The notes beneath the pieces are model-generated. The model was not told where the DNA came from. It saw nothing but the letters and a program-made list of their open reading frames with translations, and searched no databases. A program made the translations under genes and the position numbers. Shown one piece after another: positions 1 through 64,000 of a stretch of DNA of 64,000 nt. Origin of the DNA: Butyrivibrio fibrisolvens (GTDB taxonomy: Bacteria; Bacillota; Clostridia; Lachnospirales; Lachnospiraceae). The stretch is taken from assembly GCF_023206215.1 (NCBI RefSeq), contig NZ_CP065800.1, positions 496,001 to 560,000 on the forward strand, given 5' to 3'. Each line of letters starts with the position of its first letter. Position 1 is the first letter of the stretch.

Positions 1-430
1 CCTGAATCCCAAATATCGCAAGGAGCTGATTAAGACCCATATTAGGTTTTAATATAAAGCTGAACAATAGTCCCAGTGCTGCCGAAGACAATACACACGG
101 AAGATAGATGATATTCTTATAAACATTCTTACCATAGCGAAGTCCCGAAAGGATCGCTGCCAGGATCAGTCCTATTATCTGCTGAGTTATCAATGAGAAG
201 ATCATAAAGAAGATCGAATTCTTAAGAGACGTAAGGAATATATCATCCTTTGTGAAAAGAGCTTTAAAATTACCAAAACCAATAAATTTGGGTTTAGTTA
301 ATGCATTCCAATCACAAAGGGAAATATAGCCGGCGTATAATATAGGTCCAAACAAAACCAATGTAAAAAGAAGAGCCGCCGGTAGTATAAAAAACAGGAT
401 AGCTTTTTTATCCCTAAGTGCTTTATTCAT
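1..430 (-). CDS. CUT1 sugar ABC transporter permease, MalF-like (partial, 3' end outside window)
   Basis: Inner-membrane permease of a carbohydrate ABC importer. Only the N-terminal ~143 residues are in the window. The protein opens with a short basic stretch (MNKALRDKK), then a hydrophobic segment typical of MalF/UgpA permeases, an extracytoplasmic segment with GNFKALFTKDD, and further membrane segments. The ATG at 428-430 is preceded by GGGGGAAGG. It lies downstream of the binding-protein gene on the same strand, separated by a strong hairpin. No ATPase gene accompanies it here, so the MsmX-type ATPase at 24773-25882 is a plausible partner (inference). Substrate cannot be read from the sequence. 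Confidence 0.9.
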   Translation of the reverse strand, partial: MNKALRDKKAILFFILPAALLFTLVLFGPILYAGYISLCDWNALTKPKFIGFGNFKALFTKDDIFLTSLKNSIFFMIFSLITQQIIGLILAAILSGLRYGKNVYKNIIYLPCVLSSAALGLLFSFILKPNMGLNQLLAIFGIQ

Positions 431-451
431 AGCCTTCCCCCACTTATTACA

Positions 452-517
452 GATGCACGGAGATATCCATTCATGGGGGATCATCCTAAGATAATCCCAA
501 GATAATCTCCGTGCATC
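452..517 (-). promoter_or_regulatory. intercistronic hairpin between binding protein and permease
   Basis: A perfect 13-bp inverted repeat (GATGCACGGAGAT at 452-464 and its complement at 505-517) encloses a 40-nt loop. There is no long T-run, so it is more likely an mRNA-stabilising or attenuating stem than a full terminator. In other CUT1 operons such stems keep binding-protein mRNA more abundant than permease mRNA; that role here is inference. Confidence 0.6.
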
Positions 518-550
518 ATAATGACTTGACTTAGTTTCTAATTGTCACTA

Positions 551-1939
551 TTACTTCCACGCATTTTCTTTGTAGAAGTCTTCAATATTCTGAAGACCTT
601 CTTCTATAGTCTCATCTCCCATTACGATAGAAACCATATTGTTATCGAATGTATCACCAGCTTCTACAGATACAAGTGACTCGTTATAGAATCCGATTGT
701 TCCTGTAAGGTTTGCAAGAAGATCTGAAACATAGCCAAACTGCTTAGGAGCCTTGGATGTATCAACTTCTACCTTGGTTACAGGAATCTTACCAGCCTTC
801 TCAGCTGTAGCCTTCTGAGCTGTCTCATCTGTGAGCATCTTAAGGAATGCAACACAAGCTTCCGGGTGCTCAGTTGTAGCTGACATAAGGACATTGTCTG
901 TCTTAACGATCATATCGCCGATGCTGCCATCTACGCTAGGAAATGAGAATACGCCGCACTTATCTTCGATAGTTGTGGAGTTACCATTCATCTGAGCTAT
1001 GCACCATGAACCCTGGATGAGGATAGCTGCTTCTTCATTATAGAAATGAGCTGTTGCATCATCATTGGAATCTCCAAGATATGTATCCTGGAAGAATTTG
1101 CTTATAGCAACGAGGTCTTCAACACCCTTTACACAGTTCTCATCTGTCCAGTGTGCTGTTCCTGCGTTAAGAGCTTTGGTATCAACACCTTCTCTGTTCA
1201 TGCAGTAACCTGCAATCATAGAAAGACACCATGCTGTTGAAGCTGAGCATGTAAGTGGTGTATATCCTGCCTCTTTGAGCTTAGCGCATGCATCAAGGAA
1301 GCCTTCCATATCGGATGGAACTTCTGATATACCGGCAGCTTCGAACATCTCTGTGTTATAGAAACAGCAAGCGGCTGCAAAGTTTGTAGGAATTCCGTAG
1401 ATATCTCCGTCATATGTAACTCTGTCGAACATACCACCTGCAAATGAATCTTTCCATTCTGTATCAGCATCAAGATACTGATTAAGAGGCTGTACAACTC
1501 CTGCGTCTACATATACATCTGCGTTAGGACCCGGATTACAGATAAGAAGATCAGGTGTATCACCTGCTGCGATAAGAGCATTAACCTTAGAATCATACTC
1601 TTCAAGATTAGTTGTTATTACATTTACATGATAACCGTTGTCTGCTTCGTTGAAGCGCTTAACAGTTTCAGCATACAGCTGTGTCATCTGGTCTGTGCTA
1701 GCTTCAAGATCATCCCAGAATACCCATGTGATCTCTTCTTCGTCAGCAGAAGCTGTACTTGTATCTGTGCTGTCAGTACCTGTGCCCGTATCAGTCGCAC
1801 CTGAATCTGTGCCTGTGTCCTTTGCCTCATCCTGCGCAGGTGTAGATGTTTCACCAGTATCCGTAGAAACCGAACATCCGGTAAGAGCTGCTGCTACCAT
1901 TGACAATGACAGCACGATTGATAATGCCTTGCTTTTCAT
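551..1939 (-). CDS. CUT1 extracellular sugar-binding lipoprotein
   Basis: Solute-binding protein (SBP family 1) of a sugar ABC importer, 462 aa, anchored outside the membrane. The N-terminus has a signal peptide ending in lipobox LTGC (Cys22), then a Thr/Asp/Ser/Glu-rich linker to about residue 66. The mature domain starts ITWVFWDDLEASTDQ and has features typical of the family: EYDSKVNALIAAGDTPDL, DGDIYGIPTNF near the middle, and ILIQGSWCIAQM. The ATG follows AAGGAGGG. It is first in an operon with the permease and divergent from an AraC regulator. The ligand is unknown; oligosaccharide is likely from family membership. Confidence 0.93.
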   Translation of the reverse strand: MKSKALSIVLSLSMVAAALTGCSVSTDTGETSTPAQDEAKDTGTDSGATDTGTGTDSTDTSTASADEEEITWVFWDDLEASTDQMTQLYAETVKRFNEADNGYHVNVITTNLEEYDSKVNALIAAGDTPDLLICNPGPNADVYVDAGVVQPLNQYLDADTEWKDSFAGGMFDRVTYDGDIYGIPTNFAAACCFYNTEMFEAAGISEVPSDMEGFLDACAKLKEAGYTPLTCSASTAWCLSMIAGYCMNREGVDTKALNAGTAHWTDENCVKGVEDLVAISKFFQDTYLGDSNDDATAHFYNEEAAILIQGSWCIAQMNGNSTTIEDKCGVFSFPSVDGSIGDMIVKTDNVLMSATTEHPEACVAFLKMLTDETAQKATAEKAGKIPVTKVEVDTSKAPKQFGYVSDLLANLTGTIGFYNESLVSVEAGDTFDNNMVSIVMGDETIEEGLQNIEDFYKENAWK

Positions 1940-2237
1940 AATAACCCTCCTTATCTTTTTTGCATCAGTTGTGTAACTGATGCCCCCTCATTTGTAATTA
2001 CACCTTAAGGTTAGCAATATTACGTATGCTCATCTTTACAATGATTGCTAATTAATTACTAATTATTGCTATCCTTTTACCCACAATATTGATAATCTTT
2101 AAGACAAATGTTATATTTATGGTGCTTTCGGCAACGTAATGACTAATCTTACGAAAGTTTTTCGATTTTCTCAGTCATGTTGACTAAAATCGATGTGCAA
2201 TTATTAGTAATTTTGTATTAGTAAAAGGGGGAGTATC
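1940..2237. promoter_or_regulatory. divergent promoter region, sugar-binding protein / AraC regulator
   Basis: A 298-bp AT-rich gap between two divergent genes. It must hold the promoters of both, and probably the AraC regulator's operator. I could not pick out convincing -35/-10 pairs or an unambiguous operator by eye; an AT-rich stretch with repeated TTAATTACTAATTA-like motifs lies around 2045-2070. Confidence 0.4.
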
Positions 2238-3143
2238 ATGATAGAGAATCTTAACGGGCTGCACGAGACCGTCAACTATGCGCCCACAGGCCGTGTCAGG
2301 CTCTATGAGAATGACGACTTCGAGGCATATCCTTCTCACTGGCATCTTCCTATAGAGATAATCATGCCCATCCAGAACAACTACAAGGTTGAAAGCTGCG
2401 GACATGTCTTTGATATAGCAGAGGATGAGATGATCTTCATATGCCCGGGTGTCATACACTCTATGCCTGCTCTTCCCGGCAAAAGACTCATATTCCAGAT
2501 AGACATCTCTATGCTTCAGGCCATAAGCGGTTTCGATCATGTCGTATCACTTATATATCCTGTATATGTCGTAAGCCCTTCCAACTGCCCATGCTATGAC
2601 CAGTTCCACAACCTGTTCAGGCAGATATGTGAAAGCTATACTCACGCAGGCCTTATGGCAGAGCCTGAGATATACACTTCTATGGCCCAGATGCTTCTGC
2701 TACTTGGTAAGAATTATCATCAGATCAATAATTCTCTTGCAGATACGAGTATCAAAAAGCAAAGAGAGTATGCTGAGCAGATCAACAGAATATGTGATTA
2801 TCTTAAAATTCATTATGCAGAAGACATCAGCCTTGAGTCAGCTGCCAAGATCGCCGGTTTTAGCAAATACCACTTCTCAAGAGTATTCAAGCAGCTGACC
2901 GGTGTAACCTTCTACAGATATATCAATCAGGTCCGCATTCAGAAGGCCAAGCTTTTCCTTATGGACTCTGATTCAACTATTACCAACATAGCGATCAACT
3001 GCGGATTCAGCAGCATGTCTTCGTTTATAAGGATGTTCAGGATCATAACAGGATACACACCTACCAAATTCAGGAGCCTATATGACAGCAGTCTTACCAT
3101 CCCCAGCGAGGATCCCGAGTCCTATGAACAGTTGTCTGGTTAA
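2238..3143 (+). CDS. AraC-family transcriptional regulator, cupin type
   Basis: 301-aa regulator. The N-terminal half is a cupin ligand-binding domain: a SHWHLPIEIIMPIQN strand with the typical histidines, then a FICPGVIHSMPALPG segment. The C-terminal ~100 residues form the double helix-turn-helix: ISLESAAKIAGFSKYHFSRVFKQ, then ITNIAINCGFSSMSSFIRMFR and the closing TGYTPTKFR. The ATG follows AAGGGGGAG. It is divergent from the sugar-binding protein gene, so it very likely controls that importer (inference from position). Two hairpin terminators follow it. Confidence 0.92.
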   Translation: MIENLNGLHETVNYAPTGRVRLYENDDFEAYPSHWHLPIEIIMPIQNNYKVESCGHVFDIAEDEMIFICPGVIHSMPALPGKRLIFQIDISMLQAISGFDHVVSLIYPVYVVSPSNCPCYDQFHNLFRQICESYTHAGLMAEPEIYTSMAQMLLLLGKNYHQINNSLADTSIKKQREYAEQINRICDYLKIHYAEDISLESAAKIAGFSKYHFSRVFKQLTGVTFYRYINQVRIQKAKLFLMDSDSTITNIAINCGFSSMSSFIRMFRIITGYTPTKFRSLYDSSLTIPSEDPESYEQLSG

Positions 3144-3212
3144 TGTAATATTAGTAAGCGATATACTTCGCTTACTTCCTCTATAATCGAATCCTTCCTT
3201 TTTTGACAAAAT

Positions 3213-3262
3213 CAGATCCCGCAAAAAGTGTTATAAACGCTCCTTGCGGGATCTGGTTTTTT
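3213..3262 (+). terminator. intrinsic terminator of the AraC gene
   Basis: A 12-bp perfect stem (CAGATCCCGCAA with its complement TTGCGGGATCTG) is followed by GTTTTTT. Confidence 0.85.
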
Positions 3263-3269
3263 AAACAGC

Positions 3270-3303
3270 AAAAAAGACAGCTTTAGGGGTTGCTGTCTTT
3301 TTT
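3270..3303 (+). terminator. second intrinsic terminator
   Basis: Stem AAAAAAGACAGC / GCTGTCTTTTTT with a 10-nt loop and T-run, 8 bp after the previous terminator. With A-runs on one side and T-runs on the other, it can act in both directions. The ~200 bp that follow (3304-3502) are AT-rich and hold nothing I can name. Confidence 0.75.
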
Positions 3304-3502
3304 AGAGAAGGTATTTCTTTCTTATGGGGTATAGCAAAAAACTATATAATATTGGGGGTTACGAGTATTATAATAGCATCCGTACCCTATACTCACAATG
3401 AACAGGTTCAACAAAATTGCCAAATACATGTACGGGTTTTTGGTGATTTTTTCAGAGAAAAAATGTAAGCTCTTTCATTTCTTGTGATTTTAACCAATTA
3501 TC

Positions 3503-3548
3503 CTGAAAAATCCCCGAAAATCTGCCTTTGGACAGTTCTTCGGGGATT
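3503..3548 (-). terminator. intrinsic terminator of ftsH
   Basis: Read on the minus strand: AATCCCCGAA, an 18-nt loop, TTCGGGGATT, then TTTC, 27 bp after the ftsH stop codon. Confidence 0.8.
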
Positions 3549-3574
3549 CAAGTTTCTTATTGATCTAATAAAAA

Positions 3575-5452
3575 TCAAAGTGAAAATGAAGGTTCAGCAT
3601 CTAATATAGACTCGTTTCTATTGAAAAGAGCTTCAAACTCTTCTCTTCCGATCTTCTCTTTCTGTATAAGGAGCTCTGCTGACTTATGAAGCACATCCTG
3701 ATTGTCCAGAATGATCTGCTTAGCCTTGTTGTAGCACTCGTCTATGATCGCTTTAACTTCTCTGTCTATCTCGCCGCTCATAAGCTCTGAATGGCTCTTT
3801 CTATGGCCTATATCGTATCCGATGAATACGTCATCTTCATTGTCATCATAATTGATAACACCGATATTAGTGGACATACCATACTTGGTAACCATATTTC
3901 TGGCCATATTGGTAGCTTTCTGGATATCATTGGAAGCACCTGTTGTGATATCGTCAAATACTATCTCTTCAGCGATACGTCCGCCAAGATCTACCATGAT
4001 CTCTTCAAGCATCTTGGTCCTTGTAAGGAACATCTCATCCTTCTCAGGAAGAGGCATTGTATATCCTGCCGCACCAGCACCTGTAGGAATAACTGATACC
4101 GTATATACAGGTCCCACATGAGGAAGTACATGAAAAAGGATCGCATGTCCTGATTCATGATATGCAGTGATCTTCTTCTCTTCAGGAGAGATAAGATGAC
4201 TCTTCTTCTCAGTACCGATACCAACCTGAACGAAAGCCTTCTTGATATCATCCTGAAGGATGTACGGACGCTTGTCCATTGCTGCATTGATAGCAGCCTC
4301 ATTAAGAAGGTTCTCAAGATCAGCGCCTGTAAATCCAGCTGTAGTCTGTGCTATCTGTGACAGATCAACATCATCTCCAAGAGGCTTATTCTTGGCATGT
4401 ACATTGAGGATCTCTTCACGGCCTCTTATATCAGGACGTCCTACTGTTATCTTTCTGTCAAAACGTCCCGGTCTTAAGATAGCAGGATCGAGGATGTCTA
4501 CACGGTTGGTTGCTGCCATAACGATGATTCCTTCATTGACACCAAAACCATCCATCTCTACAAGAAGCTGGTTAAGAGTCTGCTCACGCTCATCATGGCC
4601 GCCTCCCATACCTGTACCTCTACGCCTTGCTACAGCATCGATCTCGTCGATGAATATGATACAAGGGCTATTCTTCTTGGCTTCTTCGAAGAGGTCACGG
4701 ACACGGGATGCACCGACACCTACAAACATCTCTACGAAGTCTGAACCTGATATTGAGAAAAAGGGAACTCCCGCTTCACCGGCAACTGCCCTTGCAAGAA
4801 GAGTCTTACCTGTACCCGGAGCACCTTCAAGCAGTACTCCTTTAGGAATACGCGCTCCGACTTTAGTGAACTGATCAGGATTTTTCAAAAATTCTATGAT
4901 CTCAGCCAGCTGCTCTTTCTCCTCCTGAAGGCCTGCAACATCATCAAGCTTGACTTTGTTGTCATCACCCACAGTCATTCTGGCTCTGCTTCGACCAAAA
5001 TTGAGCATTCTGTTGTTGCTTGCACTTCCGGATGATTGTGATCCGTTCATCATAGACAGGAACATTACGAATATGATCACAACTACCAGTATAGGAAGCG
5101 CCCAGTTAAAGAGCCAGCTGTCATCAGATACATCTCTGACTTCTGCATCAATTCCGTACTCCATAAGGAGTTGTCTAACCTCTGTAACATTGGTCACATA
5201 CAAGGTCTCGGTATTCTTATCATCATCTTTAAATTCGATGTTTACAGCACCTGTCGCATTTTCACCATTGGGAAGGATAACAGCGCTCTTAATGTCCCCT
5301 TCTTCAAGATCTGTCTGAAGTTTGCCAATAGTGTATGCCTGTGAGTCGGCCGTACGATTGCTGTCGCCGAAAAACTCAAGGACAACCAATAACAGGAGCA
5401 GAACTATGATAAATCCGAAGATCGTTCCAAAACTTCTTCTGCGATTTTCCAC
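3575..5452 (-). CDS. ftsH: ATP-dependent zinc metalloprotease FtsH
   Basis: Membrane-anchored AAA+ protease that degrades misfolded membrane proteins and selected regulators. 625 aa, normal for the family. Visible parts: TM1 at about residues 9-28, a periplasmic-side segment, TM2 at about 114-135, Walker A GAPGTGKT at 210-217, Walker [11 protein letters not shown], second-region-of-homology [12 protein letters not shown], arginine-finger RPGRFDR, and the zinc-binding HESGH motif near residue 430. The start is GTG (5450-5452) after AAGGAGG. It ends a minus-strand run hup-rqcP-divIC-tilS-hpt-ftsH that is conserved across Clostridia. Confidence 0.97.
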
Positions 5453-5599
5453 TACTTCCTCCTTTATATATCATCCGCTATACGCGGAAATGAACTTTTT
5501 TCATAGCACTTCACTATAGTTAAATTTGAAAAATCTGTTTTCAAAACCAAAATCAGTGCCTCGGTTAAAGCAAAAGCTCACGAGGTCCTCATATCATGA

Positions 5600-6124
5600 T
5601 CAATCGAACTCAACAACTCCGATATAAGGAAGGTTACGATATCTCTGATCATAATCAAGGCCATAACCTACTACGAATTCATCAGGGATAACAAAACCTG
5701 TATAATCTACCTTAACATCTGTAACACGGCGATCAGGCTTATCAAGAAGAGTTGTAAGCTTGATGCTTGCCGGTCCTCTGTCTCCAAGCATCTTCATAAG
5801 ATAGCTGAGAGTACGACCTGAGTCTACGATATCTTCTACAATAAGTACGTCCTTATCTTTAAGAGGCTCATCAAGATCCTTGACAATCTTAACTACACCG
5901 CTTGACTTAGTTGATGAACCATAACTTGATGCGCTCATAAAATCAAGAGTTACCGGAACTGTAATACGCTTAGCAAGCTCTGTCATATAGAAGCTTCCGC
6001 CCTTAAGTACACATATAAGATGTACTGTCTTACCTGCATAATCTTTACTGATCTGTTCACCAAGTTCTCTGATTCTCTTATCTACTTCCTCTTCAGTGAA
6101 CATAACTCTAACTCTTTCTGCCAT
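5600..6124 (-). CDS. hpt: hypoxanthine phosphoribosyltransferase
   Basis: Purine-salvage enzyme that makes IMP/GMP from hypoxanthine/guanine and PRPP; cytosolic. 174 aa. The PRPP-binding motif VLIVEDIVDSGRTLSYL is clear at mid-protein, with the flexible-loop segment SASSYGSSTKSSG before it and the C-terminal purine-site segment PDEFVVGYGLDYDQRYRNLPYIG. It sits 23 bp after tilS and upstream of ftsH, the usual tilS-hpt-ftsH order. Confidence 0.96.
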   Translation of the reverse strand: MAERVRVMFTEEEVDKRIRELGEQISKDYAGKTVHLICVLKGGSFYMTELAKRITVPVTLDFMSASSYGSSTKSSGVVKIVKDLDEPLKDKDVLIVEDIVDSGRTLSYLMKMLGDRGPASIKLTTLLDKPDRRVTDVKVDYTGFVIPDEFVVGYGLDYDQRYRNLPYIGVVEFD

Positions 6125-6147
6125 TGTTGTTACTACCTCATTCCTTT

Positions 6148-7707
6148 TTAATTTACTGATAACGCATCTATTTCAAGGATGTGTTTTGTACTAGCTGAAA
6201 TCTCATATGCGCAGCTTGTGCGATAACCCAAGACCCACATAATGCTGTCGCCGTCTGCCATAAGTATCACGCTGTTTCGTTTATTTTCAGGGATTTTTGC
6301 ATCTGTCATAAACTTTTTAAGACTCTTCTTGTGACCCTCTTTGTCTATGACAATATAATCACCGGCTCTTCGAAAGCGAAAAGTCGGGCACGATAGTATT
6401 TTATCATAATCAAACCATTTAGTATATGGCAAGCGCGGAACCTTTGAAATAAAATCTTCTGTGTCATCTTCTTGTATTTCGATAATACGCGCTCGGAAAT
6501 CTGTATTATTAAAAGAAAAAATATATCCATTATCAGCTTTATTTATAGCCTCAAGATCAACAACCAGTTCATCATCATCTATAACAGCATCCCTGCCAAG
6601 AGCTATCTCAAGCTCATCATATGATCTTATAAGCCTGATACCGTATGGAAGATTCAGCTTCTTACTTCCTGCCTTGTCCATGCAAAGCCTGTCTGCAGCC
6701 TCTATATGAGCCTGGGTTATATCCTTGCGATGCATAGTCACAAGATCCAGCAGTTTCATGATGATATACTTACGGATGATATAGGGCTGACTTCTGTAGC
6801 CTTGAAGACTTAATCTGTAAGACCTATGCATGCCTTCATCATAGCCTGCGTTCTTGTTAAATCCCAAATCCTTACTATGTTCTATAGTCGTATTTAGTTC
6901 TGTAGTAGAATATGCTGTAGTCTTATTAAGTTCTATAGTTTTATCGGATCTTTCATCCTTATCAATACCGAATCCGTTGTCGTCAAGCCACCTTGCAGCC
7001 TGTGATTCGATATACTCCTGCGCATATGAAAGCTCAGCTGCCGCTCTGCTGATATGACTTAAGGTTTCTGAATTGATATCCCTTGTCATGTAAGGAAGGA
7101 TATGATGCCTTATCCTGTTTCTGGTATGATCATCTTCAAGATTGGTCGCATCTGTTTTAAATAAGATATTCTGATCCTGTAGATATGCCTCGATATCTTC
7201 TCTGCTTGTCATAAGAAGAGGTCTTATGATCTTATCTCTAACCGCCCTTATTCCGGACAAGCCCCTAAGCCCGCTTCCTCTTGCAAGGTTCATGATAAAA
7301 GTTTCTGCCTGATCGTTCATGTTATGAGCAACTGCCAGCTTACCTGCCCCGATCTCATCCATCTTCTTATAAAAAAGGTCGTACCTTGCAAGTCTTCCTG
7401 CCTCTTCCTCTCCGATAGAAAGTTCTCTGGTCATACCGGGAACATCAATCTCTTCCAGATAAAAAGGCACTTTATAGTTATCACATAAATTCTTCACATA
7501 ATCGGCATCCTCTGATGCTTCCTGCCGTATACCATGATTAACATGAAGAACTGACAGCTTAAAGGACAATTCATCCATAAGTGAATGAAGTAATACAAGA
7601 AGACATACTGAATCAGCCCCGCCGGATACACCTGCAAGGATGTGGTCGCCTTTTTGTATCATATTTTCTTTTCTAATAAACATTAGAACCTGCTGCCTTA
7701 GATCCAT
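6148..7707 (-). CDS. tilS: tRNA(Ile)-lysidine synthetase TilS
   Basis: Converts the wobble cytidine of the CAU-anticodon tRNA-Ile to lysidine using ATP and lysine, an essential step. 519 aa. The N-terminal PP-loop SGGADSVCLLVLLHSL lies at about residues 28-43, followed by the typical AHNMNDQAETFIMNLARGSG segment. The C-terminal TilS substrate-binding domain contains FRFRRAGDYIVID and KKSLKKFMTDAKIP. Between the two is a Thr/Asn-rich insertion (about residues 245-290, with repeated ELNKTT/ELNTT) that looks like a low-complexity loop. The ATG follows AAGGGA. Confidence 0.95.
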   Translation of the reverse strand: MDLRQQVLMFIRKENMIQKGDHILAGVSGGADSVCLLVLLHSLMDELSFKLSVLHVNHGIRQEASEDADYVKNLCDNYKVPFYLEEIDVPGMTRELSIGEEEAGRLARYDLFYKKMDEIGAGKLAVAHNMNDQAETFIMNLARGSGLRGLSGIRAVRDKIIRPLLMTSREDIEAYLQDQNILFKTDATNLEDDHTRNRIRHHILPYMTRDINSETLSHISRAAAELSYAQEYIESQAARWLDDNGFGIDKDERSDKTIELNKTTAYSTTELNTTIEHSKDLGFNKNAGYDEGMHRSYRLSLQGYRSQPYIIRKYIIMKLLDLVTMHRKDITQAHIEAADRLCMDKAGSKKLNLPYGIRLIRSYDELEIALGRDAVIDDDELVVDLEAINKADNGYIFSFNNTDFRARIIEIQEDDTEDFISKVPRLPYTKWFDYDKILSCPTFRFRRAGDYIVIDKEGHKKSLKKFMTDAKIPENKRNSVILMADGDSIMWVLGYRTSCAYEISASTKHILEIDALSVN

Positions 7708-7764
7708 ATATCATTCCCTTAACGTAAACAGTGCAAACTCCCTGACTTGCGGAAGTTTGCACCC

Positions 7765-8070
7765 CTAATTTGATTCTTTTTCAAAAATGATCTCGCCGGG
7801 ATATACAAGCCCCAGCTTCTGTCTTGCTATGTCTTCTATATATTTACGCGTCTGCGTCTCTTTTACGAACTCATCGATCTCGGCGCTTCTTTGCTTCTCT
7901 TTGTCCATCTGAGTCTGAAGCTCTTCTATCCTTGCTTCATTATCACCAACCTGTCTTAGTAAATCTATACTCCTGACTGAAACTGCAAATGTAAGAAGCA
8001 GCACCACAATCGCTGCAAGTAGTACACCAAATCGGTTCTCCTTGCGTCTGGTTCTATATCTTGTCTTCAT
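7765..8070 (-). CDS. FtsB/DivIC-type septum formation initiator
   Basis: Small bitopic divisome protein of 101 aa. A basic N-terminus (MKTRYRTRRKENR) precedes one membrane segment (about 14-32) and a coiled coil (NEARIEELQTQMDKEKQRSA), and a C-terminal segment KYIEDIARQKLGLVYPGE typical of DivIC/FtsB. In spore formers divIC sits in this cluster between yabQ and spoIIE; both of those are missing here. A promoter-like TTGCGC-17-TAAGAT lies upstream (8159-8187). Confidence 0.88.
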   Translation of the reverse strand: MKTRYRTRRKENRFGVLLAAIVVLLLTFAVSVRSIDLLRQVGDNEARIEELQTQMDKEKQRSAEIDEFVKETQTRKYIEDIARQKLGLVYPGEIIFEKESN

Positions 8071-8158
8071 ATAGAACTCCTCTCTGCGGTCTGGATTATA
8101 TTATTTCTAGCTTGGTATTGATCAATTTCCGTAATTATGTAGACTAATAGCTACATTA

Positions 8159-8187
8159 ATCTTACCACCTCGGGAGTTTCGGCGCAA
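8159..8187 (-). promoter_or_regulatory. candidate promoter upstream of the divIC-like gene
   Basis: On the minus strand, TTGCGC (8182-8187) and TAAGAT (8159-8164) are separated by 17 bp. The -35 is weak. The sequence TTGCGCCGAAACTCCCGA here recurs with one change just upstream of the SleB-hydrolase promoter (see findings). Confidence 0.4.
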
Positions 8188-8206
8188 CGACGTTTTGTTA
8201 TCAATA

Positions 8207-8446
8207 TTAAATATATTTGTATAATTCACCTGCATTTTCCTTATGTACAGTCTCCTGCACATCAAGTACTTCTACACTTACGTCTTTGTTTCCAAACTGG
8301 ATCGTAAGATGATCGCCTACCTTGACCTCGGTTCCTGCCTTAGCAACTCTTCCATTGATCAGAACACGGCCTGCATCACAGGCTTCGTTTGCAACACTTC
8401 TTCTTTTGATAAGTCGTGATACCTTCAAATATTTATCAAGTCTCAT
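8207..8446 (-). CDS. rqcP: S4-domain RNA-binding protein RqcP
   Basis: 79-aa S4 protein. In Firmicutes RqcP (YabO) helps RqcH add alanine tails on stalled 60S-like large subunits during ribosome quality control. The S4 domain fills most of the protein: MRLDKYLKVSRLIKRRSVAN, then RVLINGRVAKAGTEVKVGD. A longer reading from 8530 is possible, but the ATG at 8444-8446 has GAAGGAG at the right distance and begins the conserved domain. Position next to hup supports the RqcP assignment. Confidence 0.9.
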   Translation of the reverse strand: MRLDKYLKVSRLIKRRSVANEACDAGRVLINGRVAKAGTEVKVGDHLTIQFGNKDVSVEVLDVQETVHKENAGELYKYI

Positions 8447-8604
8447 ATTCACAGCTCCTTCTATGAACCGTATAAAACTAATCTCTAGCTTTACAAAAGC
8501 CTGCGAAGTATGAACTCCGCAGGCTATCAACTCGTGTCAAAACACTTATAGCTGATCTTTAGAAAAGGTCTATATACCTATTCTATTAAAATAATTCAAA
8601 GGAA

Positions 8605-8883
8605 TTATTTCTTGTTTACAGCGTCCTTAAGTGCCTTACCAGCCTTGAACTTAGGAGCAACTGATGCTGCGATCTTCATTGTAGCACCTGTCTGAGGGTT
8701 TCTGCCCTGTCTTGCTGCTCTCTTAGCTACTTCGAATGTACCGAAGCCAACAAGCTGAACCTTACCCTTCTTCTTAAGCTCTGCTGTAACTGCGTCTGTG
8801 AAAGCCTTAAGAGCCTTCTCAGCGTCCTTCTTAGATAATCCTGCATCTTCTGCAATTGCTGCTACTAATTCTGTCTTGTTCAT
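8605..8883 (-). CDS. hup: DNA-binding protein HU
   Basis: Histone-like nucleoid protein, 92 aa, acting as a dimer. It opens MNKTELVAAIAEDAGLSKKD and has the signature GFGTFEVAKRAARQGRNPQTG, whose proline tips the DNA-bending arm, and a Lys-rich end. AGGAGG lies just before the ATG. A strong vegetative promoter lies 77-105 bp upstream, and a GCGCTATTTTAGCGC palindrome lies in the leader. Confidence 0.98.
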   Translation of the reverse strand: MNKTELVAAIAEDAGLSKKDAEKALKAFTDAVTAELKKKGKVQLVGFGTFEVAKRAARQGRNPQTGATMKIAASVAPKFKAGKALKDAVNKK

Positions 8884-8959
8884 TAGGAAATTCCTCCTCT
8901 AAGATTGTAATGCGCTAAAATAGCGCTTCTTATTACCTGCTTCAAGCGGTATATATTTA

Positions 8960-8988
8960 CTTATATACGTTTTCGCAAAAGCTGTCAA
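8960..8988 (-). promoter_or_regulatory. sigma-A promoter of hup
   Basis: Minus strand: TTGACA (8983-8988), a 17-bp spacer, TATAAG (8960-8965). Perfect -35 and near-consensus -10 fit a highly expressed nucleoid protein. Confidence 0.8.
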
Positions 8989-9127
8989 GGAAAATCCTTA
9001 TTTTAAGCCATTTTTTAGCCTTTTTATTCCAATTTACTCCTAGTTTACTGCGTTTGAACAGATTCTTTTTTTCGTTTTACAGTAATAATCTGTGTTTAAA
9101 GGCGGACTCGATTTATAATAGCCAGAT

Positions 9128-9425
9128 GAAACTTCGCACTTGCCAAACATACGACACTTCTTACGGCTGTACCGATGCGAGTAGTTTATAAAGTCTTTTC
9201 GTGTCTTGAAAGTGTTATAATTCAGGGCATGATATCTGGAGATTTATATTCCAGGGTTCGAAACTCGCTTCGCGGGGGCATGCGAACCCTATGCGGAATA
9301 TGAATCTCCATCTATCACGCTCCTGAATTTTATAACACTTTCAAAAGAACACGAAAAGACTTTATAAACTACCCGCATCGGTACAACCATAAGAAGTGTC
9401 GTATGTTTGGCAAGTGCGAAGTTTC
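9128..9425. repeat. giant imperfect palindrome, long-hairpin family, copy 1
   Basis: About 298 bp whose right half is the reverse complement of the left at roughly 90% identity. From the outside in, both arms carry GAAACTTCGCACTTGCCAAA, CATACGACACTTCTTA, TACCGATGCG, AGTTTATAAAGTCTTTTCG, TTGAAAGTGTTAT, AATTCAGG and a GATAGATGGAGATT box. The centre holds AACTCGCTTCGCG. It fills most of the 600-bp gap between the PEGA gene and hup and encodes no protein. The same layout recurs at 53631-53923 and starts again at the right edge of the window. Confidence 0.9.
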
Positions 9426-9480
9426 TGTATCTAATATATACACAACTTCCAAAAATCAGACTTTTACAGCCTCAAACTCC

Positions 9481-11823
9481 CTATTCTGTAGTTCCTCCTG
9501 TATTGGAGGAAGAAGGCGCAGTGGAAGATGATGTAGTAGCATTATCACTTCCTTCCTGAACTTCACTTTGATCAGCGCCTCCGGAGTCATCAACCTGACC
9601 TTGTTCGTCGGGGATGCTCTGATTATCTTCTTGATCTTCGTCGCCGCCATTTTGATCTGAGTTCTGATCTGTATTCTCTGTATTATCTCCCTGATTTTGG
9701 TCTTGACCGTTCTGATCTCCGCTACTTGACAAGCTGCCTTCATCAGATCCGTCCGTCGAAGCCGTATCTGATGCATCAGTACTTGCTGCTGACGATCCTT
9801 CGTCGGATGATGCCTCTGTAGATGCACTGCTGGCACTGTCAGAAGATTTGCTGCTTCCGGAATCAGGATCAGCAGATTCCTCTTTTTCCTGTCTGTCTGC
9901 ATAGTAGTGGCTGTCTACGCCGTCATAGGTACTTACGCTAAGCTCTTCTTCGAGGGTCTTATATCCTTCAAGCTCAAGCCTTATAGTAGATGACCCTTGA
10001 CTGTGAGCATCAGGCAGCTTTGCAAATCTGATAGCTTCATCGCCTTCTATCACGCCCATAGGCTCGTCGTCTACGAACACTTCGGTCCCTGCAAGAGCAT
10101 ATATATCTACATACCTTTCAAGTTCAGGGAATTCATACAGTTTGTCCTTCTTATTGCCGTCTACGTATATCGAATAGCTCTTGGTAGCATATCCATCACG
10201 GGTGAAGGTTATAGTATGGCTTCCCTTGACTTTATCAAAAGAGCAGGGAACTTCTCCAACTTCCTCGCCGTCCACATATAGATTAGCTCCAACCGGTGCA
10301 TCCACATAAACGCCATATCCTTCTATCAAGGTTCCGTCCGGTTCTTCTGTACTTGCAGTGCTGGCAGATGCTGCAGGATCTTTTTTCAGTGCTTCAAAGG
10401 CGTACTCTTTATCTTTTTTCTCAGAATCAATACTAATAGTATAGTCCTTGGTGAGATACCCGTCTTTTTTCAGCCTTATTACATGATCTCCTGTTATCTT
10501 GGTAAAAGAACATGGAGATATTCCGATGTATTTGCCGTCGTCTCCTTTTTTGTTCTTGTCAGGATCAAGATATACTTCTACGTCAGAAGGGGCTGTTATC
10601 CTAATGTAATAGCCGCTTATAAGAGTTCCGTCCTTAACTGTTGTAGCGGTTGTAGATGCCTTGGCTGTATTAACTGTCTTGGCCTTGGACTTACTTGAAG
10701 CATTGTCACTGCTCTTATCAGACTCCTTGGATTTATCTTCGGTCGTTGTATTGGCAGTGGATGAGTCGCTTACAGAAGTCGCTGTAGTACTCTCATCTTC
10801 CTTCTCATCTTCCTTCTCATAATCTTCATCGACAAGAAGTGTTATCTCAACTTCTGCCTTGGAAGAGCCTACATGAAGATACTCCGAACAAGGAAGATAC
10901 CCTTCTGCCGTCGCTTCGATCTTGTGAGTTCCATAGGCTAGTTCTATAGGCCACGACGGGTTAACCTCTTCGCCGTCTATATAGAGTCTTGCTTCCTGAG
11001 GGATGATATTGAAGGTGACAAGACCGAAGTTATATTCGATCTCTATCTGACTGGTATCCACTATGGTCTCTTTATCCCTGTCAACCGTTATAGTAGTCTC
11101 ATAATCTACGCCGTTACCTGTCAAAAAGAGCTTGTAGGTTCCTTCAGGAACGCTCACAAGCATTCCGTCAGTTACGCGGTATATATTCTTATCACCAATC
11201 TCCAGATAGGATCCGGAGATGTCAGCATCTCCTACCATGTTGGATGAAAGGGATACATATCCGTGACCTTGCTTTACTTCTACACAGTAGATTTCTGTAT
11301 CTATTCCGGTTACTTTGATATTGTCACCGGGGAGCACATCTGCGATGCGGCCTGACCTGCCATCTATCAGGATCAGTGTCTTATCAGTTATATGATAGTA
11401 ACTGCTTCCTATCTGAGCTGTCTCAGTGCCTGCCTGAAGGTCATAACCGTATGACTTGTCGATAGTAAAAGCATCACCATTTATATCAAGACTGTTAAGG
11501 TGCCTTGAACCTGACAAAAAGGTGATATTGGCAATCTCTCCGACTTCAAGGAGCTGCGCCGAGAGTGCTCTTCCATATTCGCTATATATCAAAGTGGTAT
11601 TGTCATAAGAAAGGGTATAATCACGTCCTGTATCATGATTACGGAACGTGATGGTATTGTTATCTGTATCGATTGATTTGATGATGGCAGTATCTGACGA
11701 ATCATACTTGCCTACAAGAGAGACTGTGTTAACAGTCTGTGCATACGAGATGTCCGGGAAAAAAGTCAGCGCTACAACAAAAGCTATAATGGTTACGAAT
11801 AAACTTCTAACATATCTACGCAT
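9481..11823 (-). CDS. secreted PEGA-repeat protein with acidic/Ser-rich tail
   Basis: 780 aa. The signal peptide ends near DISYAQ. The first ~270 residues are unassigned beta-rich sequence. Four PEGA-type repeats follow, each with a YVDGEEVG-like strand and an SxTITFxRDGYxTKxYxI-like strand (e.g. LYIDGEEVNPSWP, ANLYVDGEEVGEVPCSF, VFVDDEPMGV). Long Ser/Thr/Glu/Asp/Lys-rich linkers separate them, and the last ~150 residues are Ser/Asp/Gln/Asn-rich and probably disordered. PEGA domains are usually extracytoplasmic and often linked to surface proteins; function unknown. Translation could begin earlier, but the ATG at 11821-11823 has AAAGGGGAG 6 bp upstream. Confidence 0.85.
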   Translation of the reverse strand: MRRYVRSLFVTIIAFVVALTFFPDISYAQTVNTVSLVGKYDSSDTAIIKSIDTDNNTITFRNHDTGRDYTLSYDNTTLIYSEYGRALSAQLLEVGEIANITFLSGSRHLNSLDINGDAFTIDKSYGYDLQAGTETAQIGSSYYHITDKTLILIDGRSGRIADVLPGDNIKVTGIDTEIYCVEVKQGHGYVSLSSNMVGDADISGSYLEIGDKNIYRVTDGMLVSVPEGTYKLFLTGNGVDYETTITVDRDKETIVDTSQIEIEYNFGLVTFNIIPQEARLYIDGEEVNPSWPIELAYGTHKIEATAEGYLPCSEYLHVGSSKAEVEITLLVDEDYEKEDEKEDESTTATSVSDSSTANTTTEDKSKESDKSSDNASSKSKAKTVNTAKASTTATTVKDGTLISGYYIRITAPSDVEVYLDPDKNKKGDDGKYIGISPCSFTKITGDHVIRLKKDGYLTKDYTISIDSEKKDKEYAFEALKKDPAASASTASTEEPDGTLIEGYGVYVDAPVGANLYVDGEEVGEVPCSFDKVKGSHTITFTRDGYATKSYSIYVDGNKKDKLYEFPELERYVDIYALAGTEVFVDDEPMGVIEGDEAIRFAKLPDAHSQGSSTIRLELEGYKTLEEELSVSTYDGVDSHYYADRQEKEESADPDSGSSKSSDSASSASTEASSDEGSSAASTDASDTASTDGSDEGSLSSSGDQNGQDQNQGDNTENTDQNSDQNGGDEDQEDNQSIPDEQGQVDDSGGADQSEVQEGSDNATTSSSTAPSSSNTGGTTE

Positions 11824-11931
11824 ATCCATCTCCCCTTTGAATAACCGTGGGCTGCACGCATTAAAAGCTGTGACCATAACAGGCAGGTTATGCCCAAGAC
11901 TTTAACAAATAAAATCAACGCCTCATGTGAA

Positions 11932-11975
11932 AATTTGAACCATTAGTCACTCGCTTTGCTCGCGACATGAGGTTA
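11932..11975 (+). repeat. 44-bp dispersed repeat, copy 1
   Basis: Identical over 44 bp to the complement of 48725-48768. It contains TTGAACCATTAGTCACTCGC and CTCGCGACATGAGGTTA. An outer CCTCATGT (11921-11928) pairs with ACATGAGG within the repeat. Confidence 0.9.
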
Positions 11976-12092
11976 AAAATGATTATCATTATCCGATAAT
12001 ATATCGGCTTTTTTATACTTTTCTTAATAGCAAGCTTGCGAATATTTATAATTTGGTGAAGGATCGAACAAGTGTAAATATTCAATAACCCT

Positions 12093-12119
12093 CGGTGCCA
12101 AAAGTTACTTTTGGCACCG
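12093..12119. repeat. GGTGNCAAAAG palindrome, variant copy
   Basis: Perfect 27-bp hairpin, CGGTGCCAAAAG - TTA - CTTTTGGCACCG, just after the cca stop codon. Relatives at 18312-18344, 52621-52664 and 60583-60622 have T for C at the variable base. It may terminate cca transcripts, but on the minus strand no T-run follows. Confidence 0.8.
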
Positions 12120-12133
12120 TTCTTATTATTATG

Positions 12134-13492
12134 TCATTCAACTGGATTTTTGTAGTTAGCAAGGTGTTTTATCAGGTATTCCTTATCGTTGTGATTAGGG
12201 GTACCGATGACGTCTTTGAGCATGTTGTTAAGGATAATTCCTATGTCTTTGCCGGGGGTGATTCCTAAGTCTATAAGATCTTTGCCTCCGACTTTTAGCT
12301 CTTTAAGTGACAGGCAATCGCCTCTTTCTAAGATTTCGTGTCCAATGGATGCCAAAAGATCAAGGCGTCTTTCTTTATCTTCGCGGCGATATGTACTTTG
12401 AGCCAGCATATCCGCTTTTTTGACCATTAGAAGGTCTTCAAAGTTTGAAGGACCTACAAGGTAGAGGGTTTTTCTAACATTTTTTTCACTTGGTTCATCC
12501 TTCATGAGGATGTCGTGATACAGGATCAGGTTGCAGACACGGTCTGTGGTTGCATTATCGAACTTAAGTCTTCTAAGTATAGTCCTTGCCATACCAGTGC
12601 CTTCTTTGGCATGACCTTTGAAGTGATCACCTCGCTCATCGCTTGTCTTGCATGAAGGCTTACCTATGTCATGAAGTATCATGGTGATACGAAGGACTTT
12701 ATCAGCCGGAACTTCCATTGCAGAACGGATCATGTGCTCTCCTACTGTGTAGCAATGGTGGATGGCATTCTGTTCACATTCCATACACTGATCGAATTCC
12801 GGCAAAAAAACTTTGGTAATGCCCAGTTCGTAAGCATCTCTTATAACTTCAGGATGCATGGATGTCATCATCTTGATAAATTCTGTCTGTATACGTTCTG
12901 CGCTTATATTAGAAAGTGTTGGTGCAAGCTCCTTGGCAGCTTTGGCTGTTTCAGGATCTATGGTATAACCGAGCTGTCCGGAGAATCTGACTGCTCTAAG
13001 TATTCTAAGAGCATCTTCTTCGAATCTTCTGACAGGATCGCCTACACATCTTATTACTTTATCATCAAGGTCCTTAAGACCATCGAATTCATCTACAAGG
13101 CCTTCTGTGTCATTATAGGCCATGGCGTTTATAGTAAAATCACGCCTTTTTAAATCCTCTATAAGACTTCTTGTGAATGTAACTTCCTTGGGGTGTCTGT
13201 GATCTTCATAGACTCCGTCAAGGCGGTAAGTGGTAACTTCAAAACCTTCCTTACCTTTCATGATAGTAACCGTACCATGCTTGATGCCGGTATCAATAGT
13301 TCTTTTAAAAAGCTTCTTGACCTCCTGAGGAAGGGCACTGGTTGTGATATCCCAGTCACCGGGAACACGTCCTAAGATACTGTCTCGTACGCATCCTCCG
13401 ACTATATAGGCTTCATATCCTGCCTCATGAAGTGTTTCAAGTATTTCTGCTGCCTCTATGGGCATTTTGATTTTTATATCTTCTTTACGCAT
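12134..13492 (-). CDS. cca: CCA tRNA nucleotidyltransferase
   Basis: Adds or repairs the 3'-CCA of tRNA. 452 aa. The class-II nucleotidyltransferase core is at the N-terminus: AYIVGGCVRDSILGRVPGDWDIT with the DxD metal site, then EVTTYRLDGVYEDHRHP, RRDFTINAMAYN, and an RFEEDALRILRAVRFSGQLGY segment. The C-terminal part has an HD-domain stretch (ITMILHDIGKPSCKT). The ATG at 13490-13492 is chosen because AGGAG sits 7 bp upstream; an ATG 18 bp earlier has no such site. Confidence 0.94.
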   Translation of the reverse strand: MRKEDIKIKMPIEAAEILETLHEAGYEAYIVGGCVRDSILGRVPGDWDITTSALPQEVKKLFKRTIDTGIKHGTVTIMKGKEGFEVTTYRLDGVYEDHRHPKEVTFTRSLIEDLKRRDFTINAMAYNDTEGLVDEFDGLKDLDDKVIRCVGDPVRRFEEDALRILRAVRFSGQLGYTIDPETAKAAKELAPTLSNISAERIQTEFIKMMTSMHPEVIRDAYELGITKVFLPEFDQCMECEQNAIHHCYTVGEHMIRSAMEVPADKVLRITMILHDIGKPSCKTSDERGDHFKGHAKEGTGMARTILRRLKFDNATTDRVCNLILYHDILMKDEPSEKNVRKTLYLVGPSNFEDLLMVKKADMLAQSTYRREDKERRLDLLASIGHEILERGDCLSLKELKVGGKDLIDLGITPGKDIGIILNNMLKDVIGTPNHNDKEYLIKHLANYKNPVE

Positions 13493-13590
13493 ATCTAAAC
13501 TCCTATGCATATTCTAACACACGGGCTCAAAAATTGCTTTTATTATAAGATGAACCGCTCAAAAGCTGCAATAAAAGCAAATCCGGCAAT

Positions 13591-13623
13591 AAAAAACTGC
13601 GCTAAGTTTATGGCTTAGCGCAG
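13591..13623 (-). terminator. intrinsic terminator of proS
   Basis: Minus strand: CTGCGCTAAG, 7-nt loop, CTTAGCGCAG, then TTTTTTATT, 30 bp past the proS stop. Confidence 0.85.
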
Positions 13624-13654
13624 CATTTTATAAGATACAGATATTAAAATATCA

Positions 13655-15091
13655 TCAATATGCTCTTCCCCAGTAAACCATCTTGGTTGCAGGCTTGCCA
13701 CAGATTACGCAAGTATCTGAGATGTTCTCTTGCTCGAATGGAATACAGCGGCTTGTAACATTATAATCTTCCTTGATCTTGTCTTCACACTCGCGGCATC
13801 CGCACCACATAGCTTTAACAAAGCCCTTGGTCTCTTTGAAATCCTCTTCGAACTCTTCCTTATTGTGTGCAATATATGTATGAGCATCAAGGTGAGCCTT
13901 AGCTCTGTTATACATATCCTTCTGGATAGTATCAAGAAGTTCTCCAACCTTAGCAGGAACATCAGCTATAGCGCACTCCATCTTCTCACGTGTATCACGT
14001 CTTACGAGAACGCACTTGCCGGCTTCCATATCCTTAGGTCCGATCTCAACACGGATCGGGATTCCATGCATCTCCTGCTCAGCGAACTTGAATCCCGGGC
14101 TTCTGTCTGTAAGATCGATAGATGCTCTGAAGTCGTTAAGACTCTCATAAATCTTCTGTGCACAGTCAAGGACGCCTTCCTTCTTCTGCTGGATCGGAAT
14201 TACTACTACCTGAGTAGGAGCTATCTTAGGAGGCATTACAAGACCTTCATTGTCGCCGTGAACCATGATCATAGCGCCGATTGTTCTTGTTGTAAGTCCC
14301 CATGATGTCTGGAATACATAATGGAGCTTGTTATCTTTACCTGCATACTGGATCTCGAAAGCTTTGGCGAATCCATCACCAAAGTTGTGAGATGTAGCAG
14401 ACTGAAGAGCACGGCAGTCGTGCATAAGAGCTTCTACTGTGTATGTATGCTCAGCACCTGCAAACTTCTCCTTCTCTGTCTTCTGACCCTTGATAACAGG
14501 GATTGCCATATCATTTTCCAAAAAGTCAGCATATACATTGAGCATCTGAACTGTACGCTCTTCTGCCTCTTCCATAGTAGCATGAGCTGTGTGGCCCTCC
14601 TGCCATAAGAACTCACGTGAACGAAGGAAAGGTCTTGTCTCTTTCTCCCATCTTACTACTGAGCACCACTGGTTCAGTACCTGTGGAAGATCCTTGTAAG
14701 AGTGGATCTCACCCTTATAATAATCACAGAACAGTGTCTCTGAAGTAGGACGTACGCAGTATCTCTCTGCAAGTGGCTCAAGACCTCCGTGTGTTACCCA
14801 TGCAACTTCAGGAGCAAAACCTTCTACATGATCCTTCTCCTTCTGAAGAAGTGATTCAGGAATGAACATAGGAAGGTATACATTCTTAACACCAGTCTCT
14901 TTGAATCTGGCATCAAGGTGTTTCTGGATAAGCTCCCAAATAGCGTATCCTGAAGGCTTTATTACCATGCATCCCTTAATGTTAGAGTAGCTGATAAGAC
15001 CAGCTTTGATGCACACGTCTGTGTACCACTGTGTGAAATCCTCATCCATGGATGTGATCTCAGATACCATTTTCTTCTTTTCGTTTGCCAT
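13655..15091 (-). CDS. proS: prolyl-tRNA synthetase, short (archaeal/eukaryote-like) type
   Basis: Charges tRNA-Pro. 478 aa. The short form lacks the editing insertion of the ~570-aa bacterial type and keeps the C-terminal zinc-binding tail ([22 protein letters not shown], ending in WGRAY). Class II motifs include [46 protein letters not shown] (motif 2) and [21 protein letters not shown] (motif 3). ATG at 15089-15091 follows AAGGAG. A T-box leader precedes it. Confidence 0.96.
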
Positions 15092-15136
15092 CTTTTTCTC
15101 CTTTTTTGTACCCAGGACCATCAGGCTTTATCACAT

Positions 15137-15455
15137 AAAAAAACCTTCAGTCCATGTTTAATTAAAAACAGGGACCAAAGGTTATAAATTCATCTTCGGC
15201 GGTACCACCCTATTTAAATCTGCATGTGATAAAAACGCAGATTTCTCTCAACTATCCCTTAACGCGGGAAACGCTGTGTTTATGTTAATGAAGTAGGAAT
15301 ATAAACTATCATCAAAAAATTCAAGCTTATATCACAAAATCAACTATCACACAGAACTCCAAGGCAGGTTCACGGACATCACTGTAAAGACTTCGCACCA
15401 GATAAGTCTTCTCTCTGAGACAGGACAGTTCCATTACTATTCCTCTTCAACGTTA
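15137..15455 (-). promoter_or_regulatory. T-box riboswitch (tRNA-Pro), proS leader
   Basis: A 5' leader that senses uncharged tRNA. Minus-strand order: stem I opening AACGTTGAAGAGGAATAG, an AGAGAG bulge region, then GTGAACCTGCCTTGGAG with specifier CCT (Pro) at 15366-15368. Further on is the T-box core AGGGTGGTACCGCCGAAG (about 15194-15211), which pairs with the tRNA 3' end, and a terminator stem AACCTTTGGTCCCTG / CATGGACTGAAGGTT with a T-run. The specifier agrees with the downstream gene. Confidence 0.93.
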
Positions 15456-15461
15456 CGTTTG

Positions 15462-15490
15462 ATTGTAATCAATTCGCCGGTTTATGTCAA
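15462..15490 (-). promoter_or_regulatory. sigma-A promoter of the proS T-box leader
   Basis: TTGACA (15485-15490), 17 bp, TACAAT (15462-15467) on the minus strand. The -35 hexamer contains the TGA stop codon of the upstream telA-like gene, so the two units are packed with no gap. Confidence 0.8.
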
Positions 15491-16665
15491 GCTTTTGATG
15501 CCTCGATGAGCTTGTCCTTGAGCTGTGACTCGATCTGGCCAAGTTCAGCTTCGGCAGCTCTTCTCTTTTCCTTGCCGTCCTTCTGGATTGCAAGAACTTC
15601 ATCGATAGTGCTGATAAGAGTCTCATTGGTATGGCGCAGTGTCTCCATATCGATGATGCCTCTTTCAGATTCCTTAGCAGTAGCTATTGTAGCCTGTTTG
15701 AGCTTATCTGCATTCTTCTTAAGAAGAGCATTGGTCATGTCATTGACCTCGCGCTCAGCCTTGGCAGCCTGATTAGCATGCTCTACGCCTATAGCAATGA
15801 CCATCTGGTTCTTCCAGAGAGGTATTGTATTAACGATAGTAGACTGGATCTTCTCAGCCATAATAGTATCAGAAGACTGTACCATTCTGATCTGAGGGCC
15901 TGTCTGCATAGCAATCGTACGAGTAAGCTCAAGGTCATAGATCTTCTTTTCAAATCTATCGCAAAGGTTTGACAGATCCTTGGCCTTCTCTGCATCTTCC
16001 TGAAGTCCTGATGCCTGAGCCTTCTGCTGAAGTTCTACAAGCTCGTTATTTCTTACTTCTTCAAGCTTCTTCTTACCTGCCTGGATATACATTGTAAGCT
16101 CTTTGAAATAGTTAAGGTTAAGAGCATACATCTGATCGAGAAGCGCTACATCTTTCATAAGAGTAACCTGATGCTGTTCAAGTCTTGAAGTGATCTCGTT
16201 GACGTTAGTTTCAACAGTAGAATATTTTGCTTTAATAGCATTTACTCTATTAGCACTCTTTTTGAAAAAAGACATAAATCCCTTTTCTTCTTCATCGACA
16301 TCGAAATCCTTAAGCTCTGTTACAAGGCCTGAGAGCATATCTCCAACTTCTCCCATGTCCTTGGTTCTTACGTTATCAATGGCCTTCTGTGAGAAGTCTG
16401 CAAGCTTCTTCTGAGTTCCTACGCCATAATTCATAACAGCCTGTGAATTTGTTATATCAATCTGCTTTACAAATTCATCAACCATTTTCTGCTCTTCAGG
16501 TGAGAGCTGAACATCTGCTTCGAATTTTCTGGTGCTCTCTTCTTTTGACTCCGCTGCAGGAGCTGTAGCAGTAGCACTTGCTGTAGCTGCCTGAGGCTGT
16601 GGATCACCAAATGAAAGTGTTGGTGCTGATGGTGCTGCATTAAGATCTGAAAACTGATTTTCCAT
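15487..16665 (-). CDS. TelA-family protein (toxic anion resistance)
   Basis: 392 aa, cytosolic, largely helical and coiled coil. The N-terminus is low-complexity (Pro/Ala/Thr-rich), then the TelA domain: DITNSQAVMNYGVGTQKKLADFS, the LDQMYALNLNYFKEL segment, and MAEKIQSTIVNTIPLWKNQMVIAIG, a hallmark of the family. The biochemical role is unknown; the name comes from tellurite resistance of some members. The ATG at 16663-16665 follows GGAGG. It forms a unit with the XpaC-like gene upstream, separated by a nested palindrome. Confidence 0.88.
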   Translation of the reverse strand: MENQFSDLNAAPSAPTLSFGDPQPQAATASATATAPAAESKEESTRKFEADVQLSPEEQKMVDEFVKQIDITNSQAVMNYGVGTQKKLADFSQKAIDNVRTKDMGEVGDMLSGLVTELKDFDVDEEEKGFMSFFKKSANRVNAIKAKYSTVETNVNEITSRLEQHQVTLMKDVALLDQMYALNLNYFKELTMYIQAGKKKLEEVRNNELVELQQKAQASGLQEDAEKAKDLSNLCDRFEKKIYDLELTRTIAMQTGPQIRMVQSSDTIMAEKIQSTIVNTIPLWKNQMVIAIGVEHANQAAKAEREVNDMTNALLKKNADKLKQATIATAKESERGIIDMETLRHTNETLISTIDEVLAIQKDGKEKRRAAEAELGQIESQLKDKLIEASKA

Positions 16666-16692
16666 ATTATCCTCCAAAGAACTGATTATTTC

Positions 16693-16795
16693 TATAGTAA
16701 ACGACTTTAGAAAATGCCTTATGCCAGTTATCTAATGCTGGCATATAAGGCATTTGATGACTGGCAAAGTGCTTTTTCTTAAGTCGTTTACTATA
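16693..16795. repeat. nested palindrome between xpaC-like and telA-like genes
   Basis: Outer arms TATAGTAAACGACTT (16693-16707) and its exact complement (16781-16795). Inner arms AAATGCCTTATGCCAG (16712-16727) and CTGGCATATAAGGCATTT (16738-16755). It ends just before the RBS of the telA-like gene. The following ~80 bp are two or three diverged copies of a pyrimidine/AT-rich CTTTATATTTTTCTATATAT unit. Confidence 0.8.
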
Positions 16796-16935
16796 ACTAT
16801 CCTTTTCTTTATATTTTTCTATATATCTTTTCCTTATTTTTCTATATATATCTTTTTCTTTATATCCGATAAAAACAATTCTGTTTTTGAATATGCTAAT
16901 TGCCATTGTCATCTGTCTTCATGGAAAAAAACCGC

Positions 16936-18135
16936 TTATAATCCTGACTGGCTCTGCATAAGACCATCCTGGCTCATCATTGTCTGCATTACAGATATAT
17001 CAGATGCTATATCCCAAGCCTGTTCTTCAAAAAGATCATCGAAGAGTTTCTCAAAAGCTGTATTAATGGTATCTAGAGCATCAGAGATCTGCTTCTTGGT
17101 ATCTTTAATATTGTCTCCGACTTCAGGCTGAGCATCAAGATGAACATATGCATTCAGGAGCTTCTCTGTAGTAGGCAGGTAATAGTTCATGAACTTACGA
17201 AGATCCTGCGCTTTCTCCGGATGCTGGCCTACATGTTCGAATATCCTCTTCATGATATTTTCGAGATTATAGAGCTTGTCTGACATATGCTCTTCATCAT
17301 TATCAGGGATCATATCGTTGATACGTCTTACTTTGACAAGGTATTCATTGCCTTCATCAATAACTTTCTGCGAATCAGAAGTCACATTCATACCCTGAGT
17401 ATCAACCTGAGCTGACTGATCGTAGATCTCCTGCTGTCTCTGACTTTGAACGAATTTCTTGTACTCATCAAATGCATTCTCAGACAGGATCAGAGTTGTC
17501 TCTTCATCATCAAACCTTGCACCAATGAGCATTCCGCTTGATATCATCTTCTTCAAAGATTTCTTAAGATCATCTTCCGAAATCTGAACTATACTTGCAA
17601 ACTCTTTAATTGATATATACTCTCTGTTACCGACTGCCTTTTTAAAAAGATTGAACTGCTTTATAAGCTTCTTTTTATCATGAGCTTTCTTCCACCACAG
17701 TCCAAATAAAATAGTGATCAAAGAGAAAAATATAAATCCTGATATCTCAGATGCTGATGTAAAAGTTATAGCTCCGGGAAGCATTATTAACGTAAAAAGC
17801 AAAGATGATATTGTAAAAAAGCCTGCGATTATACCCGATATAGTGCTTGATATACTACTAACATGAGCCTTCTGAAATACACTGATCTTCTTTTTGTTAA
17901 GAATATACTGCTCTGTCATGTTAACGCCGGAATTATTCCTTGCAGATGAGCCACCAGGCATATACGAATTGTATATACCGCTGCGCGCAGCCTGCTCTTT
18001 GAACCTCTTAGCCGTATCATTAAATGTAGCAGACAGGTCACTGCTCAAATTGCTGAAGTTTCCGGTTTCGACAGCTTTGGTTACTGTATCAGCCGCATTC
18101 ATGACCCCCTGCATTATCTCATCACCGAATGCCAT
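16936..18135 (-). CDS. XpaC-like 5-bromo-4-chloroindolyl phosphate hydrolysis protein
   Basis: 399 aa. N-terminal ~95 residues are low in order. Two membrane segments follow (about 100-155: SSTISGIIAGFFTISSLLFT and GFIFFSLITILFGLWW), then KKAHDKKKLIKQFNLFKKAV, and a C-terminal helical XpaC-type domain ending in PTTEKLLNAYVHLDAQPE and AFEKLFDDLFEEQAWDI. Members often sit next to TelA genes, as here. Its enzymatic role is not established. ATG at 18133-18135 follows GGAG. Confidence 0.82.
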   Translation of the reverse strand: MAFGDEIMQGVMNAADTVTKAVETGNFSNLSSDLSATFNDTAKRFKEQAARSGIYNSYMPGGSSARNNSGVNMTEQYILNKKKISVFQKAHVSSISSTISGIIAGFFTISSLLFTLIMLPGAITFTSASEISGFIFFSLITILFGLWWKKAHDKKKLIKQFNLFKKAVGNREYISIKEFASIVQISEDDLKKSLKKMISSGMLIGARFDDEETTLILSENAFDEYKKFVQSQRQQEIYDQSAQVDTQGMNVTSDSQKVIDEGNEYLVKVRRINDMIPDNDEEHMSDKLYNLENIMKRIFEHVGQHPEKAQDLRKFMNYYLPTTEKLLNAYVHLDAQPEVGDNIKDTKKQISDALDTINTAFEKLFDDLFEEQAWDIASDISVMQTMMSQDGLMQSQSGL

Positions 18136-18311
18136 TTTGTACTCCAATCATAAACAATAATAAATCTATACATGAATACTATAAATCAGAATATATGAAC
18201 TGCGTTCATCTCGCAATTCTACATAACATATTATACACAAGCATTCAAGTTAAAAAAACTGATTTTTCTCTAAATTAAATCCCTTAAATTGATATGACGT
18301 AAGGGTCAAAA

Positions 18312-18344
18312 GGTGTCAAAAGGAACTTTTGACACCTACCTCAT
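18312..18344. repeat. GGTGTCAAAAG palindrome, copy 1
   Basis: Hairpin GGTGTCAAAAG - GAA - CTTTTGACACC (18312-18336). With its flank TACCTCAT it matches, in reverse complement, 52621-52653 over 33 bp with one mismatch. Confidence 0.85.
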
Positions 18345-18395
18345 TGATATATGACACTACAACCATTAGCTTTTTTATGCACACCATCCAAAAAC

Positions 18396-18425
18396 TTGTA
18401 TTATTACCAGTAACTACGTTAAAAT
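18396..18425 (+). promoter_or_regulatory. candidate promoter of the PflX-like gene
   Basis: TTGTAT (18396-18401), 18 bp, TAAAAT (18420-18425). The start codon is only 9 bp beyond, so the mRNA would have almost no leader. Confidence 0.45.
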
Positions 18426-18434
18426 GCTATTGCT

Positions 18435-19529
18435 ATGAATAATGAATTAAACTTACTATATGAAAATTGCATGATATGTCCTAGAAAATGCCGCGTAGAC
18501 CGCACCAAGGGCGAAAGAGGCTTTTGCAAAGCTTCCGGAACTATCGCTGCGGCAAGAGCTGCCCTTCACTTTTGGGAAGAGCCTTGCATATCCGGAGAGA
18601 CAGGATCCGGAGCTGTATTCTTCTCAGGTTGCAACATGGGATGTGTTTTTTGTCAGAACTATGAGATAGCGCATGATGAGGTAAAAAAAGAGATTTCGGT
18701 AGATAGACTATCCGATATATTCTTAGAACTTCAAGACAAGAAAGCTGCCAATATCAATCTTGTAACTCCGACTCATTTCGTCCCAAGTATTATCAAAGCT
18801 TTGGAAATCGCCAAAGATAAGGGCCTTAAAATCCCTGTTGTTTATAATACAAGCGCTTATGAAAATGTTGACACCATCAAGATGCTTGACGGCCTTGTTG
18901 ATATATATCTTCCGGATTGTAAGTACTATAACAGCGAATTATCGTTTAAGTATAGTAAAGCAAGGGATTATTTTGAAAAGGCACTTCCTGCTATCGAAGA
19001 GATGGTAAGACAGACTGGCGCTCCAACATTTTATTATCCCCATGTTCATCCGGGGATTTCTAGAAAAGAAGCCTGCCAAAAGAGCTTAAATGCTGATGAA
19101 TATAACGATATAGTAACCGGCGAAGACTCATCTTTAGATGATGTCACCCAAACAGAAAAAATTGATCAAGACTCTACGAACTATGATATATCAGGGCAGG
19201 ATGAGTCATCTGATTATTCCGGCCCCTTGATGAAAAAAGGCACCATCGTCCGCCACCTCTTACTGCCGGGGCATCTTGACGATTCTATAAACGTGGTTAA
19301 CAGGATTCATAACAGATTTGGAAATGATATCTACATAAGTATTATGAATCAGTATACTCCAATGCCGCATAGTGCAGCATTCCCGGAGCTTACACGCACT
19401 GTAAGCGTAGCTGACTACGACAAGCTTGTAGACTATGCAATAGACATAGGCGTAGAATACGCCTTCATTCAAGGAGATGAAACTGATAAATCAAGCTTCA
19501 TCCCCGCCTTTGACTATAGCGGACTATGA
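18435..19529 (+). CDS. PflX-like radical SAM protein
   Basis: 364 aa, cytosolic. An N-terminal Cys-rich segment (CMICPRKCRVDRTKGERGFC) precedes the radical SAM cluster FFSGCNMGCVFCQNYEIA (CxxxCxxC at about residues 69-76). The remainder matches the pyruvate-formate-lyase-activating-like PflX family (VTPTHFVPSIIKALEIA, VYNTSAYENVDTIKMLDGLVDIYLPD, RHLLLPGHLDDS). Between about 215 and 258 there is an Asp/Ser/Thr-rich insertion that interrupts the fold. The substrate is unknown. No ribosome site is visible; the transcript may be leaderless. Confidence 0.88.
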   Translation: MNNELNLLYENCMICPRKCRVDRTKGERGFCKASGTIAAARAALHFWEEPCISGETGSGAVFFSGCNMGCVFCQNYEIAHDEVKKEISVDRLSDIFLELQDKKAANINLVTPTHFVPSIIKALEIAKDKGLKIPVVYNTSAYENVDTIKMLDGLVDIYLPDCKYYNSELSFKYSKARDYFEKALPAIEEMVRQTGAPTFYYPHVHPGISRKEACQKSLNADEYNDIVTGEDSSLDDVTQTEKIDQDSTNYDISGQDESSDYSGPLMKKGTIVRHLLLPGHLDDSINVVNRIHNRFGNDIYISIMNQYTPMPHSAAFPELTRTVSVADYDKLVDYAIDIGVEYAFIQGDETDKSSFIPAFDYSGL

Positions 19530-19979
19530 TCAGATAGAATAGTCGTACCCGCCGGCGATCATCTGTTCCTGATCGATAAGATCCTGAAGTGTATATCTGT
19601 CTACGTATTCATTGATAACCTTATCAAGACCGCGCCAGAAGCCCAAAGTAGGACACTCTTCAGAACGTGGACAGTTCACGCCGTCTGATGTAGAGTCTGC
19701 AAGACATTCTATAGGCGAAAGACTTCCTTCCATAGTGCGCAGTATATCTCCAACCTTGTATTCAAAAGGCCTGCGTGCAAGCCTGTGACCACCGTTGTTG
19801 CCGCGCATACTGCGAAGAAATCCCGCCTTGTTAAGATTGGTCACGATCTGCTCCAAGTACTTGACCGTGATCCCCTGTCTTTCGGAGATGTCCTTAAGAG
19901 CTATGTATTCTCCGTTATCGTGAAGAGCCAGATCTATCATGACTCTGAGTGCATATCTTCCTTTGGTTGATATTTTCAT
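19530..19979 (-). CDS. Rrf2-family transcriptional regulator with three cysteines
   Basis: 149 aa. The N-terminal winged helix starts MKISTKGRYALRVMIDLALH and contains the recognition region ISERQGITVKYLEQIVTNLN and a MRGNNGGHRLAR wing. C-terminally, three cysteines (ECLADSTSDGVNCPRSEECP) match the place where IscR/NsrR bind an Fe-S cluster, though spacing is C-x10-C-x5-C. It probably senses Fe-S or redox status (inference from family). It is convergent with the PflX-like gene and divergent from tadA. Confidence 0.9.
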   Translation of the reverse strand: MKISTKGRYALRVMIDLALHDNGEYIALKDISERQGITVKYLEQIVTNLNKAGFLRSMRGNNGGHRLARRPFEYKVGDILRTMEGSLSPIECLADSTSDGVNCPRSEECPTLGFWRGLDKVINEYVDRYTLQDLIDQEQMIAGGYDYSI

Positions 19980-20059
19980 ATAAAAAACCTCTTACTGTTG
20001 TATAATAACATTAGTTTATTCTAGTGTGACTTATTATAACACAAAACCTACCAGAATAG

Positions 20060-20065
20060 TATGAT
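20060..20065 (+). promoter_or_regulatory. -10 element of tadA
   Basis: TATGAT lies 14 bp before the tadA ATG, predicting a leader of roughly 8 nt. No convincing -35 is visible. Confidence 0.35.
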
Positions 20066-20079
20066 TTGATTGAGATTTT

Positions 20080-20595
20080 ATGAAAAAAATTTTTGATGAT
20101 ATTGAAAAAGAGCATAATTACTACATGAAAGAGGCCTTAAAGCAGGCTAAAAAAGCCTATGATCTTGGAGAAGTTCCTATAGGATGTGTGATCGTATATG
20201 ACGGGCAGATCATCGGCAGAGGTTATAACAGAAGAAATACTGACAAGTCTGTTCTGTGCCATGCCGAGATATCTGCTATGAAGAAAGCAGGCAAGATCAT
20301 CAAGGACTGGCGCCTTGAAGACTGCACCTTGTATGTAACACTTGAACCCTGCCAGATGTGCGCAGGCGCTATAGTTCAGGCCAGGATACCCAAGGTAGTC
20401 ATAGGCTGTCAAAGCCAGAAGTCAGGATGCGGAGGCACTATCCTCAACATCCTCGAAAATCCAGACTTCAACCATCAGTGCGAAGTTGTATGGAATGTTA
20501 TGGAAGAAGATTGCAGTTCTATATTAAAGAAATTCTTCTTAGAACTTCGTATCCGCAACAAACTTGAAAAGAAAGCAAGAAAAGAACTGGAATAA
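20080..20595 (+). CDS. tadA: tRNA-specific adenosine deaminase TadA
   Basis: Makes inosine at the wobble base of tRNA-Arg(ACG). 171 aa. Cytidine-deaminase fold with zinc ligands visible: CHAEISAM (HAE, His and catalytic Glu) and PCQMCAGAIVQARI (PCxxC). The N-terminal MKEALKQAKKAYDLGEVPIG is typical. In many Clostridia tadA is followed by the SRP RNA gene; here an AraC gene lies between. Confidence 0.96.
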   Translation: MKKIFDDIEKEHNYYMKEALKQAKKAYDLGEVPIGCVIVYDGQIIGRGYNRRNTDKSVLCHAEISAMKKAGKIIKDWRLEDCTLYVTLEPCQMCAGAIVQARIPKVVIGCQSQKSGCGGTILNILENPDFNHQCEVVWNVMEEDCSSILKKFFLELRIRNKLEKKARKELE

Positions 20596-20597
20596 TA

Positions 20598-21491
20598 CTA
20601 GTTTGTGGTCTTACCTTCAAGATACTTTTCAAGCTGTTTAAGGTGCTCTTTACCTCCGGGGAGAGCATCTTTTTTGTGAGCTTTACGATAGTTTGAAGGT
20701 GACATTCCTTTATTCATCCTAAACGCCTTAGTGAAGACCAGCGGATCGTTATATCCTGATGATATAGCAATACTCTCTATAGGAAGATCTGTGACTTTTA
20801 GAAGGTCACAGGCTTTGGATATCCTGTATGAACTAAGATACTGCTGAGGAGATACTCCAAGCGCCTTTTCAAAAAGGGTATACAGATAGCTTCTGTTAAC
20901 ACAGACATAATCTGCAACATCAGTTATCTTGATTGGGTTATAATAATTGGCCCTTATAAAAGAGATAGCTTTCTGAACATAATTGTTGGCACTCTCCGAT
21001 TCACCCTTCGAAGAAATAAGGCTTCCTGCAACAACTGAAAGGAATAGATGGAGCTGGCCATTTCGCTCAAGTATATCTGCAACACTAAAAGTATTATGCT
21101 CCATCATGTCATGAACTATGGAATATATCTTGTCTGATTCTGAGTTTCTGAATATAGGCTGATCGGGAGACAATGACAACTGCTCAACTATAGACCCTGC
21201 AAGGCTTCCCCCAAATCCGACCCACACATAAGTCCAAGGATCTTCTTCGTCAGCCTCATAATATGCAAGCTCATCAGGTGTTATAAGAAATCCGGCCCCT
21301 TCAGTAAGCTTATATTCCTTACCCTTAAGTCTGAATATTCCCTTACCGCTTAAGATGTAATGGATCATGTGATGAGGCTTTATGGCAGGGCCGAAGTGAT
21401 GGTTCGGTCCGGTTTTGGACAGACCACAGCTGGTAACATATAAACTTTCATTTTCTTCTTTGGTGAATTCTAATTTATACGCTTTTTCCAT
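20598..21491 (-). CDS. AraC-family transcriptional regulator
   Basis: 297 aa. N-terminal cupin domain: GPAIKPHHMIHYILSGKGIF and GAGFLITPDELAYYEADEED-like segments, with WTYVWVGFGG typical of sugar-responsive AraC proteins of Firmicutes. C-terminal HTH pair: IKITDVADYVCVNRSYLYTLFEK and IESIAISSGYNDPLVFTKAFR, ending in MSPSNYRKAH. The ATG follows GAGG. It is convergent with tadA (3-bp gap). No transporter or glycosidase is adjacent, so the target is unclear. Confidence 0.92.
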   Translation of the reverse strand: MEKAYKLEFTKEENESLYVTSCGLSKTGPNHHFGPAIKPHHMIHYILSGKGIFRLKGKEYKLTEGAGFLITPDELAYYEADEEDPWTYVWVGFGGSLAGSIVEQLSLSPDQPIFRNSESDKIYSIVHDMMEHNTFSVADILERNGQLHLFLSVVAGSLISSKGESESANNYVQKAISFIRANYYNPIKITDVADYVCVNRSYLYTLFEKALGVSPQQYLSSYRISKACDLLKVTDLPIESIAISSGYNDPLVFTKAFRMNKGMSPSNYRKAHKKDALPGGKEHLKQLEKYLEGKTTN

Positions 21492-21527
21492 AAAATAACC
21501 TCATCCAAAGTAAACCAACAAAATTGT

Positions 21528-21704
21528 AAAAAAACTGCGACCCTGTGACGGATGCACATACCCTGCAAAGTAACAAGGCACCTTACAACACATGAGATGA
21601 AATGCTTAGTGCTGCTTCGTTCCCGACCTGACACGTTTCGCAAAGTCCCATTGCATAAGACCCGGCTATTCACAAAATATATGCACCCTTCACAGAGCCG
21701 CAAT
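21528..21704 (-). ncRNA. ffs: signal recognition particle RNA (4.5S-like, extended)
   Basis: Minus strand carries the helix-8 hallmark GTCAGGTCGGGAACGAAGCA at 21613-21632, which binds Ffh. Terminal helix: GCGGCTCTGTGA (21690-21701) pairs with TCACAGGGTCGC (21537-21548). A T-run follows. The promoter places the 5' end near 21704, giving about 170 nt: longer than the ~100-nt small form, shorter than the ~270-nt form, and with no Alu-domain sequence that I can see. Confidence 0.92.
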
Positions 21705-21710
21705 GCTAGT

Positions 21711-21739
21711 AATATATCCTTTTTTCGTTTATTTGTCAA
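21711..21739 (-). promoter_or_regulatory. sigma-A promoter of ffs
   Basis: TTGACA (21734-21739), 17 bp, TATATT (21711-21716). The -35 hexamer includes the TGA stop codon (21736-21738) of the upstream PucR-type gene. Confidence 0.8.
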
Positions 21740-22827
21740 TACTCATTAGCATCAAGATATTTGATATAGTTCGAAACCATAAGTGCAATCTTGAAAGTAA
21801 GCGCATCATCGAATTTGCGTATATCAAGGCCGGTACTGCGTTCAAGTTTCTCTATACGGTATACGAGAGTATTACGATGTACGAAGAGCTGACGTGATGT
21901 CTCTGATACATTAAGGTTATTCTCGAAGAACTTGGCTATAGTGCTAAGAGTCTCTTCATCAAGCTGATCGAGGACATCATTGTCACCAAATATCTCTTCA
22001 AGGAAAATATGACACAAGTTAACAGGAAGCTGATAAATAAGCCTTCCTATACCAAGAGTATTGTATGCATTGACATTCCTCTCAGCATAGAAGATCTTAC
22101 CAACTTCAAGTGCCATCTTGGCTTCTTTATATGACTTGGACAGATCCTTGAGTTCTCCTACTATTGTACCATAAGCAACCCTTGCATTGAGCATTGCTTC
22201 TGTATTCATCATATCTACAATAGTTGTTGCTATCTGAGCGATCTCATCATAGCTGTCAGGATTATCAACTGACTTGATAAGGATCACACTGTTCTCATCA
22301 ACTGCAGTGATATAATCACCCGCCTGAGTTGTATAGATGCTGCCAAGAAGCTCTGATACTGTATTATCATTGTCCTTGCCTGTCTCAACAATTATTACAA
22401 CTCTGGGCCTTACTGCATCGATATGGAGCTTTTTAGCTCTATTATAGATATCTATAAGAAGAAGATTATCAAGCATCAGATTCTGGAAGAAATTGTTCCT
22501 GTCAAATCTCTCTTTATAAGCAACTATAAGATCCTGCAACTGGCAGACACATATTTTACCAATAGTATAGGCACCTTCATCATTGCCACTTGCTATAAGT
22601 ATATATGCAGGCTCGTTGTCATCCATGATCTTAAGAAGGTGTCTGTTGCCTATAGCCTGTGAATCTACAGGAGAGTTAGCAAAGCTTACAACAAGGCTTG
22701 AATCTATATCTTCACCGTCCTTAGTACTTGCAACAATACCTCCTGCAAGATCCATGACTGTAAGATCAACTCTTGTTATAGCCTGCAGCTGGCTTATGCT
22801 CTGCTTGATTATCTGTGCGGAAATCAT
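21736..22827 (-). CDS. PucR/CdaR-type transcriptional regulator
   Basis: 363 aa. N-terminal putative sugar-diacid recognition region: LQAITRVDLTVMDLAGGIVAST and an IGKICVCQLQDLIVAY segment. A central GGDEF-like region typical of the family follows (VVIIVETG, AYGTIVGELKDLSKSYKEA). The C-terminal PucR helix-turn-helix is clear: LNVSETSRQLFVHRNTLVYR, IEKLERSTGLDIRKFDDALT. Related regulators respond to glycerate, glucarate or purine metabolites; the effector here is unknown. The ATG follows GCGAGGA. Confidence 0.88.
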   Translation of the reverse strand: MISAQIIKQSISQLQAITRVDLTVMDLAGGIVASTKDGEDIDSSLVVSFANSPVDSQAIGNRHLLKIMDDNEPAYILIASGNDEGAYTIGKICVCQLQDLIVAYKERFDRNNFFQNLMLDNLLLIDIYNRAKKLHIDAVRPRVVIIVETGKDNDNTVSELLGSIYTTQAGDYITAVDENSVILIKSVDNPDSYDEIAQIATTIVDMMNTEAMLNARVAYGTIVGELKDLSKSYKEAKMALEVGKIFYAERNVNAYNTLGIGRLIYQLPVNLCHIFLEEIFGDNDVLDQLDEETLSTIAKFFENNLNVSETSRQLFVHRNTLVYRIEKLERSTGLDIRKFDDALTFKIALMVSNYIKYLDANEY

Positions 22828-23009
22828 TCTTTTATCCTCGCTTCATTTACTGTAAGCACTTACTTAGTGCTACTTGTGCATATTATCGCTCACACCAAAG
22901 GTAATTTTAGCCTATTTTATGTATGTGTGCAAATCAAGAATTCGTTATAACAAATATGTTATTGTTTTATAGTTATACTACTGATCCAAGTTAATGCCGA
23001 AATAATCTA

Positions 23010-24521
23010 TTATTCGACAACTATAAGGTAGCTGCTTACGCAGTAAAGAGTCTGACCGTTATAGACAACTCTGCTCCAACCGGTAGTTTCATTATATCCT
23101 GTTCTTGTTACTGTCTCGCCGTTTTTGATCTTGGCTATGACTACAGAAGCTTCGCCCTGACTGGGACGATCCCGCAGGTTTAGAACATCCTTACAGGTCA
23201 CAGTTTCACTTACCTCTGTAAATGTCATACCTGACTCCATGTTGGCAGTAACACTTTCTGTTGCTGTATCAGACTTGGCAGAACTAGTTCCTGAGTATCC
23301 AAAATAAGCTATATCTATATCAACATTGCCTTCAATACCGGGCACAGAGCCTTTGCTTGTATACTGCCACATGCAGTAAGAACCTGAATATCCCGGGCTA
23401 GTAACCGATGGATCCGACGGATAGTAGGCAAGCCAGATCTTGTTACTTCCTGCAAGAGATGCTGTATCCCAGTCTGTACCTCCCGCAAGCTCGTTACGGG
23501 ATGCATAAAACATCGGAGTATATCCTGCGTTTTTAACAGTAGAGAGGAATGTCTGTGCATATGAGGATCTATCCTGCATAGAGATACCATACTGGCGGCT
23601 CGTGGATTTATTATATCCCTCACAGTTATATGCAACGGGATAGGTTATGGAATATCCGCTTACTATACTAATACAAAGATTAGCTTCCTGAATTGCCTCA
23701 TCCTGACTAGTAGCTCTGGAGAAAAAATATGCTCCTGTCTTAATACCATATTTGTTTGCTTCCTGAAGGTTATATCTAGCATTGGCATCTTCATGAAGTA
23801 CGCCGTCATTGGACCTGTAACCAACCCTGACCATAGCAAAGCCAACTCCGGATGCAGCAACTTTCTGCCAATTAATAACACCCTGATATGAAGCCACATC
23901 AATACCATAGGTGACATCTCCTGTCTCTGAGGCTACAGTCTTTGACTGAGTCTGCTGGGTATTACCGGAATTACTGTCTTTATTGGACTCCTGAGAAGAT
24001 TTATCTGAAGAATTATTATCTGATGATTCCGAAGATTTCTGGCTCTCATCAGTTGAATTATCAGCTACAAGCTCTGTTACACTTACATCTGCGCCGCTGC
24101 TTTGACCGTTCAGATTCATAGAGTCATCATCCTTGGAATCAGAATCACTTACAACGGCCGGCGTTCCCTCTACATAGAAAGTCCGTGCAGGAGATCCTGC
24201 TACTGTAAATGTGCTACTTTCTTCTGATGAGCTCTGCGCTCCATCTTCGATAGTAACTTCTACTACAGAATCATAAGAACTACTATCAATACTAATGTCT
24301 ACGCCAGATTCTAGTACAGCATCAGATGTATATGAAGTCGCCGCACTCTCTGATAGTGCAGCTTCCTCCATGCTTGTGAGCATAACCGCACTGGCACCTG
24401 TCCCAGAGGATACATGCGCGCTCTCACACCCCGTAAGAACAAGAGCTGTTATCATAACAAGACACAGAGCTGTTTGAAGTGCCCCCACAATCAGTTTATC
24501 CCTATGTTTATCGTGCTTCAT
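23010..24521 (-). CDS. GH25 lysozyme-like lipoprotein with C-terminal SH3 domain
   Basis: 503 aa. Lipoprotein signal (LTGC, Cys32), then a ~165-residue Ser/Asp/Thr-rich linker. The GH25 domain begins TYGIDVASYQGVINWQKVA and continues with GFAMVRVGYRSNDG, GAYFFSRATSQDEA, TYPVAYNCEGYN and MWQYTSKGSVPGIEGNVDID. The catalytic Glu of the usual DxE motif is present, but the Asp is Asn (NCE). A bacterial SH3-like domain (CKDVLNLRDRPSQGE, ending in VSSYLIVVE) closes the protein. It should cut peptidoglycan glycan strands at the cell surface. Confidence 0.9.
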   Translation of the reverse strand: MKHDKHRDKLIVGALQTALCLVMITALVLTGCESAHVSSGTGASAVMLTSMEEAALSESAATSYTSDAVLESGVDISIDSSSYDSVVEVTIEDGAQSSSEESSTFTVAGSPARTFYVEGTPAVVSDSDSKDDDSMNLNGQSSGADVSVTELVADNSTDESQKSSESSDNNSSDKSSQESNKDSNSGNTQQTQSKTVASETGDVTYGIDVASYQGVINWQKVAASGVGFAMVRVGYRSNDGVLHEDANARYNLQEANKYGIKTGAYFFSRATSQDEAIQEANLCISIVSGYSITYPVAYNCEGYNKSTSRQYGISMQDRSSYAQTFLSTVKNAGYTPMFYASRNELAGGTDWDTASLAGSNKIWLAYYPSDPSVTSPGYSGSYCMWQYTSKGSVPGIEGNVDIDIAYFGYSGTSSAKSDTATESVTANMESGMTFTEVSETVTCKDVLNLRDRPSQGEASVVIAKIKNGETVTRTGYNETTGWSRVVYNGQTLYCVSSYLIVVE

Positions 24522-24683
24522 CTCCCATACAATCCCTTCATCTTATATATCAATACAGTCAAACATTATAATTATACTATATAGAAACATAAAAATGGCT
24601 GAAACACGCTAAAGTTTTATCATAATACACCGATATTATAGTTGAAAGGAAGTAACACTATGATAATTATAAACAAATGAAAT

Positions 24684-24724
24684 GTCCTGTCTGCTGAGTA
24701 TATCTCCGGGCAGGACGTTTTTTT
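24684..24724 (+). terminator. plus-strand hairpin with T-run, possible end of a small transcript
   Basis: GTCCTGTC - 18-nt loop - GGCAGGAC followed by G and seven T. No annotated plus-strand gene precedes it. A ribosome site AAAGGAAG and a six-codon ORF (24660-24680, MIIINK) lie just upstream, so a small RNA or leader peptide is possible. Confidence 0.55.
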
Positions 24725-24728
24725 GCTC

Positions 24729-24760
24729 AAAAAAGGCAGAGCCCGTAAGCTCTGCCTTTA
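24729..24760 (-). terminator. intrinsic terminator of the msmX-like gene
   Basis: Minus strand: AAAGGCAGAGC, TTACG, GCTCTGCCTTTTTT, 12 bp past the stop. Confidence 0.85.
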
Positions 24761-24772
24761 AGTAAACTATTA

Positions 24773-25882
24773 TTAGTTTGTGATTGTCTTCTCTGTCTCT
24801 TTGTCGAATACGTGGATCTTCTCAACATCGAAACCGAACTTAACCTTATCGCCAGGTCTAGCTGTTGTACGAGAATCAACTCTAGCTGTGATAGGGAATC
24901 CTTCGAGATCGAAGTACAGATAAACTTCTGCACCAAGAAGCTCGTATACGTTGATTGTAGACTCGAATACAGCCTTTGAAGTGTTAACGAACATCTCTGA
25001 ATCATCAACATCTTCAGGACGGATACCGAATGTAACCTTCTTTCCGTCATAGCCACCCTCGATAAGCTTCTTGGACTTAGCCGGTGGAAGCTCGATCTTC
25101 TGGTTAGCGATCTTGAGGTATGCTGTATCACCTGTAACTTCTACGTCAGCATCAAGGAAGTTCATCTGAGGTGAACCCATGAATCCTGCAACGAAGAGGT
25201 TCTGTGGCTTGTCATAGAGGTTCTGAGGTGTATCTACCTGCTGAACAACACCATCTTTCATAACTACGATTCTGGTACCAAGAGTCATAGCCTCTGTCTG
25301 GTCGTGTGTAACGTAGATGATTGTTGTACCAAGTCTCTGGTGAAGCTTAGCGATCTCTGTTCTCATCTGAACACGGAGCTTAGCATCAAGGTTTGAAAGA
25401 GGCTCATCCATAAGGAATACCTTAGGATTACGAACGATAGCACGTCCCATAGCTACACGCTGTCTCTGACCACCTGAAAGAGCCTTAGGCTTACGATCAA
25501 GGAGATTTGAAAGATCAAGGATCTTAGCTGCTGCCTTAACCTTCTGGTCGATCTCTTCCTTCGGAACTTTACGAAGTTTAAGACCGAATGCCATGTTATC
25601 ATATACTGTCATATGAGGATACAGAGCGTAGTTCTGGAATACCATCGCGATATCACGATCCTTAGGCTCTACATCGTTCATTACTTTGCCGCCGATTTTA
25701 AGTGTACCTGAAGAGATATCTTCAAGACCTGCGATCATACGAAGAGTTGTTGATTTACCGCATCCTGAAGGTCCAACGAAAATGATGAATTCCTTATCTT
25801 CAACATCAAGGTTGAAATCCTTAACAGCTACGAAACCGTTAGGATACTGTTTTGTAATATGCTCTAACTGTAAACTTGCCAT
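24773..25882 (-). CDS. msmX: carbohydrate ABC transporter ATPase, MsmX/UgpC type
   Basis: 369 aa. Energises CUT1 sugar importers from the cytoplasmic side. Walker [15 protein letters not shown] at about residue 38, Q-loop [23 protein letters not shown] signature [17 protein letters not shown], Walker [17 protein letters not shown], and H-loop [13 protein letters not shown]. The C-terminal TOBE/MalK regulatory region contains [12 protein letters not shown]. It stands alone with its own terminator and no permease beside it, as MsmX does when it serves several importers. The ATG at 25880-25882 follows GGGAGG; an upstream ATG lacks such a site. Confidence 0.93.
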
Positions 25883-26255
25883 ATTATAATCCTCCCATTC
25901 ATAAAAGAAATAGTCATCCGGATTTTTCAATCCTTACTCAGTATATCGTTTACTTTCTTTTTTTGATATGGAGCGATTTAACAAAATTAATCAGCGGTTA
26001 TAGACAATATGCATATTGAGAATTATATTCTCTCTTTTTTATGTCAATCTGCCGAAGAAAACGAAAACTTTACGTCAAAATGACAATATACCGATATCAA
26101 CATCCAAAAGAAATGCCAGGTTCATTACTGCAAGTAATAAACCCGGCACGATTCGATAAGTAAATGTTATTTACATCCCGTTTCAATAATGATATGTTCG
26201 CAAAACAATCAGCCTTAAACAACCCTTAATAGCTGTCATCAGAACTTTATCATTA

Positions 26256-27098
26256 TCAATTATCCTCATCATCCATTCCATCATCCTGAATGATCTTTGC
26301 AACTTCGTCGTAGTCTTCGTCTTTAGCTCCCTGAATAGCTCTTGCAGCCTCAAGGAGTTCTTCTTCTGTGGACATCTTTTCTTCTTTGACTTCAGGCTCA
26401 AACCTCTTGAATAAAGGGCTGTAAAGAAGAGCGCACAAAAATCCCGGAAGTGATAATCCAAATAAAATGTATATAGGGAATATACGATAGATCAAAGTTG
26501 CACCAAGAACAGGAAGAGCAAATGATGCGCCTGTAATAAGTATCATTCCAAGAGTTCTCGGAAGTCCCAGAACTGACATAAGAAATGAATTCTTAATAGT
26601 ATTAGCTATTGTATTTGAAAACCTTGACAATACCGGGAATACATAAATGTATATAATAAATATAACTATTGCAACAACACCTGTCATGATGAGCATGATC
26701 TTAGGGAAAGTATCTGAGCCCATATATATCTTGTAATCCGCAATAAGTAAAAATCCCGCAACTTCAAATATAAGCCATATCACTGATGCCTGCTTGAAGT
26801 TAAGTTTAAAAGACTTCCAGAAATCCTTGATAATATATGCTTCATCACCTCTAACCATCTTAAGAAGCACAAAATGCATTCCTGTAAGTGCACTTCCTAT
26901 CGGTATGGACAATACTACGAACATCAGGATCGCAGGAAGATTGATAACACCTTCACTCATGTAGATCTGAAGTGCAACATAGCCGCTAAAAAGGCCCGGC
27001 ACACAGAAAAGAAGCGTTGCAACATTAAGGATCATAAGATCCGCAACCTTATTAAGAATTCTCATCAAAGGACTGTCTAAATCAAATAACTTACTCAT
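26256..27098 (-). CDS. YesL-family (DUF624) membrane protein
   Basis: 280 aa, about five membrane segments. It opens MSKLFDLDSPLMRILNKVAD and continues LMILNVATLLFCVPG, then TGMHFVLLKMVRGDEAYIIKDFWKSFKLNFKQA, all typical of YesL. The C-terminal ~50 residues are acidic (Glu/Asp-rich). YesL proteins are usually found with sugar transport or glycan-degradation genes; their role is unknown. It is 5' of a GNAT gene in reverse order on the same strand and upstream of the msmX-like gene. Confidence 0.85.
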   Translation of the reverse strand: MSKLFDLDSPLMRILNKVADLMILNVATLLFCVPGLFSGYVALQIYMSEGVINLPAILMFVVLSIPIGSALTGMHFVLLKMVRGDEAYIIKDFWKSFKLNFKQASVIWLIFEVAGFLLIADYKIYMGSDTFPKIMLIMTGVVAIVIFIIYIYVFPVLSRFSNTIANTIKNSFLMSVLGLPRTLGMILITGASFALPVLGATLIYRIFPIYILFGLSLPGFLCALLYSPLFKRFEPEVKEEKMSTEEELLEAARAIQGAKDEDYDEVAKIIQDDGMDDEDN

Positions 27099-27207
27099 AA
27101 CCCACCATTTTCTGTGACTTATTGTCACTCATTACAAAAATATAGCAATAGAGCTGCTTTTGGTGCTTGAACAAAAGGCCCTATTGCCTGAAAAGTCAAA
27201 ATACCAA

Positions 27208-27672
27208 TCACAATTTTAGTTCCATAGGGAGATATCTTATACCATCCTCGAACTGCTCGATTCTGGCTTCCTTGAAACCCTCATGTTTATAAAAAGGAAC
27301 AGCGAAGCGCGAAGCGTTAACGCTTATCTTAAATCTTCTTCCTTTTTTCCTGACATACTTGGATGCACATTCTATAAGCATATGCCCTATCCCGCGGCCA
27401 TGATAGTCTCCGTCCACGAATAGGAGCGATATGTGTCTGTTCTCTCTAAGAAGCAGCACGCCAACCAGAGTATCCTTGTCAAATGCTGTAAGAAGGTCAT
27501 AGTTACCGATAGCATATTGCTGATACAGTTCCTGGCCAAAGAGAAATTTCCTGAAATTCTCCTGTCCTTCCGTGCTGTAATCAGCGGCATTAAATACTAT
27601 AAATGTCCTCCACACCAGCTCCATTGCCTTGTCCCAGTCACTGGCATATCCCTTCCTGATAATAAACTCCAT
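27208..27672 (-). CDS. GNAT-family N-acetyltransferase
   Basis: 154 aa. Acetyl-CoA-binding motif A is visible: ISLLFVDGDYHGRGIGHMLIECA (the GRGIG pyrophosphate loop) near residue 95, and a C-terminal FKISVNASRFAVPFYKHEGFKE strand-helix. The substrate is unknown. The start at 27670-27672 is preceded by GGGAG; an in-frame ATG 48 bp upstream is less likely. Confidence 0.88.
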   Translation of the reverse strand: MEFIIRKGYASDWDKAMELVWRTFIVFNAADYSTEGQENFRKFLFGQELYQQYAIGNYDLLTAFDKDTLVGVLLLRENRHISLLFVDGDYHGRGIGHMLIECASKYVRKKGRRFKISVNASRFAVPFYKHEGFKEARIEQFEDGIRYLPMELKL

Positions 27673-27798
27673 GATATCTCCCAAGAGTGGCCTTTTAATA
27701 AGCGCCAATCTCCTCCACATTGCTTATGTCAGTTCAAACAGATGTCAGTATAGATATAAAATAGATCAAAACAAAAACTGTAAAAATATGATTCCGGC

Positions 27799-28737
27799 TC
27801 AGATAAACCTATTAACAAATTCAAGGTAATCTTCATACACTTTGAGTCTGTCCGGTTCATTGTGTATCTCATGACGCATATGATCATAAAGCTTCAAAGA
27901 TACGTTAAGGCCTATCTCATCTTTGTAAATATTATAAAGCTGTTCTACACCCTTACCATAGTTTCCTACGGGGTCTTCCCTTCCTGCAGACAGAAGGATC
28001 GGAAGATCGTGAGGGATAAACTGCATCCTATTCTTGTTACCCACAAGCAGTAGGAGTTTAGCCATAGTTTCAAATCCATTAATGGTAAAAGTAAATGTGC
28101 ACCAAGGGTCACTCCGGTATGCCGCAACGGACTCTTCGTTATAAGAAAGCCAGTCAGAAGACGTCTTTGGATTCTCAATCTTAGACAGATAGGAGCCAAA
28201 AGATATCTTGTCAAGAGACCTGGCTATATGCCTGTCTCCGAAAAACAGCTTCTGAAGTCTTGCCACAAACAAACCGCTCTTTGCAACACTCGCCGGCTGA
28301 TATGCTGTTCCTGAGATTATAGCCACATCAACATCTGATCCGAACCTGGCCAGATATTCTCTTGTGATAAAAGATCCAAAGCTATGCCCCAGTACTATGT
28401 ACTTAAGACCTTTATATCTTTCTTTCATCATAAGTGTAAGCTGATGCGAATCCTCAGGAAGAACCTTCTCTGGATCCTGTTTGCAGAAATATCCGTAGCT
28501 TTTGCCATCTGCAACGCTTTCACCATGTCCAAGGTGATCTTCACCACACACAACAAAACCATGACCGGCAAAAAAACGTGCAAGCTCATCATACCTGTCA
28601 ATATATTCCTGCATGCCATGGATTATCTGAAGGATAGCACGAGGCTCTCCTTCAGGTGTCCATATACTTGCATGAATCTTATCGATTCCATCGGCTGATT
28701 GATAGAACAGACTTTCTTTTTTGATAGCATCACCCAT
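27799..28737 (-). CDS. alpha/beta hydrolase, lysophospholipase/monoglyceride-lipase-like
   Basis: 312 aa, cytosolic, with the serine-aminopeptidase S33 (Hydrolase_4) layout. Seen: IWTPEGEPRAILQIIHGMQEY with the HGM oxyanion segment, the FVVCGEDHLGHGES segment, nucleophile elbow VLGHSFGSF (Ser), acid region ILLSAGREDPVGNYGKGV, and catalytic His in YDHMRHEIHNE. Substrate could be a lipid ester or similar. GGGGAGG lies 12 bp before the ATG. Confidence 0.88.
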   Translation of the reverse strand: MGDAIKKESLFYQSADGIDKIHASIWTPEGEPRAILQIIHGMQEYIDRYDELARFFAGHGFVVCGEDHLGHGESVADGKSYGYFCKQDPEKVLPEDSHQLTLMMKERYKGLKYIVLGHSFGSFITREYLARFGSDVDVAIISGTAYQPASVAKSGLFVARLQKLFFGDRHIARSLDKISFGSYLSKIENPKTSSDWLSYNEESVAAYRSDPWCTFTFTINGFETMAKLLLLVGNKNRMQFIPHDLPILLSAGREDPVGNYGKGVEQLYNIYKDEIGLNVSLKLYDHMRHEIHNEPDRLKVYEDYLEFVNRFI

Positions 28738-28778
28738 ATAGCACTGTAACCTCCCCTAAGGCTCAAAGCCGTATTATA

Positions 28779-30842
28779 TTAGCAGATCTCTGCTCCAGAA
28801 GGCATCTTCTTCTCAGGAACCATGAGTGAGAGATTGCCATCAGCATCCTCTGCGCACAGAAGCATTCCTTCAGAAGTAACTCCTGCAAGCTTAGCAGGCT
28901 TAAGGTTTACAAGAACCATAACCTTCTTGCCAACCATATCTTCAGGCTCATAATACTTATGAATTCCTGATACGATCTGAAGAGTCTTAGACCCAACCTT
29001 GACCTGTGAGCAAAGAAGCTTTTTGGACTTCGGTACAGCTTCACACTTGATAACTTCGCCTACCTGGAACTGCATTGCTGCAAAGTCGTTGTACTCTATT
29101 TCAGCTTTAGGCTCGATGTCGATAGCTTCTTCATCAGATGATCCATCGTCACCGCGAAGCTTCTTAAGATTGTCGCGGATCTTTTCAGCATCCTGAACTC
29201 TTCCTGCCTTTTCAAGGTTATTGGCAGCTGTCTCCTGACTTTCAAAAAACTCTGCTTTCTGCTTCTCGGTGATCTGGGCAGTCTGCTTAAGGACTGTCTC
29301 AAGATCTTTTCTTGCAAAGAGCATTACAGGCTCAGCTGAAACCTTGTTTCCATTAGGATATGAACCAAATGTAGAAAGGCTGTCAAATCCTCTAAGCTGT
29401 GTATTAAAGTTCTTAGCTGTCTGCTCAGCTGTTTCTGGCATGAACGGAGCAAGAAGTGATACACCGATCATGATGGATTCTGTAAGGTTATAAAGAACTG
29501 TTGCAAGGCGGTCCTTCTTGGAATCATCCTTGGCAAGTACCCACGGCTCTGTCTCATCGATATACTTATTGCATCTCTTGAAGAGGTTGAAGATCTCTGT
29601 AAGAGAATCAGCTACTCTAAGCTCATCCATCTTCTCTTCTACTACTTTGTATGTACCTGTAACAACGCTCTTAAGGTCTTCGTCAACAGCTTCTGCTACG
29701 CCCTTATCTTCTACCACGCCGTCAAAGTACTTGTTGCTCATAGCGATCGTACGGCTTACAAGGTTACCAAGAGTATTGGCAAGATCAGAGTTGAAACGCT
29801 CAACCATAAGTTCCCATGTGATAGTTCCATCGTTATCAAAAGGCATCTCGTGAAGTACGAAATAACGAACCGCATCAACACCAAAGAGATCTACAAGATC
29901 ATCAGCATAGATAACGTTACCCTTGGACTTACTCATCTTCTCGCCGCCCTGCAGGAGCCATGGATGACCGAAGATCTGCTTAGGAAGAGGAAGATCAAGA
30001 GCCATAAGGAATATAGGCCAGTAAATTGTATGGAATCTTAAGATATCCTTACCTATAAGGTGAAGGTCCGCAGGCCAGTATTTCTTGAACTCTTCTGTGC
30101 TGTTACCATCACAGTCATAACCGATACCTGTGATATAGTTAGCAAGAGCATCAAGCCATACGTATACTACGTGCTTGTCATCAAAGTCTACCGGGATTCC
30201 CCACTTAAAGCTTGTTCTGGATACGCACAGATCCTGAACACCCGGAAGGAGGAAATTATTCATCATCTCGTTCTTACGGGACTCAGGCTGGATGAACTCA
30301 GGATGCTCGTTGATATAGTCAATGAGTCTCTGAGTATAGTTGCTCATCTTGAAGAAATAAGCTTCTTCTTCTGAATCATGAACATCGCCGCCGCATACAG
30401 GACACTTGCCGTCCTTGAGCTGAGAGTCTGTATAGAAAGCTTCACACTCTGTACAGTATTTTCCTTTGTATGAACCCTTGTAGATATCGCCCTGATCATA
30501 GAATCTCTTAAAGATCTTCTGAACCTGCTTAACATGATCCTCATCAGTAGTACGGATGAAACGGTCATAAGATGTTCCAACCTTGTTCCAGATATCCTTG
30601 ATAACTCCGGATACCTGATCTACAAATTCCTTAGGGCTATCGCACCCTGCTTCAATAGCTCTTGACTCGATCTTCTGGCCGTGTTCATCAGAACCTGTCT
30701 GGAAGTGAACATCATAGCCGTCAGCTCTCTTATAACGAACGATAGCATCAGCAAGGATTGCTTCATATGTGTTACCTATATGAGGCTTACCTGATGTATA
30801 GGCAATAGCCGTAGTGAGATAATATTTGCCTTTGTTTTGCAT
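28779..30842 (-). CDS. metG: methionyl-tRNA synthetase with C-terminal tRNA-binding domain
   Basis: 687 aa. Class I signature GKPHIGNTYEA near the N-terminus, zinc-knuckle Cys pairs (CTECEAFYTDSQLKDGKCPVC), and KMSKSKGN in the middle. An anticodon-binding helical domain follows, then after an acidic linker the Trbp111-like domain (IEYNDFAAMQFQVGEVIKCE, then VSGIHKYYEPEDMVGKKVMV) that raises tRNA affinity and dimerises. Size is normal for the MetRS2 type. The same tail is also present on lysS in this window. Confidence 0.97.
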   Translation of the reverse strand: MQNKGKYYLTTAIAYTSGKPHIGNTYEAILADAIVRYKRADGYDVHFQTGSDEHGQKIESRAIEAGCDSPKEFVDQVSGVIKDIWNKVGTSYDRFIRTTDEDHVKQVQKIFKRFYDQGDIYKGSYKGKYCTECEAFYTDSQLKDGKCPVCGGDVHDSEEEAYFFKMSNYTQRLIDYINEHPEFIQPESRKNEMMNNFLLPGVQDLCVSRTSFKWGIPVDFDDKHVVYVWLDALANYITGIGYDCDGNSTEEFKKYWPADLHLIGKDILRFHTIYWPIFLMALDLPLPKQIFGHPWLLQGGEKMSKSKGNVIYADDLVDLFGVDAVRYFVLHEMPFDNDGTITWELMVERFNSDLANTLGNLVSRTIAMSNKYFDGVVEDKGVAEAVDEDLKSVVTGTYKVVEEKMDELRVADSLTEIFNLFKRCNKYIDETEPWVLAKDDSKKDRLATVLYNLTESIMIGVSLLAPFMPETAEQTAKNFNTQLRGFDSLSTFGSYPNGNKVSAEPVMLFARKDLETVLKQTAQITEKQKAEFFESQETAANNLEKAGRVQDAEKIRDNLKKLRGDDGSSDEEAIDIEPKAEIEYNDFAAMQFQVGEVIKCEAVPKSKKLLCSQVKVGSKTLQIVSGIHKYYEPEDMVGKKVMVLVNLKPAKLAGVTSEGMLLCAEDADGNLSLMVPEKKMPSGAEIC

Positions 30843-30957
30843 GTAAAACTCCTTTATTTCATATCTTTATGATTTTCTTTAAATGCCTTTGTATCTGGGA
30901 ATGATCAGGTTTTAATAGATCTTTTCCCGGATTATATAGTCTGCTATTAGCCTTGTC

Positions 30958-31833
30958 TTAGTATGTCAAAACTTCGCAGCCGTCTTCCGTTACGAGTACC
31001 TGAACTTCCCACTGCGCAGACGGCTTGTGGTCATTGGTATAGATAGTCCAGTCGTTCTCTTCGTCTACGAAGATACGGTCTGTTCCCATATTGACCATAG
31101 GCTCTATGGTAAAAGTCATACCGGGTACCATGAGCATCTCTGTTCCCGGCCTTGATACAAAGCTTACGAATGGATCTTCGTGGAACTCTACGCCGCAGCC
31201 GTGACCGCCTATCTCTCTTACAACTGTATATCCGTTATCAAGCGCATGCTGGTGTATAGCATGGCCCATATCTCCCATGAAAGTCCATGGCTTAACCATC
31301 TTGATACCGATCTCTACACATTCCTTGGTAACTTCTACAAGCTTTCTCATCTCGGGAGATACGTCTCCTATGAGGAACATTCGTGATGAATCGGAGAAAT
31401 ATCCGTTGTAGATTGTAGAGCAGTCTACATTGATGATATCACCATCTTTTAATATATCATCAGGGGATGGGATTCCGTGACATACCTGATCATTGATAGA
31501 GGTACATACACTCTTTGGGAATCCTTCGTAGTTAAGTGGCGCCGGGATGCCGCCCATTGCCCTTGTTGTCTCTGCTACTATATGATCTATCTCTTCAGTT
31601 GACATGCCTGCATGAATCTCTTTAGCTACGCGGTCAAGACAAGCTATGTTGATCTTGGCGCTTTCCTTGATTCCTTCTACCTGTTCTTTGGTCTTGATGA
31701 TCCTGCGGGGTGGAACTTCATGCCCTTTAAGTTCAAACCCGATAATGCGCTCATCAAACTGCTCGTGGCACTTTTTGTACTTTTTGCCGCTGCCACACCA
31801 GCAGGGTTCGTTACTACCGATCTTTGTGTACAT
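30958..31833 (-). CDS. map: methionine aminopeptidase with N-terminal SEC-C zinc motif
   Basis: 291 aa. Removes the initiator Met from nascent proteins. Type I catalytic domain with metal ligands in IINVDCSTIYNGYFSDSSRMF (two Asp), GHGCGVEFHEDP (His), TFTIEPMVNMG (Glu) and WEVQVLVTEDG (Glu). The first 30 residues carry a SEC-C motif (EPCWCGSGKKYKKCH), a zinc ribbon seen on several clostridial Map proteins that probably docks to the ribosome (inference). Confidence 0.95.
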   Translation of the reverse strand: MYTKIGSNEPCWCGSGKKYKKCHEQFDERIIGFELKGHEVPPRRIIKTKEQVEGIKESAKINIACLDRVAKEIHAGMSTEEIDHIVAETTRAMGGIPAPLNYEGFPKSVCTSINDQVCHGIPSPDDILKDGDIINVDCSTIYNGYFSDSSRMFLIGDVSPEMRKLVEVTKECVEIGIKMVKPWTFMGDMGHAIHQHALDNGYTVVREIGGHGCGVEFHEDPFVSFVSRPGTEMLMVPGMTFTIEPMVNMGTDRIFVDEENDWTIYTNDHKPSAQWEVQVLVTEDGCEVLTY

Positions 31834-32192
31834 TTTACCTTCTTTCCGGCCTCACAGCGCGAATGATGCGCCTGGACCTGTGGTGATGCGGTTTATAATT
31901 ATAATGTCCGCATCTTATAATTATCGATTATATATCACGCTATAGTATATCCTTTAAAGACAAAATATGCAATTCTTGAAATGAGGAGATTGGCATGAAG
32001 AATGGCGTAAGGACGGGCAATAATAAATAACTTCCCACTTGGATGGTTCAGTATCACCAAATACTTTGCCGTCCAAGTGGGAAGTCTGTAAAAAATATCC
32101 CTTACCTCATAGGAAATAGATTCGGCAAGGGATATTTTTTATCTCCCTGACTTTCGCAAAACCATTCACTATTTTTGAAGTATAATTAACCT
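31834..32192. other. divergent intergenic region, map / radical SAM gene
   Basis: 359 bp. It holds a 56-bp palindrome (32030-32085) and a second stem AAAAAATATCCCTT / AAGGGATATTTTTT (32090-32140), then a TATAAT at 32181-32186. Both flanking genes start here and point away, so these stems cannot be their terminators; they could end an unannotated small transcript or be mobile repeats. Confidence 0.55.
32030..32085. repeat. 56-bp palindrome, miniature of the long-hairpin family
   Basis: Ends ACTTCCCACTTGGAYGG and complement. The terminal AACTTCCCACTTG and an inner CAGTATC(A/C)CCAAA match the arms of the 293-bp palindrome at 53631-53923, as if the central ~240 bp had been deleted. Confidence 0.8.
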
Positions 32193-33125
32193 ATGAAAAT
32201 AAACACTTTATCTGAATATCTGAAAAAAACATATGGTTGCAAGGTTTATAAGCTTTCGCTTCAGTCAGGATGCACCTGCCCAAACCGGGACGGAAATATA
32301 GGAACTGGTGGTTGCACTTTCTGTTCTGAAGGCGGTTCGGGAGACTTTGCTTCTTTTTTCCTGACTAAAGATGCTGATGGTAATGCCATCACTATCGAAG
32401 AAAACATTGATATGCAGATTGAATCTGCTAAAGAGAAAGTTGCCTCGAAGCTTAAGGGGCAGGATCACAAGTATATTGCTTATTTCCAGTCATTTACCAA
32501 TACTTATGGAGATTCCAAAATTCTGGAGAGGATATACAGACAGGCGCTTTCGCACCCTGAGATTGTTGCGCTATCTATCGGAACAAGGCCAGATTGTCTT
32601 CCTGATGAGATACTTTCAATGCTTGAATCGCTGCGAGATGAGTATGGGAAGGATATCTGGATCGAGCTTGGGCTACAGACTGTTAATGAAGAAAGTGCTC
32701 GTCACTTTAGGCGGGGATACAAGCTGCCTGTATTCGAAGATGCATATAGAAGGTTAAAAGAAAGAGACTTTGTCGTTATCGTTCATGTAATATTAGGGCT
32801 TCCCGGTGAAAGTGAAGAAGATATGCTCTCTTCTGTCAGGTATCTTGCAGGCCTAACTCCTTCTCTTGACGGAATCAAGCTTCAGCTTCTTCATGTTCTA
32901 AAAGGTACTGATCTTGCAAAAGAGTTTGAAGAGACTTCATTTCATATTTTTACTCTTGAAGAGTATTGCGATATAGTGATCAAATGTTTGAAACTTCTGC
33001 CTCCGGAAATTGTGGTTCATCGTATAACAGGAGACGGACCAAAAAGGCTGCTTATCGCGCCCTTATGGTCCGCCAACAAAAAGGTTGTTCTTAATACTAT
33101 AAATAAAGCTATAAAGGATGCTTAG
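32193..33125 (+). CDS. TIGR01212/YtqA-like radical SAM protein
   Basis: 310 aa. The radical SAM cluster CTCPNRDGNIGTGGCTFC (Cys pattern CxxxxxxxxxCxxC at about residues 24-38) is the special form of this family. Then FQSFTNTYGDSKILERIYRQAL, SIGTRPDCLPDEIL, WIELGLQTVNEESARHF and VIVHVILGLPGESEEDML. The C-terminus PPEIVVHRITGDGPKRLLIA is diagnostic of the family. Recent work on YtqA-like proteins points to tRNA/RNA modification, but the activity here is not shown. No ribosome site is visible and TATAAT ends 6 bp before ATG. Confidence 0.9.
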   Translation: MKINTLSEYLKKTYGCKVYKLSLQSGCTCPNRDGNIGTGGCTFCSEGGSGDFASFFLTKDADGNAITIEENIDMQIESAKEKVASKLKGQDHKYIAYFQSFTNTYGDSKILERIYRQALSHPEIVALSIGTRPDCLPDEILSMLESLRDEYGKDIWIELGLQTVNEESARHFRRGYKLPVFEDAYRRLKERDFVVIVHVILGLPGESEEDMLSSVRYLAGLTPSLDGIKLQLLHVLKGTDLAKEFEETSFHIFTLEEYCDIVIKCLKLLPPEIVVHRITGDGPKRLLIAPLWSANKKVVLNTINKAIKDA

Positions 33126-33255
33126 TTACAGACTTCTAATATCCTGCTCTGACTGTACCAATGGGCAAGCCTGTGGGTTTTCACCTACGTTACACAAAAG
33201 TTTACTTTATAACAGGCACCACTACTTGGAGCATGTTGTAAAGGCTTCTTTTATA

Positions 33256-34365
33256 TCAGTCTGATACATCTACATCCGGTGAAAACATGAATTTATATTC
33301 AGGGAATGCGTCCTTAAGGTCTTTATTGAGGATACTCATAGCTTCAGCCTGACCTATATCAAAGCTAATGACTACATCAAATCGTATCTCTTTGGCATCA
33401 AGATCTGCATAGAAACCGTGCATGGAAACAGCCCATTCATGGGATAATACTACTTTGGAAACAGCATTTTGCAATCTTGCTATATCATTATCACCGGTAT
33501 TGTAGGAGTATACTCCCACTCCTACAAGAGCAACACCGGATTCTTCCATAACTCTTTTTTCAATACGCCTTGTAAGCTTATCAAGCTTGTCTACAGTCAT
33601 TGTATCCGGAACTTCAATATGAACAGAAGCATAATTCTTGTCAGGGCCGTAGTTGTACATTATAAGGTCATATGCACCTCTTACTTCAGGCTCTTCTTTT
33701 ATCAGAGCTTTAATTTTCCTGGTTGTTTCTTTATCAGCTCTTTCGCCAAGGATCTCATCTACAGTATCTCTCATCATTTCTATACCGGACTTGATGATGA
33801 TCACTGATATGAGTGCACCTACATATGCTTCCAGGGATAATCCTGTCAAAAGAAATATCACAGCGCTGGCAAGTACAGATGTTGACAGAAGTGCATCAAA
33901 GGAAGCATCCTTACCTGATGCTATAAGAGATCCTGAATTAACCTTCTCTCCCTGAGTTCTAACGTATTTTCCAAGGATAAGCTTTACAACAATTGCCGAT
34001 ACGATGATCACAAGTGATACTGCGCTGTAATCAGCTTTTTCCGGACTTATTATCTTTTTCACAGATTCCACAAGGGAAGTAAGACCTGCATAAAGAACGA
34101 TTCCCGAAACGATCATAGCGCTTAGGTACTCGATCCTGCCATATCCAAAGGGATGTTTTTTGTTGGGAAGCTTACCTGCAAGCTTGGTTCCTACGATAGT
34201 AATTATTGAAGATAAGGCATCTGAAAGGTTATTAACCGCATCCAATGTTACTGCTATAGAATTGGACACTACGCCTACAAAAGCCTTGAAGGATGCAAGG
34301 AATACATTTGCGATGATGCCGATGATACTGGTTCTTATAATGACGTTATCTCTATTATTCTCCAT
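33256..34365 (-). CDS. cation diffusion facilitator family transporter
   Basis: 369 aa. Six membrane segments in the first ~210 residues: VFLASFKAFVGVVSNSIAV, the metal-site stretch TLDAVNNLSDALSS (Asp in TM2), a HPFGYGRIEYLSA loop, and ASGKDASFDALLSTSV (TM5, Asp). A cytosolic ferredoxin-like domain follows (VHIEVPDTMTVDKLDKLTRRIEKRV). It exports Zn, Mn, Fe or similar divalent metals; the ion cannot be told from the sequence alone. ATG follows AGAGGA. Confidence 0.93.
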   Translation of the reverse strand: MENNRDNVIIRTSIIGIIANVFLASFKAFVGVVSNSIAVTLDAVNNLSDALSSIITIVGTKLAGKLPNKKHPFGYGRIEYLSAMIVSGIVLYAGLTSLVESVKKIISPEKADYSAVSLVIIVSAIVVKLILGKYVRTQGEKVNSGSLIASGKDASFDALLSTSVLASAVIFLLTGLSLEAYVGALISVIIIKSGIEMMRDTVDEILGERADKETTRKIKALIKEEPEVRGAYDLIMYNYGPDKNYASVHIEVPDTMTVDKLDKLTRRIEKRVMEESGVALVGVGVYSYNTGDNDIARLQNAVSKVVLSHEWAVSMHGFYADLDAKEIRFDVVISFDIGQAEAMSILNKDLKDAFPEYKFMFSPDVDVSD

Positions 34366-34505
34366 ATATTATTCCTCTTATCTACTGATTCATATAAGTC
34401 ACATAATTCACGTAATACACATGCAAATATTATATCACGTGATCAGCTAACCCATACTGTATATAGAGAAATACTTTTTACAAAAAGTCTCAAGAAAAAT
34501 TAGTG

Positions 34506-34916
34506 TTAAAGCTTTGAGAAAAACTCATTCGCCTTTTTGATCTCAAGAAAATAACATATATAGTAGGCAGCTGCCCCGATTACGTATGGGATAGTTACTG
34601 AAATGAACATATCCTTGTAAGCAGATGGGGCCATGTCTGTGAATTTTGAAGCAAACCATATAGTAACAAATATCACTCCGATCAAAAATACATACTGACC
34701 TATCACTACAGGAATAAAAGGAAATCGCTGAAGATAGTAGTGAAGTGACAAGATAAAAGTTGCCAGCACACATACCAAAAGGCAGGTAAATATATTTTCA
34801 GTATAGAATCTGTCAGTAAATCCAATCAGCTTTTCATAAAGGAGCTTGCCGCATACTATCAGCGTAAAGCTGACGCAAACAACGGAAATAAAATTATGTC
34901 TGTCTATTATCTTCAT
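34506..34916 (-). CDS. DUF3021-like four-helix membrane protein
   Basis: 136 aa with four predicted membrane segments (HNFISVVCVSFTLIVCG, IFTCLLVCVLATFILSL, FPFIPVVIGQYVFLIGVIF and MFISVTIPYVIGAAAYY). It follows a LytTR gene by 103 bp, the standard LytTR-DUF3021 arrangement in Firmicutes, in which the membrane protein is thought to modulate the regulator. Assignment rests on topology and neighbour rather than a motif. Confidence 0.72.
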   Translation of the reverse strand: MKIIDRHNFISVVCVSFTLIVCGKLLYEKLIGFTDRFYTENIFTCLLVCVLATFILSLHYYLQRFPFIPVVIGQYVFLIGVIFVTIWFASKFTDMAPSAYKDMFISVTIPYVIGAAAYYICYFLEIKKANEFFSKL

Positions 34917-35019
34917 ATCTTTTTTCCTATATATTTATTCACTTCGTTCCAATAATCATGCAAATAGCCTGATTGAGAACGCCTTCGGTATTGAGGCTAT
35001 TAACCTTAATGGGATTCAT

Positions 35020-35481
35020 TTATTTACTACGTTTTTTGCCCTGAAGCTTATTAAGCGCTTTATAGAATTCCGCCCTGTAACCTCTGTTCATCACAAGGCA
35101 CTCGTCATTCCTTAGATATATGAGGGTTCGCATGTTGAGATCACCCTGAAGCTTTTTTATCTTATAGAGATTTACTATCGATGACTTGCTGATGCGAACG
35201 AACCCGGCATCAGTATACTCATCTATTATTCCCTGAAGCGTTTCTTTGACTTCGATGCAGGTGTCTCTGGTGTATCCAAAGGTCTTCCTGTCTACAGTCT
35301 CGAAATAGAACATGTCAGCAATAGGAACTGTCAGCTTTTTTTCATCAAGCGTTCCTTCAATGTATTTAAGTGCAGATCTTAGTCTTTCAAGTACGCCGAC
35401 TGTCTCATCGTCGATCTCGTCATAGTGAAGTTCAAGGTAGTTCTCGTCTAAATATTCTTCTTTTGTTTTTATAAGTTTCAT
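35020..35481 (-). CDS. LytTR-domain transcriptional regulator
   Basis: 153 aa without a receiver domain. A short N-terminal region precedes the LytTR domain (about 60-150): ADMFYFETVDRKTFGYTRDT, a KETLQGIIDEYTDAGFVRI segment, SKSSIVNLYKIKKLQGDLN, and a basic C-terminus RAEFYKALNKLQGKK. It probably pairs with the DUF3021 protein and may regulate its own operon. ATG at 35479-35481 chosen for GGGG at 6 bp; an adjacent upstream ATG is also possible. Confidence 0.88.
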   Translation of the reverse strand: MKLIKTKEEYLDENYLELHYDEIDDETVGVLERLRSALKYIEGTLDEKKLTVPIADMFYFETVDRKTFGYTRDTCIEVKETLQGIIDEYTDAGFVRISKSSIVNLYKIKKLQGDLNMRTLIYLRNDECLVMNRGYRAEFYKALNKLQGKKRSK

Positions 35482-35621
35482 CATCAACCCCATATTTTAG
35501 CTATAAGGCATACATGAGGTTAACCTACAAGGCCCGATACATATCAAAAATAATAGCATTTCGATGTACAAGGCCTATCAAACAATCCCTTGTTTCTGCG
35601 TATAACCCTTATTACATAACC

Positions 35622-36332
35622 TTACAGAATGAACATAATGCAGAGGAACAGGTATGAAAGCTTGATATTTCTATTTGTAAGAAGATATGCGCCTCCAAAT
35701 ACGAAACCACCGACTGCTGTATAGATTCCCACTCCAAGAGAACCTTTTGTAAGCCAGTGGCCAAGTCCCCAGGTAAGTGCTACCAGAATTCCTCCATATG
35801 GAATCTTATCATTTTTGAACCATTTTTCAAATGCATACTGTCCGAATACGATAATAAGAAGAACCATAGCTACTTCTACGAAATAATAGAAATACTGAGC
35901 AGGAAAAAGAAAACCATTACTCTTAATCTCTGCAAGTACTTTACTACCATTCCAGTCGATCCATGTAGATATAAGGCAGAGAACTGTACCTGTAATTAAA
36001 AGCACCCACTGAAGAACTGACATTTCTTTTGCACCCTTTAAAAGGCTGTTCTCTTTGAAATTCTTATAAAGGTCAACATCTGACTTTGCAGCAGCTTCTC
36101 TTACTACGTACCAGATTCCGAAGATCCATACAGCGCATGTTAAAGTCCAGTGAATAATAGTCTGAAGAGCCGTATAATTTGTGAAATCGCTGCAATTATA
36201 TATATTGAATTCAATAACATAGGTAAGTAATAATTCCCAACCGATAAAACCAAAGATCTCAAGTCCATAACTAAGAAAATCAACTCCCTGGAAAAATCTG
36301 TTTTTGTTTTTGGTAAGTGTAAGTGTCTTCAT
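35622..36332 (-). CDS. multi-pass membrane protein of unknown function
   Basis: 236 aa, about seven hydrophobic segments. I do not recognise a family. The C-terminal part (YGGILVALTWGLGHWLTKGSLG, then FVFGGAYLLTNRNIKLSYLF) recalls the shape of CPBP/CAAX intramembrane proteases, but the catalytic glutamate pair is not visible and the terminal His motif is missing, so it would be at best a degenerate relative. It sits between lysS (downstream) and the LytTR gene, on the same strand as both. Confidence 0.6.
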   Translation of the reverse strand: MKTLTLTKNKNRFFQGVDFLSYGLEIFGFIGWELLLTYVIEFNIYNCSDFTNYTALQTIIHWTLTCAVWIFGIWYVVREAAAKSDVDLYKNFKENSLLKGAKEMSVLQWVLLITGTVLCLISTWIDWNGSKVLAEIKSNGFLFPAQYFYYFVEVAMVLLIIVFGQYAFEKWFKNDKIPYGGILVALTWGLGHWLTKGSLGVGIYTAVGGFVFGGAYLLTNRNIKLSYLFLCIMFIL

Positions 36333-36513
36333 TTGTATGCTCCTTTTATATTTGTGAGATGTGTTTCTGTGTCGTTGTCATCTGATATGCATAGGTTATC
36401 TCATAAGGATCATACCTACAATGCTTTTGGTGCTAAGTTGCAATCAGGGATGTTTAAGTTACAATTGGAAAAAAATAATATGAAAAATCTATTCGTTCGC
36501 AGGTCCTGCGCAC

Positions 36514-36563
36514 AAAAAATGACGCCAGTACCCGCTATTACGGATTCTGGCGTCATCAATTTT
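36514..36563 (-). terminator. terminator of lysS
   Basis: Stem ATGACGCCAG / CTGGCGTCAT with loop of about 16 nt; A-run on one side, T-run on the other, so it may work in both directions. It lies 20 bp after the lysS stop. Confidence 0.85.
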
Positions 36564-36585
36564 TCCTGTATTATTAAAATTTTAA

Positions 36586-38607
36586 TTAGTATAACTTAGC
36601 ACCTGCAGGAATGTGGTTATCAACCATGAGAAGGTGAAGCTCTTCCTCTTCGGAATCCTTCTTGTTGTTAACTGCAGAAAGAAGCATACCACAGGATTCA
36701 ATGCCCATCATAGCTCTTGGAGGAAGATTTGTAATAGCTACAAGTGTCTTACCTACAAGCTCTTCAGGTTCATAGAATGCATGAATTCCTGAAAGGATAG
36801 TTCTGTCTGTTCCTGTTCCATCATCAAGTGTGAACTGAAGGAGCTTCTTGGACTTAGGTACTGCTACGCAGTTCTTAACCTTAACTGCTCTGAAGTCTGA
36901 CTTTGAGAATGTCTCGAAGTCAACGTTCTCTTCGAATAAAGGCTCAATCTTAACATTAGAGAAGTCAATCTTGTTGTTAGGTGTGAAGAATCCTGTAGAC
37001 TCTTCTTCAGCTTCTGCTGACTTTCTTGCGTTTGGATCAAGTGACTTAAGTGCAGGCCACAGCAGTACGTCACGGATGCTTGGAGCATTAGTAAGGAGCA
37101 TGCAAAGTCTGTCGATACCGTATCCGATACCACCTGTAGGAGGCATACCGATCTCCATAGCATTGAGGAAGTCTTCATCTGTGTGGTTAGCTTCCTCATC
37201 ACCGGCTGCTGCAAGAGCATCCTGTGCCTTGAAACGCTCTCTCTGATCGATAGGATCGTTGAGCTCTGAGTATGCGTTACACATCTCCCATCCGTTGATG
37301 TAAAGCTCAAAACGCTCTACCTTTGAAGGATCAGAAGGCTTTCTCTTAGTAAGAGGTGAGATTTCAACAGGGTGATCCATGATGAATGTAGGCTGGATCA
37401 TCTTGTCTTCACAGAACTCTTCGAAGAAGAGGTTAAGGATATCACCCTTTGTATCGTGACCTGCTTCGATCTCGAGACCCTTCTCCTTAGCAAGTGCTAC
37501 TGCAGCTTCTGCAGACTCGATAGTTTCGAAATCAACGCCTGCATATTCCTTAACTGCATCAGACATTGTAAGTCTCTTGAAAGGCTTACCAAGGTCGATG
37601 ACCTTATCACCATATGTGATCTGAGTTGTACCACATACAGTCTCAGCAAGATATCTGAACATGGACTCTGTAAGTTCCATCATTCCTTCATAATCTGTGT
37701 ATGCCTGATAGAGCTCCATGAGTGTGAACTCAGGATTGTGACGAGGATCTGTTCCTTCGTTACGGAATACACGACCGATCTCGTATACTCTTTCCATTCC
37801 ACCTACGATAAGTCTCTTAAGGTAAAGCTCAAGAGAGATACGAAGCTTTCTGTCTTCTCCGAGTGCGTTGTAGTGTGTGATGAATGGTCTTGCTGCAGCA
37901 CCACCTGCATTTTCAACAAGCATAGGTGTCTCAACTTCCATGAAATCACGTCCTGATAAGAAGTTACGGATCTCACGAAGGATAGCAGACCTTTTCTTGA
38001 ATGTCTCCTTAACGTCTTCATTCATTACAAGGTCAACATATCTCTGTCTATATCTTGTCTCTGTATCTGTAAGGCCGTGGAACTTCTCAGGAAGCGGCAT
38101 AAGAGACTTTGAAAGAAGTGTAAGCTCAAAAGCGTGAACTGAAAGCTCACCTGTCTTGGTCTTAAATACAAAGCCCTTGATTCCTACGATATCACCGATA
38201 TCCATACGCTTGAACTCAGCATATGCTTCATCACCAAGATCGTTACGTGATACATATACCTGCATACGTCCGTCTCTGTCCTGGATATTGCAGAAAGATG
38301 CCTTACCCATTACACGCTTGGACATCATACGACCTGCGATGGATACGATCTTCTCTGCAGGGATATCTTCTCTGCTTGGAGTTATAGTCTTGCCATCTTC
38401 TCCTACTTCAAGAACTGTCTCAAGCTTTTCTACGTTATCACGAATTTCCTGTGTGTGATGTGTCTGATCATATTTTACTATCTGGAAAGGATCCTTGCCG
38501 GCATCCTGTAACTCCTTAAGCTTATCACGTCTTACCTGACGAAGTCTTCCTACATCCTGCTCTTCTGCGGGAGCAGCACCCTTGTTCTGCTGATTGTTAT
38601 CTGCCAT
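36586..38607 (-). CDS. lysS: lysyl-tRNA synthetase fused to a C-terminal Trbp111-type tRNA-binding domain
   Basis: 673 aa, about 170 longer than ordinary class II LysRS. N-terminal OB fold (VSIAGRMMSKRVMGKASFCN, IQDRDGRMQVYVSRNDLG), catalytic core with ETPMLVENAGGAAARPF, RVFRNEGTDPRHNPEFTLME (motif 2) and GGIGYGIDRLCMLLTN (motif 3). After about residue 565 comes a tRNA-binding OB domain: FSKSDFRAVKVKNCVAVPKS, SGIHAFYEPEELVGKTLVAI and MGIESCGMLLSAV. This resembles the tail of MetRS. It is last in the birA-coaX-DUF6145-dusB-greA-lysS order. The reading frame is continuous, so it is a genuine fusion. Confidence 0.95.
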   Translation of the reverse strand: MADNNQQNKGAAPAEEQDVGRLRQVRRDKLKELQDAGKDPFQIVKYDQTHHTQEIRDNVEKLETVLEVGEDGKTITPSREDIPAEKIVSIAGRMMSKRVMGKASFCNIQDRDGRMQVYVSRNDLGDEAYAEFKRMDIGDIVGIKGFVFKTKTGELSVHAFELTLLSKSLMPLPEKFHGLTDTETRYRQRYVDLVMNEDVKETFKKRSAILREIRNFLSGRDFMEVETPMLVENAGGAAARPFITHYNALGEDRKLRISLELYLKRLIVGGMERVYEIGRVFRNEGTDPRHNPEFTLMELYQAYTDYEGMMELTESMFRYLAETVCGTTQITYGDKVIDLGKPFKRLTMSDAVKEYAGVDFETIESAEAAVALAKEKGLEIEAGHDTKGDILNLFFEEFCEDKMIQPTFIMDHPVEISPLTKRKPSDPSKVERFELYINGWEMCNAYSELNDPIDQRERFKAQDALAAAGDEEANHTDEDFLNAMEIGMPPTGGIGYGIDRLCMLLTNAPSIRDVLLWPALKSLDPNARKSAEAEEESTGFFTPNNKIDFSNVKIEPLFEENVDFETFSKSDFRAVKVKNCVAVPKSKKLLQFTLDDGTGTDRTILSGIHAFYEPEELVGKTLVAITNLPPRAMMGIESCGMLLSAVNNKKDSEEEELHLLMVDNHIPAGAKLY

Positions 38608-38677
38608 TTCTTACCTCACTTACAGAATCTTTTTTATATCAGCCTGCATTAAATTCATGCAGGCTCATTTACGCAAC

Positions 38678-38706
38678 AAAAGTCCTGTGCATAACACAGG
38701 ACTTTT
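38678..38706 (-). terminator. terminator of greA (bidirectional shape)
   Basis: AAAAGTCCTGTG - CATAA - CACAGGACTTTT, 110 bp past the greA stop. A second stem AGCCTGCAT/ATGCAGGCT (38641-38665) lies between it and lysS and could belong to the lysS leader. Confidence 0.7.
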
Positions 38707-38815
38707 ACTTCGAGTCATATTCTCACGAAACGTGCACAAATACGCGCTTCTGAAAAAAGTTCAAGAATCACACACAATTACCAGCCGATGCACACGGCCT
38801 AATACAAGTTAATCC

Positions 38816-39301
38816 TTATGCGATCTGAGGGCGCTCGATCTCAAGTACTTTGAACTTAAGAACGCCAACCTGAGTCTCAACCTTAACAGTCTGGTTCTTC
38901 TTAGCTCCGATAAGAGCCTTACCTACAGGAGACTCGTTAGAAATCTTGCCCTTGAGGGAATCTGCCTCTGATGATCCTACGATCTTATAAACAACTTCCT
39001 CGTCAAGCTCCATGTCCTTAACCTTAACTTTGCAGCCGATGGAGATCTTATCAAGATCAACCTCTTCTTCTACTACAACTTCTGCATTCTTAAGGATCTT
39101 CTCAAGCTCTTCGATTCTTGCTTCGATATCACGCTGCTCATCTTTAGCTGCATCATATTCAGCATTCTCAGAAAGGTCGCCCTGCTCACGAGCTTCTTTG
39201 ATCTTCTCTGCAACTTCTTTTCTTTTTACAACCTTAAGGTTTTCGAGCTCGTCCTCGTACTTCTTCAGGCCTTCGTAAGTTAAAATCTTCTTCTCATCCA
39301 T
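38816..39301 (-). CDS. greA: transcription elongation factor GreA
   Basis: 161 aa. Rescues backtracked RNA polymerase. N-terminal coiled coil with [20 protein letters not shown] and [28 protein letters not shown], whose acidic tip (DLSENAEYD) reaches the polymerase active site. C-terminal FKBP-like domain ends [21 protein letters not shown] composite transposon lies directly upstream, so its original promoter or operon link to dusB may have been changed. Confidence 0.97.
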
Positions 39302-39363
39302 GGTCTGCTTGCGCCTCCTAAAAATCTTTATTTAAAACATTACTTTTGTCAAATATCGTATAA

Positions 39364-39388
39364 GTAGAATATAACTCGTATATTCTAC
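39364..39388. repeat. palindrome upstream of greA, next to the transposon
   Basis: GTAGAATATA - ACTCG - TATATTCTAC, ending 3 bp before the left 48-bp target duplication. It could be an operator for greA or a structural insertion target. Confidence 0.6.
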
Positions 39389-39391
39389 ATT

Positions 39392-39439
39392 AATATATTT
39401 CAAAACGCAATAGGATTTTTCTTTTTGCCGATAAAACAC
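39392..39439. repeat. left copy of 48-bp direct repeat (target duplication)
   Basis: Identical to 47633-47680. It begins AATATATTTCAAAACGCAAT and ends GCCGATAAAACAC. It borders the left end of the first IS copy; the partner borders the right end of the second. Minimum certain length is about 41 bp because edge bases also match IS ends. Confidence 0.9.
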
Positions 39440-41395
39440 GGTAGTTTGACAGTTCAATAAAATAATAATACCTTACAGACCGCTTAAGGTCTGTATTTTT
39501 TATGTCAATTTTATGGTGTTATACTATCGCAATGTATCGCAATGTGTGTTATAATAAGGTGTGGAGGTTTTGCATATGAGAGTGATAACATCTAAATCCA
39601 AAAACGCCGAATCATTCTACATTTCTAAAGGGTATATCAATGATAAAGGTATCAACACTTCTACGATTATCAGAAAACTTGGAACCTTACAGGAACTAAT
39701 AAAAGAACACGGGCCAACAAGAGATGATGTTATGGCATGGGCTAAAGAGGAAGCAAGACTCGAAACACTGAAATATAAAGAAGACCAGCAATCGAAGTCT
39801 GTCCAGATAACATTCCATGCCAACAGACAGCTCGATTATAATCAGCAAGTACTTCACCGCGGAGGATACCTATTCCTTCAATACATTTACTATTCCCTGG
39901 CATTAGATAAAACCTGCAGAAAACTTAGAGATAAATATAAGTTCAAGTACGATATCAATGCTATTCTTTCGGACATGATTTTCGCAAGAATTCTTGAACC
40001 ATCAAGTAAAAGATCTTCATTTAAAGTAGCTTCTGAATTCTTAGAAAAGCCAACATATAAACTTCATGATATATACCGCGCATTGGATGTTCTTGGAAAT
40101 GAATGTGAATTCATTCAATCCGAGGTTTATAAAAACAGCCATCTTATTGGCAAAAGAAATGACAAAATCCTCTTCTACGATTGCACTAATTACTACTTTG
40201 AGATTGAGCAGGAAGACGGCGATAAGAAATATGGCAAGAGTAAAGAACACCGCCCAAATCCAATCATACAAATGGGTATGTTTATGGACGGTGACGGTAT
40301 TCCTTTAGCTTTTTCGTTGTTTCCAGGCAATGCCAATGAGCAGACTTCGCTTAAGCCTCTTGAAGAAAAAGTACTGTCTGAATTCGGATGCCAAAAATTC
40401 ATATATTGTAGTGATGCAGGGCTTGGTTCAGAGAAGATAAGGAACTACAACCACATGGGTGAACGGGCATTTATCGTGACTCAGTCCATCAAGAAGCTTA
40501 ACGCTGAAGATAAAAAATGGGCATTAGATGGCGAAGGCTTCAAAAGATTATCAGACGATACTCTTGTAGATATATCAAAACTATCTGATGATGATACTGA
40601 TTTATACTACAAAGAAGAACCCTACACTCCCAAGAAACTCCATCAACGTCTTATAGTCACCTATTCTCCAAAGTTTGCCAAGTATCAGAAAGCAATCCGT
40701 GAGTCACAGGTGGAACGTGCGCAGAAACTTATCGATTCTGGTTCAACAAAACGGAACAGGAAAAATCCCAACGATCCGGCACGTTTTATCGGCAAGATTG
40801 CTGTAACCGATAGCGGAGAAGCTGCAAACATACATAATTACCTTGATACAGACAAGATTGAACAGGAATCTCTTTACGATGGCATGTATGCTGTTTCAAC
40901 AGATCTTCTAGATGATCCTGTAAGCGATATATTGAAAGTCAGTGAAGGTCGCTGGGAGATAGAGGAATGTTTCAGGATTATGAAAACAGATTTTGAAGCA
41001 AGACCTGTATTTCTTCAGAATGATGTTAGGATTAAAGCACACTTTCTTACTTGTTTTCTTGCTCTAATCATCTATAGATATTTAGAAAAACGCATTGATA
41101 GCAGATACACTTGTAATGATATACTCAGCACACTAAAAGAAATGAACTTTGCAGGAATCAAAGAACAAGGCTATATACCAACATATCAGAGAACAAAACT
41201 AACCGATAATCTCCATGAAGCCTGCGGTTTCAGAACAGACTTTGAGTTCATCACCAAAAGTCAAAGAAAACAATTCAAAAAAACAGTAAAGGAAGATAGA
41301 AATTACTATACTTTAAAACGAAGAAAAAAGTCTCGCTATGCCTCTATATATGAGGGTTACGAGACTTTTTGTTATTCCAAACTGTCAAAGATGGG
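39440..41395 (+). mobile_element. IS1634-family insertion sequence, copy 1 (intact)
   Basis: 1956 bp. Ends GGTAGTTTGACAGTT on the left and, in complement, CCATCTTTGACAGTTT on the right (imperfect terminal inverted repeat sharing TTTGACAGTT). Copy 2 is nearly identical over its full length. A stem ACAGACC/GGTCTGT with T-run near the left end and another across the end of the gene flank the transposase. Confidence 0.9.
39472..39503 (+). terminator. outward-shielding terminator inside IS left end
   Basis: TTACAGACC - GCTTAA - GGTCTGTATTTTTT. Located between the left inverted repeat and the transposase start, it should stop transcription entering from outside. Identical in copy 2 (about 45709-45740). 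Confidence 0.7.
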
Positions 41396-41402
41396 AATAT
41401 AA
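39576..41402 (+). CDS. IS1634-family DDE transposase (intact copy)
   Basis: 608 aa. Conserved acidic residues are visible: ILFYDCTNYYFEIEQ (first Asp), KFIYCSDAGLGSEKIRN (second Asp) and GRWEIEECFRIMKTDFEARPVF (Glu in the YREK-like region). ATG at 39576 follows GGAGG at 8 bp; a GTG 15 bp upstream is possible but less well placed. The last codons run past the presumed IS end by a few bases. This copy has no frameshift, so it could still be active. Confidence 0.93.
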   Translation: MRVITSKSKNAESFYISKGYINDKGINTSTIIRKLGTLQELIKEHGPTRDDVMAWAKEEARLETLKYKEDQQSKSVQITFHANRQLDYNQQVLHRGGYLFLQYIYYSLALDKTCRKLRDKYKFKYDINAILSDMIFARILEPSSKRSSFKVASEFLEKPTYKLHDIYRALDVLGNECEFIQSEVYKNSHLIGKRNDKILFYDCTNYYFEIEQEDGDKKYGKSKEHRPNPIIQMGMFMDGDGIPLAFSLFPGNANEQTSLKPLEEKVLSEFGCQKFIYCSDAGLGSEKIRNYNHMGERAFIVTQSIKKLNAEDKKWALDGEGFKRLSDDTLVDISKLSDDDTDLYYKEEPYTPKKLHQRLIVTYSPKFAKYQKAIRESQVERAQKLIDSGSTKRNRKNPNDPARFIGKIAVTDSGEAANIHNYLDTDKIEQESLYDGMYAVSTDLLDDPVSDILKVSEGRWEIEECFRIMKTDFEARPVFLQNDVRIKAHFLTCFLALIIYRYLEKRIDSRYTCNDILSTLKEMNFAGIKEQGYIPTYQRTKLTDNLHEACGFRTDFEFITKSQRKQFKKTVKEDRNYYTLKRRKKSRYASIYEGYETFCYSKLSKMGI

Positions 41403-41432
41403 CACACTTTACCTGCATATGCTTAAAAAATA

Positions 41433-41476
41433 AAAAAACAGCTCTGACCATTTTGGTTTTAGGCCAGAGCTGCTTT
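41433..41476 (-). terminator. terminator of the MCP gene
   Basis: Minus strand: CAGCTCTGGCC, loop, GGTCAGAGCTG, TTTTTTT. 15 bp past the stop. Confidence 0.8.
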
Positions 41477-41490
41477 ATCTTTACTTTAAG

Positions 41491-43521
41491 TTACAATCTG
41501 AACTGCTTTATAAGTCCTTCAATCCTGTCAGAAGACTCGGATACTGCAGAAGCACTTCCATCAACTCCTCTGGAGTTTTCTGCAACCTGTTCAGCACTAG
41601 ATGCAAGTGTTGTAGCTGTAGCACTTACTTCCTCCGTGCTGGCTGACTGTTCCTCAGAAATAGCTGCCATGGAAGTTGCGATCTCATCAACATTGCCGAC
41701 TTTGGCGATCATTTCGCTTACAATATCACTGGTCTCATCAAGACTTCTGAATATCTCTTCAAAGGTTTCACCTGTTGTATTAACAGCTTCAAGGTTTGCA
41801 CTGATCTCTTCCATATTGGCCTGGGACTTTTCTGAAAGATCATGGATCTGTGCTGTTATATCCTTAATGATCTCGGCGATCTGAGTTGTCGAATCTGCAC
41901 TGTTATTTGCAAGCTGTCCAATCTCTGAAGCAACAACAGCAAATCCTTTACCGGCTTCTCCAGCTCTTGCAGCTTCAATTGATGCATTGAGAGAAAGAAG
42001 ATTAGTTTCTGATGCAATAGAATTGATCATCTCAATAATAGAATTGATCTTATTAGCAGATTCTCCAACCACAACTACTACTTCGTTCATTTCTTCCATT
42101 GATGATGAGATATTGGACATTCCTTTTTGAACTATTTCCATATCTCTTTGACCATCTCTAGCCTTGGTAACCAGACTACTCATAGTCTCTTTGGTCTGAT
42201 TACTCTTATCAGTAAGGTTACTAACTTCCTGTGCCAGTGTAGTAGCCTGTTCTGCAAGCTCTGTAACAGCATTGGCCATATCATTCATAGCTTCCTGGAT
42301 CTGCTGCATTGCCTTGTTCTGTTCATCAGCCTGGGCATTCAGATCACTGGATGCATTCTTACTGTTATTGGCCTCTGTTGCAAGCTTTCCTGTAACTCCC
42401 TTAAGCTCTGCGAGGGTATCACGCATCTGGTTAACATAGTCGAACATGTTGTTGTTCATAAGGCCGATCTCGTTAACATTGTCTCCGCCTTTTTGGATAT
42501 CAACAGTAAAGTCTCCATCTGCGATCCTTGTAATATTGTTAGTAAGTGAGCTTACTGGCTTAGTGATCATTCTTGTGATGATATTGAGCATGATGATAGC
42601 CATAATAAGGATCATTACAGCTGCCATAATAATACTTATCATGATGAATCTATTAAGTGATGCCAGAACCTCAGATACTTTTACAAAAGAAACAAGGTAC
42701 CAGTTTGTTCCTTCTACCTGGTCAAATGCAACATAGTAGTCATATCCATCTGTTCCATGAATTGTTATGATCTCATCCGTTCCACCGGAACTTGTAATGC
42801 TTGCCACCTGCTGGATAAATCCATCATCAGGATAATCTGAAACATCTTTTCCTATCTGGTCCTCCGCCGGTGAAGCTACCATAGTAGTACCAGAGAACAT
42901 CATTGTTGCACCTGTGCCAAGAGGTTTAAATGCACTGGTTGTCTTAGAAATATTATTGAGTACAATGTCTGCTGCAATAACACCGCTCCTACCATCTTTA
43001 AGTGTTATCTTTCTTGAGATAGATGCAACCATTTCCTTACTGTTAGCATCTATTGAAGGCTCATTAACAGTCATTGTGCTGTAGTTAAGGCCTTCTATAT
43101 ACCATGGTCTTTGTGTAGGATCGTAATCATCTTCAGGCACCCATCCCGAAGCATCTATATAGTCTTTATTGGATAATCCAATATAAAATCCAAGCTCAGT
43201 CTCAGAAAACTGTGACATACTAAAGCCATAGATATCCACTATTTCCTGATCGTTTTTAAAGTCTGTAGATTCAATAGTTTGTGCAAGGCCTTCAAAATAT
43301 GATGTGATCTTTTGGACCTCTCCACTGGTTTCAGCAGCATTAGCCCTTGCTTCCTCCGCCAAAGCTTTCGTAGCTAGATCCTTAATGACAGATTTTGCAC
43401 TGATAGCGATAAATGTAGTTACTATCGCAATAGCCAGGGTCATGATCGGCACGATGACCAGCAAAAGCTGCGCGCTGATATGCTTTCCTTTTTTTGATGT
43501 ACTACTAGTTTTTTTAGCCAT
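41491..43521 (-). CDS. methyl-accepting chemotaxis protein (transposon cargo)
   Basis: 676 aa membrane receptor. N-terminal membrane segment at about 18-40 ([20 protein letters not shown]), extracellular Cache-type sensor to about residue 290 with [12 protein letters not shown] and [20 protein letters not shown] motifs, a second membrane segment ([19 protein letters not shown]), a HAMP region ([18 protein letters not shown]), and the signalling helical hairpin with [20 protein letters not shown] and [18 protein letters not shown]. No C-terminal CheR-docking pentapeptide is seen. ATG at 43519-43521 follows GGAGG. It lies between two IS copies. Confidence 0.93.
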
Positions 43522-43534
43522 GGGCACCCTCCTT

Positions 43535-43615
43535 GATAAAAAAAGAAACAAAAAACCAATTACGATATAAGCCTTACGCTTATATTTCGGATTTGAGCTT
43601 TTGTTTCTTTATATC
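43535..43615 (-). promoter_or_regulatory. 5' leader hairpin of the MCP gene, attenuator-like
   Basis: Minus strand: AAAGAAACAAAA pairs perfectly with TTTTGTTTCTTT across ~47 nt. That interval contains a smaller stem ATATAAGC/GCTTATAT. A T-run and then AAGGAGGG follow. This would place a terminator-like stem just before the ribosome site. Confidence 0.5.
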
Positions 43616-43930
43616 TCGAAGGATTGAAGAATCCTAAAAAACTCCTAATGTGCTTATATAAAAGCTTCGCAGAATATGTCTACCCTTACAGCATTGGTCA
43701 AAGATGTAGAAACGGAAGACAGAAAAGCTGATAGATCTGCTCTTCCATGGTATATTTCTATAACCATATCCTCCTACGCCCCGTTTGACACAGGAGATAT
43801 GTATTATGAAGAAAAAACCATCCTAACAACTCATTCCAAAATCGATTATGAGGATGACATTACAATCTAATCTTTCCATCGTATAAGCAAGAGAGACAAA
43901 CGTATTATTGTAAATCTTCTTAAGAATATG

Positions 43931-43984
43931 GCCATAAATAAATGAGTAGCGACGCTTGGGATCGCTACTCATTTATTTATGGCC
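43931..43984. terminator. bidirectional palindromic terminator
   Basis: GCCATAAATAAATGAGTAGCGA - CGCTTGGGA - TCGCTACTCATTTATTTATGGC, 22-bp perfect stem. It ends 17 bp past the ATPase stop codon and probably ends its transcript. Unusually long and perfect for a terminator. Confidence 0.75.
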
Positions 43985-44001
43985 ATTTTGGTTTTAGTAG
44001 A

Positions 44002-45582
44002 TTATGCCTTTACCTTCCATTCAGCCATCTGACGAGTTTCAGAGTCAAAACTTACTCCAATCTTATACAACGTTCTTTTATCTGCCGCATAAGTATCAGC
44101 ATAGTGCATATCGTCTATCTGTTTTAAGGCATTATCAGCACTGTCATCTCGTTTGAACTCAAAGAGGTAGACATAATTATTGGTTTCTACTGTACAGTCT
44201 ATTCTTCCAGCGTTTGTATGCTGCTCAAGACGTACATACTGTCCAAGTAATGTAAGTGTTATATAAAAAACTGATTGGAAATCATGCTCAAAAGGATCAT
44301 CATTTGAAGAATATGGAATTCCTGCAAAGATAGCCATAAATACCTTTTTTATATCATCCAAATCTCCTGCTTCTATATGATTTTTCAAAGATAAGATATC
44401 TTTTCCTGTTCCAGTGCCTGCATCTCCAACGTATACCGGTAGCAGACTTTTAAAGAATCCATATTGTACTTCATTATTAGGAAATCCCAGCGTATATGAC
44501 TGATCTCTTATATTATAATCTATGAGAGTCAGATAACCACTCTGATATAAAAGCGGAACAACATCAGGATTATCATCTCTGTAATCCTTTAGCATATCTT
44601 TGGTAGCGTAAAGGGTTTTATCATTGAATTTCCTGACATCGAAATTCATATTTCGTAGTCTTTTTACCAAAAAAGTCGGAGTGCCAGTCTCAAACCAATA
44701 TGAATCAAATTCTCTGTTAAATAATGCATTCAAAAGGCTATAGGGATTATAAACGCCGCTTCCTTTTTGATGGAAATGATAACCGTCATATTCCAGCTTT
44801 AGTTTTTCAAGACATTCCTCTGTGGTTAAGTCCTGTTCCTTAGCAAGATTCTCAACTTCAGGCCCAAAGTTATCCCTAATCTCTTTCTCTGTTATACCGC
44901 AGATATCTGCATAGTCCATGCTCATAGAGATATCCATGAGCTGATTAATATCACTAAATATACTAACCTTACTGAACTTTGTAACACCAGTAATAAAAAC
45001 AAACTGGATATGCGCATCCTCACTCTTTAAAACAGAGAAGAATCCCTTGAAAACAGCTTTATTGTGTTCTACCAATTGCTTGTTATCCATTGTCTCAAGC
45101 AGTGGCTTATCATATTCATCTACAAGAACAACGCAGCGCTTGCCAGTTTTTTCAAAAGCCGCCTTTAAAAGCAGACCAAATCTGGCACCAAGAGGCACCT
45201 TTTTTGATGTTTCTCCGTATAATTTCTCCCATTCCTGAAGCTGGACCTCAAGTATTGCCTCCAAGGCTCCATCTTCTGCAAAATTAGCTTTGTTAAAATC
45301 AAAATAAAAAACCGGGTAGGGTTGCCAGGCATCAGGATTATCTCTTTCAAGTTCCTCAATTTTCAAACCTTTAAAGAGTTCCTTTTTGCCTTCCCAATAC
45401 GCCTTCATTGTGGAAAGGAGAAGGCTCTTACCAAAGCGACGAGGACGACTCAAGAAATATGGCATGCCTGTATGAACCAATCGATATACATATTCAGTTT
45501 TATCAACATATAGATTGTTATTATCTATAAGCTTTTCGAAACTCTGAATGCCAACAGGCAATTGTCTGTTATTTAGTATCAT
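44002..45582 (-). CDS. AAA-ATPase-like protein with C-terminal PD-(D/E)XK nuclease domain (transposon cargo)
   Basis: 526 aa. N-terminal PF09820-type ATPase: LPVGIQSFEKLIDNNNLYVD, Walker-A-like FLSRPRRFGKSLLLST near residue 55, Walker B VVLVDEYDKPL, sensor VFITGVTKFSKVSIFSD. The C-terminal DUF1703 region has IDCTVETNNYVYLFEFKRD, matching a PD-(D/E)XK core (D...E-F-K). This family is highly multiplied in many gut Firmicutes and Bacteroidetes and its role is unknown; defence or mobile-element functions have been guessed. ATG at 45580-45582 chosen because the conserved domain begins there. Confidence 0.88.
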   Translation of the reverse strand: MILNNRQLPVGIQSFEKLIDNNNLYVDKTEYVYRLVHTGMPYFLSRPRRFGKSLLLSTMKAYWEGKKELFKGLKIEELERDNPDAWQPYPVFYFDFNKANFAEDGALEAILEVQLQEWEKLYGETSKKVPLGARFGLLLKAAFEKTGKRCVVLVDEYDKPLLETMDNKQLVEHNKAVFKGFFSVLKSEDAHIQFVFITGVTKFSKVSIFSDINQLMDISMSMDYADICGITEKEIRDNFGPEVENLAKEQDLTTEECLEKLKLEYDGYHFHQKGSGVYNPYSLLNALFNREFDSYWFETGTPTFLVKRLRNMNFDVRKFNDKTLYATKDMLKDYRDDNPDVVPLLYQSGYLTLIDYNIRDQSYTLGFPNNEVQYGFFKSLLPVYVGDAGTGTGKDILSLKNHIEAGDLDDIKKVFMAIFAGIPYSSNDDPFEHDFQSVFYITLTLLGQYVRLEQHTNAGRIDCTVETNNYVYLFEFKRDDSADNALKQIDDMHYADTYAADKRTLYKIGVSFDSETRQMAEWKVKA

Positions 45583-45676
45583 CTTCTGCGTATTCCTTTC
45601 CACCAACTACCCATATTATAGCATCACTTTGAGCAGCAAAGGAATGGTATCTATTTCAATATTCATCTTTAGGCTC

Positions 45677-47632
45677 GGTAGTTTGACAGTTCAATAAAAT
45701 AATAATACCTTACAGACCGCTTAAGGTCTGTATTTTTTATGTCAATTTTATGGTGTTATACTATCGCAATGTATCGCAATGTGTGTTATAATAAGGTGTG
45801 GAGGTTTTGCATATGAGAGTGATAACATCTAAATCCAAAAACGCCGAATCATTCTACATTTCTAAAGGGTATATCAATGATAAAGGTATCAACACTTCTA
45901 CGATTATCAGAAAACTTGGAACCTTACAGGAACTAATAAAAGAACACGGGCCAACAAGAGATGATGTTATGGCATGGGCTAAAGAGGAAGCAAGACTCGA
46001 AACACTGAAATATAAAGAAGACCAGCAATCGAAGTCTGTCCAGATAACATTCCATGCCAACAGACAGCTCGATTATAATCAGCAAGTACTTCACCGCGGA
46101 GGATACCTATTCCTTCAATACATTTACTATTCCCTGGCATTAGATAAAACCTGCAGAAAACTTAGAGATAAATATAAGTTCAAGTACGATATCAATGCTA
46201 TTCTTTCGGACATGATTTTCGCAAGAATTCTTGAACCATCAAGTAAAAGATCTTCATTTAAAGTAGCTTCTGAATTCTTAGAAAAGCCAACATATAAACT
46301 TCATGATATATACCGCGCATTGATGTTCTTGGAAATGAATGTGAATTCATTCAATCCGAGGTTTATAAAAACAGCCATCTTATTGGCAAAAGAAATGACA
46401 AAATCCTCTTCTACGATTGCACTAATTACTACTTTGAGATTGAGCAGGAAGACGGCGATAAGAAATATGGCAAGAGTAAAGAACACCGCCCAAATCCAAT
46501 CATACAAATGGGTATGTTTATGGACGGTGACGGTATTCCTTTAGCTTTTTCGTTGTTTCCAGGCAATGCCAATGAGCAGACTTCGCTTAAGCCTCTTGAA
46601 GAAAAAGTACTGTCTGAATTCGGATGCCAAAAATTCATATATTGTAGTGATGCAGGGCTTGGTTCAGAGAAGATAAGGAACTACAACCACATGGGTGAAC
46701 GGGCATTTATCGTGACTCAGTCCATCAAGAAGCTTAACGCTGAAGATAAAAAATGGGCATTAGATGGCGAAGGCTTCAAAAGATTATCAGACGATACTCT
46801 TGTAGATATATCAAAACTATCTGATGATGATACTGATTTATACTACAAAGAAGAACCCTACACTCCCAAGAAACTCCATCAACGTCTTATAGTCACCTAT
46901 TCTCCAAAGTTTGCCAAGTATCAGAAAGCAATCCGTGAGTCACAGGTGGAACGTGCGCAGAAACTTATCGATTCTGGTTCAACAAAACGGAACAGGAAAA
47001 ATCCCAACGATCCGGCACGTTTTATCGGCAAGATTGCTGTAACCGATAGCGGAGAAGCTGCAAACATACATAATTACCTTGATACAGACAAGATTGAACA
47101 GGAATCTCTTTACGATGGCATGTATGCTGTTTCAACAGATCTTCTAGATGATCCTGTAAGCGATATATTGAAAGTCAGTGAAGGTCGCTGGGAGATAGAG
47201 GAATGTTTCAGGATTATGAAAACAGATTTTGAAGCAAGACCTGTATTTCTTCAGAATGATGTTAGGATTAAAGCACACTTTCTTACTTGTTTTCTTGCTC
47301 TAATCATCTATAGATATTTAGAAAAACGCATTGATAGCAGATACACTTGTAATGATATACTCAGCACACTAAAAGAAATGAACTTTGCAGGAATCAAAGA
47401 ACAAGGCTATATACCAACATATCAGAGAACAAAACTAACCGATAATCTCCATGAAGCCTGCGGTTTCAGAACAGACTTTGAGTTCATCACCAAAAGTCAA
47501 ATGAAAACAATTCAAAAAAACAGTAAAGGAAGATAGAAATTACTATACTTTAAAACGAAGAAAAAAGTCTCGCTATGCCTCTATATATGAGGGTTACGAG
47601 ACTTTTTGTTATTCCAAACTGTCAAAGATGGG
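45677..47632 (+). mobile_element. IS1634-family insertion sequence, copy 2 (frameshifted)
   Basis: 1956 bp, same orientation and near identity with copy 1, ending in the same inverted repeats. A one-base deletion and a one-base insertion relative to copy 1 cancel in length. Confidence 0.9.
45813..47536 (+). pseudogene. IS1634-family transposase, broken by two indels
   Basis: Relative to the intact copy, one G is missing at about 46322 (GCATTGATG for GCATTGGATG, near codon 170) and one T is added at about 47502 (AAATGAAAAC for AAAGAAAAC). The first shift destroys the catalytic frame; the frame downstream reopens at 46508 as a 342-codon fragment carrying the second Asp and Glu. No single product contains all catalytic residues unless the ribosome slips. 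Confidence 0.88.
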
Positions 47633-47680
47633 AATATATTTCAAAACGCAATAGGATTTTTCTTTTTGCCGATAAAACAC
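47633..47680. repeat. right copy of 48-bp direct repeat (target duplication)
   Basis: Identical to 39392-39439. It ends directly at a weak stem ATCCC - 11 nt - GGGAT that lies about 40 bp past dusB. Confidence 0.9.
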
Positions 47681-47740
47681 CATCCCGCGATCAGTCTGGG
47701 ATTGAATAAGTCCTAAACTATATTCCCTGCATTTTTAAAC

Positions 47741-48721
47741 TTATTCTGCCAAAAAGACGTCCCTGCAAGCCTTCCTTAAACTATCCATATCTTCCATGGC
47801 ATTGACTGCATCTCTTAGCTTGGCGGAATTGGGATATCCTGTCGTATACCATGAGACATGCTTTCTCATCTCTCTTATGCCGATATACTCGCCCTTGTAC
47901 TGAAGCTGAAGATCAGCATGACGCATGATCATGTCATATACTTCATGCTTGGAAGGTCTGTCCGGGATAGGGTCACCCTTAAGTCCTGCAGCTATCTCTC
48001 TGAATATCCAGGGATTACCTTGAGCAGCTCTTGCTACCATAATGCCATCGCACCCTGTCTCATCTATCATACGCTTGGCAGATTCTGCATCTACAATATC
48101 TCCGTTACCTATTACAGGTATACTCAGAGCTTCTTTAACTTTAGCTATAATAGTCCAGTCTGCCTTGCCGCTATAGTACTGCTCCCTGGTTCTTCCATGA
48201 ACAGCTACTGCATCTGCTCCGCCTTGCTGGGCTGCAAGAGCGCACTCTACAGCGTTGACACTTTTATCGGTAAATCCTTTTCGAATCTTAACAGTTACCG
48301 GCCTGTCTGTGGCGCTTTTTACACTTCTTACCAGTTCTTCTATTAAAGATGGACTTTTCATAAGTGCTGAGCCTTCACCGTTAGATACAACCTTGGGAAC
48401 AGGACATCCCATATTGATATCAAGTATGTCATAAGGACGATCCTTTATCATAGTAACAGCCCTGGCCATAGTATCAGGCTCTGATCCGAAGAGCTGGAGT
48501 GATACAGGATGCTCGCCTTCATGGATCTCCATAAGATCTCCGGTCTTTTTGTTCTTATAGGTAATAGCCTTACCGGATACCATCTCCATGCATACAAGCC
48601 CTGCACCCTGCTCATGGCACAGCAAACGAAATGGCAGGTCTGATACACCTGCCATAGGGCCTAAGATTATATTATTAGGAATAGTTACATTACCAATCTG
48701 TAACTTGTGATAATACTGCAT
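47741..48721 (-). CDS. dusB: tRNA-dihydrouridine synthase (DusB type)
   Basis: 326 aa flavoenzyme that reduces uridines in the tRNA D-loop. TIM-barrel motifs: NIILGPMAGVSDLPFRLLCHEQGAGL, LQLFGSEPDTMARA, DILDINMGCPVPKVVSNGEGSAL (catalytic Cys), PVTVKIRKGF, AVAVHGRTREQYYSG, IPVIGNGDIVDAESA and MVARAAQGNPWIF. Start at 48719-48721; its GAGG ribosome site is formed by the end of the 44-bp repeat. Confidence 0.95.
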   Translation of the reverse strand: MQYYHKLQIGNVTIPNNIILGPMAGVSDLPFRLLCHEQGAGLVCMEMVSGKAITYKNKKTGDLMEIHEGEHPVSLQLFGSEPDTMARAVTMIKDRPYDILDINMGCPVPKVVSNGEGSALMKSPSLIEELVRSVKSATDRPVTVKIRKGFTDKSVNAVECALAAQQGGADAVAVHGRTREQYYSGKADWTIIAKVKEALSIPVIGNGDIVDAESAKRMIDETGCDGIMVARAAQGNPWIFREIAAGLKGDPIPDRPSKHEVYDMIMRHADLQLQYKGEYIGIREMRKHVSWYTTGYPNSAKLRDAVNAMEDMDSLRKACRDVFLAE

Positions 48722-48724
48722 TCT

Positions 48725-48768
48725 TAACCTCATGTCGCGAGCAAAGCGAGTGACTAATGGTTCAAATT
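48725..48768 (-). repeat. 44-bp dispersed repeat, copy 2
   Basis: Exact complement of 11932-11975. Ends in CATGAGGTTA, which supplies the dusB ribosome site. Confidence 0.9.
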
Positions 48769-48816
48769 GGTGGAGCTAGCTACACCAATTTGGGTTTGAA
48801 AGTGGAACACTTTCAA
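48763..48816. repeat. two adjacent palindromes between DUF6145 gene and dusB
   Basis: CAAATTGGTG - 10 nt - CACCAATTTG (48763-48792) and TTGAAAGTG - GAA - CACTTTCAA (48796-48816). The first overlaps the end of the 44-bp repeat. TTGAAAGTGTT also occurs in the arms of the giant palindrome at 9128-9425. Confidence 0.8.
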
Positions 48817-48829
48817 GCTTTAACCTCCT

Positions 48830-49423
48830 TTAGTCCTCATCATCCGTTTCATCTTCGTTTAAAAGCTCTGATATATCATGATGGAGCACTATAACCTTGT
48901 AATAAGTCTCAAGTGCCCTGAAAAGATCCTGACGCTGTCTTCTGATCTCTCCTATAAGAAGACCGGCGCTGACTTCGTCATATGTAATATCCTCTTCATC
49001 AGCATTGGTCTCCATGGTGATAGTTCCGTCTTCTTCAAACTCTATAGTGAAGACACCGCCTGCATTCTGAGTATAAAGTACGCAGATAATGCGTAGTTCC
49101 TTCTGAATACTTTCAGGGACCTTTCTAAAAAGAGGATTGAAGTAATATTTTTCCTCATAAGCATTAGCACCACACAGGACGATCCTACCGGTTGATGATA
49201 CAGAGCCAAGCATTCCGTCCTCGGTCACGATATCAATAGACTGAACCTCTTCACCTGTTTCAGCATTTATTACCTTACCGCTCTCCTTATTGATAATAAG
49301 GTGCTGAGGCTTTCTCTTCTTGCCCTCAAGAGTTTCAGAATGAATCTCTTCATCCACCTGATCTGGAGACATTCCTTCAGAATTTACATTATCATCATTT
49401 TGTTCAAAATCTTTATTACTCAT
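48830..49423 (-). CDS. DUF6145-like conserved protein
   Basis: 197 aa, soluble, acidic. The N-terminal ~80 residues are variable; the conserved part is VLCGANAYEEKYYFNPLFRKVPESIQKELRIICVLYT... (only the opening quoted in pieces: VLCGANAYEEKYY, FNPLF), then GGVFTIEFEEDGTITME and a C-terminal helical LIGEIRRQRQDLFRALETYY. It matches my recollection of a Lachnospiraceae-specific family found between coaX and dusB. Function unknown; the operon suggests a translation-related or housekeeping role. Confidence 0.75.
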   Translation of the reverse strand: MSNKDFEQNDDNVNSEGMSPDQVDEEIHSETLEGKKRKPQHLIINKESGKVINAETGEEVQSIDIVTEDGMLGSVSSTGRIVLCGANAYEEKYYFNPLFRKVPESIQKELRIICVLYTQNAGGVFTIEFEEDGTITMETNADEEDITYDEVSAGLLIGEIRRQRQDLFRALETYYKVIVLHHDISELLNEDETDDED

Positions 49424-49529
49424 AACATTCCTCTTTGTATAGAACTTATCAAAAGCCCTATGAACATATCAAAACCTTGTGGCCAAAGTAAAAATAATGC
49501 CACTTACCACATCAAATCGATTATCTTTT

Positions 49530-50351
49530 TTAATTTGCATTATCCTCATAATCGCTTTCTGTAGGTTTTACTTTTCTGTTTTTTTCATATAATATCCTGA
49601 GTCCTTCAAGAGTAAGCGCGGGATTGTATACATCTATCTCCGGTATATCATCCACAAGTACTCTTCCAAGTCCGCCTGTTGCTACAACTTTCATATCAGA
49701 CAGACCTGACTCTTCTTTCATGCGGCTTATTATATACTTGGTCTGACCGATTTGTCCATACATAAGTCCTGCCTGCATGCTGGAGATAGTCTCCTTGGCA
49801 AGTATTGATGCAGGTTTCCTGATCTCGATCTCAGGAAGCTTGGCTGTATCCTGCCAAAGAGCCTTGGCAGAGATCCTGATACCTGGAGAGATGACACCTG
49901 TGAAGAACTCACCCTTTTCATTGATGATCTCATATGTAGTAGCTGTTCCAAAGTCTATGACCATGACAGGTCCGCCATAAAGCTCAAATCCCGCAACAGC
50001 ATCAACTATAAGGTCAGGACCGATCTCCTTGGGATTCTCTGTTGTGATCTTGATGCCTGTCTTGATCCCAGGGCCTACTATATAAGGCCTTATTCCTATA
50101 TACTTGATAAGTGCTGATATGAATGCATGCATCACCTGAGGTACAACACTTGCAACGATTATACCTTCAATGTCCTCTTTGTTAATGCCATTAGCACTTA
50201 GCATTGCGATAAGCTGTATTCCATACTCATCAGAAGTGCACGCATTCTGAGACATCATGCGGAAGGTTGCCTTCTGCTCTTTGCCTTCAAAAGCTCCGAA
50301 TGTAAAATTTGTATTTCCAATATCTACTACAAGAACCAGTTTTTTGTTCAT
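49530..50351 (-). CDS. coaX: type III pantothenate kinase
   Basis: 273 aa. First step of CoA synthesis, not inhibited by CoA. N-terminal ATPase-fold phosphate loop LVVDIGNTNFTFGAFEG (D-I-G-N-T), then GPGIKTGIKITTENPKEIGPDLIVDAVAGFELYG split over the middle (GADR-like site appears as GPDLIVDA), and VIDFGTATTYEII with VISPGI. C-terminal VVATGGLGRVL. ATG follows AGGAG. Precedes the DUF6145 gene on the same strand. Confidence 0.94.
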   Translation of the reverse strand: MNKKLVLVVDIGNTNFTFGAFEGKEQKATFRMMSQNACTSDEYGIQLIAMLSANGINKEDIEGIIVASVVPQVMHAFISALIKYIGIRPYIVGPGIKTGIKITTENPKEIGPDLIVDAVAGFELYGGPVMVIDFGTATTYEIINEKGEFFTGVISPGIRISAKALWQDTAKLPEIEIRKPASILAKETISSMQAGLMYGQIGQTKYIISRMKEESGLSDMKVVATGGLGRVLVDDIPEIDVYNPALTLEGLRILYEKNRKVKPTESDYEDNAN

Positions 50352-50446
50352 AATGGTCTCCTATACATTTTTTATTTATACTCAATGTTAGCACCTGAGC
50401 TGCGTTCTACCCTTAAAGCCTATACTGAAAAGGACTGACATTATAA

Positions 50447-51247
50447 TCATACATATCCGTACAAGCCTCTGACCGAGACTTCGCCTGCATTTATAATAGC
50501 CTTATTTCCATCTTCTCTTGCTACAATCAGTTCACCCGTATCAGTTATGCCAAGAGCTGTTCCCTGATACTCACCCTTTGGATCAAGGACTCTGACAGTT
50601 TCTCCCTTGTTAAGAAGATGAGCTTCATAGCTATCCTTAAGGGACTTAAGATTCTCATTTTCCAAAAAGAGTTCATAATCTTTCTCAAAAGCGTTCATCA
50701 CCTTAGCGATAACTTCATTCCTATCATACTCTATACCAGTCTGTGTGAAAAGAGATCCGGCCATGTCCGCTATATCCGGTGCAAAAGTCTCCTGATTGAC
50801 ATTGATGCCCACACCTATAACCACATCACATCTGCCATCATGAAGATACATCTCAGTAAGGATCCCACAAAGCTTATGCTTATCAAGAACTATATCATTG
50901 GGCCACTTGATACCTACCTTATGCCCGCATACCTCTTCTATACCCTGAGCAAGGGCAAGTCCCATTACTATAGTAAGTTCAGGTGCCTTGGCAGGCGGAA
51001 ACTCAGGATGAAGAAGAAGGCTCATTGCTATATTCTTCTCCTTAGGAGTATGCCAGTACCTGCCATTCCTCCCACGTCCCTTAGTCTGCATATCAGCAAC
51101 TATAAGCGTTCCATGGTCTTCACCCTTTTGCCCGGCCTCTTTGGCATCATCATTGGTCGAACCGGTTTCCTTCTTTACATAAAGATTCTGTCCAGCCCAC
51201 TTTGTAGTAAGCATAGATCTAATCCTATCTTCTGTCATCTCAAGCAT
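50447..51247 (-). CDS. birA: biotin-[acetyl-CoA-carboxylase] ligase
   Basis: 266 aa. Attaches biotin to BCCP. Catalytic signatures: KKETGSTNDDAKEAGQKGED, VADMQTKGRGRNGRYWHTP (GRGRNGR ATP/biotin loop), IAMSLLLHPEF, KWPNDIVLDKHKLCGILTE and VIGVGINVNQE; C-terminal SH3-like cap. It lacks the N-terminal HTH of repressor-type BirA, so it is a group I enzyme only. Three palindromes lie within 100 bp upstream. Confidence 0.95.
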   Translation of the reverse strand: MLEMTEDRIRSMLTTKWAGQNLYVKKETGSTNDDAKEAGQKGEDHGTLIVADMQTKGRGRNGRYWHTPKEKNIAMSLLLHPEFPPAKAPELTIVMGLALAQGIEEVCGHKVGIKWPNDIVLDKHKLCGILTEMYLHDGRCDVVIGVGINVNQETFAPDIADMAGSLFTQTGIEYDRNEVIAKVMNAFEKDYELFLENENLKSLKDSYEAHLLNKGETVRVLDPKGEYQGTALGITDTGELIVAREDGNKAIINAGEVSVRGLYGYV

Positions 51248-51267
51248 GTTAAAAACCTCTTTTAACT

Positions 51268-51344
51268 GAAGTACAGGGATGTACTTCTATATCCCTGTTA
51301 CAGGATGTAACTAGGATATTCTTAGAAGTACACGGATGTACTTC
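51268..51344. promoter_or_regulatory. array of three palindromes upstream of birA
   Basis: GAAGTACAGGGATGTACTTC (51268-51287), GTTACAGGATGTAAC (51297-51311) and GAAGTACACGGATGTACTTC (51325-51344), centres 27-30 bp apart, i.e. roughly two to three helical turns. The two outer ones continue into the same TATATCCC. They may be operators for the birA operon or stem-loops in its leader. Confidence 0.7.
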
Positions 51345-51367
51345 TATATCCCATTAAAATTATACGC

Positions 51368-51409
51368 AAAAATCCCCTATAAGCAACTTCGCTTATAGGG
51401 GATTTTTTT
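51368..51409 (-). terminator. bidirectional terminator after argF
   Basis: AAAAATCCCCTATAAGC - AACTTC - GCTTATAGGGGATTTTTTT, 32 bp past the argF stop and upstream of the birA leader. Confidence 0.9.
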
Positions 51410-51440
51410 ATAATTCTAATAATAGATCACCTACTAAATA

Positions 51441-52433
51441 TCAGATCGTCGCGTACATAACCGCCTTGATAGTGTGCATTCTGTTCTCGGCTTCCTGGAA
51501 TACCAGTGACTGCTCAGATTCAAACACTTCATCTGTAACTTCCATCTCATCAAGCCCATATTTGTCCTTGATCTTCTGACCCATCTTGGTATTAAGGTCG
51601 TGATATGAAGGAAGACAGTGCATAAATACCGCCTTATCACCCGCATTAGCCATAACCTTACTGTTAACAGCATACGGAGATAAGTCCTTGATACGCTCTT
51701 CCCATACCTCTTCAGGCTCGCCCATAGATACCCAGATATCAGTTGCGATAACATCTGCGCCCTTAGTAGCGGCCATAACATCTTCTGAGAAGTCGATAAC
51801 AGCACCTGTTTCTTTTGCAATATCTTTGCATGTATTTATAAGATCTTCTGAAGGAAAATACTTCTTATTAGAAACAGCAGTAAAATGCATACCCATCTTG
51901 GCACAAGCAACCATTAGAGAGTTACCAGTATTGTACCTGGCATCCCCAAGATAGCACAGATGTATATCTTTTAGATACCCGAAGTGTTCCCTTATAGTAA
52001 GAAGATCTGCCAGCATCTGAGTTGGATGGAATTCATTGGTAAGGCCGTTCCAAACAGGAACCTTGGAGTACTTGGCAAGAGTCTCCACTATCTCCTGATC
52101 AAAACCCCTGTATTCTATTCCATCATACATGCTTGCAAGAACCCTCGCTGTATCAGCAATACTCTCTTTATGACCTATCTGAGAACCCGTCGGCTCAAGA
52201 TAAGTAGAACCCATTCCAAGATCATGGGCTGCCACTTCAAACGAGCACCTTGTACGAGTTGATGTTTTCTCAAAAATAAGAGCAACATTCTTGGTCGGGT
52301 ATTCATTATGAGGAATACCTTTTTGTTTCTTGTCCTTAAAGTCTGCTGCCAAATCTAATAAATATTCAATCTCCTCGGGAGTAAAATCCAAAAGTTTCAA
52401 AAAATCCCTGCCATGTAAGTTAATCTCTGCCAT
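51441..52433 (-). CDS. argF: ornithine carbamoyltransferase
   Basis: 330 aa. Makes citrulline from ornithine and carbamoyl phosphate. Carbamoyl-phosphate loop [18 protein letters not shown], then [15 protein letters not shown], the DIWVSMGE ornithine-site region and catalytic [10 protein letters not shown]. Clear OTCase rather than aspartate transcarbamylase. It stands alone with its own terminator; no other arg genes are adjacent, so it could serve arginine synthesis or a catabolic route. ATG at 52431-52433. Confidence 0.95.
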
Positions 52434-52766
52434 AACCTCTGTTCCTTTCATCTCTAAAAGCCAAATCGTTTGTAAGATATTAAAGATTATAATGCATAAT
52501 TATACTTTTAACAACCCCTACATGTATATTTATTTACAAAATATGCAAAAGATCACACCTTTGTTTTTCTCATGATCGATCAATTATAAAAACCTGATTT
52601 TACGCCGTGTATAATATATTATGAGGTAGGTGTCAAAAGTTACTTTTGACACCATATGACTACCGGATTGTTCCGTTTCTTTGAAACTCAAACTATCCAA
52701 TCTATAAAAGCTGTAACCTCGAAATCTATTACTATGACCAAAATCACATAAATATAGGAGATTTTT
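52434..52766. other. divergent intergenic region, argF / Rgg-type gene
   Basis: 333 bp, AT-rich. Holds a TATAAT at about 52609 and the GGTGTCAAAAG palindrome copy 2. No ARG-box or other operator is obvious by eye. Confidence 0.5.
52621..52664. repeat. GGTGTCAAAAG palindrome, copy 2
   Basis: Perfect 25-bp hairpin GGTGTCAAAAG - TTA - CTTTTGACACC (52629-52653) flanked by ATGAGGTA and ATATGACTAC. The left part matches 18312-18344 in complement; the ATGACTAC flank is shared with 60583-60622. Confidence 0.85.
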
Positions 52767-53624
52767 ATGAAAAGTCTTTCAGAAATAGGAAGAACCTTTC
52801 GTGAACTAAGAATCAATAATCACATAAGCCTTAAACAGGCCTCAGATGAAAACGTGTCCATGTCACAACTGTCTCGTTTTGAAAGAGGGCAGGCAGATCT
52901 GTCTATATCAAAATTTATATCGGCCCTTAAAAATATACAGACAGAACCCGGTGAATTCTTCAGCGCTCTTAACGGCCATCAAAAGTCAGAAACAATCGAA
53001 TTCATGTCCAAATTATCAAAACTTGAGTATGAAAGAGATATAGAAGGATTCAGAAGTTTATATAAAGAACAAAAAGAGAAATATAGCAGCAATCCATCTG
53101 TATACCAATACCATTTAAATATGATCCTGGCTCAGAGCTTTATCTGTAAATGTGACAGAAGCATTCCTTTTCCAAAAGAATATGAACGTGAGATTGCAGA
53201 CTACCTCTTCGTAACAGATGAATGGAATATCTATGAACTGATACTGATCGGCAACATCTACATGTTCATAGACATCCCTCTTCTCCACAAGATGGGCACA
53301 GAAGTTTTAACCAAAGTCACAAAAACAGGCGCCAACAAAAACCTCGCAACTATAGTGCTATTAAACATCTTCGAAACCTGTGTCTATAGAAACAGCAAAG
53401 ACGCCGCCACCTACTATAAAGACAACATACCCGCTCTAATCTCCGATGAAACCAAACTATATGAGCGAAACCTCTACCACTTCTTACTAGGCATGTATAC
53501 ATACAAATGGGAAGATAAAACCAGAGGCAAAGAAATCATGGAAGAAGCAATCAAAATCTACGACTACCTAGGCTGCATCAACCTAGCCCAAAACTATCGC
53601 AAGGATATGACCGACTATATTTGA
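52767..53624 (+). CDS. Rgg/GadR/MutR-type transcriptional regulator
   Basis: 285 aa. N-terminal HTH_3: MKSLSEIGRTFRELRINNHI, SLKQASDENVSMSQLSRFERG, SISKFISALKNIQTEPGEFF. The remaining ~200 residues are helical, with TPR-like packing typical of Rgg proteins (YQYHLNMILAQSFICKCD, ENLYHFLLGMYTYKWED-like). Some family members bind short peptide pheromones; I see no candidate peptide gene nearby. ATG follows TAGGAGA. Confidence 0.85.
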   Translation: MKSLSEIGRTFRELRINNHISLKQASDENVSMSQLSRFERGQADLSISKFISALKNIQTEPGEFFSALNGHQKSETIEFMSKLSKLEYERDIEGFRSLYKEQKEKYSSNPSVYQYHLNMILAQSFICKCDRSIPFPKEYEREIADYLFVTDEWNIYELILIGNIYMFIDIPLLHKMGTEVLTKVTKTGANKNLATIVLLNIFETCVYRNSKDAATYYKDNIPALISDETKLYERNLYHFLLGMYTYKWEDKTRGKEIMEEAIKIYDYLGCINLAQNYRKDMTDYI

Positions 53625-53956
53625 TTACTCGAACTTCCCACTTGGACGAACTAGCATCCCAAAAGCCTTTACAGGGATAGGCAGTATATAAATTATTTCC
53701 ACACTTTTTAATCATTTTATAGAATTCGTGAGCGTGATAGATGGAGATTTTTATTCTGCCAGGGGTCTGCATGTCTGAGCGCAGCGAGTTTCAGACCCCT
53801 GAATAAAAAACTACAGATATCATGCCATGAATTCATAAAATGATTAACAGTGTGGAAATGATTTATATACTGCCTATCCCTGTAAAGACTTTGGGGATAC
53901 TGGTTCGTTCAAGTGGGAAGTTCAATTAAATATCTGAAGCAGCCAAAGGCAGTGGA
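53625..53956. other. intergenic region filled by a giant palindrome
   Basis: 332 bp between two convergent genes, almost all of it palindrome copy 2. No separate terminator is visible; the hairpin itself may end both transcripts. Confidence 0.7.
53631..53923. repeat. giant imperfect palindrome, long-hairpin family, copy 2
   Basis: 293 bp. Ends GAACTTCCCACTTG(A/G)ACGAAC and complement. Inside: CATCCCCAAAGNCTTTACAGG-like, GGGATAGGCAGTATATAAAT, TTTCCACACT, TCATTTTAT(A/G)GAATTC, then GAGCGTGATAGATGGAGATT and TATTC. The loop region holds GGGGTCTG / CAGACCCC around GAGCGCAGCGAGTTT. Arm identity is high and the inner boxes match copy 1. Confidence 0.9.
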
Positions 53957-55717
53957 TCATCTCCACTGCCCGTTTTCGTAGTCAAGTATCTTGGATGTCT
54001 GACTGGGACTGATGATAGAATCTCCGGCCTCATTAATAACACATTTCATACCGGGGAATCCGTTAAGATAAGCGGTTATGATGTTGTGTACATGCACTCC
54101 CTCTATATCCGGAACCTCCATTGCACAGTACATAGGAATAGAATTATCCCTATTGTATAGATATACACCCAGACCTGCCGCATAGAAGGATGTAACATCA
54201 TCAGAAACCTTGAAGGACGCGTAGCCGAATCTTTTCCCGTCAGGATTAATCCACTGCTTTTTGTCAGGAACATCATAAGGAACCTCACTTTGATACATGA
54301 TGCAGGTTCCGCCGTTACCGTTCCACAGCGTCTGATATCCGTTAAAGTGCTCCACCATAAGAGCATACATAGTGACATTGTCGCCGTTTATGATGATACC
54401 GTTCTCGCAGGTATTACGATCCCAGCCAACATTGTCACCATGATCAGCTCTCCATACCCATAGATTGTCACCCACTGTATTATCAAGATCTATAGTGATG
54501 CATGCCTTAGTCTTACAAGGTCTGTCTGATGGAATACCGCCGACTCTAAAGTACATATCGCATAGAAGGGACGGCTTGGCACCATCTTTTTGGCCAAGAT
54601 GAACTAGGTTATCAGATTCACTTATACCTGCATCTACAAGAAGTCCTGCAAGTATCAGATCATCAGCATTATCCGATACAATGCATTCGTTTCCATTTGC
54701 GGATCTAAGCGTTGCAAGGCCCATTCCAAGAAGGATAGTCCCTGAGTTTTTAATATTAATAGCCTTATCAAGTTTATATATTCCAGGAGTGAAAATAATA
54801 CTTTTGCCCTCAGAAAGAGCCTTGTTTATGGTATCTGCATTATCTGTTTTTTCTTTTGCAATATAAAAATCACTAATAGGAAGGACCTTGCCCTCATTAG
54901 TATCCTTCTCCCAGCCATAAGATGCGCTGTCGTTCTTCCAATCAGGCACATAGACTCCAAAGCCGTCCTTGTCATCATATACAAGGAATGGCTTTTCTCT
55001 AACCACTTTTGTAGTATCTACTACGGTATAAGCAGCTTCAGGCCACGTCTTATCCGGCACTCCAGATGCATTGTCACCAGCCATTACAATGTTCCAGTTC
55101 TGACCTGTCCATCCTTTATAGCTGTTATTCCTAGACAGCCACTGCTGCTGACTTCCGGAATCCACTATCCCTTCAATCCTGGAATCTGCAAGAAATCCTC
55201 CGCTTGCCCAGCCGTATTCATCATGAAGAGTAAGGTTCCCATCTACCTGAACTCTTCTCATACCAGTTGCCTGAGACACAGCCCACACTACATCTGACGT
55301 GATCTCAACATTCTCAATGCTTCGCCAGAAATTACAAGTTGCGTTGTGATTAGAAGGGTCATCCGAAAGCCACCTTGCATAAGTATTGATAGCAGATATC
55401 TTAGTATCTGTAGGAAGCATGCCAAGTCCTGCTATCTGAGTATAGAAACCTGCACTTGTAGATACCTCATAGGATCCGGGCATAAAATATATGGCATAGC
55501 GCGCATTATCAAACTGCGCTGTCTCCTGCTTTTCATATATCTTATCAAGAGTTTCCTGCACTTTAGACATATCATCTTCCGGAGAAAAAATATAAACGTT
55601 ATCTCCAAAGATGTCTGTGTGGAAATCTTTAATCTTAACTTTACTTTTTCCGCATCCAACAGCAATCCCAATAAGTGCCACAAGTCCTATAAATAACAAG
55701 TATCTCTTTTTTATCAT
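53957..55717 (-). CDS. lipoprotein with predicted right-handed beta-helix, possible carbohydrate-active protein
   Basis: 586 aa. Lipobox AVGC (Cys22). Many short repeated strands: YAIYFMPGSYEVSTSAGFYT, QIAGLGMLPTD, IIFTPGIYKLDKAINIKNSG, TILLGMGLATLRSANG, DDLILAGLLVDAGISESDNL, NGIIINGDNVTMYALMVEHF. These are the pectate-lyase-like fold also seen in large secreted proteins annotated as coagulation factor 5/8-like or adenylyl cyclase, names I consider unreliable. I cannot assign catalytic residues. It ends in a convergent gap with the Rgg-type gene. The start was chosen at the ATG after GGGGAG. Confidence 0.72.
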   Translation of the reverse strand: MIKKRYLLFIGLVALIGIAVGCGKSKVKIKDFHTDIFGDNVYIFSPEDDMSKVQETLDKIYEKQETAQFDNARYAIYFMPGSYEVSTSAGFYTQIAGLGMLPTDTKISAINTYARWLSDDPSNHNATCNFWRSIENVEITSDVVWAVSQATGMRRVQVDGNLTLHDEYGWASGGFLADSRIEGIVDSGSQQQWLSRNNSYKGWTGQNWNIVMAGDNASGVPDKTWPEAAYTVVDTTKVVREKPFLVYDDKDGFGVYVPDWKNDSASYGWEKDTNEGKVLPISDFYIAKEKTDNADTINKALSEGKSIIFTPGIYKLDKAINIKNSGTILLGMGLATLRSANGNECIVSDNADDLILAGLLVDAGISESDNLVHLGQKDGAKPSLLCDMYFRVGGIPSDRPCKTKACITIDLDNTVGDNLWVWRADHGDNVGWDRNTCENGIIINGDNVTMYALMVEHFNGYQTLWNGNGGTCIMYQSEVPYDVPDKKQWINPDGKRFGYASFKVSDDVTSFYAAGLGVYLYNRDNSIPMYCAMEVPDIEGVHVHNIITAYLNGFPGMKCVINEAGDSIISPSQTSKILDYENGQWR

Positions 55718-55905
55718 GAGTGCATTCTCCCCTGCATACAGCTTTACTATTTTTATATAAAGAATATAGAAAATGCTCACTCCAAAAAAGGTTTCATTTT
55801 ATACTATGGTGTTCTTTTTATTACAAATCAAACTCCCCCATACTAAGAATTTCATATATTTGCAGACTTCCTGCTTAGACGGTGCAGTTTATTATATCTT
55901 CGCCA

Positions 55906-57120
55906 TTATCCATTTCTTCTTTCGATAGCCTTCAATATGAAAATGCTCATAAGTGATAAGATCACTATGCCGCCTCCGACTATTGCAAAGCTTCCCACAC
56001 TCTTAGCATCTACAAAAGCAGAAAAAGAAAATGATCCTACAGGCATGAACAAGACTGCTACAGTGAAGATGATGCTGAACACCCTCCCAAGGAAGTTCTC
56101 GTCAACTGATACCTGAACATGTGACATGAATATAATATTGAAAACTGTTAGTGATATACCAAATATCGCAAAAGGGATAAGGCACAGATACATATTCTGT
56201 AAAGGTGCTATTATTGGTTCAGCCAGCATAGCAATACCCGTGCCTGACAAAAACAGTATCATAATATAGACATTATCCTTAAATCTGTCAGCAGCTTTAG
56301 AGATAACTATAGATCCAAGTATCCCTCCGGCAGCTTCCATAGCAAGCGCTTTACTATAGAAGTTATCAAAGACCCCCTTATACATCACATCCGTATATGG
56401 CAGTAGCAGATTGTATCCTGCCAGGAAGAAATTAACAAGAGCTGATAGTATCACCAAAAAGAAGATCTGCTTCTTGCTTACAAGATACTTTATTCCTTCG
56501 ATTATATCTGTAAAAACATTATTACTGCTCTTACCTTTGGACAGCGCATCCGTAACTCTTACAAGACAGCATTCAAGAAGTGCTGATACCAAAAATGTCA
56601 TAGCATCAAACAAAAGAGCTCCCCTTGTTCCTATAACAGCTACAAGCCCTACACTTAGTATTGGGCCTGTAATACCTATGATCTCGCTTCCTGCATGAGC
56701 TATAGAATTAAAAAAGCCTATACGATCTTTGTAGATCATCTCCCTTACAAGAGATTTATAAGTTGGTGAATTAAAGGCATATACAAGGGCAAGAAGCGCA
56801 TTGGCAGCTATTATAGCCATAGCCATCCTGCCGGAATCAACCAAAAAGCTAAGGACAAAGCATATAAGAGCCGCCAGTAAATCCGTTATTACGACAAGCC
56901 TTTTTCTATTGCCATTGTCAGCCTTAACTCCGCCCACAAGATTGAATATGATCTGGATTATCGTTTCTGAGCTTTGATATAAGGCCAGTACTATAGGCTT
57001 TCCGGCAAAAAAGCTTACGATGCTTATACTATTAGCATAGTCAAATACAATATTTCCAAATTTTGAAGTCCAGCTGCCCAGCCAGAGAAGTGCTTCATTC
57101 TTTTTTATTCCCTTTTCCAT
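55906..57120 (-). CDS. MFS exporter, MFS_3/EntS-like
   Basis: 404 aa, twelve membrane segments. Opening EALLWLGSWTSKFGNIVFDY is typical of the MFS_3 group (macrolide/enterobactin exporters), as is FNLVGGVKADNGNRKRLVVITD (the A-loop region) and FNSPTYKSLVREMIYKDRIGFFNS. A second half repeat with AVNFFLAGYNLLLPYTDVMY-like and EAAGGILGSIVISKAADRF. Substrate unknown. ATG follows GGAGG. A strand-convergent terminator is not visible. Confidence 0.88.
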   Translation of the reverse strand: MEKGIKKNEALLWLGSWTSKFGNIVFDYANSISIVSFFAGKPIVLALYQSSETIIQIIFNLVGGVKADNGNRKRLVVITDLLAALICFVLSFLVDSGRMAMAIIAANALLALVYAFNSPTYKSLVREMIYKDRIGFFNSIAHAGSEIIGITGPILSVGLVAVIGTRGALLFDAMTFLVSALLECCLVRVTDALSKGKSSNNVFTDIIEGIKYLVSKKQIFFLVILSALVNFFLAGYNLLLPYTDVMYKGVFDNFYSKALAMEAAGGILGSIVISKAADRFKDNVYIMILFLSGTGIAMLAEPIIAPLQNMYLCLIPFAIFGISLTVFNIIFMSHVQVSVDENFLGRVFSIIFTVAVLFMPVGSFSFSAFVDAKSVGSFAIVGGGIVILSLMSIFILKAIERRNG

Positions 57121-57308
57121 AATAAAAAACCTCCGTCCGCTTGATTTATACTGAATATATCATCAAGGGACCGGAAGATTTCTATATTTGCATATATGCA
57201 AATTATTCCATTTCTGCCTCGTACTTCTATCATTATCATAAAATATATCCTTACTACTACCGGGCAGATTCTATATTCCCCTTAAGAAACCGGCAACATA
57301 ATTAGCAC

Positions 57309-57344
57309 AAAAAAGGGTTTCAAGCCTAAGCCTGAAACCCTTTA
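57309..57344 (-). terminator. terminator of the SPFH gene
   Basis: Minus strand: AAAGGGTTTCA, GGCTTAGGCT, TGAAACCCTTTTTT, about 55 bp past the stop. Confidence 0.85.
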
Positions 57345-57398
57345 TACAATAGATCAATATTTAACTGATAATGGAATGATACTTACATCAATGTCAGA

Positions 57399-58331
57399 TC
57401 ATTTCTTGGAATCATCCTTAACGATCTCTTTGAAAGAGGTTGCAAGTCCTGCAAGACCCTGGATTTCTGAAGGGATGATGATCTTGGTAGCATTGCCGTT
57501 GGCAGCCTTTTCAAAAGCCTCCAAAGACTTGATAGTAAGAACTGACTCGTCAGCTCCTGCCTCTTTGATCATACGGATACCTTCTGCATTAGCAGCCTGT
57601 ACGGCACGGATAGCCTGAGCGCGACCTTCTGCTTCGCGGATCTCTTTCTCCTTCTGAGCTTCAGCTGCAAGGATTGTAGCCTGCTTCTTAGCTTCAGCTT
57701 CAAGGATCTGTGATTCCTTCTTACCTTCTGCTACAAGGACTGTTGACTTCTTCTCACCTTCTGCACGGAGGATAGCTTCACGTCTTTCACGCTCTGCTTT
57801 CATCTGCTTCTCCATCGCATCTCTTATTGCAACAGGAGGGTTGATGTTCTTAAGCTCTACTCTTGTAACCTTGATGCCCCAAGGATCTGTAGCAATATCA
57901 AGAAGTGATCTCATCTGAGTATTGATAGTCTCACGGCTTGTAAGTGTCTGGTCGAGTTCCATATCACCGATGATGTTACGAAGTGTTGTAGCTGTGAGAG
58001 TCTCAATAGCCATGATCGGATTCTCTACGCGATATGTATAAAGCTTAGGATCTGTGATCATGAAGAATACTACTGAGTCGATCTGCATTGTAACATTATC
58101 CTTAGTGATAACGGGCTGAGGTGGGAAGTCACACACCTGCTCTTTTAAGTTGACTCTCTTGGCAACTCTTTCGAAGAAAGGTACAAGGAAATGAATTCCG
58201 GCCTTCCAGGTACATTTGTAAGTACCAAGGTTCTCAATTACATATTCATAAGACTGTGGAACGATCTTAAAGCATGATGCTAAAAGAATTACGATGATGA
58301 TTAAAATAATAGCGATTACTATTCCTGTCAT
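57399..58331 (-). CDS. SPFH/band-7 (paraslipin, QmcA-like) membrane protein
   Basis: 310 aa. One N-terminal membrane segment (IVIAIILIIIVILLASCF) then the SPFH domain: IVPQSYEYVIENLGTYK, VNLKEQVCDFPPQPVITKDN, VENPIMAIETLTATTLRNII, LTSRETINTQMRSLLDIATD and VELKNINPPVAIRDAME. A long Glu/Lys/Ala coiled coil (about 185-245) follows, and a C-terminal helix. It scaffolds membrane domains with NfeD, whose gene ends 11 bp upstream. Confidence 0.93.
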   Translation of the reverse strand: MTGIVIAIILIIIVILLASCFKIVPQSYEYVIENLGTYKCTWKAGIHFLVPFFERVAKRVNLKEQVCDFPPQPVITKDNVTMQIDSVVFFMITDPKLYTYRVENPIMAIETLTATTLRNIIGDMELDQTLTSRETINTQMRSLLDIATDPWGIKVTRVELKNINPPVAIRDAMEKQMKAERERREAILRAEGEKKSTVLVAEGKKESQILEAEAKKQATILAAEAQKEKEIREAEGRAQAIRAVQAANAEGIRMIKEAGADESVLTIKSLEAFEKAANGNATKIIIPSEIQGLAGLATSFKEIVKDDSKK

Positions 58332-58342
58332 AGTTCTCCTCC

Positions 58343-58789
58343 TTAATTTGTGTTTACTTTTTCTACTATAAGTTTTACACCGTCAATAGCTTTTATTATA
58401 ACAGTTTGTCCGGCGGATATCTTAACTTCGTCAAAAGATGATCTTGCAGACCAGTCCATACCTTCAACATTGACCTGGCCTAATCCTTGCTGATTGTCTA
58501 TATCAGATGTTACTCTTGCACGCTTGCCTACAAGGCTTCCTGCATTGGTCTCAACCGTCTTATTACCAAAATGCTCTTTGGCGATAGGTCTTATCACTGC
58601 CATGATAAGAGCTGATACGATTGCAAAAGCAACTACCTGAGCAAATATCGGAACTCCTATCTGAGCCATAACAGCTGCAACAAGGCACCCAAAGGCAAAC
58701 CAGATGCTGACAAGAGATGCTGTTGCCGCTTCAACTATGATACATACAAGAAGCAGTACCAGCCAGACAACAACCATATTTATCTCCAT
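58343..58789 (-). CDS. NfeD-family membrane protein (short form)
   Basis: 148 aa. Two to three membrane segments in the first 80 residues (VVVWLVLLLVCIIVEAATAS, WFAFGCLVAAVMAQIGV, QVVAFAIVSALIMAVIRPI) and a C-terminal OB-fold domain (SLVGKRARVTSDIDNQQGLG, QVNVEGMDWSARSS, VIIKAIDGVKLIVE). Standard partner of SPFH proteins; 11-bp spacing implies one operon. ATG follows AGGAG. Confidence 0.93.
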   Translation of the reverse strand: MEINMVVVWLVLLLVCIIVEAATASLVSIWFAFGCLVAAVMAQIGVPIFAQVVAFAIVSALIMAVIRPIAKEHFGNKTVETNAGSLVGKRARVTSDIDNQQGLGQVNVEGMDWSARSSFDEVKISAGQTVIIKAIDGVKLIVEKVNTN

Positions 58790-59018
58790 GCAAAACTCCT
58801 TTCTCCCAAAAGACAGCTTCAGGAATCTCTCTGTTTTCTATAGTATACCCTAAACTGTACTTATGATAAATATATAACAAGTCAGTTTTAGCATATTCTA
58901 ATTTGCTCTTTTCGCACATTAGATATCTAAAATATACAATCAATCCAAATAGTAGACTATGTCAAATGCTTATATACTAAAGCTACCTGGATTGGCCTGC
59001 ATACAAGTGAGAGTTATA

Positions 59019-59052
59019 TAAAAACTCCCCTGCCATCATCTTAGCAGGAGAG
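59019..59052 (-). terminator. terminator of the SleB/SH3 hydrolase gene
   Basis: Minus strand: CTCTCCTGC, loop ~9, GCAGGGGAG, TTTTTATAT, about 45 bp past the stop. Confidence 0.75.
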
Positions 59053-59095
59053 CCATGATCCGTCGCTTATGTAGCATCCGGATAAATATTTAGTT

Positions 59096-60183
59096 TTACC
59101 AGAATACATGATCCTGTATTACGTAACCACCGTCGTGGTGACCTACACGCTTAAAATGGGTAGCTCCACCTACGGTAGTCTCACCGTTGATAGCAGCCTG
59201 CGCTGCCTGCATACAGCTATCGCTTATCTTGCCGCTATTATAGACCTCAGCCACTTTGCCGTTAAGGGCAGGTGTGAACTGGCCTGAAGCGTAGATAACA
59301 TCATATATTGTATTAGGATATGCAGCACTCTTGACGCGGTTCATAACAACTGCTCCGACGCCTACCTTGCCATCATATGGCTGGTTGCCTGCTTCGCACT
59401 GAATAAGTGCAGCAAGGAGCTTAACTTCATCGCCATCTGCCTGTACAGCTTCACGCTGACGTGTCATCTCGGCCTTCTTGGCTTCCTCTTCACGAAGCTT
59501 GATAGCAGCAAGAGTCTCTCCGGCATCAAGTCTGAAATCCGTAGTTACATATTTAGCCTGTACATAGCCTTCTTCATCGTCGTATTCAACGCTGATCCAG
59601 CCATTTCCAAGATCTTCGATTATATCCAGCTGATCGCCCTTTGTTATAACTCCAAGAGAATCTGAAGAAGTAGTTGCCTCACTTCTTACATAAAGAGCAT
59701 TGGTAGTTACAGTTATGACTTCACTTCCAACTTCAGAAGCAAGCTCTTTAGCATCCTCTCCAAAGAGAAGATAATCATCATCTGCCCATCCTACCAGATC
59801 ACCTGATTCTATTTTAGTCCATCCGTCCTTCTGTTCCAGAATGCGTCCGCCACAGTCCTTATAAAGTACTCCGGCTTTCTCCGCACTATCGCTCGGTTCG
59901 GTTCTGACATTTAGTGTCTTACTGACATTGGCCATGACCAGATCTGAGCTGTACCCTGCGACATATGATGTACCTGCACCATCTGTCTTCTCTGCGTTCT
60001 CCTGAATAGCTTGTGCTGATTCCTGCGCTTTTTCAATTTCATCCTGATCATCCTCATCGGATGCACCAATCACAGAAGCTACACCAACCCCACCGGCCTT
60101 TGCTGTTATTCCCAAATCGGGTGTGAGCATTAAAGCTGACAACAAAAGGCTCGTGAGAAGAACACTCGCTCTCTTCTTTTCAT
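59096..60183 (-). pseudogene. SleB-type cell-wall hydrolase with SH3 domains; signal peptide frame interrupted
   Basis: The body (at least 349 codons, open to beyond 60145) has two bacterial SH3 domains (VSKTLNVRTEPSDSAEKAGV and TNALYVRSEATTSSDSLGVI, each ~60 residues), a helical linker, and a C-terminal SleB/Hydrolase_2 domain (LLAALIQCEAGNQPYDGKVG with the catalytic Glu, VGAVVMNRVKSAAYPNTIYD, FTPALNGKVAEVYNSG). It would cut peptidoglycan. The only ATG with a ribosome site (60181-60183, AGAGGG upstream) reads MKRRERV in another frame. Two bases in the GAAGAGAGCG run shift it off an otherwise perfect signal peptide (KRASVLLTSLLLSALML). In-frame starts downstream (TTG 60145) lack a site. May be a sequencing or phase-variation indel rather than a dead gene. 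Confidence 0.7.
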
Positions 60184-60241
60184 AAGCTTTGTCCCTCTTA
60201 TGGATTTTTTGTTAATTTTCTTTTAAAAATCCACAAGAGAC

Positions 60242-60270
60242 ATCTTAACATTTGGACACAGCTTTGTCAA
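60242..60270 (-). promoter_or_regulatory. sigma-A promoter of the cell-wall hydrolase
   Basis: TTGACA (60265-60270), 17 bp, TAAGAT (60242-60247) on the minus strand. Predicted leader about 52 nt to the ATG at 60183. Confidence 0.75.
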
Positions 60271-60582
60271 ATCGGGAGTTTCCGCGCAATGGCTTCCAGT
60301 CTGGATTTACCTTGATTTCAAAGGGTTTTGTGGGCCATTTCCCAATAATATAGTTAAAGGTTTTTATGTAGTTATATTACCATTTTTTAGAATTATTAAG
60401 ACCGGCTTAATTTGTATTCTCTTTATTTTCAGCCGAACAAGTCAGATGCAGTAACCACAGATTGGATAGATTCTATTTTTTATTTTTTCACTGTGACCTA
60501 TATGCACTTGTCTCCGTCTCATATATTGAAAGCATCATAAGGACTATAATTCCATAATGCTAATGTAAAGCAAATATAATGA

Positions 60583-60622
60583 TGCATGTGCCAAGAATTT
60601 CTTTTGACATCTTATGACTACT
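60583..60622. repeat. GGTGTCAAAAG palindrome, degenerate copy
   Basis: TGTGCCAAGAATTTCTTTTGACATC with flank TTATGACTAC; aligns with 52621-52664 with several changes. Lies 37 bp before the serpin start. Confidence 0.6.
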
Positions 60623-60658
60623 GCACTCGCTACTAATATATGTTAAAGGAGACTACTC

Positions 60659-62029
60659 ATGAAAAAAAGAATAATATCATCATTCCTTACAATCCTGGCA
60701 ATTTCAAATCTTATAACAGGATGTTCCAGCCCTGTTGTTTCGATGGAGGACAACAAGACTCAAAGCACTTCAAATACCACAGATATCACCGATGCCAATG
60801 ATCAGTCTAAAAGCTCAACCACCTTCAATGATACCGATCTATCCAATGTTCCGGATATCACAAGTGACTATGACCCGTCAAATGTTTCAGCAGATACCAC
60901 CTTAGCCGGTAGCGAAAACTTTAACACTGCGCTCATACAATACATAAGCGAAAACCGCCTAAAAGATGAGAACTTCATGATATCCCCAACTTCTTTTAGA
61001 GCCGCCATGGCACTAGCAATCGCGGGTGCTGATAACGATACCAAAGATGAACTGCTTCATGCTATGGGATTTAATGACATGGAAGAACTTGTAGCATGGT
61101 ATACAGGTGTTACCGGATCTATTGACAACTTTAACAAGTTGTTAGAAGAGGACAAGGCATATTATAACGATAATAGAGAAGACTTCGATGATAACTCTTC
61201 AGAGCCTGATGGTGCATTCGAACTTGAGAATTCCATATGGCGTAACACCACAAGTGCAAGTGGTGAACTCTCACAAGATTATATGAACTATGTAGCCAAG
61301 AACTTTGATGCTACTGCGTGCAACGTATCTGCTGACGAGATCACTGATACCGTTAATAACTGGATCAAGGATAGCACAGACGGACTTATAGATTCCATCA
61401 GCGACGATCTGTCACTTGTAGATCTCGTACTGATCAATACCTTATATCTAAAAACAGCCTGGGCAGAAAGCTTTAATGAAGGGGGATCAGATGATTTTAC
61501 AACTATTCAGGGAGATATAGTAAAAAAAGACTATATATATCAGGAAGATACATATAAATACTATGAGGATAGTGACTGTACATTCGTTGTAATACCTTTG
61601 AATGGCGGGATAGATGCAGTATTTATCCTAGGCGACGCTACAGATGTGATGACCAAAATACCTGAAGCATCCTATGAAGATGTCAATGTATGTATACCAA
61701 AATTTGAAACAGAAACAACATTTAGTAATGACGATCTTATAACATTTTGCCAGGAACGCGGCGCGTATTCTGCCTTTGGATCAGATGCTGACTTTTCTCT
61801 TATGAGCAGCGAGATGAACCTGTATATATCTGATATTATTCAGAAAACCAAAATAGAAGTTGATGAAAATGGCATCAAGGCAGCTGCTGCCACGGCCGTC
61901 ATGATGAGCGAAACATGTGCAGAACCGGGAGAAGTAATAAATTTTATCGCTAATCAACCGTTTACATATATGATCCTCACTGACAGTGAAACTCCGGAAC
62001 TCCTGTTCTATGGTCAGCTGGTAAAATAA
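60659..62029 (+). CDS. serpin lipoprotein (serine protease inhibitor)
   Basis: 456 aa. Lipobox ITGC (Cys22), then a ~65-residue Ser/Thr/Asp linker. Serpin fold motifs: NFMISPTSFRAAMALAIAGA, DTKDELLHAMGF, TDTVNNWIKDSTDGLIDSI, LVLINTLYLKTAWAESFNEG, and the hinge ENGIKAAAATAVMMSE (Ala-rich, needed for the inhibitory conformational change) before NQPFTYMILTD near the end. The hinge says it is likely inhibitory; the reactive bond lies near MMSETCAEPG but I cannot fix P1. ATG follows AAAGGAGA. It would trap extracellular serine proteases. Confidence 0.92.
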   Translation: MKKRIISSFLTILAISNLITGCSSPVVSMEDNKTQSTSNTTDITDANDQSKSSTTFNDTDLSNVPDITSDYDPSNVSADTTLAGSENFNTALIQYISENRLKDENFMISPTSFRAAMALAIAGADNDTKDELLHAMGFNDMEELVAWYTGVTGSIDNFNKLLEEDKAYYNDNREDFDDNSSEPDGAFELENSIWRNTTSASGELSQDYMNYVAKNFDATACNVSADEITDTVNNWIKDSTDGLIDSISDDLSLVDLVLINTLYLKTAWAESFNEGGSDDFTTIQGDIVKKDYIYQEDTYKYYEDSDCTFVVIPLNGGIDAVFILGDATDVMTKIPEASYEDVNVCIPKFETETTFSNDDLITFCQERGAYSAFGSDADFSLMSSEMNLYISDIIQKTKIEVDENGIKAAAATAVMMSETCAEPGEVINFIANQPFTYMILTDSETPELLFYGQLVK

Positions 62030-62068
62030 CTTCCCGGCTAAGATCTATCTGTATCTTAGCCAGGGAGC
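62030..62068. terminator. convergent terminator, serpin / proC
   Basis: CTTCCCGGCTAAGAT - 8 nt - ATCTTAGCCAGGGAG, between two convergent stop codons; no long T-run. Confidence 0.6.
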
Positions 62069-62076
62069 TATACATA

Positions 62077-62871
62077 TTATAACTGCTTAGTCTTATCTAT
62101 GCAGGCCTTGATAGCATCGATCACAGCTCCTCTGAATCCCTTCTCTTCAAGGACTCTAACTGCTGCTATCGTAGTACCTCCGGGTGAACATACCATATCT
62201 TTGAGTTCTCCGGGGTGCTTGCCGGTCTCAAGTACCATCTTGGCACTTCCAAGAAGGGACTGTGCAGCAAACTGATAAGCCTGCTTCCTTGGCATTCCGC
62301 CTTCTACGGCAGCATCGGCCATAGCTTCTATGAACATGAAGGCATATGCAGGGCTTGATCCGCTGACACCACCTACTACGTCCATAAGATTCTCATTGAC
62401 AACACTTGCCTGTCCGAAGCTTTCGAATATAGTCATGGCAAATGCAAGCTCTTCATCAGATACAAGCTCGTTACGACAAACCGCTGTACATCCTTCGCCT
62501 ACAAGGGCAGGTGTATTAGGCATAACACGGATAAGCTTGACCCTCTTTTCAAAAGCGCCTTCGATCCATTTAAGAGTCTTACCTGCAGCAATAGATATCA
62601 CAAGCTTGTCTTCATCAACATCATCCATTATCTCAGCAATGACCTGAGTGAAGTACTGAGGCTTAACCGCAAGGATTATAACATCTGCTTCCTTTGCTAC
62701 CTTGCGATTGGAATCTCTTGTCTGAATCCCGAATTTCTCGCTTACTTTCTCGCAGGTCTTCTTAGTAGCAGCTGAACCGATTATATCTTCACAGGATACG
62801 ATATCCTTCTTTAAGATGCCACCAATCATGGCCTTAGCCATATTTCCAAGTCCGATAAAACCTATAACCAT
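62077..62871 (-). CDS. proC: pyrroline-5-carboxylate reductase
   Basis: 264 aa, last step of proline synthesis. Rossmann start IGFIGLGNMAKAMIGGIL, then ADVIILAVKPQYFTQVI, SIAAGKTLKWIEGAF, LIRVMPNTPALVGEGCTAVC, and the signature segment VVGGVSGSSPAYAFMFIEAMADAAVEGGMPRKQAY (quoted in two parts: SGSSPAYAFMFIEAMADA, VEGGMPRKQAY), then CSPGGTTIAAVRVLEEKGFR. ATG follows AAGGAGG. Confidence 0.96.
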   Translation of the reverse strand: MVIGFIGLGNMAKAMIGGILKKDIVSCEDIIGSAATKKTCEKVSEKFGIQTRDSNRKVAKEADVIILAVKPQYFTQVIAEIMDDVDEDKLVISIAAGKTLKWIEGAFEKRVKLIRVMPNTPALVGEGCTAVCRNELVSDEELAFAMTIFESFGQASVVNENLMDVVGGVSGSSPAYAFMFIEAMADAAVEGGMPRKQAYQFAAQSLLGSAKMVLETGKHPGELKDMVCSPGGTTIAAVRVLEEKGFRGAVIDAIKACIDKTKQL

Positions 62872-62969
62872 TGCTTGCCTCCTTATATACCTTTTGTATT
62901 AACTTAATCCCGGTTGTTTTTACTTATGACTATTGCCATCTCTGTAATACAACCGGGCAGTTTTCTTAT

Positions 62970-63791
62970 TTAACCAATTCGTCTCTGCCTTGCTGCTTCA
63001 AATCCAAGTAGTGCTGCAGATGTTGCCGCATTCATGGACTCCACCTGACCCAGCATAGGTATCAGCAGATACTCATCTGCCGCATCTGCAATCTCTTTAC
63101 TAAGGCCATTACCTTCATTACCTATAAGAAATGCTGTTCCTTTTGTAAAGTCAAGCTCGTCGTAGTTTTTAGTGCCCTTAAGATGAGCAGCATAGCTTAC
63201 GATGCCTTTATCTTTCAACATATTTATAGTTCCAAGAAGATCGTCTGTATACCTGAAAGGTTGACGGAATATAGCTCCCATCGTGGATCTTACAACTTTA
63301 GAGTTGTATACATCAGCGCAGTCGCTGCTCATATAGATACCGGTAACGCCGGCTCCTTCAGCACTTCTAAAGATCGTGCCAAGGTTTCCAGGATCCTGAA
63401 TGCCTTCAAGAATCAGAATCATAGGTGCCTGCCCTGTACTTGATCCATCTCTGTTTTTGGCTGAAACGAAGAGGTCCTTATCTTCATATTCAAGCTGCTT
63501 GACAAGAGAAAGAATCCCCTGCGGTGCCTTGGTATCAGACATCTTCTTGAACACCTGATCCGTCACCACTTCATATCCATTAGGAAGACTCATCAAATAT
63601 TCTTTATCACTTCCCGATGCCTTATCCAAAAAAGATTCGGACACATATGTCTCAAGAATAAGCTCCGCCGGTATCTCCACCTGCATCCTTATTCCTTCAA
63701 CAATAAAAACTTTATCCTCTCTCCGAAGACGATTCTTGGCATTATATGCTACTATTCTTTTTACTTTTTCATTAGATGGACTGCTTATCAT
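62970..63791 (-). CDS. TrmH/SpoU-family RNA 2'-O-methyltransferase
   Basis: 273 aa. N-terminal substrate-binding segment (VKRIVAYNAKNRLRREDKVF, IVEGIRMQVEIPAEL), then the knotted SPOUT domain: ILILEGIQDPGNLGTIFRSA (motif 1, Asn/Arg), YNSKVVRSTMGAIFRQPF (motif 2), TAFLIGNEGNGLSKEIAD and LIPMLGQVESMNAATSAALLGFEA (motif 3). Probably modifies 23S rRNA or tRNA; the exact base is unknown. ATG follows GGAG. Confidence 0.92.
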   Translation of the reverse strand: MISSPSNEKVKRIVAYNAKNRLRREDKVFIVEGIRMQVEIPAELILETYVSESFLDKASGSDKEYLMSLPNGYEVVTDQVFKKMSDTKAPQGILSLVKQLEYEDKDLFVSAKNRDGSSTGQAPMILILEGIQDPGNLGTIFRSAEGAGVTGIYMSSDCADVYNSKVVRSTMGAIFRQPFRYTDDLLGTINMLKDKGIVSYAAHLKGTKNYDELDFTKGTAFLIGNEGNGLSKEIADAADEYLLIPMLGQVESMNAATSAALLGFEAARQRRIG

Positions 63792-63911
63792 ATGACTCCG
63801 TTTTCATGGATACAGTTTATTTCAAAATACTATTTTATTAATATAATATCTTATTATCTCAAACTGCGCACACATATTATGCTGCTTACGTGTTGAAGAT
63901 TCCTGAGGGCT

Positions 63912-64000
63912 GGCAGTTTATAAATGATTTTTGTGTCTTAAAAAGAATTTCCAACTTCAAGAGCTTGATAGATGAAATAATATATTCCGCAAGGGATCCA
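63912..64000. repeat. giant palindrome family, copy 3, left half only
   Basis: Begins CAGTTTATAAATGATTTTTGTGTCTT and runs through GAGCTTGATAGATGAAATAA and TATTCCGCAAGGG before the window ends. The AGTTTATAAA box, the GAGC(G/T)TGATAGATG box and the TATTCC motif match copies 1 and 2 in the same order and spacing. Confidence 0.7.

Follow-up and report, generated by a model that had tools for sequence, protein, structure and literature searches.

A family of long hairpin elements in Butyrivibrio with MITE-like ends and arms that diverge yet remain paired

Hairpins in the window and in the genus

The stretch of DNA analysed here, referred to as the window, comprises 64,000 nt of the Butyrivibrio fibrisolvens genome G000 (C1:496001-560000; the genome is 4.45 Mb in two contigs). 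Table 1 lists the giant palindromes present in it, together with a 57-bp palindrome that is read as an internal-deletion derivative. An earlier note on this DNA had described 9128-9425 (copy 1) as a long self-complementary hairpin, and this holds: the outer arms 9128-9204 and 9349-9425 are 96% complementary over 77 nt, and folding of 9120-9435 predicts a single hairpin at -204.6 kcal/mol. The further copies proposed at 53631-53923 and 63912-64000 are both real hairpins as well. Copy 2 (53631-53923) has 84-nt arms that are 89% complementary; copy 3 is a full hairpin as seen in locus L041, with a core (C1:559956-560061, window 63956 onward) that crosses the window edge, and it has an ortholog, L192, in the related genome G061. 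The boxes shared by the copies are not due to low-complexity chance, as blastn places elsewhere in the genome reach E 7e-98. The claim that the outer arms differ between copies stands in part: another group ends AACTTCCCACTTGG, but at least 25 places in G000 (at least 24 after contig-end overlap is taken into account) match copy 1 over about its full length in blastn.

Table 1. Giant palindromes and related features of the 64,000-nt window.
Feature	Position	Strand	Basis or remark
Giant palindrome copy 1 (sub-family A, full length)	9128..9425	-	loop strand is the minus strand
Copy 1 left terminal repeat AAACTTCGCACTTGCCAA	9129..9146	+	motif scan
Copy 1 right terminal repeat, reverse complement of left	9407..9424	-	sequence
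Copy 1 conserved core	9221..9327	-	core alignment and covariance model
Giant palindrome copy 2 (sub-family B, ends AACTTCCCACTTG)	53632..53922	+	core 53725-53831
Giant palindrome copy 3, left part, without AAACTT end	63898..64000	+	continues past the window in L041
57-bp palindrome, end motif AACTTCCCACTTG as in copy 2	32029..32085		palindrome and motif scans

An Rfam search of the whole window returned only a T-box leader (15167-15459) and a small SRP RNA (21569-21667), on the minus strand. No Rfam family covers the hairpins at gathering score, and a permissive search of 8800-9800 gave three matches, all far under their gathering scores. Other repeats are also found in the window. A small dispersed palindrome, AGGTGTCAAAAG..CTTTTGACACC with variants, is present in three copies (12093-12118, 18311-18336, and 52628-52653), and a 50-bp inverted repeat pair (11932-11981/48719-48768, 98% matching) contains ACTCGCTTTGCTCGCGACATG, is hairpin-loop-like, and has relatives in stretches of L063, L065, and L069. 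Between 39392 and 47680, two near-identical copies of about 2 kb enclose a gene for a chemotaxis receptor and one of the AAA-ATPase/PD-(D/E)XK kind. The first copy has an intact DDE_Tnp_1 transposase ORF, and 48 bp ahead of it are found again after the second.

The genome of this rumen bacterium contains dozens of copies of the hairpin element. Comparison of copy 1 with its own genome by blastn gave at least 74 matches (40 of 154 first-look candidates scored), which correspond to fewer than 74 places since each palindrome is matched twice where it lies, once per strand. For the analyses below, a loose regular expression yielded 213 items, 133 of which were kept at -39 kcal/mol or lower, and removal of two IS loci left 131 hairpins (75 in G000, 24 in G061, 6 in G102, and 26 in other relatives) with a median span of 290 and an average of about 111 pairs; this set misses at least two true G000 copies (L007 and L014:1593) that were removed by de-duplication. 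Identical elements were observed at both ends of contig C1, within about 11 kb of each (L003/L004 and L058/L092), so the contig ends seem to overlap, and one of each duplicate was retained among the 75 copies.

The earlier note had named a covariance-model search as a check on a dispersed family. A model of the 107-nt core built on 44 copies (threshold E 0.01) was run against 79 genus genomes and matched 12 of them with varying copy number: at least 49 matches each in G000 and G061, 22 in G102, 14 in G072, 10 in G033, 9 in G016, 6 in G035, 3 in G080, 2 each in G034 and G023, and 1 each in G014 and G079. Beyond these genomes, the B. fibrisolvens D1 plasmid pNP243 has four places matching the element, the best of them between two annotated genes and without a feature of its own in the PLSDB gene table, which is incomplete. 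An exact-pattern scan of genome contigs gave 17 stretches by pattern match only, 12 in other taxa and 5 in Butyrivibrio-named records; four of the latter are in one MAG, and the fifth, in MC2013, has no partner arm. Phage records gave no match to the element, and phage carriage was rejected on this ground. No publication on the element was found among the open-access papers searched.

Terminal repeats, target duplications, and an IS4-family counterpart

Full-length copies are about 300 bp long with ends AAACTTCSCACTTG, and their span from AACTT to AAGTT is 286-295 bp. When one mismatch was allowed, the end motif AACTTNNCACTTG occurred 158 and 181 times on the two strands, compared with 30 and 29 for the reversed control. 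Sub-families A and B both end in this motif, as do short forms (about 40-175 bp) that carry it at either end and are read as internal deletions. Exact flanking direct repeats of at least 7 bp were found at 15 of 34 full-length copies (21 A copies and 13 script-labelled B copies), with lengths of 7-10 bp, mostly 8 or 9. In 300 shuffles with re-paired flanks the mean was 1.51 and the maximum 5, offsets of 0-5 bases on each side being allowed in data and shuffles alike. The other 19 copies, including copies 1 and 2, have no direct repeat of at least 7 bp.

The elements are located in AT-rich intergenic DNA. The comparison of syntenic loci that the earlier note had proposed was carried out for copy 1, the one copy examined, which is missing from the matching site in both G061 and G102. 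The flanks are about 85% identical up to window position 9055 (G102) or 9092 (G061) and similarity returns in the gene that follows. Between these points, 378 bp are unaligned in G102 vs. 759 in the window, and 289 in G061 vs. 673. The core model, positive on the window's own locus, found no match at these two loci. Copy number, direct repeats, and the empty site of copy 1 support the earlier proposal of a dispersed, mobile noncoding family. Four second-clade genomes, G072, G033, G016, and G035, hold 6-14 hairpins with 0, 0, 1, and 1 end-motif matches, respectively (one mismatch allowed). With almost no end motif, these hairpins would need another or an older origin.

Through the motif scan we also reached a 1.64-kb IS in G028 and G007 with 18-bp ends ACTCAAACTTCCCACTTG. 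Some B elements, L072:4381 for example, carry exactly this end, and the end of A elements differs from it at one base. The hairpin has no gene, and no sequence shared with the IS was noticed besides the ends. The 475-aa protein of the IS is an IS4-family transposase (565 bits vs. a cut-off of 250 for NF049925, IS4_4), and homologous IS with related ends are present in G089 and G067. Relatives of the protein were detected in 12 of 79 genomes at E 1e-10, G000 and G061 not among them, and the NF049925 family model found no transposase in G000 and one weak fragment in G061. A resident G000 transposase with hairpin ends was accordingly rejected within family NF049925; 10 PF01609 matches exist in G000 besides. 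The core model gave no hairpin match in the IS carriers G028 and G007. With no hairpin match in the IS carriers and no NF049925 transposase in G000, mobilisation in trans is a hypothesis. Since two other relatives have an IS4-family transposase gene that lies between such ends, we regard the hairpins as MITE-like elements, in G000 apparently without a resident IS4_4 transposase.

How well does the element agree with known repeat classes? It is noncoding, non-autonomous, and present in many copies, and it shows target-site duplication (in 15 of 34 copies) and empty-site polymorphism (copy 1). Its terminal inverted repeats match those of an autonomous IS in sub-families A and B only, and that IS resides in other species. 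At 286-295 bp it exceeds the MITE size of less than about 200 bp given in part of PMC2229807. REP palindrome units are 20-40 bp according to an excerpt of PMC3733652, and the median hairpin span of 290 confirms that these are not REP sequences, as the earlier note had said. Its further statement that they are no ordinary MITEs has to be divided: the ends, the target duplications, and the end shared with the IS4 family are MITE features, and the element is unusual in its size, its pairing over the full length, and its conserved core. On balance the element behaves as a MITE in most respects tested, with atypical length and full-length pairing and a mobilisation that we infer. For sub-families A and B (about 300 bp), the probable agent of spread is an IS4-like DDE transposase that acts at the terminal repeat, and insertion would make target duplications, mostly of 8-9 bp, in AT-rich intergenic DNA. 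The ends, the duplications, and one empty site were observed; the shared ends suggest the role of the transposase.

Bacterial MITEs such as QMITE2 of Coxiella, as described in part of PMC10969869, are likewise noncoding, with terminal inverted repeats, AT-rich intergenic sites, 7-9 bp direct repeats, and a stable predicted transcript fold. In contrast to these, the hairpin element pairs over nearly all of its 300 bp or so and not at the ends alone, and its arms evolve in concert. Correia/NEMIS, ERIC, RUP, and YPAL, compared here by description only, are also small intergenic mobile repeats whose transcripts have long stem-loops; they are given as shorter than 200 bp, and passages of PMC2229807 and PMC10969869 describe no arm rewriting. 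The same passages report that Correia transcripts are cut by RNase III and that ERIC effects on mRNA are orientation-dependent.

Concerted change of the two arms

The earlier note had suggested that compensating change or arm replacement preserves the stem. Among 21 family-A copies with 123 consensus pairs, we counted 23 one-sided and 21 two-sided private stem changes; 19 of the two-sided changes still pair, and about 0.84 two-sided changes would be expected if the sides were independent. Two divergent copies, L002 and copy 1, account for ten of the 21, and leaving them out gives 20 one-sided and 11 two-sided changes. Orthologous loci gave a similar picture in three cases: L041/L192 (95 pairs) have 12 two-sided changes, 11 of them still paired, and 4 one-sided, with 2.0 two-sided expected; L200/L206 (103 pairs) have 20 two-sided, 17 of them paired, and 14 one-sided, with 7.1 expected; and L159/L221 (83 pairs) have 10 two-sided and 7 one-sided, with 2.2 expected. 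In the orthologs L218/L225, which are 82% identical, one-sided changes prevail, with 11 against 3 two-sided ones. Close pairs, namely L148/L149 at two loci, L149/L159, and L170/L226, show 1-7 changes on one side and 0-1 on both. Mostly one-sided changes, as in these, are also what slow compensation predicts.

The most direct example is L165 in G000 and its ortholog L196 in G061, with flanks that are 98.6% and 97.2% identical and a hairpin centre that is inverted relative to them. Here ATAGATGG has changed to ATATCCGG opposite CCGGATAT, and a GA/AG internal loop is now fully paired. In a tally of 101 clade-1 copies this loop is fully paired in several ways: the 5' arm matches the 3' arm in six related copies and L196, L033:2169 and L209 show the converse match of the 3' arm to the 5' arm, and L033:1240 has changes in both.

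Template switching between inverted repeats yields arm homogenisation and spacer inversion (excerpt of PMC8604942), and multi-base concerted changes and loop inversions in RNA stems have been read as template switching (Monttinen and Loytynoja, 2022; passages of PMC8794818). Those cases are rRNA and microRNA stems; here the stems have about 110-120 pairs and belong to many copies of one mobile element. The two-sided changes, the inverted centre, and the rewritten arm point to replication template switching, and the private changes, orthologs, L165/L196, and GA/AG loop states together support the earlier suggestion. Template switching is the better fit in most, although not all, comparisons. 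Nearly the whole element is one hairpin, and its arms are probably kept complementary mainly by replication template switching, one arm being recopied from the other and the centre now and then inverted. The mutation pattern argues for this process, and the inversion itself was observed at one orthologous locus.

Alternatively, homologous recombination or gene conversion, acting either from arm to arm or among the copies of the genome, could maintain the pairing in place of template switching. The L165/L196 centre inversion could come from inverted-arm recombination, and the many near-identical copies are possible donors. However, the corrected tracts are as small as two to four bases (GA/AG site), and usual recombination tracts are longer than that, so we consider this explanation unlikely.

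The mode of evolution of the stem is the interesting part of the element; its unusual trait is that the stem arms diverge yet remain paired. Replication template switching, if it is the main process, bears on the question of how long stems stay paired without broken intermediates. Its role in maintaining short RNA stems was called 'less clear' in a passage of the 2022 study (PMC8794818). With 75 copies in one genome and 131 in the genus, orthologs and recent insertions among them, the process is measurable.

The conserved core and the genomic position

The 107-nt core has a one-base bulge, the GA/AG internal loop, an asymmetric bulge, and a loop ending GCGAGTTT. The aligned sub-families keep TTCANGAGC/GCCNTGAA with the one-base bulge, plus the asymmetric bulge after ATTC. 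The loop reads TGTYTGAGC...GCGAGTTT with exceptions, copy 1 having CCCCCGCG there, and bulges and loop are kept in the distant clade too. On the loop strand the core has 135 G.T vs. 19 A.C, and 23 vs. 117 when the opposite strand is folded; as the wobble bias reverses, it is not a folding artefact. By column, 17 favour G.U and 0 favour A.C in clade 1 (opposite-strand control, 1 to 15), and the ratio is 8 to 4 in clade 2 (control, 4 to 7), with no clear bias. These column counts used 99 of 105 clade-1 rows and 25 of 26 clade-2 rows (93 and 25 unique), with four rows and the cores outside the length range left out. For the arms, G.T to A.C was 262 to 160 on the loop strand and 345 to 181 on the opposite strand. 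Clade-1 arms have little strand bias (225 to 113 on the loop strand, 236 to 158 on the other), and clade-2 arms lean to wobble on the opposite strand (G.T pairs, 109 to 37). The clade-1 arms give no support for RNA-level selection across the whole stem.

Covariation with strand-specific wobble in the clade-1 core indicates that one core strand acts like a molecule that folds, although a bias of this sign would be expected of single-strand DNA too. Bulges, loop, and wobble of the clade-1 core hint at a folded RNA or single strand, and the wobble makes an RNA reading a possible one. Selection on the folding of one strand probably maintains the core, presumably for protein recognition or as RNA. 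We propose tentatively that the core is a folded RNA or ssDNA signal inside a self-repairing palindrome carrier, in which replication template switching rewrites the arms and more than 100 pairs are kept with almost no sequence selection; such a signal in the 107-nt core might conceivably be undescribed. Taking ends, arms, and core jointly, these hairpins are probably a non-autonomous MITE-like family of Butyrivibrio, spread in the manner of IS4 elements, with arms maintained via template switching and a core under fold selection.

Another explanation of the pairing would be that a dsRNA or sRNA gene within the element yields an RNA hairpin under compensatory selection of the ordinary kind, with no special mutation process. 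The strand-dependent clade-1 core columns and the conserved bulges and loop agree with it, the loop strand folds better than the opposite strand in 90 of 131 copies, and the L218/L225 changes are mostly one-sided. However, the clade-1 arms are nearly strand-neutral, two-sided private changes among related copies are far above chance, the multi-base rewrite and centre inversion at L165/L196 are not stepwise, and the hairpins stay below the Rfam gathering score, the permissive matches far below. We judge this explanation improbable for the stem and prefer template switching there.

The genomic position was analysed with script-called ORFs, not with an annotation. No ORF of at least 200 codons spans any of the 75 G000 copies. 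Of 100 copies flanked by ORFs, one to either side, 75 have the closer gene at the 3' side of the loop strand (45/61 in G000, 14/17 in G061, and 16/22 in other genomes apart from G102), and all 10 G000 copy pairs less than 1.5 kb apart are divergent, e.g., L017, L026, L036, L155, L180, and L184. A composite hairpin-linker-hairpin unit was rejected, since the linkers differ and the apparent homology is that of the neighbouring hairpin. Maintenance through a function for the host, such as one in chromosome structure or at mRNA 3' ends, would agree with these position data but is very unlikely, as presence differs between close species, no orientation class of flanking genes is preferred among the 75 G000 copies (20, 16, 16, and 14; 9 undetermined), and copies are evenly divided between the strands in all chromosome quarters but the last, which has 9:3. 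The analysis gave no evidence for the nucleoid mark that the earlier note had considered.

Loss of SbcD was rejected as the cause of palindrome tolerance. In a search of 25 genomes, a homologue scored above the cut-off in G000, G061, G102, and G072; among the other carriers it was above the cut-off in G080 and G014, below it in G033 and G035, and none was found in G016. G000 thus keeps dozens of near-palindromes of about 290 bp despite an SbcD homologue above the cut-off.
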